DNA of 46,731 nt, from NCBI GenBank assembly GCA_024698585.1, contig JAILRB010000018.1:1-46731 (forward strand). Reading direction: 5' to 3'. Positions within the stretch are counted from its first letter, which is position 1; each line of letters starts with the position of its first letter. The notes beneath the pieces are model-generated. The model was not told where the DNA came from and did not search any database. It was given only the letters and a program-made list of their open reading frames with translations. Positions 1 through 46,731 of the stretch are shown one piece after another. A program made the position numbers and the translations under genes. This DNA comes from Eubacterium sp. Lineage in GTDB: Bacteria > Bacillota > Clostridia > Lachnospirales > Lachnospiraceae.

Positions 1-459
1 TAGTCAAACAAATTAAGTATTCATCAAACTCCATTGATTGTTTGAGAGTAGTGTAATTTCATATGGTAGTCAAACTTTTAGTAGGTTACGCAAGTACAGC
101 CAACCGTTTGAGAGTAGTGTAATTTCATATGGTAGTCAAACCCTCCTATTTAAAAAGAGGGGATATGGTAGGTTTGAGAGTAGTGTAATTTCATATGGTA
201 GTCAAACCAAGAAAGTTGCAACCCAATGGCAAGACCGGTTTGAGAGTAGTGTAATTTCATATGGTAGTCAAACTATGAAGTAGAGGTAAGTAGCACGATT
301 TTAGTTTGAGAGTAGTGTAATTTCATATGGTAGTCAAACACACCTGCAGAGAGGTTGTGCCAGCGTTGAGTTTGAGAGTAGTGTGATTTCATATGGTAGT
401 CAAACATAGCAATGCACTCATGAACAGATGACGGTGTTTGAGAGTAGTGTAATCTGATG
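1..459 (+). CRISPR. CRISPR array, leader-distal end (type II-like repeat)
   Basis: Six complete 36-bp repeats start at 40, 106, 172, 238, 304 and 370. Each begins GTTTGAGAGTAGTG and ends GGTAGTCAAAC. The window opens inside another repeat (last 9 bases at 1-9). A decayed repeat begins at 436 and matches only to about 453. Every spacer is exactly 30 bp and all are different. The repeat at 370 carries one A-to-G change at its 16th base. Decay at the right end says the leader, and so the cas genes, lie to the left, outside the window. Repeat length, the GTTTGA...TCAAAC ends and 30-bp spacers fit type II-A arrays; the subtype is inferred because no cas gene is visible. Confidence 0.97.
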
Positions 460-623
460 TAAAGAAAGGAATAAGAGCATATTTAACTAAAGAGAAAATG
501 ACGATTTATAAAAGAAAAGAGCAGAGTTGTTAAAAGCAAGGACAACCTTCTGGAACCACTAGGATAAAGACTCGTCAAAAAAACGAAGCAGATAAATGGA
601 TCAACAAGGTCTTTAAGTTTAAA
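460..623. other. AT-rich intergenic stretch without a gene
   Basis: This stretch lies between the decayed last repeat and the toxin-like unit. I see no open frame with a ribosome binding site. I also see no segment complementary to the CRISPR repeat that would mark a tracrRNA anti-repeat. A weak GTTGT/ACAAC inverted repeat near 520-545 is the only structure noticed. Confidence 0.6.
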
Positions 624-625
624 TA

Positions 626-631
626 TATAAT
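626..631 (+). promoter_or_regulatory. -10 box for the holin-like toxin mRNA
   Basis: A perfect TATAAT sits in the left inverted-repeat arm. No good -35 lies 16-18 bp upstream (AACAAG at the 17-bp position), so this promoter looks weaker than the opposing antisense promoter, as expected for a type I toxin. In the leader, TTGGCT (660-665) can pair with AGCCGA (688-693), which would bury part of the ribosome binding site. Confidence 0.55.
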
Positions 632-698
632 GAACTTACTAGGGGAACCGAAGGGGCGGTTGGCTAGCTTCTGAGTTTTACGAAAGGAGCCGATGCCA

Positions 699-794
699 AT
701 GGTTACATATGATAATCTTTTTGATTTTGTAATTATGCTTTGTTACGTTATTACTCTTGTGTTAACAATCATCAAATTTAACGCAAAAAAGTAA
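699..794 (+). CDS. Putative holin-like type I toxin peptide
   Basis: A 31-residue hydrophobic peptide: it starts MVTYDNLFDFV, has one membrane segment over about residues 9-26, and ends FNAKK. A short start MVTY(E/D), one transmembrane helix and a lysine tail are typical of the Hol_Tox (TxpA/YonT-like) peptides of type I toxin-antitoxin pairs. AAAGGAG at 683-689 is 9 bases before this ATG; an ATG at 693 is only 3 bases away and is less likely. The stop codon runs into the terminator hairpin, and an antisense promoter faces the gene. The peptide would act in the cytoplasmic membrane. The family assignment rests on the start motif, size and layout, not on a search. Confidence 0.72.
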   Translation: MVTYDNLFDFVIMLCYVITLVLTIIKFNAKK

Positions 795-882
795 CGCCCT
801 CTCTCTGGTAAAGGTAGGCGTTACTTTTAACAATTATCAAACACCAGAAGCTAGCCGATACCTAGCTTTCGGTTCTCTTGTT
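785..882 (-). ncRNA. Putative antisense antitoxin RNA
   Basis: Predicted from its signals: a strong minus-strand promoter (889-917) gives a start near 882, and the bidirectional hairpin ends it near 785, for an RNA of about 100 nt. It is complementary to the last codons and the 3' end of the toxin mRNA, the arrangement known for TxpA/RatA-type pairs. Its 5' part contains the hairpin AAGCTAG/CTAGCTT (849-869 on the plus strand). Confidence 0.6.
791..828. terminator. Bidirectional terminator of toxin mRNA and antisense RNA
   Basis: GTAACGCC (791-798) pairs with GGCGTTAC (817-824). It is followed by TTTT on the plus strand, and by six T on the minus strand (AAAAAA at 785-790). It can end both converging transcripts, so their 3' parts overlap. 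Confidence 0.8.
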
Positions 883-888
883 AAGTTC

Positions 889-917
889 ATTATATAATTC
901 AAGTTGGGATTTTGCAA
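889..917 (-). promoter_or_regulatory. Strong antisense promoter
   Basis: Read on the minus strand: TTGCAA (912-917), a 17-bp spacer, TATAAT (889-894). The -10 lies inside the right inverted-repeat arm and the -35 just outside it. It points at the toxin gene and matches consensus better than the toxin promoter. Confidence 0.75.
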
Positions 918-1087
918 CTATAAAAAGAGTGCGGGTACAAAACTTAACAAATTGTGTACGGATAATCAGATTGCATAAAATTAAACATCCGTATGGGAAA
1001 TATAATGGTATAATGGACTCGGAACGAGATGACTCAAGAAGTGTTTATCGTTGTAGCCACTTCTAACCACACCCCAAGGAGGACATT
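897..1087 (+). promoter_or_regulatory. Upstream region of the epimerase gene, with -10 boxes
   Basis: Two TATAAT boxes (1001-1006 and 1009-1014) lie upstream of the epimerase gene. The nearest TTGCAT (971-976) is too far away to be a standard -35. AAGGAGG at 1077-1083 is the ribosome binding site. A TTG-initiated frame across this stretch has no ribosome binding site and is not called as a gene. Confidence 0.45.
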
Positions 1088-1993
1088 ATGAAAAAGATTC
1101 TAGTAACCGGAGGAACCGTATTTGTCAGTAAGACCGTGGCAGAATATTTTGCCGCAAGGGATTACGATGTTTACGTATTAAACAGAGACACAAAGACACA
1201 GATAAAAAATGCAAAACTAATTCGTGCAGACAGAAATGATTTAGGGGATGCCCTAAAGGGAATGCATTTTGATGCGGTATTGGATGTGACAGCGTATACG
1301 AAGCAGGATATTTCGGATCTGTTAGATGGACTGGATTCTTTTGATGATTATATTATGGTTAGTTCCAGTGCGGTGTATCCGGAAACCGGAAAACAGCCGT
1401 TTGCGGAAGAAGAACCGGTGGGAGAAAATCGGTTCTGGGGACCATATGGAACGAATAAGATTGAAGCAGAGCAGGAACTGCAAAGCAGGGTGCCGGGTGC
1501 GTACATTTTACGTCCGCCATATTTATATGGAAAATATAATAACGTGTACAGAGAAGCATTTATCTTTGATTGTGCCATGCAGAAGAGGCCGTTTTATCTT
1601 CCAAAGAATGGAGAAATGAAACTGCAGTTTTTCCATGCAAAGGATTTGGCTCGTTTGATGGAAATGATTTTGGAAAAGAAACCGGAGCAGCACATTTTCA
1701 ATGTAGGAAATAAGGAAGCTATTACCGTGAAGGAATGGGTAGAACTTTGCTATGATATTGTTGGAACAAAGTTGGAGACTGTTCCGGTGATGGAAGACAT
1801 CTGGCAGAGAGAATATTTTTGTTTTGCGGATTACGAGTACTATCTGGATGTAACAAAGCAAGATGCATTGCTGGATCAGGTGGTTCCAATGCGTGAAGGA
1901 TTAGAAGAAGCTTATGCCTGGTATCAGGGTAACCAGCAAGATGTTGGGAAAAGACCGTATCTGGACTTCATTGACCAGCGATGGAAAAACTAG
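1088..1993 (+). CDS. NAD-dependent epimerase/dehydratase family protein
   Basis: 301 residues, an extended short-chain dehydrogenase/reductase. The N-terminal Rossmann strand and nucleotide loop read VTGGTVFVSKTVAEYF (about residues 6-21), followed by VLNR. SSSAV at 92-96 and Y120-x3-K124 (YGTNK) give the Ser/Tyr/Lys catalytic set. The third glycine of the usual TGGTxFxG loop is serine (S14). The C-terminal half (FNVGNKEAITVKEWVEL) is typical of the substrate-binding part of sugar-nucleotide epimerase-like proteins, including the CSP41-like group. The substrate cannot be read from sequence. It is probably monocistronic: the following gene has its own promoter. The ATG is supported by AAGGAGG 4 bases upstream. 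Confidence 0.85.
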   Translation: MKKILVTGGTVFVSKTVAEYFAARDYDVYVLNRDTKTQIKNAKLIRADRNDLGDALKGMHFDAVLDVTAYTKQDISDLLDGLDSFDDYIMVSSSAVYPETGKQPFAEEEPVGENRFWGPYGTNKIEAEQELQSRVPGAYILRPPYLYGKYNNVYREAFIFDCAMQKRPFYLPKNGEMKLQFFHAKDLARLMEMILEKKPEQHIFNVGNKEAITVKEWVELCYDIVGTKLETVPVMEDIWQREYFCFADYEYYLDVTKQDALLDQVVPMREGLEEAYAWYQGNQQDVGKRPYLDFIDQRWKN

Positions 1994-2010
1994 GAAAACA
2001 TTATTGAATA

Positions 2011-2039
2011 TTGGATAGAAACACACTCCTTTTTATGAT
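2011..2039 (+). promoter_or_regulatory. Promoter of the secreted Ig-like/LRR protein
   Basis: TTGGAT (2011-2016), a 17-bp spacer, TATGAT (2034-2039). Transcription would start near 2046, leaving a leader of about 70 nt with the ribosome binding site GAAAGGAG just before the start. Confidence 0.65.
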
Positions 2040-2117
2040 AAAATATCAGTATCGATTCATACGTGTTGGACGGAAAAAATACGTATAAAAACTGAATATA
2101 GAAAGGAGTGTATTTTT

Positions 2118-4109
2118 ATGAAAAAAGCATTACAATGTCTCCTTACCATAGCACTTTTTTTATTGGTGGGTGGTGTCCTATTCCCTTGTGAACGGATTCA
2201 GGCAGCGGATACGAAGGCACCGGTGATTGATACCAGCACGATTACGGTCAGTAAAAAGACGATTGGGTTAAAGGAAACAACGACGATTTCCGTGAAAATC
2301 ACGGATGAGTCCAAACTGGCATCGACGACTATTTGGACCATTGGTGTGGGAACTACCGCGGAAAATTTCGGAGGTATTTATAATGAAAGCACTGGGAAGT
2401 GGGAATTTGAAGTTTCTTCGAATTATTTTGGATTAAATGAGATTCAGAATATACGCGCGGCGGATGTTTATGGAAATATAACAGATATTTATAATTCTCA
2501 TGCCAGAAACTTTATCTGGCCGGAAACACAGAATGAGGATTTAAGCGCTGGTGACTTTACTGTTTCCATTGGGTCTTACAGCCCGGAAACCACGAAGCCG
2601 AATATCTTATGGGACACATTGACTGTGGATAATTCGAAACCAAAGTTGGGACAGACGGTTTATTATAAAGTGAAGGTTAATGACAGTTCACCGATTGCCT
2701 ATACCTACATTTATTATGCTTATGTATCTGCACAGCTTACCAGTAGAGGCGTTTATAATTCCTCTACCGGATACTATGAATTTCAGGTGGACTGCACCAC
2801 TTATGGAGAATATCAGCCGTTGGTGCTGATTGCGGAGGATGCATTTGGGAATAAAGCCATTTATGCAGATCGAAGCCAGACTATGTATGAAAAATATCCG
2901 TATAGCATTCCGGATGAGGCGATTGAACATAGTCTGAAAGCGGCTAATATAAAAGTGCAAGGTGGTGCCAATGACAGAATACCACCGAGACTGGATTTAT
3001 CCTCTTTCCAGATTGAAAAATTATACTTAGCGACAGGAGAATATACATATCTTTCTTTCAAAGCTTATGACGAAAGTGGAATCAGTGTAGTGAATAGTGA
3101 CATATGGGATGGCGGTGTGACAGGTGATGGTGCGGCATCCATTTCAGAGTATGACAAGAAAACAGGGCGATATCGTGTACTTATGGGATCGGGCTTTTAT
3201 GGAACGCATCAGATTTACGAAATGAGCTTGTGTGACGTTTGTGGAAACAAGATTTTCTATGTGGATTCTGATTCGGAAGTCTTTAAGGCACAGAATGGAT
3301 TTATTCCGGAGGAGGATTATAAAAAGGTTAGTCTTGCCGCTACCACATATTATGTAGGATTGGAAAACAAGAGGACGGGGACCTTCGTATCAAATTCTAC
3401 GATGGATAAAACTTCCCGATTAAATGTGAATGAACTGGGAGAAAGAGGAAAAATCTTTAATCAACTTTCTCAGAATGGATACAATGTTAAGGGATTCTTC
3501 GAGGTGAAGGTAAAGGGAAAATGTGACATGACGAAGGAAGACACCAAGGTTTGCTTTGAGGCACCGGAAGGATTTGAGAACGGCGATAAGCTTCGAATCA
3601 GACATCTGCTTTCTAATGGAACCGTTCAGACGCAGGATGCTGTGGTTCGTAAGGGAAAGGTTTGTATTGATGTAAAGGAATTCTCTCCGTTTATGGTAGA
3701 GGTTGCGAAAAATCAGGACAAGAACCTGTTTACGAAGAAGGGGATTACTTATCAGGTAATTAGTAAGAAGGCAGTAAAAGTAGTAGGCGTGAAAAACAAG
3801 AAAATAAAAGCGGCTGATATTCCGGCTACAGTGAAAGCCTTTGGAAAGAAATATAAGGTCACAAAGATTGAGAAGGAAGCATTCATGAAATTGAAGAAAC
3901 TGAAAAAGGTGACTATTGGAAAGAATATTTCAAAGATTGGAAGCAAGGCATTTTATCAGTGTAAGAAGTTGAAGAAGTTAATCTTTAAAACGAAAAAGTT
4001 AAGCAAGAAGAATGTTGGAAAAGAAGCCTTTAAGGGAATTTCGAAAAAAGTGAAAATCGAAACTCCGAAAGGAAAAGAAAAAACTTATGACAAGTTTCTG
4101 AAAAAATAA
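2118..4109 (+). CDS. Secreted Ig-like repeat protein with BspA-type leucine-rich tail
   Basis: 663 residues. An N-terminal signal peptide (MKKALQCLLTIALFLLVGGV, probable cleavage after QAA near 30) marks export. Three related beta-sandwich-like modules follow, each opening with a pattern like APVIDTSTITVSK / KPNILWDTLTVDN / PPRLDLSSFQIEK and containing DES or NDSS turns and a YGxxxI...DxxGN ending (about residues 33-140, 155-255, 285-400). A spacer domain follows, then a very lysine-rich C-terminal part (about 540-663) with leucine-rich repeats of the BspA/LRR_5 type (KEAFMKLKKLKKVTIG, SKAFYQCKKLKKLIF). No LPxTG motif is present; the basic tail may hold it at the cell surface. Probable role is adhesion or glycan binding (inference). 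Ribosome binding site GAAAGGAG precedes the ATG. Confidence 0.75.
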   Translation: MKKALQCLLTIALFLLVGGVLFPCERIQAADTKAPVIDTSTITVSKKTIGLKETTTISVKITDESKLASTTIWTIGVGTTAENFGGIYNESTGKWEFEVSSNYFGLNEIQNIRAADVYGNITDIYNSHARNFIWPETQNEDLSAGDFTVSIGSYSPETTKPNILWDTLTVDNSKPKLGQTVYYKVKVNDSSPIAYTYIYYAYVSAQLTSRGVYNSSTGYYEFQVDCTTYGEYQPLVLIAEDAFGNKAIYADRSQTMYEKYPYSIPDEAIEHSLKAANIKVQGGANDRIPPRLDLSSFQIEKLYLATGEYTYLSFKAYDESGISVVNSDIWDGGVTGDGAASISEYDKKTGRYRVLMGSGFYGTHQIYEMSLCDVCGNKIFYVDSDSEVFKAQNGFIPEEDYKKVSLAATTYYVGLENKRTGTFVSNSTMDKTSRLNVNELGERGKIFNQLSQNGYNVKGFFEVKVKGKCDMTKEDTKVCFEAPEGFENGDKLRIRHLLSNGTVQTQDAVVRKGKVCIDVKEFSPFMVEVAKNQDKNLFTKKGITYQVISKKAVKVVGVKNKKIKAADIPATVKAFGKKYKVTKIEKEAFMKLKKLKKVTIGKNISKIGSKAFYQCKKLKKLIFKTKKLSKKNVGKEAFKGISKKVKIETPKGKEKTYDKFLKK

Positions 4110-4123
4110 AAACACGGGAAAGG

Positions 4124-4156
4124 GGATACGATTTCGTGAGAGGTCGTATCCTTTTT
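4124..4156 (+). terminator. Rho-independent terminator
   Basis: GGATACGA (4124-4131) pairs with TCGTATCC (4144-4151), followed by TTTTT. It closes the preceding surface-protein gene. Confidence 0.85.
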
Positions 4157-4161
4157 CTACG

Positions 4162-4190
4162 TTTCATGCTTCAGGAAACTGTGTTATAAT
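4162..4190 (+). promoter_or_regulatory. Extended -10 promoter of the NYN-LOTUS gene
   Basis: TG (4182-4183), one base, then TATAAT (4185-4190) forms an extended -10. The -35 position holds a weak TTTCAT (4162-4167). Confidence 0.6.
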
Positions 4191-4235
4191 AAAAAGAGGA
4201 CTGTGAACGACAATAAAGACCGATAGGAGAGGATT

Positions 4236-5174
4236 ATGTCAGATAAACGAATTGCGTTATTGATTGACGCAGAAAATACTAGTTATCACTATATCGAAGA
4301 TATTTTAAAGGAAATCAATGAGTACGGAACTGTAACATATAAAAGAATGTACGGAAATTTCACAGATGATTCCTTAAAACCATGGAATGATGTGGCAGTA
4401 AAGCATGCTATTGTACAGATTCATCAGCCTCGTTATTCCAGTGCGAAAAATGCATCTGATATTATGTTGGTGATTGATGCCATGGATATTCTGTATGATG
4501 GAAAGGTCGAAGGTTTCTGCATTGTTTCCAGTGACAGTGATTTTACCAGATTGGTGAACCGTTTGCGTGAATCAGGAATGGAAGTCATCGGAATGGGAAA
4601 GGGAAATGCTTCGAAGGCGTTAAAGGCCGCATGCACCACTTATAAGAATGTGGAAATTTTACAGGATAATAATTCCGGTGTTGTGGAATCGGATATTTCT
4701 GAGGATGAAAATAAGTCGAAGAAAACGGACATCACCTCTATCGTGGAATTAACCGGGTACATCGAAGACATTATCAGTAAGAATGAAAATGCCGGAAAGG
4801 AAACAGGATTAGGAGAAATCGGTAGTCGACTGAACAAGGCATACTCCGATTTTGATGTTCGAAACTATGGATATAAGTCTCTTTCCACCTTCGTGGAAGA
4901 TATGAATCGCTTTGAAGTGAAGAAGGAAGGAAAAAGTACATATGTAACGAAGGCGGATCTGAAGGTTTCGAAACGGGACATCGAGAAGTTTATCCGAAAG
5001 AAAGTGGATGTAGAACCGATGCATCTCGGAGCAATGGGGCAGGAAGTTCATAACCAGTTTGAAAACTTTAACGTGAAAGACTATGGTTATTCGAAGTTTG
5101 AAAGCTTCATTAAGAGCATGCAGGGCGTTGAAGTAAAAAAGAAGAAACTGCAGAAATATGTTAGAAAGAAATAA
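4236..5174 (+). CDS. NYN domain protein with two LOTUS/OST-HTH domains
   Basis: 312 residues, cytoplasmic. Residues 5-140 form a NYN (LabA/DUF88, PIN-like) fold: ALLIDAEN (D11, N14), KNASDIMLVIDAMD (D75, D81) and VSSDSDFTRLV (D100, D102) supply the acidic metal-binding cluster of this ribonuclease family. An acidic linker (about 141-165) is followed by two LOTUS/OST-HTH winged-helix domains, about 165-237 (LGEIGSRL...DVRNYGYKSLSTFV) and 247-310 (LGAMGQEV...NVKDYGYSKFESFI). LOTUS domains bind RNA, so RNA binding with possible cleavage is the likely role. The target is unknown. The next gene, a secreted GH16 enzyme, begins only 14 bp downstream with no terminator between, so the two are probably co-transcribed; why is not evident. 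Confidence 0.88.
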   Translation: MSDKRIALLIDAENTSYHYIEDILKEINEYGTVTYKRMYGNFTDDSLKPWNDVAVKHAIVQIHQPRYSSAKNASDIMLVIDAMDILYDGKVEGFCIVSSDSDFTRLVNRLRESGMEVIGMGKGNASKALKAACTTYKNVEILQDNNSGVVESDISEDENKSKKTDITSIVELTGYIEDIISKNENAGKETGLGEIGSRLNKAYSDFDVRNYGYKSLSTFVEDMNRFEVKKEGKSTYVTKADLKVSKRDIEKFIRKKVDVEPMHLGAMGQEVHNQFENFNVKDYGYSKFESFIKSMQGVEVKKKKLQKYVRKK

Positions 5175-5188
5175 TTAAAGGAGGAAAA

Positions 5189-6514
5189 ATGAAAGGGTTA
5201 AACAAAATTATTCAGGGAACATTGATGGTAGCTGCTGTGACATTGGCAGTGGCAATACCGGTAAAAGCAGCCGGTTCCACCCAGTATAAACTGGTGTGGA
5301 GTGATGAGTTCGATGGAACAACATTGGACGAGAAAAATTGGAATTACAATATTGGTAATGGAAACTGGGGATGGGGAAATGGTGAATATGAAAACTACAC
5401 AGATGATGAAAAGAATATCAAGGTGGAAAACGGATTGCTTGTAATTACTCCAAGAGCTGAAAAGAACGGAGAGGGAAAGACAGAATATACATCCGGAAGA
5501 ATTAACTCCAGTGGAAAAGTTTCTATTAAATATGGAAAAATTGAGGCAAGAATTAAGTTACCGGATGAAAGAGGTCTTTGGCCGGCATTTTGGATGTTAG
5601 GTCAGAATCAGCCGAAGGGATGGCCTTATTGTGGCGAGATTGATATTCTGGAAAACTGGAATAAAGGAAAATTCGCACAGAGCGCATTGCACTATGAGAA
5701 TGAATCAAACCGTCCGGGAAAGGATACCTGCCTTGTAGGCTCTACATCGTTAGAAAATAAGACACAATGGCATGTTTATGGTATGAATTGGACGCCGGAG
5801 AAAATTGAATTCTCTTTGGACAATAAAGTGTTCAAGACATTCGACATTACAAGCAAGGATCGTTCCGAACTGCGTGAGGATGAGTATTATTTCATTATCA
5901 ATTGTGCCATCGGTGGAACGCTTCCAGGAATCGGACCGGAAGAAAGCTTTGAATCGGCACAGATGTTTGTGGATTATGTTCGTGTATATCAGAGAGAATG
6001 TGACCACGGAACAGCGAAGTTTGAATCCAATGATAAGGATCAGGTTCCGGCTTGCACAGTCACTTACAAGAATTTAGGAACAACTGTTTCTACCCAGAAA
6101 CTTCAGAGTGGTGAAACCACAATCGTTCCGACAGTCAAGAGAGCAAAGTATAGATTTATTGGATGGATTAACGCAGCTACAAAAGGAAAAGTGAATGCTT
6201 CCAGCAGATTCTATTCCGACACAACCGTTGAAGCAAAGTGGGAAAAGATTCGCCTAAAGAAAGCTAAAATTACTTCTACCAAACAGAAATATAAGAAAGC
6301 AATCTCTTTGAAGTTCAAGGTAAAAGGGAAACATGATGGATTTCAGGTTAAGGCCGGAAAGAAAACGGCGAAGACAGAGTCGAAGACGATTTTGATTCCG
6401 AAATTTAAGTCCGGAAAGACTTATAAAGTTAAGGTTCGTGCCTACGCAATTGACTCCGCAGGAAAGACGAGATATGGAAAATGGAGTAAGACAAAAAAGA
6501 TAAAAGTAAAATAA
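5189..6514 (+). CDS. Secreted glycoside hydrolase family 16 (beta-glucanase, laminarinase type)
   Basis: 441 residues with a signal peptide (first ~27 residues, ending VKAA). The GH16 domain (about 30-270) shows SDEFDG, WGNGEYENYT, GKIEARIKLP, WPAFWMLG and the catalytic EIDILE: E150 as nucleophile, D152, and E155 as acid/base. The extra residue in EIDxxE is the form found in laminarinases (endo-beta-1,3-glucanases) rather than lichenases. After the catalytic domain come an InlB/Flg_new-type repeat (about 285-350, with RFIGWINA and VEAKWE) and a lysine-rich fibronectin-like domain (about 355-441). It probably cleaves fungal, algal or cereal beta-glucans outside the cell. Ribosome binding site AAAGGAGG lies 7 bases before the ATG. 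No sortase signal. Confidence 0.9.
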   Translation: MKGLNKIIQGTLMVAAVTLAVAIPVKAAGSTQYKLVWSDEFDGTTLDEKNWNYNIGNGNWGWGNGEYENYTDDEKNIKVENGLLVITPRAEKNGEGKTEYTSGRINSSGKVSIKYGKIEARIKLPDERGLWPAFWMLGQNQPKGWPYCGEIDILENWNKGKFAQSALHYENESNRPGKDTCLVGSTSLENKTQWHVYGMNWTPEKIEFSLDNKVFKTFDITSKDRSELREDEYYFIINCAIGGTLPGIGPEESFESAQMFVDYVRVYQRECDHGTAKFESNDKDQVPACTVTYKNLGTTVSTQKLQSGETTIVPTVKRAKYRFIGWINAATKGKVNASSRFYSDTTVEAKWEKIRLKKAKITSTKQKYKKAISLKFKVKGKHDGFQVKAGKKTAKTESKTILIPKFKSGKTYKVKVRAYAIDSAGKTRYGKWSKTKKIKVK

Positions 6515-6516
6515 TG

Positions 6517-6545
6517 TTGGCATTCCTTGAAAAATCGGGTATACT
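6517..6545 (+). promoter_or_regulatory. Strong promoter of the aldolase gene
   Basis: TTGGCA (6517-6522), a 17-bp spacer, TATACT (6540-6545), immediately after the GH16 stop codon. This near-consensus promoter suits a highly expressed glycolytic gene. Confidence 0.8.
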
Positions 6546-6588
6546 AGTTATGTTTGAGATAAATTTTTAAATTTTATGGAGGTACATT

Positions 6589-7452
6589 ATGTTAGTATCA
6601 GCTAAAGAAATGTTAGACAAGGCAAAAGCAGGACACTATGCTGTAGGTCAGTTCAATATCAACAACCTTGAATGGACAAAATCTATTCTTTTAACAGCAC
6701 AGGAATTAAACAGCCCTGTAATCTTAGGTGTGTCTGAAGGCGCTGGAAAGTATATGACAGGATTTAAGACAGTAGCAGCTATGGTAAAGGCTATGGATGA
6801 AGAATTAGGAATCACAGTTCCTGTAGCACTTCACTTAGACCATGGTACATACGAAGGATGCTATGCTTGTATTAAGGCTGGATTTACATCAATCATGTTT
6901 GATGGTTCTCATTATCCAATCGAAGAAAATATTGCAAAGACTCAGGAATTAGTAAACGTTGCTCACGCTTTAGGATTATCTATTGAAGCAGAAGTTGGTT
7001 CAATCGGTGGTGAAGAAGACGGAGTTATCGGTAAGGGTGAATGTGCAGATCCTGATGAATGTAAGGCAGTAGCAGACCTTGGTGTTGATATGCTTGCAGC
7101 AGGTATCGGAAACATTCATGGTAAGTACCCAGAAAACTGGGAAGGACTTAGCTTCGAAACATTAGATGCTATTCAGCAGAAGACAGGTCTGATGCCATTA
7201 GTTCTTCACGGTGGTACAGGTATCCCTGAGGATATGATTAAGAAAGCAATTGACCTTGGAGTATCTAAGATCAACGTTAACACAGAATGCCAGTTAGCAT
7301 TCCAGGAAGCTACAAGAAAATATGTAGAAGAAGGAAAAGACTTAGAAGGAAAGGGATTCGACCCTAGAAAGCTTCTTGCACCTGGCGCTGAAGCAATTAA
7401 GGCTACAGTAAAAGAAAAAATGGAATTATTCGGTTCAGTAAATAAGGCGTAA
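6589..7452 (+). CDS. fba: Class II fructose-1,6-bisphosphate aldolase
   Basis: 287 residues, the normal length. It cleaves fructose-1,6-bisphosphate to glyceraldehyde-3-phosphate and dihydroxyacetone phosphate in the cytoplasm, using zinc. Visible family motifs: GQFNINNLEW near the N-terminus, HLDHG (H82, catalytic-type D84, zinc ligand H85), EAEVGSIGGEEDG (133-144), the zinc histidine H177 in GNIHGKYP, H207 in LHGGTGI, and KINVNTE binding the second phosphate. Codon use is noticeably more biased than in the neighbours, typical of a highly expressed gene. It has its own strong promoter and its own terminator, so it is a single-gene unit. GGAGG lies 7 bases before the ATG. Confidence 0.97.
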   Translation: MLVSAKEMLDKAKAGHYAVGQFNINNLEWTKSILLTAQELNSPVILGVSEGAGKYMTGFKTVAAMVKAMDEELGITVPVALHLDHGTYEGCYACIKAGFTSIMFDGSHYPIEENIAKTQELVNVAHALGLSIEAEVGSIGGEEDGVIGKGECADPDECKAVADLGVDMLAAGIGNIHGKYPENWEGLSFETLDAIQQKTGLMPLVLHGGTGIPEDMIKKAIDLGVSKINVNTECQLAFQEATRKYVEEGKDLEGKGFDPRKLLAPGAEAIKATVKEKMELFGSVNKA

Positions 7453-7470
7453 GTCATATAGAAGCGATAG

Positions 7471-7501
7471 CCCCTCGGTTGTAAAAGCCGAGGGGATTTT
7501 T
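7471..7501 (+). terminator. Rho-independent terminator of fba
   Basis: CCCCTCGG (7471-7478) pairs with CCGAGGGG (7488-7495), followed by ATTTTT. Confidence 0.92.
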
Positions 7502-7553
7502 GTATCATGCAGAAGTCTGTGACGGATTCTTTCATCGCTCTGTGCAACAAAAC

Positions 7554-7582
7554 TTGATAAATTCAGGCGAAATCATTATACT
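7554..7582 (+). promoter_or_regulatory. Promoter of the sortase gene
   Basis: TTGATA (7554-7559), a 17-bp spacer, TATACT (7577-7582). It lies about 50 bp before the chosen ATG. Confidence 0.75.
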
Positions 7583-7630
7583 ATGTTATAGTGTGGCCAA
7601 CTGCTACGATTATGATAAGTGAGAATTAGA

Positions 7631-8623
7631 ATGGGAAAGAAAAGTAGGAAAAATAAAAAACGTAATAAGCAGGAACACAACGTTAAAAGAGTAGTTGCAC
7701 AGAGAACGCATACACCGGAAGAAACAGAGCCGGAGCAGGCGGTTGATATGCCAGAGGTTTCGCAGGAAGAACAGGAGCCGGTCATTGATCTGGTGGAAGT
7801 GACACCGGGAGCTGAGAGCGACGCTCCGAAAAGGAAATATATTTTGTCGGACCGAATGTATAATGTTGTTCGCTTTGTGTGTCTGGCGTTAGCAGCCGGC
7901 GCATTGATTTATGCATCCTATCATCTGACGATTTCTTATCTGAATTATAAGGAAGATGAGAAGAAATATGCCAATATTGAAAATATGTTTGTGCAGGATG
8001 TGGAAGTAAAGCAGGTGGACAAAAATGGAAAGATTAGTTATTCCACAGAAAAGCAGTGGGTTTGGGATTATGACGCCATGCTGGAATATAACGATGAGGC
8101 AAAAGGATACATTAAATTAGATGGAACAAGGATTCAGTATCCGATTGTGGAACATTCAGACAATATTTTCTATCTGTGGCGTGGTGTTGATAAGGTAAAA
8201 AATGGGTCAGGTTCCATTTTTATTGATTACAGAACTGCAGGTCTGGATGGAAAGATGTGTATTCTGTATGGACACAATATGTTGGACGGATCCATGTTTC
8301 AGGATATTATGGATTTCCGAAACAAAGAGTTTTGCAAGAAGCATCAGGTCTTTGATGTTTATATAGGATACAAGCATTATCTGTACTATGTATTCTCGAC
8401 TTTTTCCGCAAAGGATACGGACGAAAACGTCTATGAGTTCGGATTTGAAAGTGATTCAGATTTTAAGGAATGGATTGACCGTGTCGCGTCAAAAAGTTCC
8501 TATTCCTTTGGATATGGGAAGCCGGGAATTTCGGACAAGGTAATTATGTGTTCTACCTGTGTGGATGATTATGGAAACCGTCAATTAGTCTGTATGTATC
8601 GTGGTGAGGAAGTAGCTGACTAA
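7631..8623 (+). CDS. srtB: Class B sortase
   Basis: 330 residues from the ATG at 7631; a GTG 12 bases upstream is in frame but lacks a ribosome binding site, whereas AAGTGAG precedes this ATG. A lysine-rich cytoplasmic start and an acidic stretch are followed by one membrane anchor (about residues 77-102, FVCLALAAGALIYASYHLTI) and an extracellular catalytic domain. The catalytic set is H215 (LYGHNM), C310 (CSTC) and R317 (NRQLV). The enzyme cuts a sorting motif between Thr and Gly and links proteins to peptidoglycan. C. difficile SrtB recognises (S/P)PxTG motifs; the large wall protein 3 kb downstream ends in SPKTG, so it is a likely substrate (inference). No pilin cluster is visible. Confidence 0.92.
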   Translation: MGKKSRKNKKRNKQEHNVKRVVAQRTHTPEETEPEQAVDMPEVSQEEQEPVIDLVEVTPGAESDAPKRKYILSDRMYNVVRFVCLALAAGALIYASYHLTISYLNYKEDEKKYANIENMFVQDVEVKQVDKNGKISYSTEKQWVWDYDAMLEYNDEAKGYIKLDGTRIQYPIVEHSDNIFYLWRGVDKVKNGSGSIFIDYRTAGLDGKMCILYGHNMLDGSMFQDIMDFRNKEFCKKHQVFDVYIGYKHYLYYVFSTFSAKDTDENVYEFGFESDSDFKEWIDRVASKSSYSFGYGKPGISDKVIMCSTCVDDYGNRQLVCMYRGEEVAD

Positions 8624-8706
8624 ATTCAGTGATTTCCGGATGGTCAATGAAATGACAGCATCGAGAGATATGGAACTTGTAAGTAGTTTATTTTAGGAGA
8701 GTGAAA

Positions 8707-9714
8707 ATGGTTATAGCAATTGAAATTGTTTTGCTTTTAGTAGGGTTTGTTTTATTGGTTAAAGGTGCGGACTTCTTCGTAGAAGGGAGTTCGGCAGTGG
8801 CAAAAAAATTGAAGGTGCCAAGCATCGTTATTGGGTTAACGATTGTGGCGATTGGAACTTCATTGCCGGAGTTAGCAGTCAGTACATTGGCGTCTTTTCA
8901 GAATTCCAATGCCATTGCTTACAGCAATGTTGTAGGATCCAATCTTTTTAATTCGTTAATGGTACTTGGTGTGACAGCATGCCTGATTAAGATACCGGTA
9001 AAACCTTCCGTTATGAAAAGGGAATTTCCATTCCTTGTTGGAATCACAGCAGTGCTTGTATTTCTTGCAGGCGATGCATTGTGGTTCTCAGGAAAGATGT
9101 TTAACATATTCCGTTTTGATGTTTCAGGACAGAAAATCGGGGAAATCAATCGACTGGATGGAATCTTACTTGTAATCCTTTTTGGATTCTTCTTGGTTTG
9201 GACTGTGTCATATGCCTTGAAGGAAAGAAAAAATATGGAAGATGAGCAAGGGGAAATTATGGGAAATGCACGTTGTGCCCTTTACATTCTCGGTGGTGCC
9301 ATTGGAGTCATGGCCGGTGGGGAACTGGTAGTAGAATGTGCAAAGCGTCTTGCAATGTCTGCCGGAATGAGTGAGACATTGGTAGGGCTTACCATTGTAG
9401 CGTTGGGAACATCCCTTCCGGAACTGGTTACCTCAGCTGTTGCAGCGAGAAAAGGAGAGGCGGATATTGCCATCGGAAATGTAGTCGGATCGAATATTTC
9501 CAATATTTTATTGGTATTGGGATTATCGGCAGCAGTTTCACCGGTTGGCGTATTGACGATGTCGTTGGCAGACGCAGTGATTTGTCTTGTGGTGACGATT
9601 GTGGTATTGATAATTGCCAGAACAAAGTATTCTATTCGCAGACTGGAAGGAATATTCTTGATTTTTATCTATGTGGGATATATGGTGTATATTCTCTCAA
9701 GACAATATTTATAA
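8707..9714 (+). CDS. Calcium/sodium antiporter (CaCA family)
   Basis: 335 residues from the ATG at 8707. The in-frame GTG at 8701 overlaps the ribosome binding site AGGAG (8695-8699), so the ATG, 7 bases from it, is preferred. A polytopic membrane protein of about ten segments built from two homologous halves, each with the alpha-repeat signatures of K+-dependent Na+/Ca2+ exchangers: GTSLPELAVS...NVVGSNLFNS (about 51-78) and GTSLPELVTS...GNVVGSNISN (about 236-270). It should exchange Ca2+ for Na+ across the cytoplasmic membrane (YrbG-like). It lies 83 bp after the sortase gene with no clear terminator or promoter between, so read-through from the sortase promoter is possible. Confidence 0.92.
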   Translation: MVIAIEIVLLLVGFVLLVKGADFFVEGSSAVAKKLKVPSIVIGLTIVAIGTSLPELAVSTLASFQNSNAIAYSNVVGSNLFNSLMVLGVTACLIKIPVKPSVMKREFPFLVGITAVLVFLAGDALWFSGKMFNIFRFDVSGQKIGEINRLDGILLVILFGFFLVWTVSYALKERKNMEDEQGEIMGNARCALYILGGAIGVMAGGELVVECAKRLAMSAGMSETLVGLTIVALGTSLPELVTSAVAARKGEADIAIGNVVGSNISNILLVLGLSAAVSPVGVLTMSLADAVICLVVTIVVLIIARTKYSIRRLEGIFLIFIYVGYMVYILSRQYL

Positions 9715-9720
9715 GAGCAA

Positions 9721-9752
9721 TAGAAAAAGGATGCCGAAGCATCCTTTTTCTA
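9721..9752 (+). terminator. Terminator of the antiporter gene
   Basis: TAGAAAAAGGATGC (9721-9734) pairs perfectly with GCATCCTTTTTCTA (9739-9752) around a CGAA loop. The T-run is within the 3' arm. Confidence 0.85.
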
Positions 9753-9994
9753 CAAATCTATTCTAATAAATAATAAAAAGGGAGGGAACCGACGAAAACG
9801 TCGATTCATATCGCTCACATTATGAACGACAAAAATTATGAAAAAATATAAACAATTGATTGATATCTCTTGTTTACTATGCTTATCATAAATTATAATA
9901 GTGACAAAATAGTGATTCTGATGTAAAAGAAATATGAACAAAATGTTAAAATCGTTTTTAAAGACGATAGTATAGAAAAAAAGGAGAAAAGAAG
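9753..9994 (+). promoter_or_regulatory. Intergenic region with promoter of the cyclophilin gene
   Basis: The promoter is TTGTTT (9870-9875), an 18-bp spacer, TATAAT (9894-9899). It leaves a leader of about 90 nt rich in A. AAAAAGGAG precedes the ATG. The first 110 bp hold only a short CGACGaaaaCGTCG inverted repeat near 9790-9805. Confidence 0.65.
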
Positions 9995-10519
9995 ATGGAA
10001 CAGAAAAATCCAATTGTAACAATTGAAATGGAAAACGGAGATGTAATGAAGGCAGAATTATATCCTGAAATTGCACCAAACACAGTAAATAACTTTATCA
10101 GCCTTGTAAAGAAAGGCTTCTACGATGGAATTATTTTCCACCGTGTTATCAGAGGATTTATGATTCAGGGTGGTGATCCTCAGGGCGTAGGAATCGGTGG
10201 ACCTGGATATTCTATTAAAGGAGAATTCTCAGGAAATGGATTTGCAAACAATCTTGCACATACAGAAGGGGTACTCTCTATGGCTCGTAGTATGATGCCG
10301 GATTCCGCAGGATCACAGTTTTTCATTATGCATCAGACTTCGCCACATTTAGATGGTCAGTATGCAGCTTTTGGTAAAGTCATTGAAGGAATGGATGTAG
10401 TAAATAAAATCGCTGAAGTAAGAACAGACTATCAGGACAAGCCACTGGAAGAACAGAAGATGAAGAAAGTTACAGTGGAAACTTTTGGAGTGGAATATCC
10501 AGAACCAGAAACAGTGTAA
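9995..10519 (+). CDS. ppiB: Peptidyl-prolyl cis-trans isomerase, cyclophilin type
   Basis: 174 residues, cytoplasmic (no signal peptide). It catalyses cis-trans isomerisation at proline bonds and assists folding. Cyclophilin motifs are clear: NTVNNFISLVKKGFYDG, IFHRVIRGFMIQGGDP with the catalytic arginine, the LSMAR...AGSQFFIM block and HLDGQYAAFGKVIEGMDVV. The loop GPGYSIKGEF...NNLAHTEG is the common bacterial form. The gene is monocistronic. No ordinary terminator follows; instead a large structured element begins 8 bp after the stop and may end transcription. Confidence 0.95.
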   Translation: MEQKNPIVTIEMENGDVMKAELYPEIAPNTVNNFISLVKKGFYDGIIFHRVIRGFMIQGGDPQGVGIGGPGYSIKGEFSGNGFANNLAHTEGVLSMARSMMPDSAGSQFFIMHQTSPHLDGQYAAFGKVIEGMDVVNKIAEVRTDYQDKPLEEQKMKKVTVETFGVEYPEPETV

Positions 10520-10526
10520 GTGTTGT

Positions 10527-10784
10527 TGCGATAAGGCATATATAGTTATAAGATTATTTTCTATAAATACTCAACAAGCACGAAGGTTTATTTCTTCAAA
10601 AGAAAAAATGATTTGCCCGTGTCAATTCACGTGTTTTTTGATAAAAACACGCTCAGTGACACTAAATTTCGAGGAATTGTAATCCTCGAAATTTGACTAC
10701 ATCATTTTTCCTTTTTTCAGAAACCTTTGTGCTTGTTTCAATATTTATAGAAAATAGCTCCATAACTGTATGTGCTTTTTCGCA
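10527..10784 (+). ncRNA. Large structured element, copy 1 (unrecognised RNA family)
   Basis: A 258-bp element folding into nested helices. Outer: TGCG/CGCA ends and ATTTTCTATAAATA (10556-10569) with its complement 10742-10755. P1: 10575-10589 with 10721-10735. P2: 10602-10612 with 10701-10710 (one bulged A). P3: GTGTCA (10619-10624) with TGACAC (10657-10662). P4: CGTGTTTTT (10630-10638) with 10643-10651. P5: AAATTTCGAGGA (10664-10675) with 10683-10694. Linking segments TTGCCC, CAATTC and CTCAG are conserved with copy 2. There is no ORF with a ribosome binding site. I do not recognise the family. It could be a structured RNA, a mobile RNA-like element, or both. Strand is assigned so that the two copies read alike. 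Confidence 0.7.
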
Positions 10785-10857
10785 AAATAGTTACGTTGTT
10801 TCCTCGTACTGTTTGAGAAAATAATAATCTACAGATGTTCTGTATTTTCGACCCTCA
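10785..10857. other. Spacer between the two structured elements
   Basis: 73 bp of AT-rich sequence between the 3' sides of the two converging copies. No gene or clear signal is seen. Confidence 0.6.
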
Positions 10858-11083
10858 TAACGCTCAGTTGTTTTTTTAGAACATTGAAGCAGGGGCGAAG
10901 GTTTCTAAAAAAAGAATTTTGGAGGCAGTCAAAAATCGCGGAACACCAGTCCGCGATTTTTAGTGTCACTGAGGGTGTTTTCATCAGGAAAACACACGAA
11001 TTGACACGGGCAAGTCCAAAATTCTTTTGAAGTATAAAACCTTCAGCCCCTGCTGAGTGTTCTAAAAAAATAACTGAGAGTTA
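10858..11083 (-). ncRNA. Large structured element, copy 2 (inverted relative to copy 1)
   Basis: A 226-bp element on the opposite strand. In plus coordinates its helices are: outer CTCAGTTG...AGAAC (10863-10882) with 11059-11078; P1 AGCAGGGGCGAAGGTTT (10888-10904) with 11037-11054; P2 AGAATTTTGGA (10913-10923) with 11015-11025; P5 AAAAATCGCGGA (10931-10942) with 10950-10961, with a 7-base loop as in copy 1; P3 10963-10968 with 11002-11007; P4 GTGTTTT (10975-10981) with 10989-10995. Helix sequences differ from copy 1 yet still pair, while TTGCCCGTGTCAATTC and CTCAGTGACACTAAA are identical. This pattern indicates selection for structure. Confidence 0.7.
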
Positions 11084-11092
11084 ATTTTAGTG

Positions 11093-11120
11093 TTGATTTT
11101 ATTTGATTTAGTGTTATGAT
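11093..11120 (+). promoter_or_regulatory. Promoter of the DUF1858 gene
   Basis: TTGATT (11093-11098), a 16-bp spacer, TATGAT (11115-11120). It begins just outside structured element copy 2. Confidence 0.65.
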
Positions 11121-11150
11121 GATTAGGAAAGAATTTTAGGAGGTAAAGAG

Positions 11151-11366
11151 ATGGCAAAGCAGATTACTAAGGATATGATTATTGCTGATATCTTGCAGAT
11201 AAATATGGGATGCGTTCCGATTTTATTAAATGAAGGAATGCACTGCATCGGATGCCCTGCATCACAGGGAGAGTCTTTAGAAGAGGCTTGTATGGTTCAC
11301 GGAATTGATGTGGAACCATTGGTTGAAAAGCTGAATGAGTTTCTTAAGAATGTTGAAACAGAATAA
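11151..11366 (+). CDS. DUF1858 domain protein (redox-disulfide type)
   Basis: 71 residues, the whole protein being one DUF1858 domain. It shows TKDMIIADILQINMGCVPILLNEGMHCIGCPASQGESLEEACMVHGID split over two helices, with cysteines in CIGCP and EACMVHG. Small proteins of this type are annotated as hybrid-cluster-protein-associated or disulfide-redox domains; the biochemical role is not established, and no hybrid cluster protein gene is adjacent. AGGAGG lies 7 bases before the ATG, and a terminator follows, so it is a single-gene unit. Confidence 0.85.
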   Translation: MAKQITKDMIIADILQINMGCVPILLNEGMHCIGCPASQGESLEEACMVHGIDVEPLVEKLNEFLKNVETE

Positions 11367-11410
11367 AAACGTTTTTTTGACAAAAAAGCACAAGTGAAAA
11401 AAAGTATTGA

Positions 11411-11449
11411 AATCACAGAATTCCATCACAATGGTTCTGTGATTTTTTT
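11411..11449 (+). terminator. Rho-independent terminator
   Basis: AATCACAGAA (11411-11420) pairs with TTCTGTGATT (11435-11444), followed by TTTTT. Confidence 0.92.
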
Positions 11450-11512
11450 ATATAAAAAGAAGGTAAAAAAACCTCAATTTGTAACATATGTCTAAAAAAT
11501 AAAAAATGCCGT

Positions 11513-11540
11513 TTGAAAAAAAGGTTTTAGTGGGTATAAT
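11513..11540 (+). promoter_or_regulatory. Promoter of the large wall protein gene
   Basis: TTGAAA (11513-11518), a 16-bp spacer, TATAAT (11535-11540). A short leader follows, with AAAGGGAAG before the ATG. Confidence 0.75.
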
Positions 11541-11582
11541 GACATTTGGGCAAATTACATATTATAGAAAGGGAAGAGACAA

Positions 11583-14500
11583 ATGAAAAAAATTATTTCG
11601 TATTTATTGGTTGCCGTTATGGTAATAAGCGGCTTCGGCGCCTATCTTCAGTTGGGAAGAGGAAAAGAAAATCAGATTGGGGCTGCCCAGCAGCAGCAGA
11701 TGAAGATGCCGATTGTCATTTATGATCATTTAAATGACACATTACTATTTGAATACTTGAATACAGATACTAGTTTTGGCTTAAGTATGTATGTAGATAC
11801 TCCGGCAGGAGAGGGAAATGCCAATAGTGGAAAAAATCTGGTGGAAGATGAATTGGGACCAAACGGAACACCGGTTTACAAGAAAGAAGTTGTGGAACGT
11901 GTGGCTCAGATTGTAAAGGACACGGTTGAGCAGGTTCGCACAGACACAAATTATAATTCCAGAACTGATGTATCTGATTTATATCGAAGAATAACAACGA
12001 TGGTTCTTAAAAACGAACCGCAGGAAACAAAAATTGAAGTAAATGGTACTCCAATTCCGGAACAAACATTGGAAGACATAGGTTGGAGCTTCCCAAAGGA
12101 AGCTTCCTCTAAGATTGAAAATAATAAAAATAACATTTATGACGCTTCCGATAATGTTATCTGGTATCAGGAAGGGGATCAGTTTCATGCTCCAAATGGT
12201 GGAGTAGATAATACAGCAACCCGTGATCTTGGGACTTTGAAACCGGGAACTTATCGCTTGTTTGCTTGGCAAAATAATAATCTGAATGTTTCAATTACCA
12301 CATCAAAAGGAACAGAGGATATTACACTTGCTAGGGAAGATGATCCGACTCAAACAGGGGCCGGACGTGATGGCTACGTTTATGAATTTACATTGGATTC
12401 TGCAGATGATGTTTCTGTAACTTTGCAGCCGAAAAATTCCAATGCCTCATCCATTATGCCATTCCTTCTTTTAGAAAAGAATGGGGAGACTTGGAAGTCA
12501 ACTGATTTAGTGAACAGAAATGGAAAAGTAAATGCGAAAAAACTTGGATGGGTTGTGGAAGAAGGTTCTTCCTGGTATGCATTTCCGGGTGGCGGAATCA
12601 GTTGTGAAGCTGAGGAAACAACAAAAGCTTACAAAGAAGTGGAAGTAACTCCGGGAGAAATCTATCGATTCCGTTGTGGAATGAATGATGGAGCAATCTG
12701 TAAAACCTGGTTAGAAGATGAAAACGGGAATAAATTAATTGAAAGCTTACCAACGTTTTATAACGAGAGCGGTACTGCAGTTGATGATAGAACAGCAACC
12801 ATTACCATTCCGGAGGGAATGACAAAGGTTCGTGTATATGTTCAGAATGATACCACAAAGACGGGAACACGTCGTGTGGGTGAAATCTACATGAAACAGA
12901 TGGCAGAAGCAAGACTCGGAAACTATGAAGATTCCAAGGCAAAATATGATGGCGGTGCAAAGCTTGAGGATATTACAACCTGTATGGATTACGCATACTA
13001 TTTCCTGAATAGTTTCTGGAGTGACACCAATGGTGACATTACACAGAAGACGAACTTGTATCAGACATTGACCATGGACTTAATGGCAAATTCTGATAAG
13101 TATCGTTTCTCCAATGGGCAGAAAATTAACTATGACTTAGATAATAAGAACATTTCTCAGGATTTAAGCACATCGGGTACGACAGGATTGTTCCCATTGG
13201 ATAGTGCGGTATTAGGAGACAGAAGTGATTTATCAGCACCATTTGGTGTGGCTGATGGAGAACTGACCGATGAAAAGCATAACTATCATTATGCGATGAA
13301 AGCACATTGTCAGTTTATTTATGATTCATCTTCTGATTTAATCTTTAATTTCTCCGGTGACGATGATGTATACTTATTCATCAACGGAAAGAAGGCAATG
13401 GATATCGGTGGTGCTCACGGTGCAGTGAACGGTTCTGCTGAATTAAATTACATTGCAAAATCCGACGATGCTTCAGAAATTGAACGTCAGAACAAGTCCA
13501 GACAGTTGGCACAGTCTTTAGGATTAGAAGACGGTCAGATTTATGACTTCGATTTCTTCTATTTAGAGAGACATACCTCATTAAGTAATATTACAATTGA
13601 AACCAATATGCCTTTAGTACAGGCAGGGGTAACACCGAAGGTAATCTTTAAGGATAAAGATGGCAATGAACTTGCTGATGGAACGAAGGTACAGGCCGGT
13701 GAAAAAGTAAATGTGGAATATGATGTAACAAGTACCACAAAGATTAATCCGAATGCACCAAACAAGTTAACCGGATTAGAAATCACTGATAATGAATTAG
13801 GTGTTCAGATTGGTTATTTTGGTAATAACTATCCAACATTAAATCTTGGAAACGCTGAAGTGGATGAGGCGATTACCGTGACTGTCAAAGGGGCAGACGG
13901 ACAGCCGAAGCAGACCTTCTCCATTGCAAAAGCAGATCTTTATAATGATGACAAGGTTCGAGAATTTGTTAGTGCGTTAAAGAATGTTCAGCTGGACAAT
14001 AAGGAATCTGTTACAGTTTCCGGAATTTCCCGAATTATGCCAGCAGATGAATTGCTGAAAACAGAATTAGACGTGAATGTGGTTGCTCCGGAACCATACT
14101 TTGATGATGGCGGACACATTCAGTTTAAGAATAGTGAAGTCGTAACAGTCCCGGTAGATGCAATGTTAATTCCGGTAAACAATCCGGATATCAAAGTGTC
14201 TGGTGTGTTAAAAGATAAAGACGGAAACGTATTGAACAAGGATGCCGAAGGAAAGTACAAGGATGAGTATCTTCCACAGGGAACAGAGATTTATCCGGTA
14301 TTTACAATTACAACCGATTCCGGCCAGATGCGTGACATTAAGTTAGATGATAGTCAGGGAACCGGATTTGTATTGGATAAAAATGGCGTTAGCGATCCGA
14401 ATGGATTCCTGGGTGAGAATGATATCTTGGTAGTTACCTATAAGCCGGCCGGTGGAGACGCAGTTACACTGAATGTTCCAAAGACAGATATTGATAATAA

Positions 14501-16106
14501 GAATGAAAGTTTTCTGATGCTTCGTGAAATGTTAAATGGAGGTATTTCATTAAACAAAGGAGATGAGTTAATCATTTCCGGACTTCATAAAGCATTGGCT
14601 ACTGATCCAATTAAAACAGTACCTAGTGCAACCGCAACCGGTCAGATTCCTTCTTACAATGAAGAAACAGGAGAATTATCGGTTGAAAATAAAACGGTGA
14701 CAGCGACTGATACAGAGAAAAAAGCAATCCCTACCGTTGAAGTAAAATTCCAGAATGGAGATCATGGAACTGTTACGGGAAGTAAAGAACAGACTGTTGT
14801 TTGCAAGAACAAAGTATCCAACGTTCCAACGAAGGATACTGCTGATGAAGGATATTCCTTTGTGGGATGGAAGATTGCCGGTGATAACAGCGGAAAGATT
14901 TATACATCTCAGGAAGTTGCAACTTTGGAAATTACGAAAGATACCACTTTTGTGGCTCAGTGGGAACTTGGAAAAGTTACCGTGGAATTTAAGGCTGGAA
15001 ACAATGGTTCCGTGACAGGAACTGCTACAGATAAGACACAGACCATTGATTATGGAACAAAGGTTTCTAACGTACCGGGTGTCAGTGAAGACACCGGATA
15101 TGATTTCGTAGGCTGGAAGAGAAAGAGCGACGGAAAGATTTATACCGAAGATGAAATTAAGAATATAGTATTCAAGGCTGATGAAGTTTTTGAAGCGGTA
15201 TTTGAAGCGAAAACAATGAAATATACAGTTCGTTATATTGATGAAAATGAACAGGATCTCATTGAGCCAAAGAAAGATCAGAAAGCAAAATACGGGACAG
15301 AAGTGACCGAAATGGCTGAGAAATTCCCTGCATATGATGTGGACAAGGATTCCCAGAAATTTACTATGACAGTCGATGGAACAGTCATTACATTCCAGTA
15401 CACATTGAAGCAGCTGAATGTGAAGTATGAAGCAGGTGACAATGGGGAATTAGACGGTGACGACAGCGAAACAGTTTCTTATGGAAACAAGCCGGACAAT
15501 GTTCCGACTCCAAGAGCGGCAGAAGGATATAAGTTTGCCGGATGGACAAAGAAAGTGACAGGCGGAGATTCTTCTGTAGAAGATCCTCGAAACGAAGAAA
15601 TTACAGAAGATACTGTTTTTGAGGCGGTCTTTGTTCCAATCAATTCTAACTACAAAGTAAAATACGTAGATGAAAACGGAAAAGAAATCTTTGCTACAAA
15701 GCAGGGAGAACAGACACAGGTTGGAAAGAATGTTACAGAACAGTATGTTCCGGTAGCAGGATACGAGCTGGTAAGTGAAAAAACAGTGACAAAGAAAATC
15801 TCTGAAGACGAATCAGAAAATGTGATTGTGTTTACTTATCGCAAGGTGGAAGAAACCACAGTCGTGAAGGAAGAACCAACAACGAAAAAACAAAAGAGCA
15901 AAAAAGACAAGAAAAACAGTAAGAAACAGACAGAAACAACACAGGAGGCAACAACTGCTGCGGGAACAGAAAAAACGGGTGTTTCCAATACCTCGTTAAT
16001 CTCTCCGAAAACCGGTTACGGAAAGCAGTTTACTGTAATCTTTATGATGTTATTGGCATCTGTGGTAATGTTTGGAATCTCATGGAAGAAAATGAGAGAA
16101 GAATAA
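11583..16106 (+). CDS. Large cell-wall-anchored fibro-slime/InlB-repeat/MucBP protein
   Basis: 1507 residues. It has a signal peptide (about 1-22), a long N-terminal region, a fibro-slime/PA14-like domain (about 480-665: FNFSGDDDVYLFINGK near 590-604 and YDFDFFYLERHTSLSNI near 650-667), then beta-rich modules. Next come three InlB/Flg_new repeats (about 1052-1130, 1130-1211, 1277-1354, each with a FxGW and ending FVAQWE or FEAVF) alternating with two MucBP-like repeats (about 1211-1277, 1355-1422: VRYIDENEQDL, VKYVDENGKEI). A Thr/Lys-rich wall-spanning stretch leads to SPKTG (1474-1478), a hydrophobic segment and a KKMREE tail. This is a complete sortase sorting signal of the (S/P)PxTG type. 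Role: adhesion or substrate binding at the surface (inference). Single-gene unit. Confidence 0.88.
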   Translation: MKKIISYLLVAVMVISGFGAYLQLGRGKENQIGAAQQQQMKMPIVIYDHLNDTLLFEYLNTDTSFGLSMYVDTPAGEGNANSGKNLVEDELGPNGTPVYKKEVVERVAQIVKDTVEQVRTDTNYNSRTDVSDLYRRITTMVLKNEPQETKIEVNGTPIPEQTLEDIGWSFPKEASSKIENNKNNIYDASDNVIWYQEGDQFHAPNGGVDNTATRDLGTLKPGTYRLFAWQNNNLNVSITTSKGTEDITLAREDDPTQTGAGRDGYVYEFTLDSADDVSVTLQPKNSNASSIMPFLLLEKNGETWKSTDLVNRNGKVNAKKLGWVVEEGSSWYAFPGGGISCEAEETTKAYKEVEVTPGEIYRFRCGMNDGAICKTWLEDENGNKLIESLPTFYNESGTAVDDRTATITIPEGMTKVRVYVQNDTTKTGTRRVGEIYMKQMAEARLGNYEDSKAKYDGGAKLEDITTCMDYAYYFLNSFWSDTNGDITQKTNLYQTLTMDLMANSDKYRFSNGQKINYDLDNKNISQDLSTSGTTGLFPLDSAVLGDRSDLSAPFGVADGELTDEKHNYHYAMKAHCQFIYDSSSDLIFNFSGDDDVYLFINGKKAMDIGGAHGAVNGSAELNYIAKSDDASEIERQNKSRQLAQSLGLEDGQIYDFDFFYLERHTSLSNITIETNMPLVQAGVTPKVIFKDKDGNELADGTKVQAGEKVNVEYDVTSTTKINPNAPNKLTGLEITDNELGVQIGYFGNNYPTLNLGNAEVDEAITVTVKGADGQPKQTFSIAKADLYNDDKVREFVSALKNVQLDNKESVTVSGISRIMPADELLKTELDVNVVAPEPYFDDGGHIQFKNSEVVTVPVDAMLIPVNNPDIKVSGVLKDKDGNVLNKDAEGKYKDEYLPQGTEIYPVFTITTDSGQMRDIKLDDSQGTGFVLDKNGVSDPNGFLGENDILVVTYKPAGGDAVTLNVPKTDIDNKNESFLMLREMLNGGISLNKGDELIISGLHKALATDPIKTVPSATATGQIPSYNEETGELSVENKTVTATDTEKKAIPTVEVKFQNGDHGTVTGSKEQTVVCKNKVSNVPTKDTADEGYSFVGWKIAGDNSGKIYTSQEVATLEITKDTTFVAQWELGKVTVEFKAGNNGSVTGTATDKTQTIDYGTKVSNVPGVSEDTGYDFVGWKRKSDGKIYTEDEIKNIVFKADEVFEAVFEAKTMKYTVRYIDENEQDLIEPKKDQKAKYGTEVTEMAEKFPAYDVDKDSQKFTMTVDGTVITFQYTLKQLNVKYEAGDNGELDGDDSETVSYGNKPDNVPTPRAAEGYKFAGWTKKVTGGDSSVEDPRNEEITEDTVFEAVFVPINSNYKVKYVDENGKEIFATKQGEQTQVGKNVTEQYVPVAGYELVSEKTVTKKISEDESENVIVFTYRKVEETTVVKEEPTTKKQKSKKDKKNSKKQTETTQEATTAAGTEKTGVSNTSLISPKTGYGKQFTVIFMMLLASVVMFGISWKKMREE

Positions 16107-16117
16107 GTGAATAAGAG

Positions 16118-16161
16118 AACCCCTTCATAGGATTGATTTAAGAACCTGTGAAGGGGTTTTT
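16118..16161 (+). terminator. Terminator of the wall protein gene
   Basis: AACCCCTTCATAGG (16118-16131) pairs with CCTGTGAAGGGGTT (16145-16158) with one mismatch, followed by a T-run. Confidence 0.88.
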
Positions 16162-16183
16162 ATGGAATATATAAGAACAATAT

Positions 16184-16215
16184 AAAAAACTCCGAAAGCG
16201 AAATGCTCTCGGAGT
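16184..16215 (-). terminator. Terminator of the DUF6465-like gene
   Basis: Read on the minus strand, ACTCCGAGAGC pairs with GCTTTCGGAGT (plus 16205-16215 and 16189-16199) and is followed by six T. A shorter T-run on the other strand may make it bidirectional. Confidence 0.85.
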
Positions 16216-16232
16216 CTTTTATATATTAAAAA

Positions 16233-16715
16233 TTATAATGCTACGTCACCAAATACGTCATCGATTACATAGTAAGCTTTTCCGTCTTCTGGTTTCACAT
16301 AAATCTTTACAGAAGCTGGAGCTGTCTTCTTACCAGACTTAGTCTTGTAATCAGCGATTGCATTTGCCTTAACTGTTTCAACATCAACCTGTTTTCCTGC
16401 AAATTCAACGTAAAGGTTTGATTCTTTCTTAGCAGCAGCTTTCTTAGCAGCTGTCTTTGTTTCAGCTTTCTTAGCAGGTGCTTTAGCAGCTGTCTTTGTT
16501 TCAGCCTTCTTAGCAGGTGCTTTAGCAGCTGTTTTTGTTTCAGCCTTCTTAGCAGGTGCCTTTGTTTCAGCCTTAGCAGCAGGAGCCTTAGCAGCTGTAG
16601 CTGTAGCCTTTGTAGCTGTAGTAGCCTTAGTAGCAGTAGTCTTTGTTTCAACAGCCTTAGCTTCAACTTTCTTTTCAGCAGCTTTAGCAGTTGTTGTTGC
16701 CTTTGTTGTTGCCAT
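16233..16715 (-). CDS. Histone-H1-like Lys/Ala-rich protein (DUF6465-like)
   Basis: 160 residues. The first ~98 are low-complexity Lys/Ala/Thr with PAKK motifs, including near-exact tandem 13-residue units (AKAPAKKAETKTA, about residues 53-92) encoded by 39-bp DNA repeats around 16450-16570. This resembles the C-terminal tails of histone H1 and of bacterial H1-like proteins that coat DNA. The last ~60 residues (NLYVEFAGKQVDVETV...VKIYVKPEDGKAYYVIDDVFG) form a compact alpha/beta domain I associate with DUF6465 of Lachnospiraceae. A nucleoid-associated or RNA-binding role is inferred only. Strong promoter, AAGGAGG before the ATG and a strong terminator suggest high expression. Repeat number may vary between strains. 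Confidence 0.8.
   Translation of the reverse strand: MATTKATTTAKAAEKKVEAKAVETKTTATKATTATKATATAAKAPAAKAETKAPAKKAETKTAAKAPAKKAETKTAAKAPAKKAETKTAAKKAAAKKESNLYVEFAGKQVDVETVKANAIADYKTKSGKKTAPASVKIYVKPEDGKAYYVIDDVFGDVAL
16455..16575 (-). repeat. 39-bp tandem repeats inside the H1-like gene
   Basis: About three near-identical copies of a 39-bp unit encode KAPAKKAETKTAA. On the plus strand each copy shows TTCTTAGCAGGTGC followed by TTTAGCAGC. Such in-frame repeats can expand or contract. Boundaries are approximate. Confidence 0.75.
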
Positions 16716-16811
16716 AATTTAAATCCTCCTTATAATTAGGTGGGTCGATTGCAAGTCTGTCTTTTAAGTTTCCCAAAATCAACCATAAAAATATTTTTTT
16801 TCACGTTGATT

Positions 16812-16840
16812 ATCATACATCTACTAAATAAAATATGCAA
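16812..16840 (-). promoter_or_regulatory. Promoter of the H1-like gene
   Basis: On the minus strand: TTGCAT (16835-16840), a 17-bp spacer, TATGAT (16812-16817). The leader is about 90 nt. Confidence 0.72.
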
Positions 16841-16998
16841 CATTATTGAAAAAGTTTATGAAAATGTAACAAAAACAGATACAAATCAAAGAAATAATGC
16901 GTGATTTATCCAAAAAATTGCATAAGAACCCCCCTGTAAAATAGGCGGATTTTGATGGAAAATAGGGGGTAAAAAAGCGAAATGTGTCGTTTCTCGGT

Positions 16999-17027
16999 TT
17001 GACATAAAAAAAAAAGTTTGTTAGAAT
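16999..17027 (+). promoter_or_regulatory. Promoter of the SH3 protein gene
   Basis: TTGACA (16999-17004), a 17-bp spacer containing a run of 11 A, TAGAAT (17022-17027). Confidence 0.82.
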
Positions 17028-17057
17028 CGACGAGCATATGTTTTTTGGAGAAGAATT

Positions 17058-17576
17058 ATGAATCGATTTGAAAGAAGAAAATTAAAACAGAATATTTATA
17101 AGCATGCGAATGCGATTATGTATACATTAATCTTTTTCCTGGCATCCATGATTACTGTTTTCGCAGCAGTTCAGCGAAACAATGATGTAGAATATGTGGA
17201 TCAGCAGGAATTGTCAATTGTTTCTACGGAATCTATTGACGTGAAAAACGGCGAAAGCGTGAAGGTGGCTGCTTCGAAAGAAACGACTACTATTATAGAA
17301 GAAACATCTACTGTGGAAGAAACCACTGTGGAAGAAACTGTGGCAGAAGAAACTGCAGCGGAAACAGAAGCGCAGGAAGAAGTTTCCGGGCAGATTCGTA
17401 TTACCGCAGATACTTTAACAGTACGTGCTGATGCATCTCAGGATGCGGACACGTTAGGGCTGGTAGATGAAGGTGATGTCTTTGATGTGATTTCACGAAA
17501 TGGTGAGTGGATTCAGATTGAATATCAGGGACAGACAGGATATGTGAATGCAGAATTCGTTCAGGATGTTGAATAA
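17058..17576 (+). CDS. Membrane-anchored SH3 (SH3b) domain protein
   Basis: 172 residues. A basic start is followed by one hydrophobic segment (about 18-38, IMYTLIFFLASMITVFAAV) that anchors or exports the protein. A Thr/Glu-rich linker (about 70-110, repeated VEETT/AEET) follows, then a bacterial SH3 domain (about 111-172: IRITADTLTVRADAS...DTLGLVDEGDVFDVISRNGEWIQIEYQGQTGYVNAEFV). Such domains usually bind peptidoglycan, but there is no catalytic partner domain here. Own promoter and terminator make it a single-gene unit. GGAG precedes the ATG. Confidence 0.85.
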   Translation: MNRFERRKLKQNIYKHANAIMYTLIFFLASMITVFAAVQRNNDVEYVDQQELSIVSTESIDVKNGESVKVAASKETTTIIEETSTVEETTVEETVAEETAAETEAQEEVSGQIRITADTLTVRADASQDADTLGLVDEGDVFDVISRNGEWIQIEYQGQTGYVNAEFVQDVE

Positions 17577-17589
17577 GAAATATATAGAA

Positions 17590-17620
17590 GAAATCCTAAA
17601 ATAATTAGGGTTTCTTTTTT
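17590..17620 (+). terminator. Rho-independent terminator
   Basis: GAAATCCTAA (17590-17599) pairs with TTAGGGTTTC (17605-17614) with one G-T pair, followed by six T. Confidence 0.85.
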
Positions 17621-17632
17621 TGTGGAAAATGA

Positions 17633-17638
17633 TATAAT
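17633..17638 (+). promoter_or_regulatory. -10 box of the nfeD-SPFH operon
   Basis: TATAAT about 33 bp before the NfeD start. No convincing -35 is seen at the right spacing. Confidence 0.5.
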
Positions 17639-17670
17639 GGTCATATTATTAAAGAAAGGAAGAAGGGGCT

Positions 17671-18102
17671 ATGGAGTACATGTTATGGGTTTGGCTTGGA
17701 GCATTTTTGGTGTTTATCGCTTTCGAATTAATATCCTTAGGATTGACGACTATATGGTTTGCGATAGGTGCACTCGTAGCGGAAGTGGTTTACCTTTGTG
17801 GTGGTGGACTAATCTTACAGCTAGTAGTGTTCTTTGTCGTTTCGATTGCCGTCTTGTTACTTGTTAGGCCGTATGCGGTGAAATACTTTAATACCGGTAC
17901 GAAAAAGACGAATATCGAAGCCTTAGAAGGAAAAACTGCAAAAGTTGTCGAGACGATTGACAACATTGCGTCTACGGGTAGAGTCTTTGTGGATGGCGTC
18001 GAATGGGCGGCCAAATGCGAAAATGATCAAATCATAGAAAAGGATTCCTTGGTGACAATCAAAAAAATCCAAGGGGTAAAATTAATTGTAGAAAAGAAAT
18101 AA
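17671..18102 (+). CDS. NfeD-like membrane protein
   Basis: 143 residues, the short NfeD form. Two to three membrane segments (about 5-70: LWVWLGAFLVFIAFELI, TTIWFAIGALVAEVVYL, ILQLVVFFVVSIAVLLLV) are followed by a cytoplasmic OB-fold domain (about 85-143: ALEGKTAKVVETID...GRVFVDGVEWAAKC...VTIKKIQGVKLIV). NfeD proteins pair with SPFH/stomatin proteins to organise membrane domains; the SPFH gene follows 27 bp downstream, so the two form an operon. GAAAGGAAG lies before the ATG. Family assignment is firm; the specific function in this organism is not known. Confidence 0.9.
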   Translation: MEYMLWVWLGAFLVFIAFELISLGLTTIWFAIGALVAEVVYLCGGGLILQLVVFFVVSIAVLLLVRPYAVKYFNTGTKKTNIEALEGKTAKVVETIDNIASTGRVFVDGVEWAAKCENDQIIEKDSLVTIKKIQGVKLIVEKK

Positions 18103-18129
18103 CTTAAAACTAATGGAGGATTATAACAA

Positions 18130-19056
18130 ATGGGAGATTTAGGAGCAATTGTATTAATAGGGATTGTTGCAGTATTAGTAATTATTGTAGTTTCGTGTAT
18201 TCAGATTGTGCCACAGGCACATTCTTATGTTATTGAAAGACTGGGAGCGTTCCAGGAAGTATGGTCAGTAGGTTTACACTTCAAAGTGCCATTCCTCGAC
18301 AGAGTTGCCAGAAAAGTGAACTTAAAGGAACAGGTGGCAGATTTTGAACCACAGCCGGTTATCACAAGAGATAACGTAACCATGCAGATTGACACGATTA
18401 TCTTTTATCAGATTACAGACCCTAAGCTTTACGCTTACGGTGTTGAAAATCCAATCGTTGCCATTAAGAACTTAACAGCAACAACACTTCGTAACATTGT
18501 TGGTGATTTGGAATTAGATGAAACATTAACATCCAGAGAAACAATCAACGCAAGAATGCGTTCAGAACTTGATGTTGCTACGGATCCTTGGGGAATCAAA
18601 GTTAACCGTGTAGAATTAAAGAACATCATCCCACCAAGAGATATTCAGGAAGCAATGGAAAAACAGATGAGAGCGGAACGTGAAAAGCGTGAACAGATTC
18701 TTAGAGCAGAAGGTGAAAAGAAATCAGCCGTTCTGATTGCAGAAGGTAAGAAAGAAGCCGCAATCTTAAATGCGGAAGCTGATAACAGGGCAGCAGTATT
18801 AAAGGCTGACGCTGAAAAACAGAAGAAGATTCTTGAAGCTGAAGGTGAGGCAGCAGCGATTCTTAAGGTACAGCAGGCTACCGCTGATGGTATCAAAGTT
18901 ATTAAGGAAGCTGGTGCTGATCAGGCCGTACTTACCATCAAGAGCTTGGAAGCATTTGCAGCAGCTGCTGATGGACAGGCTACAAAGATTATCATCCCTT
19001 CAGAAATTCAGGGGATTGCCGGAACAGTAAAGGCATTATCAGAAGTAGTAAAATAA
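18130..19056 (+). CDS. SPFH/Band 7 (paraslipin/QmcA-like) membrane protein
   Basis: 308 residues. One N-terminal membrane segment (about 6-26) is followed by the SPFH domain (about 28-180: IVPQAHSYVIERLGAFQEVWSVGLHFKVPFLDRV, VITRDNVTMQIDTIIFYQI, WGIKVNRVELKNIIPP). A long alanine/glutamate-rich coiled coil follows (about 178-260: MRAEREKREQILRAEGEKKSA and repeated EA..KA units) with a hydrophobic tail. Such proteins oligomerise and scaffold membrane microdomains and proteases. Downstream partner of NfeD in the same operon. GGAGG precedes the ATG. Confidence 0.93.
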   Translation: MGDLGAIVLIGIVAVLVIIVVSCIQIVPQAHSYVIERLGAFQEVWSVGLHFKVPFLDRVARKVNLKEQVADFEPQPVITRDNVTMQIDTIIFYQITDPKLYAYGVENPIVAIKNLTATTLRNIVGDLELDETLTSRETINARMRSELDVATDPWGIKVNRVELKNIIPPRDIQEAMEKQMRAEREKREQILRAEGEKKSAVLIAEGKKEAAILNAEADNRAAVLKADAEKQKKILEAEGEAAAILKVQQATADGIKVIKEAGADQAVLTIKSLEAFAAAADGQATKIIIPSEIQGIAGTVKALSEVVK

Positions 19057-19072
19057 GAATGTTTTTTTGGAG

Positions 19073-19096
19073 AGTCCCATGCTTTGCATGGGATTC
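19073..19096 (+). other. Intergenic hairpin after the SPFH gene
   Basis: GTCCCATGC (19074-19082) pairs with GCATGGGAT (19086-19094) around TTT. No T-run follows, so it may be a weak terminator or an mRNA-stabilising end. Confidence 0.55.
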
Positions 19097-19118
19097 CCTT
19101 TAGTAAGAAGGAGCTTAT

Positions 19119-19463
19119 ATGTTTAACGATAAAATAGTTCTGTGTGGTTCGAATGCCTACGAACGAAAATATTATCTGAATGAACAGTTTTCAAATCTTC
19201 CGGAACAGATTAAACAGGAATTGCAGATTATGTGTGTAATGTTCACGGAAGAAATTGGTGGAATCCTGTTGCTGGAGTTTCAGGAAGATGGAACCTTGCA
19301 GTTTACGACGCAGGCGAAGGAAGATGATATTCTCTATGATGATATCGGCAGTGGATTGAAGGTTCATCAGATGCAGGTAAATAAGAGAGATTTACTGGAA
19401 GCTTTAGAGCTTTACTATAGAGTATTCGTATTGGGAGAAGATGCAGATGTTATTGACGATTGA
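19119..19463 (+). CDS. Conserved hypothetical protein (DUF6145-like)
   Basis: 114 residues, no signal peptide or membrane segment. It starts [22 protein letters not shown], has the central pattern [16 protein letters not shown], and ends in an acidic tail. I associate this with DUF6145, a Lachnospiraceae family without known function. Its last 17 bases overlap the start region of coaX, so the two are translationally coupled. GAAGGAG lies before the ATG. Confidence 0.7.
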
Positions 19464-20223
19464 TGTAGGAAATACAAATATTACGTTAGGACTTTTTGAA
19501 GGAAAAGAAGTGTATGCCACATTTCGAATTACCACAAAGAGTAATAAGACTTCTGATGAATATGGAACCTTGATTGTAGATATGATTCGAGGAAGAGGAA
19601 TCAGCATTGAAAATATTGACGATGTCATTGTTGCTTCTGTTGTTCCGAAGGTAATGTATTCCTTAAACAGTGGAATTATTAAATATCTTGGAATTGAACC
19701 GATCATTGTCGGTGTAGGAACCAAGACAGGAATTCGGATTAACAGAACCGATCCAAGAGAAGTGGGAACCGACCGTATCGTCGATGCAGTGGCTGCTTAC
19801 GAAATCTACGGAGGTCCATGTATCGTTATTGATTTTGGTACAGCTACCACTTATGATTTGATTCTGGAAAACGGTACCTTTGAAGCCGGTGTAACTTCTC
19901 CGGGAATCAAGATTTGTGCCAAGGCACTTTGGAATGAAACCGCAAAATTGCCGGAAGTTGAAATCGCAAAGCCGGATACCATTCTGGCGAGAGATACCAT
20001 CACCAGCATGCAGGCGGGTATTGTTTACGGTTATATCGGTCAGACAGAATATATTGTGGAACATATTAAGAAAGCAAGCGGAATTGAAAACCTGAAGGTT
20101 ATTGCAACCGGAGGTATGGGACGTATTATTTATGAAAATACCGACTGTATTGATATTTATGACAGCCAGTTGACTTTGCAGGGAATGCGCTTAATTTACG
20201 AAAAGAATAAAAATAGGAAATAA
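19447..20223 (+). CDS. coaX: Type III pantothenate kinase
   Basis: 258 residues from the ATG at 19447. An ATG two codons earlier is only 3 bases from GGGAG (19433-19437), while this one is 9 bases away and gives the family start [11 protein letters not shown]. It phosphorylates pantothenate, the first step of coenzyme A synthesis. Motifs of the ASKHA fold: [12 protein letters not shown] (phosphate 1), [27 protein letters not shown] split by a turn (phosphate 2, catalytic Asp), GVTSPGI and [21 protein letters not shown] (adenosine). It overlaps the preceding gene and lies 1 bp before dusB; in many Firmicutes coaX and dus genes are adjacent. Confidence 0.95.
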
Positions 20224-20224
20224 A

Positions 20225-21187
20225 ATGAAAATAGGAACAATAGATATTAAGAATAGTATTGCATTGGGTCCAATGGCAGGTGTAACAGACCTGCCTTTTC
20301 GTTTCTTATGTAAGGAACAGGGATGTGGGCTGATGTACACGGAAATGGTGAGTGCTAAAGCCATTTTATATAAGAATAAAAATACGAAGCCATTATTGGA
20401 AATCGGAGAGCAGGAGCATCCGATAGGAGTCCAGTTGTTTGGCTCGGATCCGGACATTATGTCAGAAATCGGTGCACAGGTGGCAGAAGGCCCTTGTGAT
20501 TTCATTGATATCAATATGGGATGCCCGGTACCGAAAATCGTGAATAATCATGAAGGTTCCTTCTTATTAACACAACCGAAACTGGTGGAAGAAATTCTCA
20601 CAAAAATGGTGAAGGCGATTCCAAAACCGGTGACGGTAAAAATCCGAAAGGGATTCAAGCATGGGGAAACCCAGGCAGTGGAAATAGCAAAGATTGCAGA
20701 AGCCAGTGGAGTGGCTGCCATTGCCGTACACGGAAGAACCAGAGAACAGTATTACAGTGGTCAGGCTGATTGGGACGTGATTCGTGATGTGAAGAATGCC
20801 GTAAAGGTTCCGGTCATTGGAAATGGTGATATTTTCACGCCGGAAGATGCTAAGGCGATGAAAGAATACACCGGATGTGATGGACTGATGATTGGTCGTG
20901 CTGCCAGAGGAAATCCTTGGATTTTCCATCGGGTGAATCACTATCTGGAAACCAGAGAAACCTTGCCAGAGCCAACCATGGATGAAGTGCGGGACATGAT
21001 TATCCGCCATGCCAAACTGCTTTGTGACTTTAAGGGTGAGTACACTGCAGTTCGTGAAATGCGTAAACATATTGCCTGGTATACCCAGGGACAACCGCAT
21101 TCCGCAAAATTGAGGAAGCGATGCAATGAAATTACCAGTATGGATACTTTATATGAAGTAATCAATATGAAACTTACGGAGGAGTAA
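20225..21187 (+). CDS. dusB: tRNA-dihydrouridine synthase (DusB-type)
   Basis: 320 residues, FMN-dependent enzyme reducing uridines in the tRNA D-loop. N-terminal TIM barrel: LGPMAGVTDLPFRFLC, EMVSAKA, QLFGSDPD, INMGCPVPKIV with the catalytic C100 at the same number as in E. coli DusB, KIRKGF, IAVHGRTREQ, GNGDI and GLMIGRAARGNPWIF. The helical C-terminal RNA-binding domain (about 245-320, REMRKHIAWYTQG) is complete. The usual GSALL next to the active site reads GSFLL. It follows coaX by one base, so it is in the same operon. Confidence 0.95.
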   Translation: MKIGTIDIKNSIALGPMAGVTDLPFRFLCKEQGCGLMYTEMVSAKAILYKNKNTKPLLEIGEQEHPIGVQLFGSDPDIMSEIGAQVAEGPCDFIDINMGCPVPKIVNNHEGSFLLTQPKLVEEILTKMVKAIPKPVTVKIRKGFKHGETQAVEIAKIAEASGVAAIAVHGRTREQYYSGQADWDVIRDVKNAVKVPVIGNGDIFTPEDAKAMKEYTGCDGLMIGRAARGNPWIFHRVNHYLETRETLPEPTMDEVRDMIIRHAKLLCDFKGEYTAVREMRKHIAWYTQGQPHSAKLRKRCNEITSMDTLYEVINMKLTEE

Positions 21188-21203
21188 GAGGAAGGAGCAG
21201 TGT

Positions 21204-21968
21204 ATGCCGGTAGCATGTATTACAGGGGCAAGTTCAGGAATCGGAAAGGAATTTGCCAGACAGTATGCGGAAAAGGGATTTGATCTGATTCTTGTTGCGA
21301 GAAATAAGGAAGCGATGGAAGAACTTGCCCGGGAGGTTTCTGTCCAGACGGAAGTGATGGTATGTGACTTGTCCAATGAAGTGGAGACGATGGAACTGGC
21401 AGAGCAGCTGAAGCAGCGAACCATTGATGTATTCATAAACAATGCCGGATTCGGTAGTGTAGGGGATTTTGACCAGATGGACTTATATAAGGATCTGGAC
21501 ATGATTAATGTCAATATCAAGGCGATGCACATCTTAATGAAGAAATTGCTTCCGCAGTTCATTAAGCGAGATAAAGGTTATTTTTTGAACGTGGCATCCA
21601 GTGCGGGACTTATGCCGGGAGGACCATATATGGCAACGTATTATGCCACGAAAGCCTATGTGGTCAGCATGACCGGGGCGATTTATGATGAATTAAAACG
21701 TCGGAAAAGCAAGGTGCACATCAGTGCGCTGTGTCCGGGACCGGTGGACACGAAGTTTAATGATGTGGCAGGCGTAAAGTTTTCCCTTCCGGGAATCAGC
21801 GCGAAAAACTGCGTAGCCTATGCAATTAAAATGCTGGCTAGAGGAAAACTTATGATTGTGCCGACAGTCACAATGAAAGTGGCGGTCTTTGGGGCACGAT
21901 TGATTCCAAGAAGTGTGGCTCTTCATATGACCGCAGGACAACAGAAAAAGAAAATTGCACAACTTTAG
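21204..21968 (+). CDS. Short-chain dehydrogenase/reductase
   Basis: 254 residues, classical SDR. TGASSGIGKEFARQYAEKGF (about 7-26) binds NAD(P), NNAG (about 80-83) stabilises the fold, and SS near 133 with Y-A-T-K gives the catalytic Ser-Tyr-Lys; CPGPVDTKF follows. An arginine in the second strand (VARN) favours NADPH (inference). It resembles the DltE/YqjQ-like SDRs with a C-terminal hydrophobic extension. Substrate unknown. It begins 17 bp after dusB and is probably the last gene of the DUF6145-coaX-dusB operon. Confidence 0.9.
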   Translation: MPVACITGASSGIGKEFARQYAEKGFDLILVARNKEAMEELAREVSVQTEVMVCDLSNEVETMELAEQLKQRTIDVFINNAGFGSVGDFDQMDLYKDLDMINVNIKAMHILMKKLLPQFIKRDKGYFLNVASSAGLMPGGPYMATYYATKAYVVSMTGAIYDELKRRKSKVHISALCPGPVDTKFNDVAGVKFSLPGISAKNCVAYAIKMLARGKLMIVPTVTMKVAVFGARLIPRSVALHMTAGQQKKKIAQL

Positions 21969-22020
21969 TCAAGGATAAACAATTCTAGTCATTCTAATAA
22001 CCTGTGCAATGTATATAATT

Positions 22021-22062
22021 AGAGATGGTGGAGGACAAGGTTTCCAAACCATCTCTTTTTTG
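22021..22062 (+). terminator. Terminator after the SDR gene
   Basis: AGAGATGGT (22021-22029) pairs with ACCATCTCT (22048-22056), followed by TTTTT. The upper arm ATGGTGGAG could alternatively pair with CTCCACCAT at 22085-22093. No convincing promoter for the next gene was found between here and 22177. Confidence 0.8.
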
Positions 22063-22177
22063 ACCGAAAGATTTGCCCAATTGACTCCACCATTTTCTGT
22101 GCAGACTCAGAGAAGAAAATACGCTAAATGACATTCTGAGAGAGCGCGGAACAGACTTGGAAAGAATGGAGAACGAA

Positions 22178-24571
22178 ATGAAATACGGATATTTTGATAA
22201 TGACAAGAGAGAGTATGTGATTGATAAGATTGATGTCCCGGTGTCCTGGACAAATTATTTAGGGTTAAAGGATACCTGTGTGGTTATGAATCATACGGCA
22301 GGCGGCTATATGTTTCATAAGTCTCCGGAATATCACCGAATGACCAGATTCCATGGAAATACAGTGCCAATGGATCGTCCGGGTCATTACGTGTACATCA
22401 GAGACAATGATACAGAGGATTATTTTTCTATCTCATGGCAGCCGGTTTCAAAGGACTTAAATCAGGCAAAATATCGTTGCCGTCACGGACTCTCTTATTC
22501 CGTATTTGAGTGTGAATACGATAAATTAAAGGCATCTCAGAAGATGTCTGTCCCGATGAATGACGATGTGGAATTATGGGACGTAAAAATTAAGAATGAA
22601 GATGATAAACCGAGAAACCTAAGTGTATTCTCATACCTTGAGTTTTCATTTCATCATATTATGATAGACAATCAGAATTTTCAGATGAGTTTATATTGTG
22701 CAGGCTCTTCTTATGAAGATGGAGTCATTGAAAATGATCTTTTCTATGAAGAGTTTGGATTCCAGTTTTTTACTTCAAATTTTGAACCGGATGGCTTTGA
22801 TTGTCTACGAGATGCCTTTTTAGGTACTTATAATTCAGAAAACAACCCGCTGGCCGTCTCCCGCGGTCAGTGTTTCTCCTCTTTTGAAAAGGGCGGTAAC
22901 CACTGCGGCTCCCTGCAGAAGAATCTTGTTCTGATGCCGGGAGAGGAGGTCCGCCTGATCTTTATCCTTGGTGAGGGTAATAGAGAAGTAGGAAAGAAAT
23001 ATAAAGAAAAATACAGTGATTTTGCAGAAGTAGATAAAGTATACGAGGAATTAAAGGCATACTGGGATGACAAGTGTTCCAGACTCGTTGTAAACACACC
23101 AAGTGATGCAATGAACACAATGCTTAACATCTGGAATCTGTATCAGTCAGAAATCAATGTCATGTTCTCCCGTTTTGCTTCCTTCATTGAAGTTGGTGGA
23201 AGAACAGGATTAGGATATCGTGATACGGCACAGGATTCCATGACCATTCCTCATTCCAATCCGGAAAAATGTAAGGAGCGTATTTGTCAGTTGCTCAACG
23301 GTCTGACTTCTCATGGTTATGGACTTCACTTATTCGAGCCAAGATGGTTTGAAAAAGAAAAAGAAGAAAAGAAACCATTTAAGTCTCCAACAGTAGTTCC
23401 GGGAATTAATAAACAGGATATTATTCACGGCATTGAAGATGCCTGTGCAGATGATGCGTTATGGCTGGTGCCATCCATCATTGAATACATCAGAGAAACC
23501 GGAGATTTCAGTTTCGCAGATATGGAAATTGATTATGCTGATGAAGGAAGAGATACGGTTTACGACCATATGAAACGGATCCTGGATTTCTCTACCAAAG
23601 AAGTTGGTAGTACGGGAATCTGTAAAGGCCTTCGTGCAGATTGGAACGACTGCCTGAACTTAGGTGGTGGTGAAAGTGCCATGGTATCTTTCCTGCACTA
23701 TTGGGCGTTAGATCATTTCATTGACCTGGCAACCTATTTAGGCAGAGATGAAGATGTTCAGAAATACAGCCAGATTGCAGAAAATGTGAAGGCTGTCTGT
23801 GATAAAGAATTATGGGATGGAGACTGGTACATTCGTGGTATTACAAAGAACGGAAAGAAAATCGGTACTCATACCAACGAAGAAGGAAAGATTCATTTAG
23901 AGAGTAATGCATGGGCTGTTCTTTCCGGCGCTGCACCAAAAGACAAGGCAGTGAAGGCATTAGACAGCATTCATGAATATTTAGCAACCCCTTACGGAAT
24001 TATGCTGAATGCGCCATCTTATACGGTACCGGATGATGACATTGGATTTATTACACGAGTTTATCCGGGCGTAAAAGAAAACGGGGCAATCTTCTCCCAT
24101 CCAAATCCATGGGCATGGGCAGCAGAATGTATGGTAGGAAACGGTGACAGAGCTATGGAATATTATGATTCCCTTTGCCCGTATAACCAGAATGATAAGA
24201 TTGAAATTCGTCAGTCTGAACCATATTCTTACTGTCAGTTCATCATGGGAAAAGATCATACAGCATATGGTCGTGCAAGACATCCGTTCATGACCGGTTC
24301 CGGTGGATGGTCATACTTCTCAGCAACAAGATATATGTTGGGAATCAGACCTGGATTTAATACGATGGAAATTGATCCATGTATCCCGGCAGACTGGAAA
24401 GAATTTTCAGTAAGTCGTGTATGGCGTGGAGCAACATATGATATCCATGTAACGAATCCAAACGGTGTTATGAAAGGTGTGAAGGAAATTAAATTAAACG
24501 GCGAAATCGTCAATGAAATTCCTGCAATGCCAGCCGGCACCACTACAAAAATCGAAATTGTAATGGGATAA
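22178..24571 (+). CDS. chbP: GH94 phosphorylase, N,N'-diacetylchitobiose phosphorylase-like
   Basis: 797 residues from the ATG at 22178 (MKYGYFDNDKREYV, the family's standard start, with GGAGA 5 bases upstream; upstream TTG and ATG codons are rejected). GH94 enzymes split beta-linked disaccharides with phosphate. The acid catalyst is D491 in GLRADWNDCLNLGG, against D492 in the Vibrio chitobiose enzyme as I remember it. Signature blocks SRFASFIEVGGRTGLGYRDTAQD and GYGLHLFEPRWF...KSPTVVP match chitobiose phosphorylases, whereas cellobiose phosphorylases have GMGFRDSNQD. Expected products are GlcNAc-1-phosphate and GlcNAc. There is no signal peptide, so it acts on imported sugar. Downstream mutase, importer, nagB and nagA fit this. 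Comparisons are from memory. Confidence 0.82.
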   Translation: MKYGYFDNDKREYVIDKIDVPVSWTNYLGLKDTCVVMNHTAGGYMFHKSPEYHRMTRFHGNTVPMDRPGHYVYIRDNDTEDYFSISWQPVSKDLNQAKYRCRHGLSYSVFECEYDKLKASQKMSVPMNDDVELWDVKIKNEDDKPRNLSVFSYLEFSFHHIMIDNQNFQMSLYCAGSSYEDGVIENDLFYEEFGFQFFTSNFEPDGFDCLRDAFLGTYNSENNPLAVSRGQCFSSFEKGGNHCGSLQKNLVLMPGEEVRLIFILGEGNREVGKKYKEKYSDFAEVDKVYEELKAYWDDKCSRLVVNTPSDAMNTMLNIWNLYQSEINVMFSRFASFIEVGGRTGLGYRDTAQDSMTIPHSNPEKCKERICQLLNGLTSHGYGLHLFEPRWFEKEKEEKKPFKSPTVVPGINKQDIIHGIEDACADDALWLVPSIIEYIRETGDFSFADMEIDYADEGRDTVYDHMKRILDFSTKEVGSTGICKGLRADWNDCLNLGGGESAMVSFLHYWALDHFIDLATYLGRDEDVQKYSQIAENVKAVCDKELWDGDWYIRGITKNGKKIGTHTNEEGKIHLESNAWAVLSGAAPKDKAVKALDSIHEYLATPYGIMLNAPSYTVPDDDIGFITRVYPGVKENGAIFSHPNPWAWAAECMVGNGDRAMEYYDSLCPYNQNDKIEIRQSEPYSYCQFIMGKDHTAYGRARHPFMTGSGGWSYFSATRYMLGIRPGFNTMEIDPCIPADWKEFSVSRVWRGATYDIHVTNPNGVMKGVKEIKLNGEIVNEIPAMPAGTTTKIEIVMG

Positions 24572-24586
24572 CCCATATGAATAACA

Positions 24587-24613
24587 GGAGTGGAACATTT
24601 TATGTTTCACTCC
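24587..24613 (+). other. Intercistronic hairpin between chbP and the mutase
   Basis: GGAGTGGAACAT (24587-24598) pairs with ATGTTTCACTCC (24602-24613). No T-run follows, so mRNA processing or partial termination is more likely than full termination. Confidence 0.6.
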
Positions 24614-24657
24614 ATTATTAGAGCTTTAAAGTAGTAATTCAAAGAAAGGAGACAAAC

Positions 24658-26070
24658 ATGATAAAGTTTGGAACAGGTGGTTGGAGAACCATCATAGGAG
24701 ATGAATTCATTAAAACAAACATCCAATTAATTGCCACAGCAATGTGTGACAAAATGGAGGCTGAAGGAAAGACAGATAAGGGGATCATCATCGGCTATGA
24801 CAAGCGATTCTTATCAAAGGAAGCGATGCAGTGGTTGGGAATGGTTTTTGCAAAGAGAGGCATTAAGGCTCAACTGGTAAATAAAGCAGCTCCTACTCCT
24901 TTGATTATGTTTTGCGTTGAAAAATATGAAATGCCTTACGGAATGATGGTTACCGCCAGTCATAACCCAGCTCTTTACAATGGTATCAAGGTATTCACAT
25001 ACGGCGGACGTGATGCAGACCAGGATCAGACCGATGAAATTGAACGCTATATTGAAAAGATTGATCCGGCTACCGTGGAAGAAATGCCATATGATGAAGC
25101 TGTGGAAAAAGGATTGATTGAAGAAATCTATCCGTTAAATGAATACATTGATAACATCATTGCAAATATCAATATGGATGCTATCAAGGATGCAAGATTA
25201 AAGATTGCATTGGACCCAATGTACGGAGTATCGGAAATTCCTTTGAAGACATTATTATTGACTGCAAGATGCGATGTGGAAACAATTCATGATGTGCATG
25301 ATACCTTGTTCGGTGGAAAACTTCCATCCCCATCGGCAAATACCTTGCGAGGTTTGATTTCCCGTGTAATGGACTATGATTTTAATATCGGTATCGCCAC
25401 AGACGGTGACGCAGACCGTTTAGGTGTTATTGATGATACAGGAAGATTCCTGCATCCAAATGATATCCTTGTACTTTTATACTATTATCTAGTAAAATAT
25501 AAGGGATGGCACGGTGCAGTGGTTCGAAATGTGGCGACTACCCATATGCTTGATAAGGTTGCAAAGCAGTTCGGAGAAGAATGCTATGAAGTGCCGGTAG
25601 GATTTAAACATATTTCTGCAAAGATGACAGAAGTGGATGCTGTAATTGGTGGAGAGTCTTCCGGTGGATTGACGGTAAGAGGTCATATTAACGGAAAAGA
25701 TGGTATCTATGCAGCAATGCTGTTAATCGAAATGATTGCTGTCACAGGCAGAAAGATTTCTGAAATTTATAAAGACATTGAAGAAGAATGTGGCAGTATT
25801 TATATGGAAGAACGTGATTATCGTTTCAGTCCACAGAAGAAAGTGGAAGTGAATCATGTTCTGATGGAAGAAAAGAAGCTTCCGGAATTTCCATATGAAA
25901 TCGAACGAGTTTCTTATATGGATGGATGTAAGGTTTACTTCAAGAATGGTGGATGGGTCATCGGACGATTCTCAGGAACAGAACCATTGATTCGAATTTT
26001 CTGTGAAATGCCGAAGAAAGAAGAAGCCATTGAGGTATGTGACATCTTTAAGGAATTTTTAGGTTTGTAA
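24658..26070 (+). CDS. Phosphohexomutase (phosphoacetylglucosamine mutase candidate)
   Basis: 470 residues, alpha-D-phosphohexomutase superfamily, all four domains complete: TASHNP with the phosphoserine S101, the Mg2+ loop DGDADR (249-254), the sugar loop GGESSGG (331-337) and the phosphate loop FSGTEPLIRIF near the C-terminus. The superfamily interconverts hexose-1- and hexose-6-phosphates. Substrate cannot be read from motifs alone, but its place between the chitobiose-type phosphorylase and the nag genes suggests GlcNAc-1-P to GlcNAc-6-P. Phosphoglucomutase or phosphomannomutase activity remains possible. AAAGGAG precedes the ATG. Confidence 0.9.
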   Translation: MIKFGTGGWRTIIGDEFIKTNIQLIATAMCDKMEAEGKTDKGIIIGYDKRFLSKEAMQWLGMVFAKRGIKAQLVNKAAPTPLIMFCVEKYEMPYGMMVTASHNPALYNGIKVFTYGGRDADQDQTDEIERYIEKIDPATVEEMPYDEAVEKGLIEEIYPLNEYIDNIIANINMDAIKDARLKIALDPMYGVSEIPLKTLLLTARCDVETIHDVHDTLFGGKLPSPSANTLRGLISRVMDYDFNIGIATDGDADRLGVIDDTGRFLHPNDILVLLYYYLVKYKGWHGAVVRNVATTHMLDKVAKQFGEECYEVPVGFKHISAKMTEVDAVIGGESSGGLTVRGHINGKDGIYAAMLLIEMIAVTGRKISEIYKDIEEECGSIYMEERDYRFSPQKKVEVNHVLMEEKKLPEFPYEIERVSYMDGCKVYFKNGGWVIGRFSGTEPLIRIFCEMPKKEEAIEVCDIFKEFLGL

Positions 26071-26124
26071 TGAAAAAGCCAGACACAAAATAATACTGCA
26101 ACATAAGATAATGGAGGAGAAACA

Positions 26125-27951
26125 TTGACTATTGGAAAGAAATTTCGTGGGACAATCAAGAAATCCAGTTTATCAATCGGAATGGTGCAGGTCATTATTT
26201 GGTGCTGGCTTTTGCCATATATTCTGGTATCCGCGTTTTGGTTATATTATACCGAAGAAAGAAATAACGAACAGATTACAGAATCAGCAATGACTTCTGT
26301 GGGAAATGCCGCACAGTTTTGCGGACGAATGGTAGAGGAAACCATAAGCTTGTCTTTGCAGGCGTCTTATGATGAAGTTATCCGAAGTAGCTATGAAAAA
26401 TATCTGGTGGATCGGAAAGAAGATGAAATGTATAAGGATATCATGGCATATATGAAACGCCAGTATAAATATACAAAGCTGGTTTCCAACACGAAATTAT
26501 TGTTCAACATGGAAACGAAGCAAAGCTATGAGACTTTTAGTAATCCAGCTGGTTCTAACTATAATAAGGCACAAAAAATCACGGGACAGATGGTAAAGGC
26601 ATTGAAAAAAGAAGCCAAGGATTTAGGAACAAAGACCAGGTTGGTCAGCGTGGACGGACATTTCTTCATGATTCGAAATCTGGTAAGAAAGGACTTTACA
26701 CCATTTGCAACGCTGGTATTTGAATTAAATACAGACACGATTTTTGAACCTTTGAAGAATGTGGCGTGGCAGCAGTCGTGGGAAGTATACATTGATGATA
26801 GTTTTATCACCACAAGCAAGGGAATTGACGGTCAGACATGGAATATGCTGGATGAATACTATAAAGAGCGTTTATCCTGGGAAAAAATCCCTCAGACCAA
26901 TATTAAAAATACATTTTACGAAAGAAATAAACGAATTGCCAGTTCTGTTACCAACGTGAACGGACAGAAAATAACGATTGTCACAAAATTAAATGACAAG
27001 GATATTGTTAGTGAAAAGGGAACCTATATCATTGTTTATATTTTAATGTTCATTTTATTGATTCCATTGGTGTTAGCGACGTTCCGCTATTTCTACAGAA
27101 ATATCACCCAGCCGATGGGAAACCTGATGGCAGCTTCCAGACATATTGAAAAGGGAGAATATGGATATAAAATTGAACCGTTCAATCGGAATGAGGAATT
27201 CGAGACCATGATTGATACCTTCAATCATATGTCGGGGAGTCTGGAAGAATCCTTTAACCGGATTTATGCAGAAGAAGTAGCGGCTCGGGATGCAAACATG
27301 AAAGCGCTTCAGGCCCAAATTAATCCACACTTCCTGAATAATACATTGGAAATTATTAACTGGAAGGCAAGACTCAGTGGAAATGAAGACGTGAGCAAGA
27401 TGATTTCTTCCTTAAGTACCATGATGAATGCCACTATGGATCGTAAGAACGAAGCGTTTATTTCCATTGAAGAAGAATTAAAATACGTGGATGCGTACCT
27501 ATACATTATATACGCCCGATTTGGTGGCAAGTTTAAGTTTGTAAAGGAAGTGGATGAAAAGGCACTTTCCTATAAGATTCCAAGACTTATCATTCAGCCA
27601 TTGGTGGAAAACGTGGTGGAACACAGTGGTGACAATAAAGGAAATATGGAGGGACGATTAAGCATTTCCTTGGAAGATGAATTCCTGAGAATCCGCGTGG
27701 AAAACAATGGTAATTTGACCGAAGAAAACAAGGAAAAGATTCATAGGCTTCTCTCCGAACCAAAGCCGGGAGACAGCAATGAAAATATTGGAATCCGAAA
27801 CGTAAATCTGCGACTGAAAATGATCTATGGAGAAGAGAGCGGATTGACTATCAGTAATGATGTGGAGGGATTGACTGTCTGCGAAATTATTATTGAAAAT
27901 AAGGATGTCCTTCCGGAGAGAAAAACCCCGAGAAATACAGAGGAAATTTGA
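26125..27951 (+). CDS. YesM-type sensor histidine kinase
   Basis: 608 residues from TTG at 26125, supported by GGAGGAG (26113-26119) with correct spacing. Layout: membrane segment (about 23-45), extracytoplasmic sensor region (about 46-290), second membrane segment (about 293-315), HAMP (about 318-370, YRNITQPMGNLMAASRHIEKGEYGY), then His_kinase with H402 in QAQINPHFLNNTLEIINW, and a HATPase domain (N-box PLVENVVEHS; G-boxes GIRNVNLRLKMIYG). This family usually senses carbohydrates and pairs with AraC-type regulators; the regulator here is the gene at 31508, beyond the ABC importer genes. It likely controls the importer. Confidence 0.93.
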   Translation: MTIGKKFRGTIKKSSLSIGMVQVIIWCWLLPYILVSAFWLYYTEERNNEQITESAMTSVGNAAQFCGRMVEETISLSLQASYDEVIRSSYEKYLVDRKEDEMYKDIMAYMKRQYKYTKLVSNTKLLFNMETKQSYETFSNPAGSNYNKAQKITGQMVKALKKEAKDLGTKTRLVSVDGHFFMIRNLVRKDFTPFATLVFELNTDTIFEPLKNVAWQQSWEVYIDDSFITTSKGIDGQTWNMLDEYYKERLSWEKIPQTNIKNTFYERNKRIASSVTNVNGQKITIVTKLNDKDIVSEKGTYIIVYILMFILLIPLVLATFRYFYRNITQPMGNLMAASRHIEKGEYGYKIEPFNRNEEFETMIDTFNHMSGSLEESFNRIYAEEVAARDANMKALQAQINPHFLNNTLEIINWKARLSGNEDVSKMISSLSTMMNATMDRKNEAFISIEEELKYVDAYLYIIYARFGGKFKFVKEVDEKALSYKIPRLIIQPLVENVVEHSGDNKGNMEGRLSISLEDEFLRIRVENNGNLTEENKEKIHRLLSEPKPGDSNENIGIRNVNLRLKMIYGEESGLTISNDVEGLTVCEIIIENKDVLPERKTPRNTEEI

Positions 27952-27986
27952 TGGATTCTTGAGAGAAAAAAGGGGCAAACAACCAC

Positions 27987-28015
27987 AGACAAATTAAACC
28001 AATTAAAGACAAATT
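27987..28015 (+). promoter_or_regulatory. Direct repeats AGACAAATT, 20 bp apart
   Basis: AGACAAATT occurs at 27987-27995 and 28007-28015, exactly two helical turns apart, upstream of the binding-protein gene. Such spacing is typical of binding sites for dimeric AraC-type response regulators. The hairpin at 28047 lies between them and the gene. Role inferred. Confidence 0.35.
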
Positions 28016-28046
28016 TTAATTGCATTTTTACAAAATCAAGCAACAA

Positions 28047-28084
28047 AATGCCAATAAGATTCATTCTCTTATTGGCATTTTTTG
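28047..28084 (+). terminator. Terminator after the histidine kinase gene
   Basis: AATGCCAATAAG (28047-28058) pairs perfectly with CTTATTGGCATT (28068-28079), followed by TTTT. Confidence 0.9.
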
Positions 28085-28155
28085 TATAAAATAAACATAT
28101 CATAATCGTGACGGGTTTAGTCTCCCGGCGATGTTTTAAAGAGGAGGATATAAAG

Positions 28156-29481
28156 ATGAGACTAAAAAAATTAACAGCGCTCGCTATGGTATCTGCTATG
28201 TCAGTTGCATTAGCAGGATGCGGTAGCTCAGACAAAGCAGGAGAAACTAAGAAGGCATCAGAGTCTACAGGACCAGTTGAATTAAACGTAGTTACTACAT
28301 ATGCTGGTGAAGACACAAATGCACAGAACTACCAGGATGCAATCGCAGCATGGCAGAAAGAAACAGGAAACACAGTTAAAGATGCTTCAGCTACAGCTGA
28401 TGAAACATTTAAGACAAGAGTAATCACTGACTTTGAAACAGGCTCAGAACCAGACGTATTATTCTTCTTCACAGGTGTAGATGCAAATGCATTTGTAGAA
28501 CAGGAAAAAGTTGTTTCTATCGAAGATATCAGAGCAGAATATCCAGATTTCGCAAGCAACATGAAGGATGACATGCTTCCTACATCCCCAGTTGATGGAA
28601 AAGCTTATGCAGTTCCTGTAAATGGATATTGGGAAGGTTTATTTGTAAACAAAGAAGTATTAGACAAGGCTGGCGTTGAAATGCCAACAAAGGATACTAC
28701 ATGGGCTGACTTCTTAGATATGTGCCAGAAGGTTAAAGATGCAGGATTTACACCAATCGCAGCATCTCTTCAGGAAATTCCACATTACTGGTTTGATTAT
28801 GCAATCTTAAACAACAACAAGTTAGACGTTCATACAACTGTACCTGGATCAGCTGATGAAGAAATCGGAAAAGCTTGGGTGAATGGATTAGAAGACATCA
28901 AGTCATTATACGAAAAAGGATTCTATCCAGAAAATACTTTAACAGCTACAGATGCTGAAACATTCCAGTTATTCGCAGAAGATAAAGCTGCATTCTTAAT
29001 TGATGGTTCTTGGAAAGTTGGTGGTATTGAAGAAGCAGTTGATGACATCGAAAACTTCTCAGTTACACACGTACCAGGAAACAAGGGTGAAGGTTTAAGA
29101 GCTACAACAGAAGCTATCTCAGGTATTTCAAGTGGTTACTACATCACTCAGAAGGCTTGGGAAGATCCTGCTAAGAGAGAAGCTGCAGTGAAGTTCATCG
29201 AATACATGACAAGTGATGAATTAGTATCTAAGTTCTCTGGAACAGCTGCAACAGCATTAAAGAATGGTGTTAACACAGAAGGATTAGAAATCTCTGCATT
29301 AGGTGAAGCAGCAGTTGCTTACACAAGTGAATTCACAAAGATCACAGCTCCTGTACAGGATAACCTTTCAGAAGCTCAGAGAGAACCTATCTTCTCAGAA
29401 ATGGCTGCAATCGTTAAGGGTGACACATCAGCTAAGGACGCTGTAGAAGCAGTTCTTGAACTTGTTAAGGAAGACGAATAA
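28156..29481 (+). CDS. ABC importer sugar-binding lipoprotein (family 1)
   Basis: 441 residues from the ATG at 28156; GAGGAGG lies 8 bases upstream, whereas the in-frame GTG 48 bases earlier has none. The start is a lipoprotein signal: MRLKKLTALAMVSAMSVALAGC, lipobox LAGC, mature Cys at residue 22. A Ser/Thr/Lys linker leads to a periplasmic-binding-protein-like fold of the family-1 sugar-binding group (NVVTTYAGEDTNAQNY..AIAAWQKETGN, DVLFFFTG, VPVNGYWEGLFVNKEVLDKAG, AAFLIDGSW). It captures sugar outside and delivers it to the two permeases next to it. Codon use is highly biased and expression probably high. Substrate inferred from context as GlcNAc-containing disaccharide. Confidence 0.92.
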   Translation: MRLKKLTALAMVSAMSVALAGCGSSDKAGETKKASESTGPVELNVVTTYAGEDTNAQNYQDAIAAWQKETGNTVKDASATADETFKTRVITDFETGSEPDVLFFFTGVDANAFVEQEKVVSIEDIRAEYPDFASNMKDDMLPTSPVDGKAYAVPVNGYWEGLFVNKEVLDKAGVEMPTKDTTWADFLDMCQKVKDAGFTPIAASLQEIPHYWFDYAILNNNKLDVHTTVPGSADEEIGKAWVNGLEDIKSLYEKGFYPENTLTATDAETFQLFAEDKAAFLIDGSWKVGGIEEAVDDIENFSVTHVPGNKGEGLRATTEAISGISSGYYITQKAWEDPAKREAAVKFIEYMTSDELVSKFSGTAATALKNGVNTEGLEISALGEAAVAYTSEFTKITAPVQDNLSEAQREPIFSEMAAIVKGDTSAKDAVEAVLELVKEDE

Positions 29482-29506
29482 TCAGTCGATTTAAAAAGAA
29501 ATATTG

Positions 29507-29530
29507 CTAGTACCCGTTTTGGGAGACTAG
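29507..29530 (+). other. Intercistronic hairpin 1 after the binding-protein gene
   Basis: CTAGTACCC (29507-29515) pairs with GGGAGACTAG (29521-29530) with one mismatch, and no T-run follows. Hairpins here commonly protect the abundant binding-protein mRNA end. The 3' arm GGGAGACTA is also complementary to TAGTCTCCC in the leader (28117-28125). Confidence 0.55.
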
Positions 29531-29540
29531 ATGAGTGCGT

Positions 29541-29568
29541 CGGATAGAAATGTAACAGTTTCTATCCG
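29541..29568 (+). other. Intercistronic hairpin 2 before the first permease
   Basis: CGGATAGAAA (29541-29550) pairs perfectly with TTTCTATCCG (29559-29568). It lies about 20 bases before the permease start and may reduce permease expression relative to the binding protein. Confidence 0.6.
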
Positions 29569-29588
29569 ATGTATTAGGAGGAGCAAAA

Positions 29589-30473
29589 ATGAACGCAAAA
29601 ATTTATCAGAAAAAAACAATGATTGTGTTTTTCTTAATTCCAGCGTTTTTATTCATCGCGGTATTTCTGTTCTATCCATTCATCCAGAATATCATCAACA
29701 GTTTTCAGCACATCAGACATCTGGGAACAATGGGGGGAGAATGGAATGACCCGTGGTATAAAAACTACTTAAAAATGTTAGACGATCAAAAAATTAAGAT
29801 TGCACTTCAGAACACAGGCATCATGGTTTTGGCAACATTGATTGGACAGGTCGGAATCGCATTAATCCTTACCTTATTGGTAAGTAACATTAAAAAGGGA
29901 TCAGGATTCTTTAGAGTAGTATTCTTCTTCCCGATTGTAGTATCAGCTACAGCATTGGGTCTGTTATTTAACTTGATATTCTTATATAGTGATGCTGGAA
30001 TGATTAACAGCGTTCGATTGGCATTGGGAGCAGAAAAAACTCTCGACTTTAAGAGTGTGGCTCCGATGATTACAATGATGACTCCGGTTATATGGCAGTA
30101 TGTAGGTTTCTACTTCATCATTATGTTGACAGGTGTCAGCGGTATTCCGGAAGACCTTTACGAGGCAGCTTCCATTGACGGAGCTTCCAGATGGCAGAGT
30201 GTACGTTACATTACATTACCATTACTAAGAAACAGCATTTGTACCTGTGTCGTCTTAGCGGTAACCGGTGCGTTGAAGGTATTCGACCTTCCTTGGACAA
30301 TGTTCCCGAAGGGAATGTCCAATACATGGTTGACAGGAACTTATATGTATTCAAAAACAACAAGTGACGTTGATTACGCAGCAGCAATTTCTATCTTAAT
30401 CGTTATTGTGGGGGTAGTCTTATCTGTCCTTGTAAACAATATCTTTAAACAGAATTCAGATTACGATGTATAG
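29589..30473 (+). CDS. ABC sugar importer permease 1 (MalF/UgpA-like)
   Basis: 294 residues, six membrane segments (first about 11-32, MIVFFLIPAFLFIAVFLFYPF). The cytoplasmic EAA loop is visible as EDLYEAASIDGASRWQSVRYITLPLL (about 195-220), which docks the ATPase. It pairs with the next gene to form the channel of a family-1 sugar importer. AGGAGGAG precedes the ATG. No ATPase gene is in the window; family-1 importers commonly share an MsmK-type ATPase encoded elsewhere. Confidence 0.93.
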   Translation: MNAKIYQKKTMIVFFLIPAFLFIAVFLFYPFIQNIINSFQHIRHLGTMGGEWNDPWYKNYLKMLDDQKIKIALQNTGIMVLATLIGQVGIALILTLLVSNIKKGSGFFRVVFFFPIVVSATALGLLFNLIFLYSDAGMINSVRLALGAEKTLDFKSVAPMITMMTPVIWQYVGFYFIIMLTGVSGIPEDLYEAASIDGASRWQSVRYITLPLLRNSICTCVVLAVTGALKVFDLPWTMFPKGMSNTWLTGTYMYSKTTSDVDYAAAISILIVIVGVVLSVLVNNIFKQNSDYDV

Positions 30474-30487
30474 GAGAGGTGAAAGAT

Positions 30488-31345
30488 ATGAAAGTTAGAA
30501 AATTTAAAATATCCAACATTTTTATCTATGCAATCTTAAGCGCATGGGCATTGACCACAATTTTCCCGCTTGTATGGTCCATCATGAATTCCTTTAAGGA
30601 TAAAAAGCAAATTTATCGGGATTCATTCTCGTTACCAATTGGTAAATTATTCTCGCTAGACAATTACAAGATGCTCTTTGAACGATATGACATTGGAAGA
30701 GCATATATGCATAGTATTATTATTTCAGGAACTGTAACGGTTGCAGTAATCCTCTTTGCAGGAATGGCTGCATACATTATGTCCAGATATAAATTTCACG
30801 GAAAAGGATTTTTGAACGCAGTACTTTATGCAGGAATGATGTTCCCGGTTTTCTCAACCATTGTTCCAAACTTAAGTTTGTTAACGGAATGGGAAATTGC
30901 CGGACAAAATGACACAGCACTTAATATGTTGGCAGTAATTCTTTTGCAGATTGCCGGAAATATGTGTTTCGCCATTATCGTACTGACTTCTTACATCAAG
31001 ACGCTTCCAATCGAATTGGAAGAGGCGGCATATATGGAAGGTTGTAATATTTTCCAGATTTATTTCAAGGTTATCATGCCTTTAAGTAAACCGTCTTTCG
31101 TAACTGTTGGAGTGTTCAGTTTCCTGTGGAGTTACAATGATTTGTTTACACAGATGTTCTTCTTAAGAACTGAAGATGACTGGGCGATTACAGTATTGTT
31201 AAATAATATTGCATCCAAGGAAGGTGTGAACTACGGTGCGTTGTTCTCATCTGTAACATTAATTGTTATCCCGGTATTGATTGTATACCTTTTATTACAG
31301 AAATATATCATCAAGGGAATGACAGTCGGTGCAGTAAAAGGTTAA
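30488..31345 (+). CDS. ABC sugar importer permease 2 (MalG/UgpE-like)
   Basis: 285 residues from the ATG at 30488; the GTG at 30479 sits inside the ribosome binding site AGGAGAGG. Six membrane segments, first about 10-30 (IYAILSAWALTTIFPLVWSI). The EAA loop reads ELEEAAYMEGCNIFQIYFKVIMPLSKP (about 178-205). It follows permease 1 by 14 bp and ends with the usual KGMTVGAVKG. A terminator-like hairpin follows, separating the importer from the response regulator gene. Confidence 0.93.
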   Translation: MKVRKFKISNIFIYAILSAWALTTIFPLVWSIMNSFKDKKQIYRDSFSLPIGKLFSLDNYKMLFERYDIGRAYMHSIIISGTVTVAVILFAGMAAYIMSRYKFHGKGFLNAVLYAGMMFPVFSTIVPNLSLLTEWEIAGQNDTALNMLAVILLQIAGNMCFAIIVLTSYIKTLPIELEEAAYMEGCNIFQIYFKVIMPLSKPSFVTVGVFSFLWSYNDLFTQMFFLRTEDDWAITVLLNNIASKEGVNYGALFSSVTLIVIPVLIVYLLLQKYIIKGMTVGAVKG

Positions 31346-31351
31346 AACATA

Positions 31352-31382
31352 CGCCCGGTGGTATCTACCGGGCGATATTTTT
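31352..31382 (+). terminator. Terminator of the importer operon
   Basis: CGCCCGGT (31352-31359) pairs with ACCGGGCG (31367-31374), followed by ATATTTTT. Confidence 0.8.
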
Positions 31383-31462
31383 AGGGGACTGAAAAACTTA
31401 AAAGAGTCTTATGACTACAATTTGAGTGAAAAACTTCTTTGCTTTCTAGTGTCAAAATAGAT

Positions 31463-31468
31463 TATAAT
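31463..31468 (+). promoter_or_regulatory. -10 box of the regulator-nagB-nagA group
   Basis: TATAAT about 40 bp before the response-regulator ATG. The -35 region is not convincing, as expected for an activator-dependent promoter. Confidence 0.5.
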
Positions 31469-31507
31469 AGAGGAAACGGACTATATCGACAGAAACGAGG
31501 AGTGCAT

Positions 31508-32335
31508 ATGTATAAAGTAATAATTGTAGATGATGAACCGATCATCTGCGAAGGGCTTCGCATCAGTGTGAAATGGGAAGAATATAATTGCGAAGTCGTA
31601 GGTACCGCAGGAAACGGTTTGGAAGGGTTAGAGTTAGTAAGGGAGTTACATCCCGATATAATTTTTTCGGATATATCCATGAATAACATGGACGGACTTG
31701 CCATGGTAGCAGCGATTAAATCAGAATTTCCACGGACAGAAGTTTGTTTACTGACTGGATATCGAAATTTTGAATACGCTCAGCAGGCGATTAAACTCGG
31801 GGTGACAAGATATTTATTGAAACCTTCTCAGATGGATGAAATTCATGAAGCCATCGAGTGTATGACGAACAACTTGAGTAATGACTTGGAAGAACAGCAT
31901 ATCGAGGGAAAAATATGGAATGTTTCGGATAAGAAAGAAAAATATCTGTATGAAAACTTTATTAAGAATCGTCCGGAGGTAGATCCGGATTCTGATTCTA
32001 AAATTAAGGAAACAGAAGCAAACAACTATATTGCCAAAAAAGCACTGGAATATATGTATGACAATTACAAAATGAAATTATCCCTGAAGGAAGTTTCTGA
32101 GTATTGTTATATCAGCAGTTGGCATTTAAGTAAGTTATTGAACCAGTATACAGGAAGAGGGTTCTTTGAAATCGTGAATAAAATCCGTGTGGATGAAGCA
32201 AAGAAGCTTCTTAGAACTACTGCGTATAAAGTGCAGGATGTGGCAGATATGGTTGGATTTGTGGATGTTGCTCATTTTTCAAGAATATTTAAAAACTACG
32301 AAGGAATTGCTCCTTCGGAGTATCGACATCAGTAA
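31508..32335 (+). CDS. YesN-type response regulator with AraC DNA-binding domain
   Basis: 275 residues from the ATG at 31508 (MYKVIIVDDEP; GAGGAG 5 bases upstream). An upstream in-frame start would add a tail without a ribosome binding site. Receiver domain about 1-120: acidic DDE, phospho-acceptor D55 in FSDISMNNMDG, LTGYRNFEYAQQAIKLGV and K in YLLKPSQ. A short linker leads to two AraC helix-turn-helix motifs (about 178-275: LSLKEVSEYCYISSWHLSKLLNQYTG and VQDVADMVGFVDVAHFSRIFKNYEG). Most YesN regulators are ~500 residues with a middle region; this one lacks it, a compact form. It is the partner of the kinase at 26125 and probably activates the importer and nag genes. Confidence 0.93.
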   Translation: MYKVIIVDDEPIICEGLRISVKWEEYNCEVVGTAGNGLEGLELVRELHPDIIFSDISMNNMDGLAMVAAIKSEFPRTEVCLLTGYRNFEYAQQAIKLGVTRYLLKPSQMDEIHEAIECMTNNLSNDLEEQHIEGKIWNVSDKKEKYLYENFIKNRPEVDPDSDSKIKETEANNYIAKKALEYMYDNYKMKLSLKEVSEYCYISSWHLSKLLNQYTGRGFFEIVNKIRVDEAKKLLRTTAYKVQDVADMVGFVDVAHFSRIFKNYEGIAPSEYRHQ

Positions 32336-32395
32336 GAATCCACGGAAGACTTCTCAAAGCCGGCTGTGGAAAACAGTGAAATTTAGGAGGCTAAA

Positions 32396-33127
32396 ATGAG
32401 AATTATTAAAGCGCCGGACTATCAGTCCATGAGTAGAATGGCAGCAAACATTATTTCTGCACAGATTATTATGAAACCGAAATGTGTATTAGGACTTGCA
32501 ACAGGATCCACACCACTTGGAATATATGCACAGTTAATTGACTGGTACAAGAAAGGCGATTTAGATTTTAGTGAAGTTCAGACCATTAACTTAGACGAAT
32601 ATAAGGGACTGGCACCGGATAACGATCAGAGTTATCGTTATTTCATGAACCAGAACCTTTTCAATCACATAAACATTGACATGAAGAACACATATGTTCC
32701 GGATGGCCTGGAAATGGATAGCGAAAAGGCATGTAATGATTACAACAACATTATCCTGAATTCCGGAGGTGTTGACATGCAGCTGTTGGGATTAGGAAAC
32801 AACGGACACATTGGATTTAACGAACCGGACGAAGCTTTTGAAAAGATGACCCATTGTGTGAAACTTGCAGAAAGTACAGTTCAGGCAAACTCAAGATTTT
32901 TTGAAACCATTGATGAAGTCCCAAAGGAAGCCTATACTATGGGAATTAAATCCATCATGCAGGCAAGAAAGATTGTCGTAGTAGTAAACGGAAGTGGAAA
33001 AGCGCAGATCGTAAAGGATGCATTTTTCGGACCGGTTACTCCAAAGGTTCCGGCATCAGTACTCCAGTTACACAATGACGTAACTTTAGTAGGGGATGCG
33101 GAAGCATTGGCTTTATTAGATTTATAA
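32396..33127 (+). CDS. nagB: Glucosamine-6-phosphate deaminase
   Basis: 243 residues, the normal length of the Gram-positive form. It converts glucosamine-6-phosphate to fructose-6-phosphate and ammonia. Motifs: LGLATGSTPLGIY (phosphate loop, about 34-46), INLDEYKG with the catalytic Asp, LGLGNNGHIGFNEP with the general-base His region (about 128-142) and KAQIVKDAF near the C-terminus. It follows the response regulator by 60 bp and precedes nagA by 52 bp. TTAGGAGG lies before the ATG. Confidence 0.96.
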   Translation: MRIIKAPDYQSMSRMAANIISAQIIMKPKCVLGLATGSTPLGIYAQLIDWYKKGDLDFSEVQTINLDEYKGLAPDNDQSYRYFMNQNLFNHINIDMKNTYVPDGLEMDSEKACNDYNNIILNSGGVDMQLLGLGNNGHIGFNEPDEAFEKMTHCVKLAESTVQANSRFFETIDEVPKEAYTMGIKSIMQARKIVVVVNGSGKAQIVKDAFFGPVTPKVPASVLQLHNDVTLVGDAEALALLDL

Positions 33128-33134
33128 GAAGGAA

Positions 33135-33160
33135 AAGGGATGTGTGAAAACATATCCCTT
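33135..33160 (+). other. nagB-nagA intercistronic hairpin with GAAA tetraloop
   Basis: AAGGGATGTGT (33135-33145) pairs with ACATATCCCTT (33150-33160) with one G-T pair; the loop is GAAA, a stable GNRA tetraloop. No T-run follows. It likely tunes mRNA stability between the two genes. Confidence 0.6.
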
Positions 33161-33179
33161 AAATTATAGGAGAGATAAA

Positions 33180-34301
33180 ATGATTATTAAAAATGGTTTA
33201 GTATATATGGAGGACTTTCATTTTCGTGAAGTGAACATTAAGTGTATTGACGGAGTGATTCAGAAAATTACGGACGCGGAGATTGAACCGGAGATTGGTG
33301 AAGAAGTCATTGATGCGGCAGGAATGAAGGTGATTCCGGGATTGACGGATATTCATTTCCATGGATGCATGAATTATGACCTTTGTGATGCGACAGATGA
33401 AGCCATTACCGCAATGGCGACTTATCAGAAATCAAAGGGGGTAACCACCATTTGCCCGGCAACTATGACGCTGCCAAAAGATAAACTGATGGAAATCGTA
33501 AACGTGGCAGCAAATCATCAGAGAGAAGAGGGCGAAGCGGAACTGATTGGTATTAATTTGGAAGGACCGTTTATTTCTCCGGACAGAGTGGGAGCGCAGA
33601 ATCCGAAGTTTGTGCATCGGGCAGATGCAGGATTTTTGAGAGATTTGATTCAGGCATCTAAAGGACTGACAAAATTGGTGACTATTGCGCCGGAAGAAGA
33701 GGGTGCGTTAGAATGCATCAGTGATTTAAAGGATGAAATCAAGTTTTCCATCGGACATACCATGGCAAATTATGATGAAACTGTTGCAGGAATTAAGGCT
33801 GGAGTCAGACATATGACACATATGTTTAATGCTATGCCGGGGCTGACTCATAGAGCACCGGGACCAATTGCAGCGGCAGTGGAAACACCGGGGATGACGG
33901 TGGAATTAATCTGTGACGGATATCATATTAATCCGGCAATGATTCGTTTGGCATTCCGGATGTTTGGACCGGACCGCATCATTACAATCAGTGATAGCTG
34001 CAGGGCTTGCGGAATGGAACCGGGAGCATATGAACTGGGGGGACAGACAGTTTATTTGAAGGATGGTGTAGCAAGATTGGAAGATGGGACCATTGCTGCC
34101 AGTGCAACGAATATTTATGACTGTATGGTGAATACAATTCAGTATGGTGTGCCGGAAGAGTTGGCGGTTCGTGCGGCAACTTACAATCCAGCGAAGGCAA
34201 TCGGAATGGAAAATATGTATGGTTCCATTTCCGAAGGCAAAAAAGCAAATCTGGTGATCGTAAATATGGATTATGAAATTCAGCAGGTAATCGGGCAATA
34301 A
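33180..34301 (+). CDS. nagA: N-acetylglucosamine-6-phosphate deacetylase
   Basis: 373 residues from the ATG at 33180 (AGGAG at 33168-33172, 7 bases upstream). An in-frame GTG at 33144 overlaps the hairpin and lacks a ribosome binding site. It removes acetate from GlcNAc-6-phosphate to give GlcN-6-phosphate for NagB. Amidohydrolase motifs: TDIHFHG (metal site), GINLEGPFISPDRVGAQNP with the metal-binding Glu, IGHTMANYDET and HMTHMFNAM with metal His residues, and TISDSCRACGM with the catalytic Asp. Last gene of the sugar locus; the greA promoter follows at once. Confidence 0.96.
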   Translation: MIIKNGLVYMEDFHFREVNIKCIDGVIQKITDAEIEPEIGEEVIDAAGMKVIPGLTDIHFHGCMNYDLCDATDEAITAMATYQKSKGVTTICPATMTLPKDKLMEIVNVAANHQREEGEAELIGINLEGPFISPDRVGAQNPKFVHRADAGFLRDLIQASKGLTKLVTIAPEEEGALECISDLKDEIKFSIGHTMANYDETVAGIKAGVRHMTHMFNAMPGLTHRAPGPIAAAVETPGMTVELICDGYHINPAMIRLAFRMFGPDRIITISDSCRACGMEPGAYELGGQTVYLKDGVARLEDGTIAASATNIYDCMVNTIQYGVPEELAVRAATYNPAKAIGMENMYGSISEGKKANLVIVNMDYEIQQVIGQ

Positions 34302-34323
34302 AGAGAAAAGAAGTGCCAAAACA

Positions 34324-34353
34324 TTGACAAATAGGGGTATTGTAGGCTATTAT
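34324..34353 (+). promoter_or_regulatory. Promoter of greA-lysS
   Basis: TTGACA (34324-34329), an 18-bp spacer, TATTAT (34348-34353). The leader is short; TGGAGG precedes greA. Confidence 0.8.
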
Positions 34354-34388
34354 AAAGTGTAAAACTCGAGTAATGGAGGAATTGAAAA

Positions 34389-34871
34389 ATGGCAGATAGC
34401 ATTAAGAAGAATATTCTGACTCATGAAGGTCTTCAGGAATTAGAAACTGAGTTAGAAGATTTAAAAGTAAATCGTAGAAAAGATATTGCTCAGAAATTGA
34501 AAGAAGCAAGAGCTCAGGGTGACTTATCAGAAAACGCTGAATACGATGCAGCAAAAGATGAGCAGAGAGATATCGAAGCCAGAATTGAAGAAATTGAAAA
34601 GATTTTGAAAAACGTTGAAGTCGTAAGTGCAGAGGACGTTGATGATACAAAGATTAACATTGGTTGTCACATCAAAATTCATGATTATGAATATGATGAA
34701 GATTTAGAATTCAGTATTGTTGGTTCTACACAGGCGAACAGCCTTCATGGAAAAATTTCCAATGAATCTCCACTTGGTTCTGCTTTAATCGGTCACGAAG
34801 TTGGCGATGAAGTAGAAGTAGAAATGGGAGAATCCGTTAACAAATATAAAGTATTGGAAATCAATAAATAA
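34389..34871 (+). CDS. greA: Transcription elongation factor GreA
   Basis: 160 residues, the standard length. It rescues backtracked RNA polymerase by stimulating cleavage of the nascent RNA. The N-terminal coiled coil (about 8-75: LTHEGLQELETELEDLKVNRRK, KEARAQGDLSENAEYDAAKDEQ with the acidic tip) and the C-terminal FKBP-like domain (about 80-160, ending GESVNKYKVLEINK) are complete. It is followed after 76 bp by lysS, an arrangement seen in other Clostridia; a hairpin lies between. Confidence 0.97.
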   Translation: MADSIKKNILTHEGLQELETELEDLKVNRRKDIAQKLKEARAQGDLSENAEYDAAKDEQRDIEARIEEIEKILKNVEVVSAEDVDDTKINIGCHIKIHDYEYDEDLEFSIVGSTQANSLHGKISNESPLGSALIGHEVGDEVEVEMGESVNKYKVLEINK

Positions 34872-34887
34872 GGGATTGAAACATGAC

Positions 34888-34917
34888 GACTCAGATATTC
34901 GAAAGATTATCTGAGTC
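34888..34917 (+). other. greA-lysS intercistronic hairpin
   Basis: GACTCAGATA (34888-34897) pairs with TATCTGAGTC (34908-34917). Only ATTT follows, so partial termination is possible. No T-box features are seen. Confidence 0.6.
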
Positions 34918-34947
34918 ATTTCTAAGATAAAGAAAAGGAGTAGTGTA

Positions 34948-36450
34948 ATGGCACAGGAAAATAACAATGGTCAGCCAACGAATCTCAAGCAGCTGTTAAA
35001 GGTGCGTCGTGATAAACTGGCTGAATTGCAGGAAAATGGCAAGGACCCATATCAGATTACAAAGTATGATGTAACACATCACAGTACAGAAATTAAAGAT
35101 AACTTTGATACTATGGAAGGACAGATTGTAAGCATTGCAGGCCGTATTATGTTAAAGCGTGTAATGGGTAAGGCTTCCTTCTGTAACGTTCAGGACAGAG
35201 ATGGAAACATTCAGGTTTATGTTGCCAGAGACAGTCTTGGAGAAGAACCATTTGATGAATATAAGGCATTCAAGAGAATGGATATCGGTGATATCGTGGG
35301 AATCAAGGGTGAAGTATTCCGTACAAAGATGGGAGAAATTTCCATCCATGCCACCGAAGTTACTTTACTGACAAAGAGCTTACAGATTTTACCGGAAAAA
35401 TTCCATGGAATGACTAATGCAGATCTGAAATATCGTCAGAGATATGTGGATTTGATCATGGATCAGAAGTCCAAGGAAACATTCATCAAGCGTTCTAAGA
35501 TTATTAAGGAAATCCGTAACTTCTTAGATGCAAAGGATTTCATGGAAGTAGAAACACCGATGTTGGTGCACAATGCCGGTGGTGCTGCAGCAAGACCATT
35601 TGAAACACATTACAATTCCTTGGATGAAGATGTAAAACTTCGTATTTCTTTGGAATTATACTTAAAGAGATTAATTGTAGGTGGTTTGGAACGAGTATAC
35701 GAAATCGGACGTGTATTCCGTAACGAAGGTGTTGATACCAGACATAATCCGGAATTTACATTGATGGAATTATATCAGGCGTACACAGACTACTACGGAA
35801 TGATGGACTTAACAGAAGAAATGTTTAAGTATCTGGCTGAAAAAGTTGTGGGAAGCACAAAGTTTACTTACAACGGCATTGAAATTGATTTCAGCAAGCC
35901 ATTCGAACGTATTACAATGAATGATTGTATTAAGAAATATACAGGCATTGACTTTGATGAAGTAAAGACTGACGAAGAAGCAAAGGCATTGGCAAAAGAA
36001 CATCATGTAGAGTTCGAAGAACGTCACTGCAAGGGCGATATCGTAAACCTCTTCTTCGAAGAATTCTGTGAAAAGAATTTAATTCAGCCTACTTTCGTTA
36101 TGGACCATCCAATTGCAATCAGCCCATTAACAAAGAAGAAACCGGAGGATCCGGAAAAGGTAGAGCGTTTCGAATTATTCATCAACACATGGGAAATGTG
36201 TAACGCATATTCAGAGCTTAACGATCCAATCGATCAGAGAGAACGTTTTGCTGCACAGGAAGAAGCTTTTGCAGCTGGTGATGATGAAGCAGAACACACG
36301 GATGAAGACTTCTTAAATGCATTGGAAATCGGTATGCCTCCTACAGGTGGTATTGGATACGGAATTGACAGATTGGTAATGTTATTAACAGATAGCCAGG
36401 CAATTAGAGACGTATTATTATTCCCTACGTTGAAGACAATTAAAAAATAA
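34948..36450 (+). CDS. lysS: Lysyl-tRNA synthetase, class II
   Basis: 500 residues, full length. It attaches lysine to tRNA-Lys. The N-terminal OB-fold anticodon-binding domain (about 55-150: [26 protein letters not shown]) is followed by the class II core: motif 1 near [28 protein letters not shown], motif 2 [25 protein letters not shown], and motif 3 [14 protein letters not shown] near the C-terminus. [15 protein letters not shown] binds lysine. It is probably transcribed with greA and ends at its own terminator. GGAG precedes the ATG. Confidence 0.98.
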
Positions 36451-36460
36451 AACGTGTAGA

Positions 36461-36496
36461 AATGGAGTTCCCATACTTTGGAAATTCCATTTTTTC
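36461..36496 (+). terminator. Terminator of lysS
   Basis: AATGGAGTTCC (36461-36471) pairs with GGAAATTCCATT (36480-36491) with one bulge, followed by TTTTT. Confidence 0.85.
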
Positions 36497-36512
36497 TTTT
36501 CACAGAAAGTCT

Positions 36513-36553
36513 TTTCAATCTGAAATCAAATCAAGTATACTAGAACTAGTATA
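36513..36553 (+). promoter_or_regulatory. Promoter with palindromic operator before the hydrolase gene
   Basis: TTTCAA (36513-36518), 17-bp spacer, TATACT (36536-36541). The -10 is the left half of a perfect palindrome TATACTAG-AA-CTAGTATA (36536-36553), so a bound repressor would block transcription. No regulator gene is adjacent. Confidence 0.55.
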
Positions 36554-36595
36554 TTTAAAATGGACGGATTCATTAAGTGGTGAAAGGAGATGCCT

Positions 36596-37384
36596 ATGAG
36601 TATTGAAATAAAAAGCATTACGACGAAACGGTCAACTATGAAATATTTTGTGTTTGGAACGGGAGATAAGGATTTTATTTTGGTTCCGGGCGTGGGAATC
36701 AGAGATAATACATTAAGTGCTGATGCAATTGTGGAATATTATAAGCCTTTTTGGGAGGAGTACAAAGTTTATGTATTTGATATCCGGGAGGAACTTCCGG
36801 AGCAATACACCATCGATGACATGATGGAGGATATGTATGAGGCCATTACCAGCCTTGGGGTTCGGAAGGCTTATTTCAACGGTTGCTCCATGGGGGGCAT
36901 GATTGTACAGCGGATGGAAATCAAACATCCGGAAGTGGTAATCAAGGGGGTTTTATCTTCTACCATTTGTACGATATCAAATCAGGCGAAGGAGACGCTA
37001 ACTTCCTGGAGGGATTTGACTGCAGCAGGAGACCTGAAAAAATTGGCGGATTATTCCTGTCAGCAGGTGTATACGAAATCTTTTTATGAGAAGTTTTATG
37101 ATTTTTTAGTGGACTATCATGTGAATGCAGATGCGGAAGATGCGAGACGATTTATTGTTCAAATCAATGCAATTCTGGACTATGATAACAAGGAAGTAGG
37201 GGAGACAAAGCCAAAGAATCTGGTGATAACGGCAAAAGGGGATCAGACATTCTTCTATAAAGAGTCAGTGAATATGGCAGAAAAAATTGGATGTGAGGCG
37301 TTGGTTTATGAAGGGTTCTCTCATGCAGTTTATGATGAAGCTCCGGACTATTTGGAACAGGTAAAGGCATTTTTTGAAAATTAG
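36596..37384 (+). CDS. Alpha/beta hydrolase
   Basis: 262 residues from the ATG at 36596, 6 bases from GGAG (36586-36589); an ATG two codons earlier overlaps that site. The alpha/beta hydrolase fold has an oxyanion loop (LVPGVGIRDN, where HGxxG is more usual), the nucleophile elbow NGCSMGG, an acid in ITAKGDQTFF and the catalytic His in GFSHAVYD. No signal peptide. Substrate unknown; esterase or lactonase activity is plausible. It converges with the glycosyltransferase operon, from which a bidirectional terminator separates it. Confidence 0.85.
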   Translation: MSIEIKSITTKRSTMKYFVFGTGDKDFILVPGVGIRDNTLSADAIVEYYKPFWEEYKVYVFDIREELPEQYTIDDMMEDMYEAITSLGVRKAYFNGCSMGGMIVQRMEIKHPEVVIKGVLSSTICTISNQAKETLTSWRDLTAAGDLKKLADYSCQQVYTKSFYEKFYDFLVDYHVNADAEDARRFIVQINAILDYDNKEVGETKPKNLVITAKGDQTFFYKESVNMAEKIGCEALVYEGFSHAVYDEAPDYLEQVKAFFEN

Positions 37385-37390
37385 AACAAG

Positions 37391-37434
37391 TAAAAGGACG
37401 ATTCAGGTTCATGACCTAAATCGTCCTCTTTTAT
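37391..37434. terminator. Bidirectional terminator between convergent genes
   Basis: AGGACGATTCAGGT (37395-37408) pairs with ACCTAAATCGTCCT (37414-37427) with one mismatch. CTTTTATTT follows on the plus strand and TTTTACTTG on the minus strand. Confidence 0.85.
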
Positions 37435-38360
37435 TTATCTTTTTCCATATTTACCCGAATCAGTTCCAACTCGAAGTCTTGACGGTTTTTCTTCTTAATA
37501 TTGGATAATACCATTCCTGCAAATAAAGAGATGATTGCGGCAATGGTGGTAAATCCACAAACAACCAGTGTTGGAATCTTATCCACGAGACCGGTATCTA
37601 GGTATTCCTTAAAGACCGGAATGAAAAAAATCAGGTTGATTATCATCAGAAGAATCGAAATAATGGAGCAATAAAGCATTGGTCTGTAATTTCGAAACAG
37701 TCTGAAAACCGTGAATAAAACCTTGACACCATCCGGAAGGGTGGATAACTTCGAATCGGAATCCTGGGTCCTGTCGCGGTAATCCACAGGGACGTTTTCA
37801 ATATACATATTTTTATCTACTGCATGAATGCTCATTTCGGTTTCAATTTCAAATCCCTTGGAAATAATCGGGAAGGTTTTTACGAACTGAAAACTAAAAG
37901 CCCGGTATCCGGTCATAATATCCCGAATATCGCTTCGAAACAAACTATTGATATAAGATCTTACCAGAACATTCCCGAAGCCATGGAAGCGTCGTCTGTT
38001 CTCGGAAAAATAAGTAGAAGATAGTCGGTCGCCGATTACCATGTCAGCATTGTGGAAAAGAACCCGGTCTGCCATTTCTCGTGCACTTTCCGCCGGATAG
38101 GTATCATCTCCGTCTACCATTAAATAACATTCTGCCTGAATTTCGCGAAACATACGGCGAATGACATTTCCCTTTCCCTGTTGATATTCATAACGCACCA
38201 CAGCACCGGCTTCCTTAGCGAACTGATCTGTTCCGTCAGTGGAATTATTGTCATAAACATAAATGACAGCTTCCGGTAGGGCGTTTTGAAAATCGCGAAT
38301 TACCTTCTGTATTGTTTTGCTTTCATTGTAGCATGGGATTAAAACAGCAATTTTATCCAA
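37431..38360 (-). CDS. Glycosyltransferase family 2, DPM1/GtrB-like, membrane-anchored
   Basis: 309 residues. GT-A domain about 1-215: AVLIPCYNESKTI, YVYDNNSTDGTDQFA, YEYQQGKGNVIR, LMVDGDDTYPAE (the DGDDT metal motif) and MTGYRAFSFQFVKTFP. Two C-terminal membrane segments (about 230-252, 268-290) anchor it, as in enzymes that charge undecaprenyl or dolichyl phosphate with a sugar. The preceding gene, 19 bp upstream, is a large polytopic membrane protein, and the pair probably builds or decorates a surface glycan with lipid-linked sugar (inference). Confidence 0.9.
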   Translation of the reverse strand: MDKIAVLIPCYNESKTIQKVIRDFQNALPEAVIYVYDNNSTDGTDQFAKEAGAVVRYEYQQGKGNVIRRMFREIQAECYLMVDGDDTYPAESAREMADRVLFHNADMVIGDRLSSTYFSENRRRFHGFGNVLVRSYINSLFRSDIRDIMTGYRAFSFQFVKTFPIISKGFEIETEMSIHAVDKNMYIENVPVDYRDRTQDSDSKLSTLPDGVKVLFTVFRLFRNYRPMLYCSIISILLMIINLIFFIPVFKEYLDTGLVDKIPTLVVCGFTTIAAIISLFAGMVLSNIKKKNRQDFELELIRVNMEKDK

Positions 38361-38379
38361 TGTTGCACCTCGCTTCTTT

Positions 38380-40506
38380 TTATTGTTCGGAATAAGTCAG
38401 TTGATAAATTCCGTATTGATCCTGTCCTGATAAACAGTTACATTCAATCTGATATTGTTCCAAGAGTTTTGTGTAATCTTTCATGGAAACAATATATTTT
38501 ATATTTAATTTCTTCAGTGTTTCCGGATTCAGATGAAGCAAAATTAAATCCGGGGCAATTAATTCCACTGAGCTTTCTTCTGTTGTTAAATAAGCAAACT
38601 GATTCGCATAGCGATTCGTAAATTCTTCGTACTTGGAATCGGGATCGATAATTTCCCATTTCTTCGGATCCGGATAGAAGTTTGTGGCATCTAAAGATTT
38701 CGCACCGCATGCAAGAATGAAATTGGAAATAGGAAATGCACAGTCGGTACATAGCCATCGGCTTTCCGGTTCTTTTTCTGAAATGCTGCGAATAGTTGCA
38801 CTGATTGGATGATTGGTCACAGCACCGGAGCCCACTTCAATTGGGTTCACAGTGAAACCACATAATACCATGAGCATTACCATGGCGGAAAAGAATAGTC
38901 GCTTCTGCTGATAAATCAATAACAGTAAAAGTACGAAAAGTGCCATGGTAATCAGTAGTAACATCTTTATTCCGAAGCGATGTCCGAAAATCACGATGCT
39001 TCCGAGATATTCCTTTACTTCCGGTTTTTGAAGCACAACCGCGAGAATAACATAAACAGCCGGATAAAGGATTTTCTCGAATTTCTTTAAGAAGTCCGGG
39101 TACTTCAGAAGCATTCCAATTCCCCAAACGGTAAACAGGGTTGCAGTCCAATCATAGATGGCTCTCATACGATTACAAAAATGTAAAAACGTAAGCTTAG
39201 CAATGTCTTCAGGAATGCCCACCAGCATAAAGAACAGTTCGGCAAACATAAGAAGAATCAATGTCGTTCCCACAATCCAATCCTTGTCGTTGCTCTTTTT
39301 TAAATGGAAAAGCAGTCTTGGCGACAAAAGGAAAAAGAATGGCGCAAAATGAATGTACGTGGCAAGCTCGCAGTTATTAGAGTAATTACTGTCGAAATAT
39401 GGTAAGAAAATACTTCCGAGATTCGTAAATATCTCAGAGAAGGTACAATCTTTACCGGTTACAACTCTTTGGCCGGGATATGCGGTATTTAACAGCAGGG
39501 AAAGATCGTTTCTGGAAACAATCACAAAATAAAGAAGAACTCCCAGTGTTGGAAGGATTGTTGCTAAAAATCGAATCCAATCCTTTTTGACCAAAGTGAT
39601 ATGTTCCTTGTCACGAATCAGACACACTGTTAACAGTGGTGCCACCACATAGGCACAAGGCACCTGAAATGCCGGAAAGATGGATAAAGAAAAACCGATG
39701 GCCGAAATGATAACGGCCGCTGTGCTAATCCATTTCCATAAAGTCGTCTTTGCGGTAAAAAACCAGTAGCCGGTACAAAACAGAGCCATTGCATATAAAA
39801 TGACGATTGGCATATGCGGCATGACCAGCCATTGGATTTCCGGAGCCCAGGTAATCATGATTGCACCCACAAAGGACAATGCGCGTTTTCTTCTTGTAAG
39901 AATCAGGCATACTTCCAATGCGAACATAAAAATAAGAATGATTTCTCCGCACCAGTACCAGCTGATTCCAATTTCATTTCCGAAAAGAAGATATCCCCAC
40001 ATCATAGGTTTCCCAAGAGCCGTGATGTCTCGAACCGGACTGTAATAGTCCAGCACCATGTTGGTAGGGGAAAGACTCATTCTGGTACTGTAAAACTGGT
40101 CGTTGTTATAGGATTGAGAAAAGAACTTCATTGTGGAAACCCCGAACTCATCCGAACGAATCTGTCGGGGAGTACCGAACAAGGTGGTTTTTTCTGTAGT
40201 AATCTGAGTTGGAAAGTATTGATTATATATTCCGATGGATGAACCGCTTAACCGGAAAATGATACAGAATAAGAAGACTGCAAGGGCAATTCCCCAACGG
40301 TATCGAAAGCAGAAATCCATAATTTTTTTAGCATGTTCCGGAAAACAAGCAGCTGCAATCAAAATCAGTGCAACAAGTCCGGCAAAACAATAAATCAGAA
40401 AAGCATTGTTAAGCTTTGCATGGATAAAAAGGGCTAAAACAATAATAGCCGGAAGTATGAGTAAGAGTTGCCAATTCTCTTTTAGTTTATTCAATGCAGT
40501 TGTCAC
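38380..40506 (-). CDS. Large polytopic membrane protein, glycosyltransferase-C-like
   Basis: 708 residues from GTG at 40506 (GAGGTG 7 bases upstream). About 12-14 membrane segments fill the first ~560 residues, and a soluble extracellular C-terminal domain (about 575-708) follows. The first loop contains TPRQIRSDEFGVSTMKFFSQS, a conserved-looking acidic loop resembling the first catalytic loop of GT-C enzymes, with YYSPVRDITALGKP further on. I do not recognise a named enzyme family with certainty; DUF-type membrane proteins of this shape occur in glycan loci. First gene of a two-gene operon with the GT2 gene. No Wzx/Wzy genes are nearby. Confidence 0.75.
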   Translation of the reverse strand: MTTALNKLKENWQLLLILPAIIVLALFIHAKLNNAFLIYCFAGLVALILIAAACFPEHAKKIMDFCFRYRWGIALAVFLFCIIFRLSGSSIGIYNQYFPTQITTEKTTLFGTPRQIRSDEFGVSTMKFFSQSYNNDQFYSTRMSLSPTNMVLDYYSPVRDITALGKPMMWGYLLFGNEIGISWYWCGEIILIFMFALEVCLILTRRKRALSFVGAIMITWAPEIQWLVMPHMPIVILYAMALFCTGYWFFTAKTTLWKWISTAAVIISAIGFSLSIFPAFQVPCAYVVAPLLTVCLIRDKEHITLVKKDWIRFLATILPTLGVLLYFVIVSRNDLSLLLNTAYPGQRVVTGKDCTFSEIFTNLGSIFLPYFDSNYSNNCELATYIHFAPFFFLLSPRLLFHLKKSNDKDWIVGTTLILLMFAELFFMLVGIPEDIAKLTFLHFCNRMRAIYDWTATLFTVWGIGMLLKYPDFLKKFEKILYPAVYVILAVVLQKPEVKEYLGSIVIFGHRFGIKMLLLITMALFVLLLLLIYQQKRLFFSAMVMLMVLCGFTVNPIEVGSGAVTNHPISATIRSISEKEPESRWLCTDCAFPISNFILACGAKSLDATNFYPDPKKWEIIDPDSKYEEFTNRYANQFAYLTTEESSVELIAPDLILLHLNPETLKKLNIKYIVSMKDYTKLLEQYQIECNCLSGQDQYGIYQLTYSEQ

Positions 40507-40618
40507 AGTTATTCACCTCATCAGTTGATTCAATCCGGCGGAATCAAAGAATTCCACCTTGTTCGATTGTACTATTTTCTCAGGGGAATTTCTATAAGAA
40601 GGGAGCCGAAGGTACATA

Positions 40619-40651
40619 AAATAACCCCGGAACAATGGATGTCCCGGAGTT
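40619..40651 (-). terminator. Terminator of the fructose PTS operon
   Basis: On the minus strand AACTCCGG pairs with CCGGGGTT (plus 40644-40651 and 40623-40630), followed by ATTTTAT. Confidence 0.75.
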
Positions 40652-40661
40652 GTTTCAATCG

Positions 40662-42365
40662 TCATGAAAGAATGCTATTTAAATATTCCAATACTTCAGC
40701 TTCCGTTGCCATACTCATGACTTTTTCGGTAACTTTATCTGCTTCTTCCTTAGTCCATTTTGCAATGTTTTTGCGAACCTTGAGAACGGATGGGGCAGAA
40801 ACGCTGAACTCGGTTAAGCCCATGGAAATCAGCAGTGGAATCATTTTTGGATCCGCAGCAGCCTCACCACACATTCCTACCGGAATGTTATTGGCACGAC
40901 CGTTCTTGATAATACTTTCAATCATTCGCAGAACACTCGGCTGGAATGGGGAGTAAAGGTAAGCTACATCACTGTTGCCACGGTCCGCTGCCATAGTATA
41001 TCCGGTCAGGTCATTGGTACCAATACTGAAGAAATCAGCTTCCCTGGCCAGCAGATCTGCAATGACACCGGCAGCAGCAGTTTCCATCATAACACCTATC
41101 GGAATTTCTTCATTAAAGTCAATGCCGGAAGCTCTTAAATCGGCTTTCGCCTCTTCCACGAGAGCCTTTCCTTCCCGCAACTCTTCCACAGCGGTAATCA
41201 ATGGGAACATGATTCTTACATCGCCATAGGCACTGGCTCTGAGAATCGCCTTAATCTGAGATTTAAACATATCGCGATTCTTCAAACAATACCGAATGGC
41301 ACGGAATCCCATAAATGGATTTTCTTCTTTGGTAAGACCAAGATAAGGTATTTCCTTATCTCCGCCGATATCTAATGTTCTGATAATCAGCCCTTTCTCT
41401 TTCAAAATCAGGGCAGCCTGCTTATAAGCTTCAAACTGCTCATCTTCTGTCGGAAGAGAAGTGCGGTCCATAAATAAAAATTCGGTTCGGAATAATCCAA
41501 CCCCTTCCCCGTTTGCTGCTATTGCCTTGGTAGCATCTTTTGGGGTACCAATATTACAGAATAATTCGTATTCGGTTCCGTCGGCAGATCGGGTTGGTTT
41601 TCCACGATAGTTTTCTAATTCTCTCTTATCCCGGAGGAATGCATCCCGTTTATTCGTATATTCCACCACTTCGTTGCCGCTAGGACCTACGATGACAATT
41701 CCCTTGCTGCCATCCACTATGACATTTTCGCCGGAAGAGATGGTGGCAGTGGCTTTTTCCACACTTAATACTGCCGGGATTTCCAATGCTCTGGCAAGAA
41801 TCGCAGAGTGGGAAGTCTGACTTCCGGTTTCAGTTATGATGCCCACAATATGGTCTTTATTGATGCTGGCAGTCATGGATGGCGTAACCTCGGCAGCCAC
41901 AATGACTGTTCCCGCCGGGGCATCACTAATCTTTACATTGTTGATTCCAAGCAGAATGCTTAACAGGGCAGTCTTGATATCTTTAATGTCGGCTGCACGT
42001 TGTTTCATCATTTCATCTGGAATCTGTGCAAACATTTCCATGTACTTGGAGTAGGTTAAATCAACAGCCTCTTCGGCACATTTATTTTGCTTAATCAGAG
42101 AGGAAACTTCTCCATCCATCATTGGATCTTTCGCCATCTGAATATGTCCCTCTAAAATTTCGGCTTCTTTCTTGCCGGCAGATTTTCTGAGGGCATCGGC
42201 CTGTTCCACAGTTTCCTTGCAGAAATCTTCGATGGCATCCTGATAACGCTTGATTTCAGCATCCGTGTCGGCGATGGTTCTTGGGGTGTAGTCGAGAGAA
42301 TGTTCTTCTATAATCATTACTTTACCAATTCCGATTCCTTCGGAAGCAGCTATGCCTTTTAACAT
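40662..42365 (-). CDS. ptsI: PTS enzyme I
   Basis: 567 residues, normal length. It takes phosphate from phosphoenolpyruvate and passes it to HPr. The N-terminal domain carries GSQTSHSAILAR with the active H186; the PEP-binding barrel shows FRTEFLFMDR, IRTLDIGGDKE, ENPFMGFRAIR, GVMMETAAA, SIGTNDLTGY and the conserved cysteine loop VGMCGEAA. Last gene of the fructose operon, 68 bp after HPr with a hairpin between. The ribosome binding site is GAAAGAGGTG on the minus strand. This may be the organism's general enzyme I, though other copies cannot be excluded. Confidence 0.97.
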   Translation of the reverse strand: MLKGIAASEGIGIGKVMIIEEHSLDYTPRTIADTDAEIKRYQDAIEDFCKETVEQADALRKSAGKKEAEILEGHIQMAKDPMMDGEVSSLIKQNKCAEEAVDLTYSKYMEMFAQIPDEMMKQRAADIKDIKTALLSILLGINNVKISDAPAGTVIVAAEVTPSMTASINKDHIVGIITETGSQTSHSAILARALEIPAVLSVEKATATISSGENVIVDGSKGIVIVGPSGNEVVEYTNKRDAFLRDKRELENYRGKPTRSADGTEYELFCNIGTPKDATKAIAANGEGVGLFRTEFLFMDRTSLPTEDEQFEAYKQAALILKEKGLIIRTLDIGGDKEIPYLGLTKEENPFMGFRAIRYCLKNRDMFKSQIKAILRASAYGDVRIMFPLITAVEELREGKALVEEAKADLRASGIDFNEEIPIGVMMETAAAGVIADLLAREADFFSIGTNDLTGYTMAADRGNSDVAYLYSPFQPSVLRMIESIIKNGRANNIPVGMCGEAAADPKMIPLLISMGLTEFSVSAPSVLKVRKNIAKWTKEEADKVTEKVMSMATEAEVLEYLNSILS

Positions 42366-42382
42366 ATCTCACCTCTTTCTAT

Positions 42383-42415
42383 AAGCTGTCGCTGCCACGA
42401 AGGGCAACAACGCTT
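42383..42415 (-). other. HPr-ptsI intercistronic hairpin
   Basis: In plus coordinates, GTCGCTGCC (42388-42396) pairs with GGCAACAAC (42403-42411) with G-U pairs, extended by AAGC/GCTT (42383-42386, 42412-42415). There is no T-run on the minus strand. It may set the HPr to enzyme I ratio. Confidence 0.6.
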
Positions 42416-42433
42416 ATGGTTTATTTTTGCGTC

Positions 42434-42697
42434 TTATTCGCCAAATCCGCTTTCAATCATTTCACAGGCTTTTGCCAATGCCTCATTTTCGTCTGCTCCA
42501 TCGCAAACCACTTCGATTTCGTTGCCACATTTAATGCATGCAGCCATGATATTCATAAGACTTTTGGCATTTACGTCTGTGCCATTGTGCTTCAGGGTAA
42601 CGTCAGAACTAAACGCTCCCATTTCTCTTGCAAAATCAGATGCAGGTCTCATGTGAAATCCCTGCGCATTTACTACTGTAAGTTTTTTTGAAACCAT
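42434..42697 (-). CDS. ptsH: Phosphocarrier protein HPr
   Basis: 87 residues from the ATG at 42697; GGAGGT is 6 bases upstream on the minus strand, and an in-frame ATG 21 bases earlier is not used. H15 in NAQGFHMRPAS accepts phosphate from enzyme I (the usual context is GLHARPA). S46 in NAKSLMNIMA is kept, so regulation by HPr kinase and CcpA signalling is possible. It sits between fruA and ptsI in one operon, so it is likely induced by fructose. Confidence 0.93.
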   Translation of the reverse strand: MVSKKLTVVNAQGFHMRPASDFAREMGAFSSDVTLKHNGTDVNAKSLMNIMAACIKCGNEIEVVCDGADENEALAKACEMIESGFGE

Positions 42698-42723
42698 AAT
42701 ATACCTCCGTTTATTCAATCAAA

Positions 42724-44697
42724 TTATGCTTCTTTGTTTTTTCCTTTAAGTACTGTCAGGATAATGCAGGCTACTGCAGAACCAACAATTAAGGAAAGGA
42801 TATATAAGAGTGGCTGCTTCACTGTGGCAAATACGAAAATACCACCATGTGGAGCCATCAACTGACATTTAAACAACCAGGATAAGAATCCTGCAACACC
42901 GGAGCCAATCATACAAGCAGGAATGACTTTCAGTGGATAGGATGCTGCATAAGGGATTGCACCTTCAGTAATGAAGGAAAGCCCCATGATATAGTTTACG
43001 ACACCATTCTTTCGTTCGCTTTCGCTCCAATGATCTTTAAAGAGCGTAGTGGAAAGTGCGATTGCGATTGGAGGGACCATACCACCAATCATAACGGCTG
43101 CCATTGCTTCGTAACAAACTACAACCTTTGGATCGGTAACAGCAAGACCTTTTTCCAATAATCCGGCTGCGGTTGTTAACATTCCGGTACCGAAAACATA
43201 TGCTGCCTTATTGAAAGGACCGCCCATATCGATTGCCATCATGGCAGCCAGAATGAATCCTAACAGCAAGCCTAAGTTATGGTCATTTAACCAGGTCAGT
43301 CCATCGGATAATCCGGTATTCAGATATCCCATGAATGGATTGACTGCACACATCATAACGCCTACGATTCCCAGTCCGGCTAACGGATAAATCAGAACCG
43401 GTTTAATGCCTTCCAGGGCATCCGGAAGTTTATTGCAGAGTTTCATAACCATCTTCATTAACCAGCCTGCCAGGAAGCCGGCAAGTAATGCACCTAAGAA
43501 TCCGGATGGAATCAGGTCATCCCCTTGGATTGCCTTAAAAGTAGAACCGTATTTTGCCAGGAATCCACCGATAACACCAACCAGGAAGCCCGGACGGTCA
43601 GCGATGGACATTGCAATAAATCCGGCAAGAACCGGAAGCATGATGCCGAATGCTTCTCCACCTAAGCCTTTCAGCCATGCAGAGACTGCAGTTCCGGAAC
43701 CAAAGTTTCCGTCCATCTTAACACCTGCAATGGTATCAATCAGGAAGGCGATTGCGATGAAGATACCACCGGCAACAACAAACGGAAGCATATGAGAAAC
43801 ACCGTTCATCAGATGTTTATAAAGCTTTCGTCCAATGCTGTCTCCGCTATCGGAATCAGAAGAAGAAGCATCAGCTTTTTCAGCTTTAAAGGTTGGTACC
43901 TTACCATCTAATACTTTCTGAATCAATTCTTCAGGTTTATGAATTCCGTCTGCCACCTTCGTGGATAAAACGGGCTTTCCATCAAAGCGGGCTGTTTCAA
44001 CGCTCTTATCAGCCGCGATGATGATTCCCTGACAATTTTCAATATCTTTTTTCGTTAATACGTTTTTTGCACCGCCGGAGCCATTGGTTTCGACCTTGAT
44101 GGTAACCCCCATTTCTTCGCCGGCCTTTGCCAATGCTTCTGCAGCCATATAGGTATGGGCAATTCCTGTCGGACAAGCTGTAACTGCAAGAATCTGATAT
44201 CCGTCCTCGCTTGCAGCAGGTGCAGCAGTTTCTTCCGGGAATTTTTCCGTTTCTTTCGCATCAATTAATGAAAGAAATTCTTCCGGGGTTTCTGCCTTTT
44301 TAAGACTGGAAGTAAAGGATTCGTCCATAAGAAGCTGCATCAATCGTGCAAGAACTTCCAGATGCACATCGCCGTCTGTGGTTGCAGCAATCATGAACAA
44401 TAACTTACAATCGGCGCCATCCGGAGAATCGTAATCCACACCGTCAGGAACAGTGATGGCACTGAGTGCCGGAGCTTTTACGGCTTCACTCTTCGCATGA
44501 GGGATGGCTACTTCCATTCCGATTGCAGTAGTCCCCATTTCCTCACGGGCAAGTATTCCTTCTTCGTATTTTTCCCGGTCCAGTAAATTTCCACAGTTGT
44601 CATGCAATTCGATCAAGAGATCAATGGCTTCTCTTTTATTTGAAGGTGCAACACCGAGACGAATCGCATCTGCTTTTAATAAATCTGTAATACGCAT
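42724..44697 (-). CDS. fruA: PTS fructose transporter subunit EIIABC
   Basis: 657 residues with all domains fused in the order A-B-C. EIIA (about 1-150) has the phosphorylated H67 in AIPHAKSEAV. EIIB (about 165-265) has the active C175 in AVTACPTGIAHTYMAAEAL. A Ser/Asp linker (about 272-285) leads to EIIC (about 295-650), eight to ten membrane segments with GGxxxA-rich loops typical of the fructose family. It imports fructose as fructose-1-phosphate. It lies 11 bp after fruK. GGAGG precedes the ATG on the minus strand. Confidence 0.97.
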   Translation of the reverse strand: MRITDLLKADAIRLGVAPSNKREAIDLLIELHDNCGNLLDREKYEEGILAREEMGTTAIGMEVAIPHAKSEAVKAPALSAITVPDGVDYDSPDGADCKLLFMIAATTDGDVHLEVLARLMQLLMDESFTSSLKKAETPEEFLSLIDAKETEKFPEETAAPAASEDGYQILAVTACPTGIAHTYMAAEALAKAGEEMGVTIKVETNGSGGAKNVLTKKDIENCQGIIIAADKSVETARFDGKPVLSTKVADGIHKPEELIQKVLDGKVPTFKAEKADASSSDSDSGDSIGRKLYKHLMNGVSHMLPFVVAGGIFIAIAFLIDTIAGVKMDGNFGSGTAVSAWLKGLGGEAFGIMLPVLAGFIAMSIADRPGFLVGVIGGFLAKYGSTFKAIQGDDLIPSGFLGALLAGFLAGWLMKMVMKLCNKLPDALEGIKPVLIYPLAGLGIVGVMMCAVNPFMGYLNTGLSDGLTWLNDHNLGLLLGFILAAMMAIDMGGPFNKAAYVFGTGMLTTAAGLLEKGLAVTDPKVVVCYEAMAAVMIGGMVPPIAIALSTTLFKDHWSESERKNGVVNYIMGLSFITEGAIPYAASYPLKVIPACMIGSGVAGFLSWLFKCQLMAPHGGIFVFATVKQPLLYILSLIVGSAVACIILTVLKGKNKEA

Positions 44698-44708
44698 AAT
44701 ATTCCTCC

Positions 44709-45614
44709 TTACTTAAATATTTTCAGTAACTCATCTATTTTCTCTTTTGTGGCAAGGCCAGGTAAAAATGCTGTTGCATTCCCACAGACGCTGCCTAAAG
44801 TAAGTGCATAAGGGTAGCTTTTTGTTTTTTCATATCCGGCAACAAATCCCGCTACCATAGAATCACCGGATCCTACTGTGTTAATGACCGGCTGGTTAAT
44901 GACGCCGGCTTCGTGTATATTTCCGTTCTCATCTACTAAAATAGCTCCTTCTCCGCCGAGGGAAATCAGAACATTTCTGGCACCCAGTTTTTGTAATTCT
45001 TTTGCATAATAAATGGTGTCCTCCTTTGTTTTTACTTCCACGTCAAAAATCTCGGAAAGTTCCTGACGATTCGGCTTAATCAGAAATGGACCATATTTTA
45101 AGGAATTTACCAAAAGTTTTTTTGTGGCATCTACCACAATTCTCAAATCCTTGTGTTGAAGTTTTTCTAACATTCTTTCGTAAACATCATCCGGTAAGGT
45201 ATTTGGAATGCTTCCGGCAAGAATCAGTGTGTCACCGTTTCGAATATTGTCCAGTTTCCCCATTAATGCATCCAGTTCGTCTGCCTCAATATCAGGTCCC
45301 TGGCCGTTGATTTCCGTTTCTTCTCCGGCCTTGATTTTGACATTGATTCTGGAAACACCTTTTTTCAAACGAATAAAATCAGTGGTAATGTGGCTGTTGG
45401 CAATTCCCTTATCAATGGCATCACCGGTAAAGCCTGCCACAAACCCCAACGCGGTAGAGTGTAATTCCAATTCCGCAAGGACGCAGGAAACATTAATTCC
45501 TTTTCCACCAAAGTAATATTCTTCTCCAATGGTACGATTGGTAATTCCCATTACCAACTGATCCATCTTGACAATATAGTCGATGGATGGGTTAAGAGTT
45601 ACCGTGTAAATCAT
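44709..45614 (-). CDS. fruK: 1-phosphofructokinase
   Basis: 301 residues, PfkB family. It phosphorylates fructose-1-phosphate to fructose-1,6-bisphosphate, the substrate of the aldolase at 6589. Motifs: MIYTVTLNPSIDYIV start, GGKGINVSCVLAELE (substrate loop), LAGSIPNTLP, KPNRQELSEIF and the C-terminal TVGSGDSMVAGFVAGY with the catalytic Asp. AAAGGAGGTG lies 5 bases before the ATG. It is 14 bp after fruR. Confidence 0.97.
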   Translation of the reverse strand: MIYTVTLNPSIDYIVKMDQLVMGITNRTIGEEYYFGGKGINVSCVLAELELHSTALGFVAGFTGDAIDKGIANSHITTDFIRLKKGVSRINVKIKAGEETEINGQGPDIEADELDALMGKLDNIRNGDTLILAGSIPNTLPDDVYERMLEKLQHKDLRIVVDATKKLLVNSLKYGPFLIKPNRQELSEIFDVEVKTKEDTIYYAKELQKLGARNVLISLGGEGAILVDENGNIHEAGVINQPVINTVGSGDSMVAGFVAGYEKTKSYPYALTLGSVCGNATAFLPGLATKEKIDELLKIFK

Positions 45615-45628
45615 GAAGCCACCTCCTT

Positions 45629-46375
45629 TTATTTCACGATTTTAATGACTGTTTCATGGCTGTATCTTGGATCCGGAAGGGAGTCCGTGATGATACAGCA
45701 TTGATTAAGCTCCTTAAAAGTTTTTGCAAAAATTTTTTTGAATTTCGAATGATCTGCTAAAACAAAGACCATATTGCTTTGGTTAATGGCTGTTTCTTTT
45801 AGGAGACCTTCGTCAATATCCGGTGTGGTGTAACCGGCTTTTAAATCAATTCCGTTGACTCCGATAAAAGCTTTGGAAAAATTGAATTTTGCTAAGTTTG
45901 CAATAGCCTCCACGCCAATGATTGCCTCGGTCATCGTTTTAATCTTCCCACCGATGATATAAGTATTCAGACCTTTTTCCAAAAGCTTTCTGGCGTGAGT
46001 GATACCGTTGGTAACATAGGTCGCATTATTTTTTTCGATGAAATCAATCATTCTGGCAGTGGTTGTTCCCGCATCAATGAACACAAAATCATCATCGCTG
46101 ATGAGTGTGGCTGCATATTTTCCAATGGCTGTTTTTTCTTCGTTCATTAAGGATTCCTTGACCCGAATGGTATCTTCCAAAAAGCGATGCGGAGCTTCGA
46201 CGATTGTTGCTCCACCGAAAAATTTCTTGATTTTTCCTAATTCGTCCAGAGCAGTAAGATCTCGTCTGATGGTGGACTCAGAAGTGTCCAGTTCCTTTGA
46301 TAATTCCGCAACGGTGACGGTTCCCTTTTCGTTAACAATTTCCTGTATTCGAACATATCTTTCGTGACTTAACAT
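45629..46375 (-). CDS. fruR: DeoR-family repressor of the fructose operon
   Basis: 248 residues from the ATG at 46375 (MLSHERYVRIQEIV, with GGAGAG on the minus strand upstream); a longer in-frame start would add 17 residues without a ribosome binding site. The N-terminal DeoR helix-turn-helix (about 5-58: GTVTVAELSKELDTSESTIRRDLTALDELGKIKK) is followed by the sugar-phosphate sensor domain (about 75-235: DDDFVFIDAGTTTARMIDFI, TNGITHARKLLEKG, GVNGIDLKAGYTT, LADHSKFKK). Fructose-1-phosphate is the usual inducer in this family. First gene of its own operon, so probably autoregulated through the TGATTA repeats upstream. Confidence 0.93.
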   Translation of the reverse strand: MLSHERYVRIQEIVNEKGTVTVAELSKELDTSESTIRRDLTALDELGKIKKFFGGATIVEAPHRFLEDTIRVKESLMNEEKTAIGKYAATLISDDDFVFIDAGTTTARMIDFIEKNNATYVTNGITHARKLLEKGLNTYIIGGKIKTMTEAIIGVEAIANLAKFNFSKAFIGVNGIDLKAGYTTPDIDEGLLKETAINQSNMVFVLADHSKFKKIFAKTFKELNQCCIITDSLPDPRYSHETVIKIVK

Positions 46376-46390
46376 AATTATTCTCTCCAC

Positions 46391-46500
46391 TTGATTAAAT
46401 TTGATTAAAATGCCATAAAAAATCATAAATAATCACTAACTATTTTCATTATGGCATGAAAACAGTCAAAGTCAAGCAAGAATAATCAAAAATAATCAAT
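46391..46500 (-). promoter_or_regulatory. FruR operator array with fruR promoter
   Basis: Three tandem pairs of a TGATTA-type half-site, each with an exact 10-bp period: TTGATTAAAT/TTGATTAAAA (46391-46410), AATCATAAAT/AATCACTAAC (46421-46440) and AATAATCAAA/AATAATCAAT (46481-46500). The minus-strand promoter TTGACT (46470-46475), 16-bp spacer, CATAAT (46448-46453) lies between them. An inverted repeat ATGCCATAA (46410-46418) / TTATGGCAT (46449-46457) overlaps the -10. DeoR-type repressors bind such tandem repeats. Confidence 0.65.
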
Positions 46501-46590
46501 GAAAAAGGGATTGAAATTTTAGTTTGGTTGTGAAATTTTAGAAAAACGATTCAGAATAATAGAATGATATTATTTATATAGAAGAAAAAG
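46501..46590. other. AT-rich intergenic stretch
   Basis: No gene, clear promoter or hairpin seen. TTGAAATTTTAG/GTGAAATTTTAG (46511-46522, 46530-46541) is a short direct repeat. Confidence 0.5.
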
Positions 46591-46731
46591 GGGGCTGTAA
46601 AAAAACTCCCTAAATAGCAGAACTGCATTGGCCATTGCCAATGCAGTTCTGTTTCTTTATGTTCAGTTATCATAATTGTTGATTTTAGAGGCACTTTAAT
46701 AAGCCCTGTGTTAATAAGAGCTTTTTAAACT
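46591..46731. mobile_element. Possible insertion-sequence end, cut by the window
   Basis: GGGGCTGTAAAAAAAC at 46591-46606 resembles terminal sequences of several insertion-sequence families, and nothing after it codes for a protein within the window. The other end, a transposase and a target duplication would lie outside, so this is weak. Confidence 0.25.
46618..46656 (+). terminator. Strong hairpin, terminator-like
   Basis: CAGAACTGCATTGGC (46618-46632) pairs perfectly with GCCAATGCAGTTCTG (46637-46651) around CATT, followed by TTTCTTT. Which transcript it ends is not visible. Confidence 0.7.

What the first reader, a model, noticed from the sequence alone, without database searches (positions are those of the whole stretch)
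10527..11083. Two copies of an unrecognised large structured RNA-like element with compensatory base changes
The 631-bp gap between ppiB and the DUF1858 gene holds two ~230-260-bp elements. Aligned on opposite strands they share single-stranded-looking blocks exactly (TTGCCCGTGTCAATTC, CTCAGTGACACTAAA, CTTCAAAAGAA, AGAAACCTT), while the helices differ yet still pair. P2 is GAAAAAATGAT/ATCATTTTTC in copy 1 and AGAATTTTGGA/TCCAAAATTCT in copy 2. P5 is AAATTTCGAGGA/TCCTCGAAATTT against AAAAATCGCGGA/TCCGCGATTTTT, both with 7-base loops. P1 is CAAGCACGAAGG against AGCAGGGGCGAAGG, each with its own complement. Changes on both sides of several helices are the signature of selection on RNA (or single-stranded DNA) structure. 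I cannot match it to a family I know.
Basis: seen in the sequence. Interest (0 to 1): 0.82.

Follow-up and report, generated by a model that had tools for sequence, protein, structure and literature searches.

The report
Giant-hairpin mobile DNA at gene ends
Two look-alike folded sequences between two bacterial genes are one jumping DNA unit, apparently kept folded as DNA rather than RNA, from an apparently undescribed family of giant hairpins that reaches dozens of copies in some bacteria of one family.

Summary
Two convergent ~230-260 nt hairpins with a three-way-junction core lie at 10527-11083 and share compensatory changes. They are one mobile unit. A close relative (ppiB 99.4%, DUF1858 100% identical) has an empty site there: the unit is 562 bp (10520-11081), sits right after the ppiB stop codon TAA, and TAA recurs on its far side. 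Ten further relatives with ppiB next to DUF1858 also lack it. A covariance model finds the family in 28 of 397 genomes of the window's family (named hits: Lachnospiraceae), with up to 53 copies, and only in the window's own genome in a 299-genome phylum draw. Neighbouring hairpins are convergent in 25 of 28 cases. Feet sit at the stop codon of a sense gene (67 of 114; 175 of 2280 random positions). Pairing is strongly conserved (covariation score 1.03, shuffled 0.21). But G-U pairs are no commoner than A-C mismatches (75 v 89), while RNase P RNAs give 295 v 8. So the fold is kept as DNA. Rfam gives nothing. The family behaves like REP/BIME repeats but is about ten times larger, has its own core, and shows no Y1-transposase linkage. 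The mobilising enzyme is unknown.

The parts
10520..11081 (.). Inserted mobile unit (562 bp): hairpin A - spacer - hairpin B
   Evidence: Absent from close relative G008 with flanks intact; absent from 10 further relatives with ppiB next to DUF1858; no model hit in the G008 locus
10517..10519 (+). TAA on the left: stop codon of ppiB, left copy of the putative 3-bp target duplication
   Evidence: Junction comparison with G008
11082..11084 (+). TAA on the right: right copy of the putative 3-bp target duplication
   Evidence: Junction comparison with G008
10527..10790 (+). Giant hairpin A (outer stem, inner stem, three-way junction)
   Evidence: MFE -108.7 kcal/mol, z -14.2
10858..11083 (-). Giant hairpin B, convergent to A; its foot overlaps the right TAA
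   Evidence: MFE -104.1 kcal/mol, z -12.8
10570..10742 (+). Conserved core of A (covariance-model match)
   Evidence: R1 200.5 bits, R2 157.1 bits; R1 was built from it
10883..11056 (-). Conserved core of B (covariance-model match)
   Evidence: R1 204.5 bits, R2 163.2 bits; R1 was built from it
10619..10662 (+). Arm 1 of A: GTGTCA stem, unpaired ATTC, inner hairpin (loop TTGAT here, TGATGA in most copies), unpaired CTCAG, TGACAC
   Evidence: Most conserved part of the family: ATTCG, CTGATGA, CTCAG
10664..10694 (+). Arm 2 of A: 12-bp perfect stem with 7-nt loop
   Evidence: Inverted repeat I13
10931..10961 (-). Arm 2 of B: 12-bp perfect stem with 7-nt loop, different sequence
   Evidence: Inverted repeat I14
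10791..10857 (.). Spacer between the hairpins; no promoter-like match in it. The only ORFs of 50 aa or more touching the unit are a 65-aa frame that starts inside ppiB and a 51-aa frame on the minus strand, both over the hairpins

Best explanation
This is one copy of a non-autonomous mobile DNA family of Lachnospiraceae whose identity lies in a giant hairpin (median ~300 nt) with a three-way-junction core and short conserved unpaired motifs (ATTC, TGATGA, CTCAG). Shown: a dispersed multi-copy family; convergent pairs forming a ~480-700 bp unit; gain in this genome's lineage; feet placed at the stop codon of the upstream gene; pairing kept across genera without the G-U signature of RNA. Inferred: an enzyme supplied in trans recognises the folded DNA (single strand at replication, or an extruded cruciform) through the unpaired motifs and inserts the unit at gene ends, where it does little harm, much as REP/BIME repeats are thought to spread. 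The enzyme is not identified.
For: Empty site with matching flanks, TAA on both sides of the insert, relatives lacking it. Copies at four sites of the single G057 contig, 89-97% identical over ~480 bp; in G374 three of five compared copies are 96.8-97.9% identical over ~675 bp; in G318 six copies are 96.0-98.3% identical in the 11 of 15 comparisons that cover ~345-353 bp (the other four run into flanking repeats, 86-92%). Copy numbers 1 to 53 in 12 genomes picked because they had hits. Orientation: 25 of 28 neighbouring pairs convergent, 0 divergent. Stop-codon placement 67 of 114 sense, 8 of 114 antisense, 175 of 2280 random. Structure: 94.9% of cells paired against 49.9% shuffled; covariation 1.03 against 0.21. 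DNA rather than RNA: GU:AC 75:89 against 295:8 for RNase P. No phage, plasmid or viral-contig homologue at the sensitivity used. At seven G374 sites the related genome G058 has no unit after the gene at four (s1, s4, s5, s7) and only unit ends with a small hairpin at s2.
Against: No mobilising enzyme found: 0 model hits within ~1.5 kb of 30 of the 48 Y1_Tnp matches, and G022, G254, G318 and G170 show no Y1_Tnp although they carry 1, 4, 20 and 19 copies. Unit ends differ between genera: imperfect terminal inverted repeats in G057 and G374, palindromic sites in G318, none evident here. The TAA repeat is short and rests on one site. In vertically inherited Lacrimispora copies changes are mostly one-sided, so the fold is not strictly kept in every resident copy. 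Stop-side placement is orientation-specific, which a host 3'-end function would also give; yet at s6 G058 holds its detected hairpin in the opposite orientation, and at s3 it keeps hairpin B but has lost the apex of A. The two junction pairs left out of the GU:AC count hold 60 of 135 G-U cells; de novo consensus folds give 99:113 on the motif strand and 145:82 on the complement, a slight lean to the complement but far from RNA.
Confidence: 0.74

Rival explanations
1. A new class of structured non-coding RNA, e.g. a 3'-UTR or stand-alone RNA.
For: Strong covariation, conserved unpaired motifs, and sense orientation after stop codons, so read-through would transcribe it. On the complementary strand G-U slightly exceeds A-C in a de novo fold (145 v 82) and in Lacrimispora (12 v 0).
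Against: G-U no commoner than A-C overall (75 v 89; RNase P 295 v 8); motif strand more stable in only 13 of 43; the two promoter-like matches lie outside the unit and are no more than shuffles give; hairpin B of the window is antisense to both flanking genes; no Rfam match at gathering score.
Confidence: 0.08
2. A host-beneficial DNA/RNA hairpin at gene ends (terminator, mRNA 3'-end protector or convergent-gene insulator) that is selected in place, mobility being rare.
For: Orientation-specific placement at stop codons (67 of 114); the same convergent pair kept at one site in seven Lacrimispora-like loci, its paired columns less variable than unpaired (53 of 520 v 89 of 255; some flank pairs are included); at G374 site s4 the relative G058 has an ordinary terminator-like hairpin in the same place.
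Against: Absent from relatives at the window's site; there the unit parts two co-directional genes that are 66 bp apart in G008; at s6 the related genome holds its detected hairpin the other way round; no RNA wobble signature. Only one weak terminator-like match in the window unit (11056-11043, minus; shuffles 0.4); T-runs after the hairpins were not tested in the family.
Confidence: 0.2
3. Palindrome upkeep by mutation alone: template switching during replication copies one arm onto the other, so compensatory changes need no selection on structure.
For: No strand bias; copies in one genome have 30-60 bp outer arms that differ altogether yet remain complementary (by eye); the small-hairpin remnant at G058 site s2 and the lost apex at s3 are what palindrome deletion would leave.
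Against: Among seven Lacrimispora-like copies of one site (91-97% identical loci) only 1 of 26 variable pairs within the two hairpins changes solely by a full swap (my count); core architecture and unpaired motifs persist across genera (24 of 334 with hits).
Confidence: 0.2

Closest known systems
REP / BIME / REPIN repeats (GTAG- and CGTC-tagged; PMC3733652: abstract, passages and one section read; PMC2817692: abstract)
   Same: Dispersed extragenic palindromes, often in inverted pairs; in two species detailed there most convergent-gene REPs lie within 20 bp of gene 3' ends; CGTC families have no known transposase. A GGGGACG-like foot (complement contains CGTC) precedes a number of copies here.
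   Different: REPs are 20-40 bp; these are 149-481 nt with a three-way junction and an internal covarying core. No RAYT linkage found. The window copy has no GGGGACG foot. The main text of PMC3733652 has no word beginning 'clostridi' or 'lachno'.
MITEs (miniature inverted-repeat transposable elements)
   Same: Short, no gene, multi-copy; imperfect terminal inverted repeats in G057 and G374; short target repeat in the window.
   Different: No common TIR seen across the genera compared, no cognate transposase found, internal structure conserved instead of the ends.
Integron attC sites and other folded-ssDNA sites (mostly recalled; PMC8632094 passages)
   Same: Structure conserved, sequence free, function as folded single-stranded DNA; in G318 hairpins are cassettes between ~24-28 bp palindromic sites.
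   Different: No cassette genes or integrase seen in the stretches read; size and core differ; attC boxes not tested.
Large structured RNAs of Rfam (HEARO, ROOL, GOLLD, raiA, Clostridiales motifs)
   Same: Size and apparent complexity.
   Different: No hit at gathering scores in the window or 11 homologous loci; no RNA wobble signature.

Membership tests
REP/BIME/REPIN | Short 20-40 bp palindrome | tested here: not met
   119 hairpins, median 301 nt, range 149-481
REP/BIME/REPIN | Multi-copy, extragenic, at gene 3' ends | tested here: met
   1-53 copies in 12 chosen genomes; 67 of 114 at a sense stop codon
REP/BIME/REPIN | Inverted pairs | tested here: met
   25 of 28 neighbouring pairs convergent; single hairpins also occur
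REP/BIME/REPIN | Unpaired GTAG or CGTC tag at one end | tested here: inconclusive
   GGGGACG-like foot in many G048 and G236 and some Lacrimispora copies; not in the window, G318, G374 (read by eye)
REP/BIME/REPIN | RAYT (Y1) gene flanked by the repeats | tested here: not met
   0 model hits in 30 Y1_Tnp loci (30 of 48 matches); no Y1_Tnp in 4 of 18 genomes searched. CGTC REPs also lack one (PMC3733652)
MITE | Terminal inverted repeats | tested here: inconclusive
   Imperfect in G057 and G374, none evident in the window
MITE | Target-site duplication | tested here: inconclusive
   TAA on both sides in the window, one site only
Structured non-coding RNA | Covariation with G-U tolerated on the transcribed strand | tested here: not met
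   75 G-U v 89 A-C; RNase P control 295 v 8
Structured non-coding RNA | Known Rfam class | tested here: not met
   Nothing at gathering score; one search lists only sub-threshold matches
Structured non-coding RNA | Transcription | not testable with these tools
   No expression data
Integron attC | RYYYAAC / GTTRRRY boxes and an integrase | not tested
   Only used as an analogy

The most novel reading that the evidence does not exclude
A mobile family whose 'terminal repeat' is a shape: a giant DNA hairpin with a three-way junction, recognised by a non-Y1 enzyme (possibly a Xer-like tyrosine recombinase, since in G318 each hairpin is a ~320 bp cassette between palindromic 11-6-11-like sites and cassettes stand in tandem), and inserted at stop codons. 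It would be a cassette system carrying structure instead of genes.
Probability: 0.25. Interest if true: 0.88.

Novelty: new variant of a known kind. Interest (0 to 1): 0.72.

Why it matters
Covariation is often read as proof of RNA. Here very strong covariation lacks the wobble signature of RNA, so it marks structured mobile DNA; the G-U versus A-C count is a cheap test others can use. The family occurs in cultured bacteria (Lacrimispora xylanisolvens, Faecalicatena faecalis), so mobility, cruciform formation and effects on gene ends can be tested directly, and the missing enzyme is an open question.

Tried and rejected
Rfam at gathering score: nothing. By E-value 12 sub-threshold matches, mostly microRNA precursors, i.e. 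long generic hairpins far below their gathering scores. Exact 16-mer in viral contigs: 7 stretches, judged chance from their sequence; L012 looked similar but is a contig of what look like phage structural genes. Plasmids and phages, hairpin A as query: no match. First genome contigs pattern: 0. RAYT hypothesis: not supported for lack of linkage. Autonomous copy with a gene between hairpins: only L096 (gap 915 bp) was inspected; no convincing ORF. Lentisphaerae locus L075 was a chance pattern match: R2 finds the element in the other 69 of 70 stretches. A palindromic site like that of G318 was looked for at the window unit's ends and not found. Strand bias was followed further: in Lacrimispora A-C exceeds G-U (12 v 0), which would favour the complementary strand, but the total does not show it.

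Rows dropped: hit L212:509 (reverse of another hit) from the A6 counts made in Python (125 of 126), though one search counted it; loci L110, L065, L057 (same Lacrimispora site), where 5 of 119 hairpins also lay too near a locus end for the stop test; 5 of 48 sequences for the same reason; 3 of 30 RNase P loci (L305, L316, L321, cut loci). score at most 7 candidates a genome, so copy numbers there are minima. Lacrimispora gives 4 orthologous pairs to the 25 of 28; counted once it is 22 of 25.

Full report
Observation. The intergenic space between ppiB (9995-10519) and the DUF1858 gene (11151-11366) holds two inverted-repeat elements as described. Each folds far better than shuffles. Between the two cores 11 of 53 consensus pairs change on both sides and pair in both. 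The complementary strands fold about as well or better. Rfam has no match at gathering score.

Relatives. A model built from the two copies (R1) found 7 of 397 genomes of the window's family, its own included, the other six with 2 to 7 copies, and no other of 23 genomes of its genus. The conserved piece GTTTTC-TGATGAAAAC-CTCAG, used as a pattern, gave 70 stretches in named genomes: Lacrimispora, Faecalicatena faecalis, Hungatella- and Hespellia-named and rumen Lachnospiraceae records, a few titled otherwise, and none in viral contigs. A number of matches lie near contig ends, as expected of repeats. A second model (R2) finds the element in 69 of the 70, the exception being a Lentisphaerae record. 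R2 hits 28 of 397 family genomes in 24 of 334 genera, one more in the window's genus among them, and in a draw of 299 genomes across the phylum only the window's own. With fuller scoring, 12 genomes with hits hold 1 to 53 copies. That the unnamed family is Lachnospiraceae is inferred from the named records.

Anatomy. The full hairpin has a median length of 301 nt in 119 copies; the strongest region folded, about 480 nt, reaches -355.6 kcal/mol (L088). Outer stems differ between copies of a genome in G048, G236 and G170 yet stay complementary (read by eye). Inside lie a stem, then a three-way junction with two arms. Columns with one base in at least 75% of copies: 19 of 66 unpaired, 6 of 106 paired; the conserved stretches read ATTCG, CTGATGA and CTCAG. 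Neighbouring hairpins within 1.5 kb are convergent in 25 of 28 cases, never divergent. Single hairpins also exist. In G318, hairpins lie between palindromic sites of about 24-28 bp, TTTCATAAAGTATAGTTTATGAAA-like, some degenerate, and L143 shows two cassettes and three sites in tandem. Tandem repeats of 52 or 65 bp lie beside some hairpins there.

Mobility. In close relative G008, ppiB (99.4% identical) and DUF1858 (100%) are 66 bp apart after the stop codon, with no unit. The window reads AACAGTG-TAA-[unit]-TAA-TTTTAGTG where G008 reads AACACTG-TAA-TTTTAGTG. Ten other relatives with ppiB beside DUF1858 have 18-113 bp there and no unit; in nine further loci no ppiB was found beside DUF1858. So both hairpins and the spacer arrived together, as 562 bp plus a repeated TAA. 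In G057 the unit is about 480 bp at four sites, 89-97% identical, with imperfect terminal inverted repeats. Seven G374 sites were compared with related genome G058. At s1 and s7 the flanks align on both sides and G058 lacks the unit. At s4 the unit is absent after the gene and an ordinary hairpin stands there, but the far side does not align. At s5 a different, hairpin-bearing sequence stands there. At s2 only the unit's ends and a small hairpin remain. At s3 G058 has the unit, but hairpin A has lost its apex. At s6 G058 has a detected hairpin in the opposite orientation.

Placement. A stop codon of a sense ORF of at least 100 aa lies within -20 to +60 nt of the hairpin's 5' foot in 67 of 114 copies. 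The antisense figure at the other foot is 8 of 114, and random positions in the same loci give 175 of 2280. The ORF caller is crude and misses genes under 100 aa, so 67 may be low.

RNA or DNA. On 126 aligned copies 94.9% of cells pair against 49.9% in shuffles, covariation 1.03 against 0.21, and slid structures drop to 0.12-0.17. But an RNA accepts G-U and not A-C. Leaving out two loop-closing and two junction pairs, there are 75 G-U and 89 A-C cells among 5938 (with the junction pairs 135 and 94). De novo consensus folds of the same alignment give 99 and 113 on the motif strand and 145 and 82 on its complement. The same kind of count on 27 RNase P RNAs of the same family gives 295 and 8, and the sense strand is the more stable in 27 of 27, against 13 of 43 here. 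I conclude that the fold is maintained as DNA. Whether by selection for recognition, or by arm-to-arm copying, is less clear. In seven Lacrimispora-like copies of one site most differences inside the hairpins are one-sided, which speaks against rapid correction.

Mechanism. The simplest account is a non-autonomous mobile unit recognised by its folded DNA and delivered to gene ends. The parts read of PMC3733652 describe REP repeats with similar habits: inverted dimers, close to 3' ends, between convergent or co-directional genes, and CGTC-tagged families without a dedicated transposase. TnpA-REP enzymes act on folded single-stranded REPs (PMC8266576, abstract). Here, however, no element lies near the 30 Y1 loci examined (of 48 matches), and G318 and G170, with 20 and 19 copies, have no Y1_Tnp match. 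The mobiliser is therefore unknown and may be of another type.

Known or not. Searches of the open-access library for REP/RAYT with Lachnospiraceae, long hairpins, long inverted repeats, REPIN/BIME, MITEs, large palindromes, structured single-stranded DNA and non-autonomous repeats returned no description of it in the listings seen (one search listed 10 of 86). Passages of PMC8632094 and PMC2864571 discuss structured single-stranded DNA motifs, none matching. Subscription papers are not covered. I rate it a new variant of the palindromic mobile-repeat kind, with the shape-recognised cassette reading as the bolder possibility.

Noticed in passing
window 11583-16106: 1507-aa surface protein with PA14 and InlB/List_Bact repeat domains ending in SPKTG plus membrane tail, downstream of the DUF1858 gene; a sortase-domain protein lies at 7619-8623 (Pfam; the sortase-signal reading is by eye).
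   Followed up: no
L143, L140, L144 (G318): Palindromic ~24-28 bp sites (TTTCATAAAGTATAGTTTATGAAA-like, resembling a Xer/dif layout as recalled) flank hairpin cassettes, with 65-bp tandem repeats between further sites in L140 and L144.
   Followed up: partly
L020 1800-2156: 52-bp tandem repeats with TTACGTAC / GTACGTAA inverted ends beside a hairpin.
   Followed up: no
L064, L080 (rumen genomes): Outermost arms of L064 read GGACGGTTCCATTTGACACATTT ... AATGTGTCAAAAGGAACCGTCCCC, with much the same in L080: a palindrome that may be a separate repeat into which the hairpin is nested.
   Followed up: no
L052, L060, L062: Records titled Paenibacillaceae (SIG286-288) are about 95-97% identical over 6-8 kb to Lacrimispora L045, so their titles are probably wrong.
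   Followed up: no
L285 about 1915-1990 and L277 about 2020-2040 in the orientation (G058 sites s2, s3): Likely deletion remnants of giant hairpins: at s2 the unit's own ends around a small perfect hairpin, at s3 hairpin A without its apex.
   Followed up: partly
L269 (G058 site s6): At this shared site the unit's detected hairpin lies in the opposite orientation to that in G374: inversion in place or an independent insertion.
   Followed up: partly
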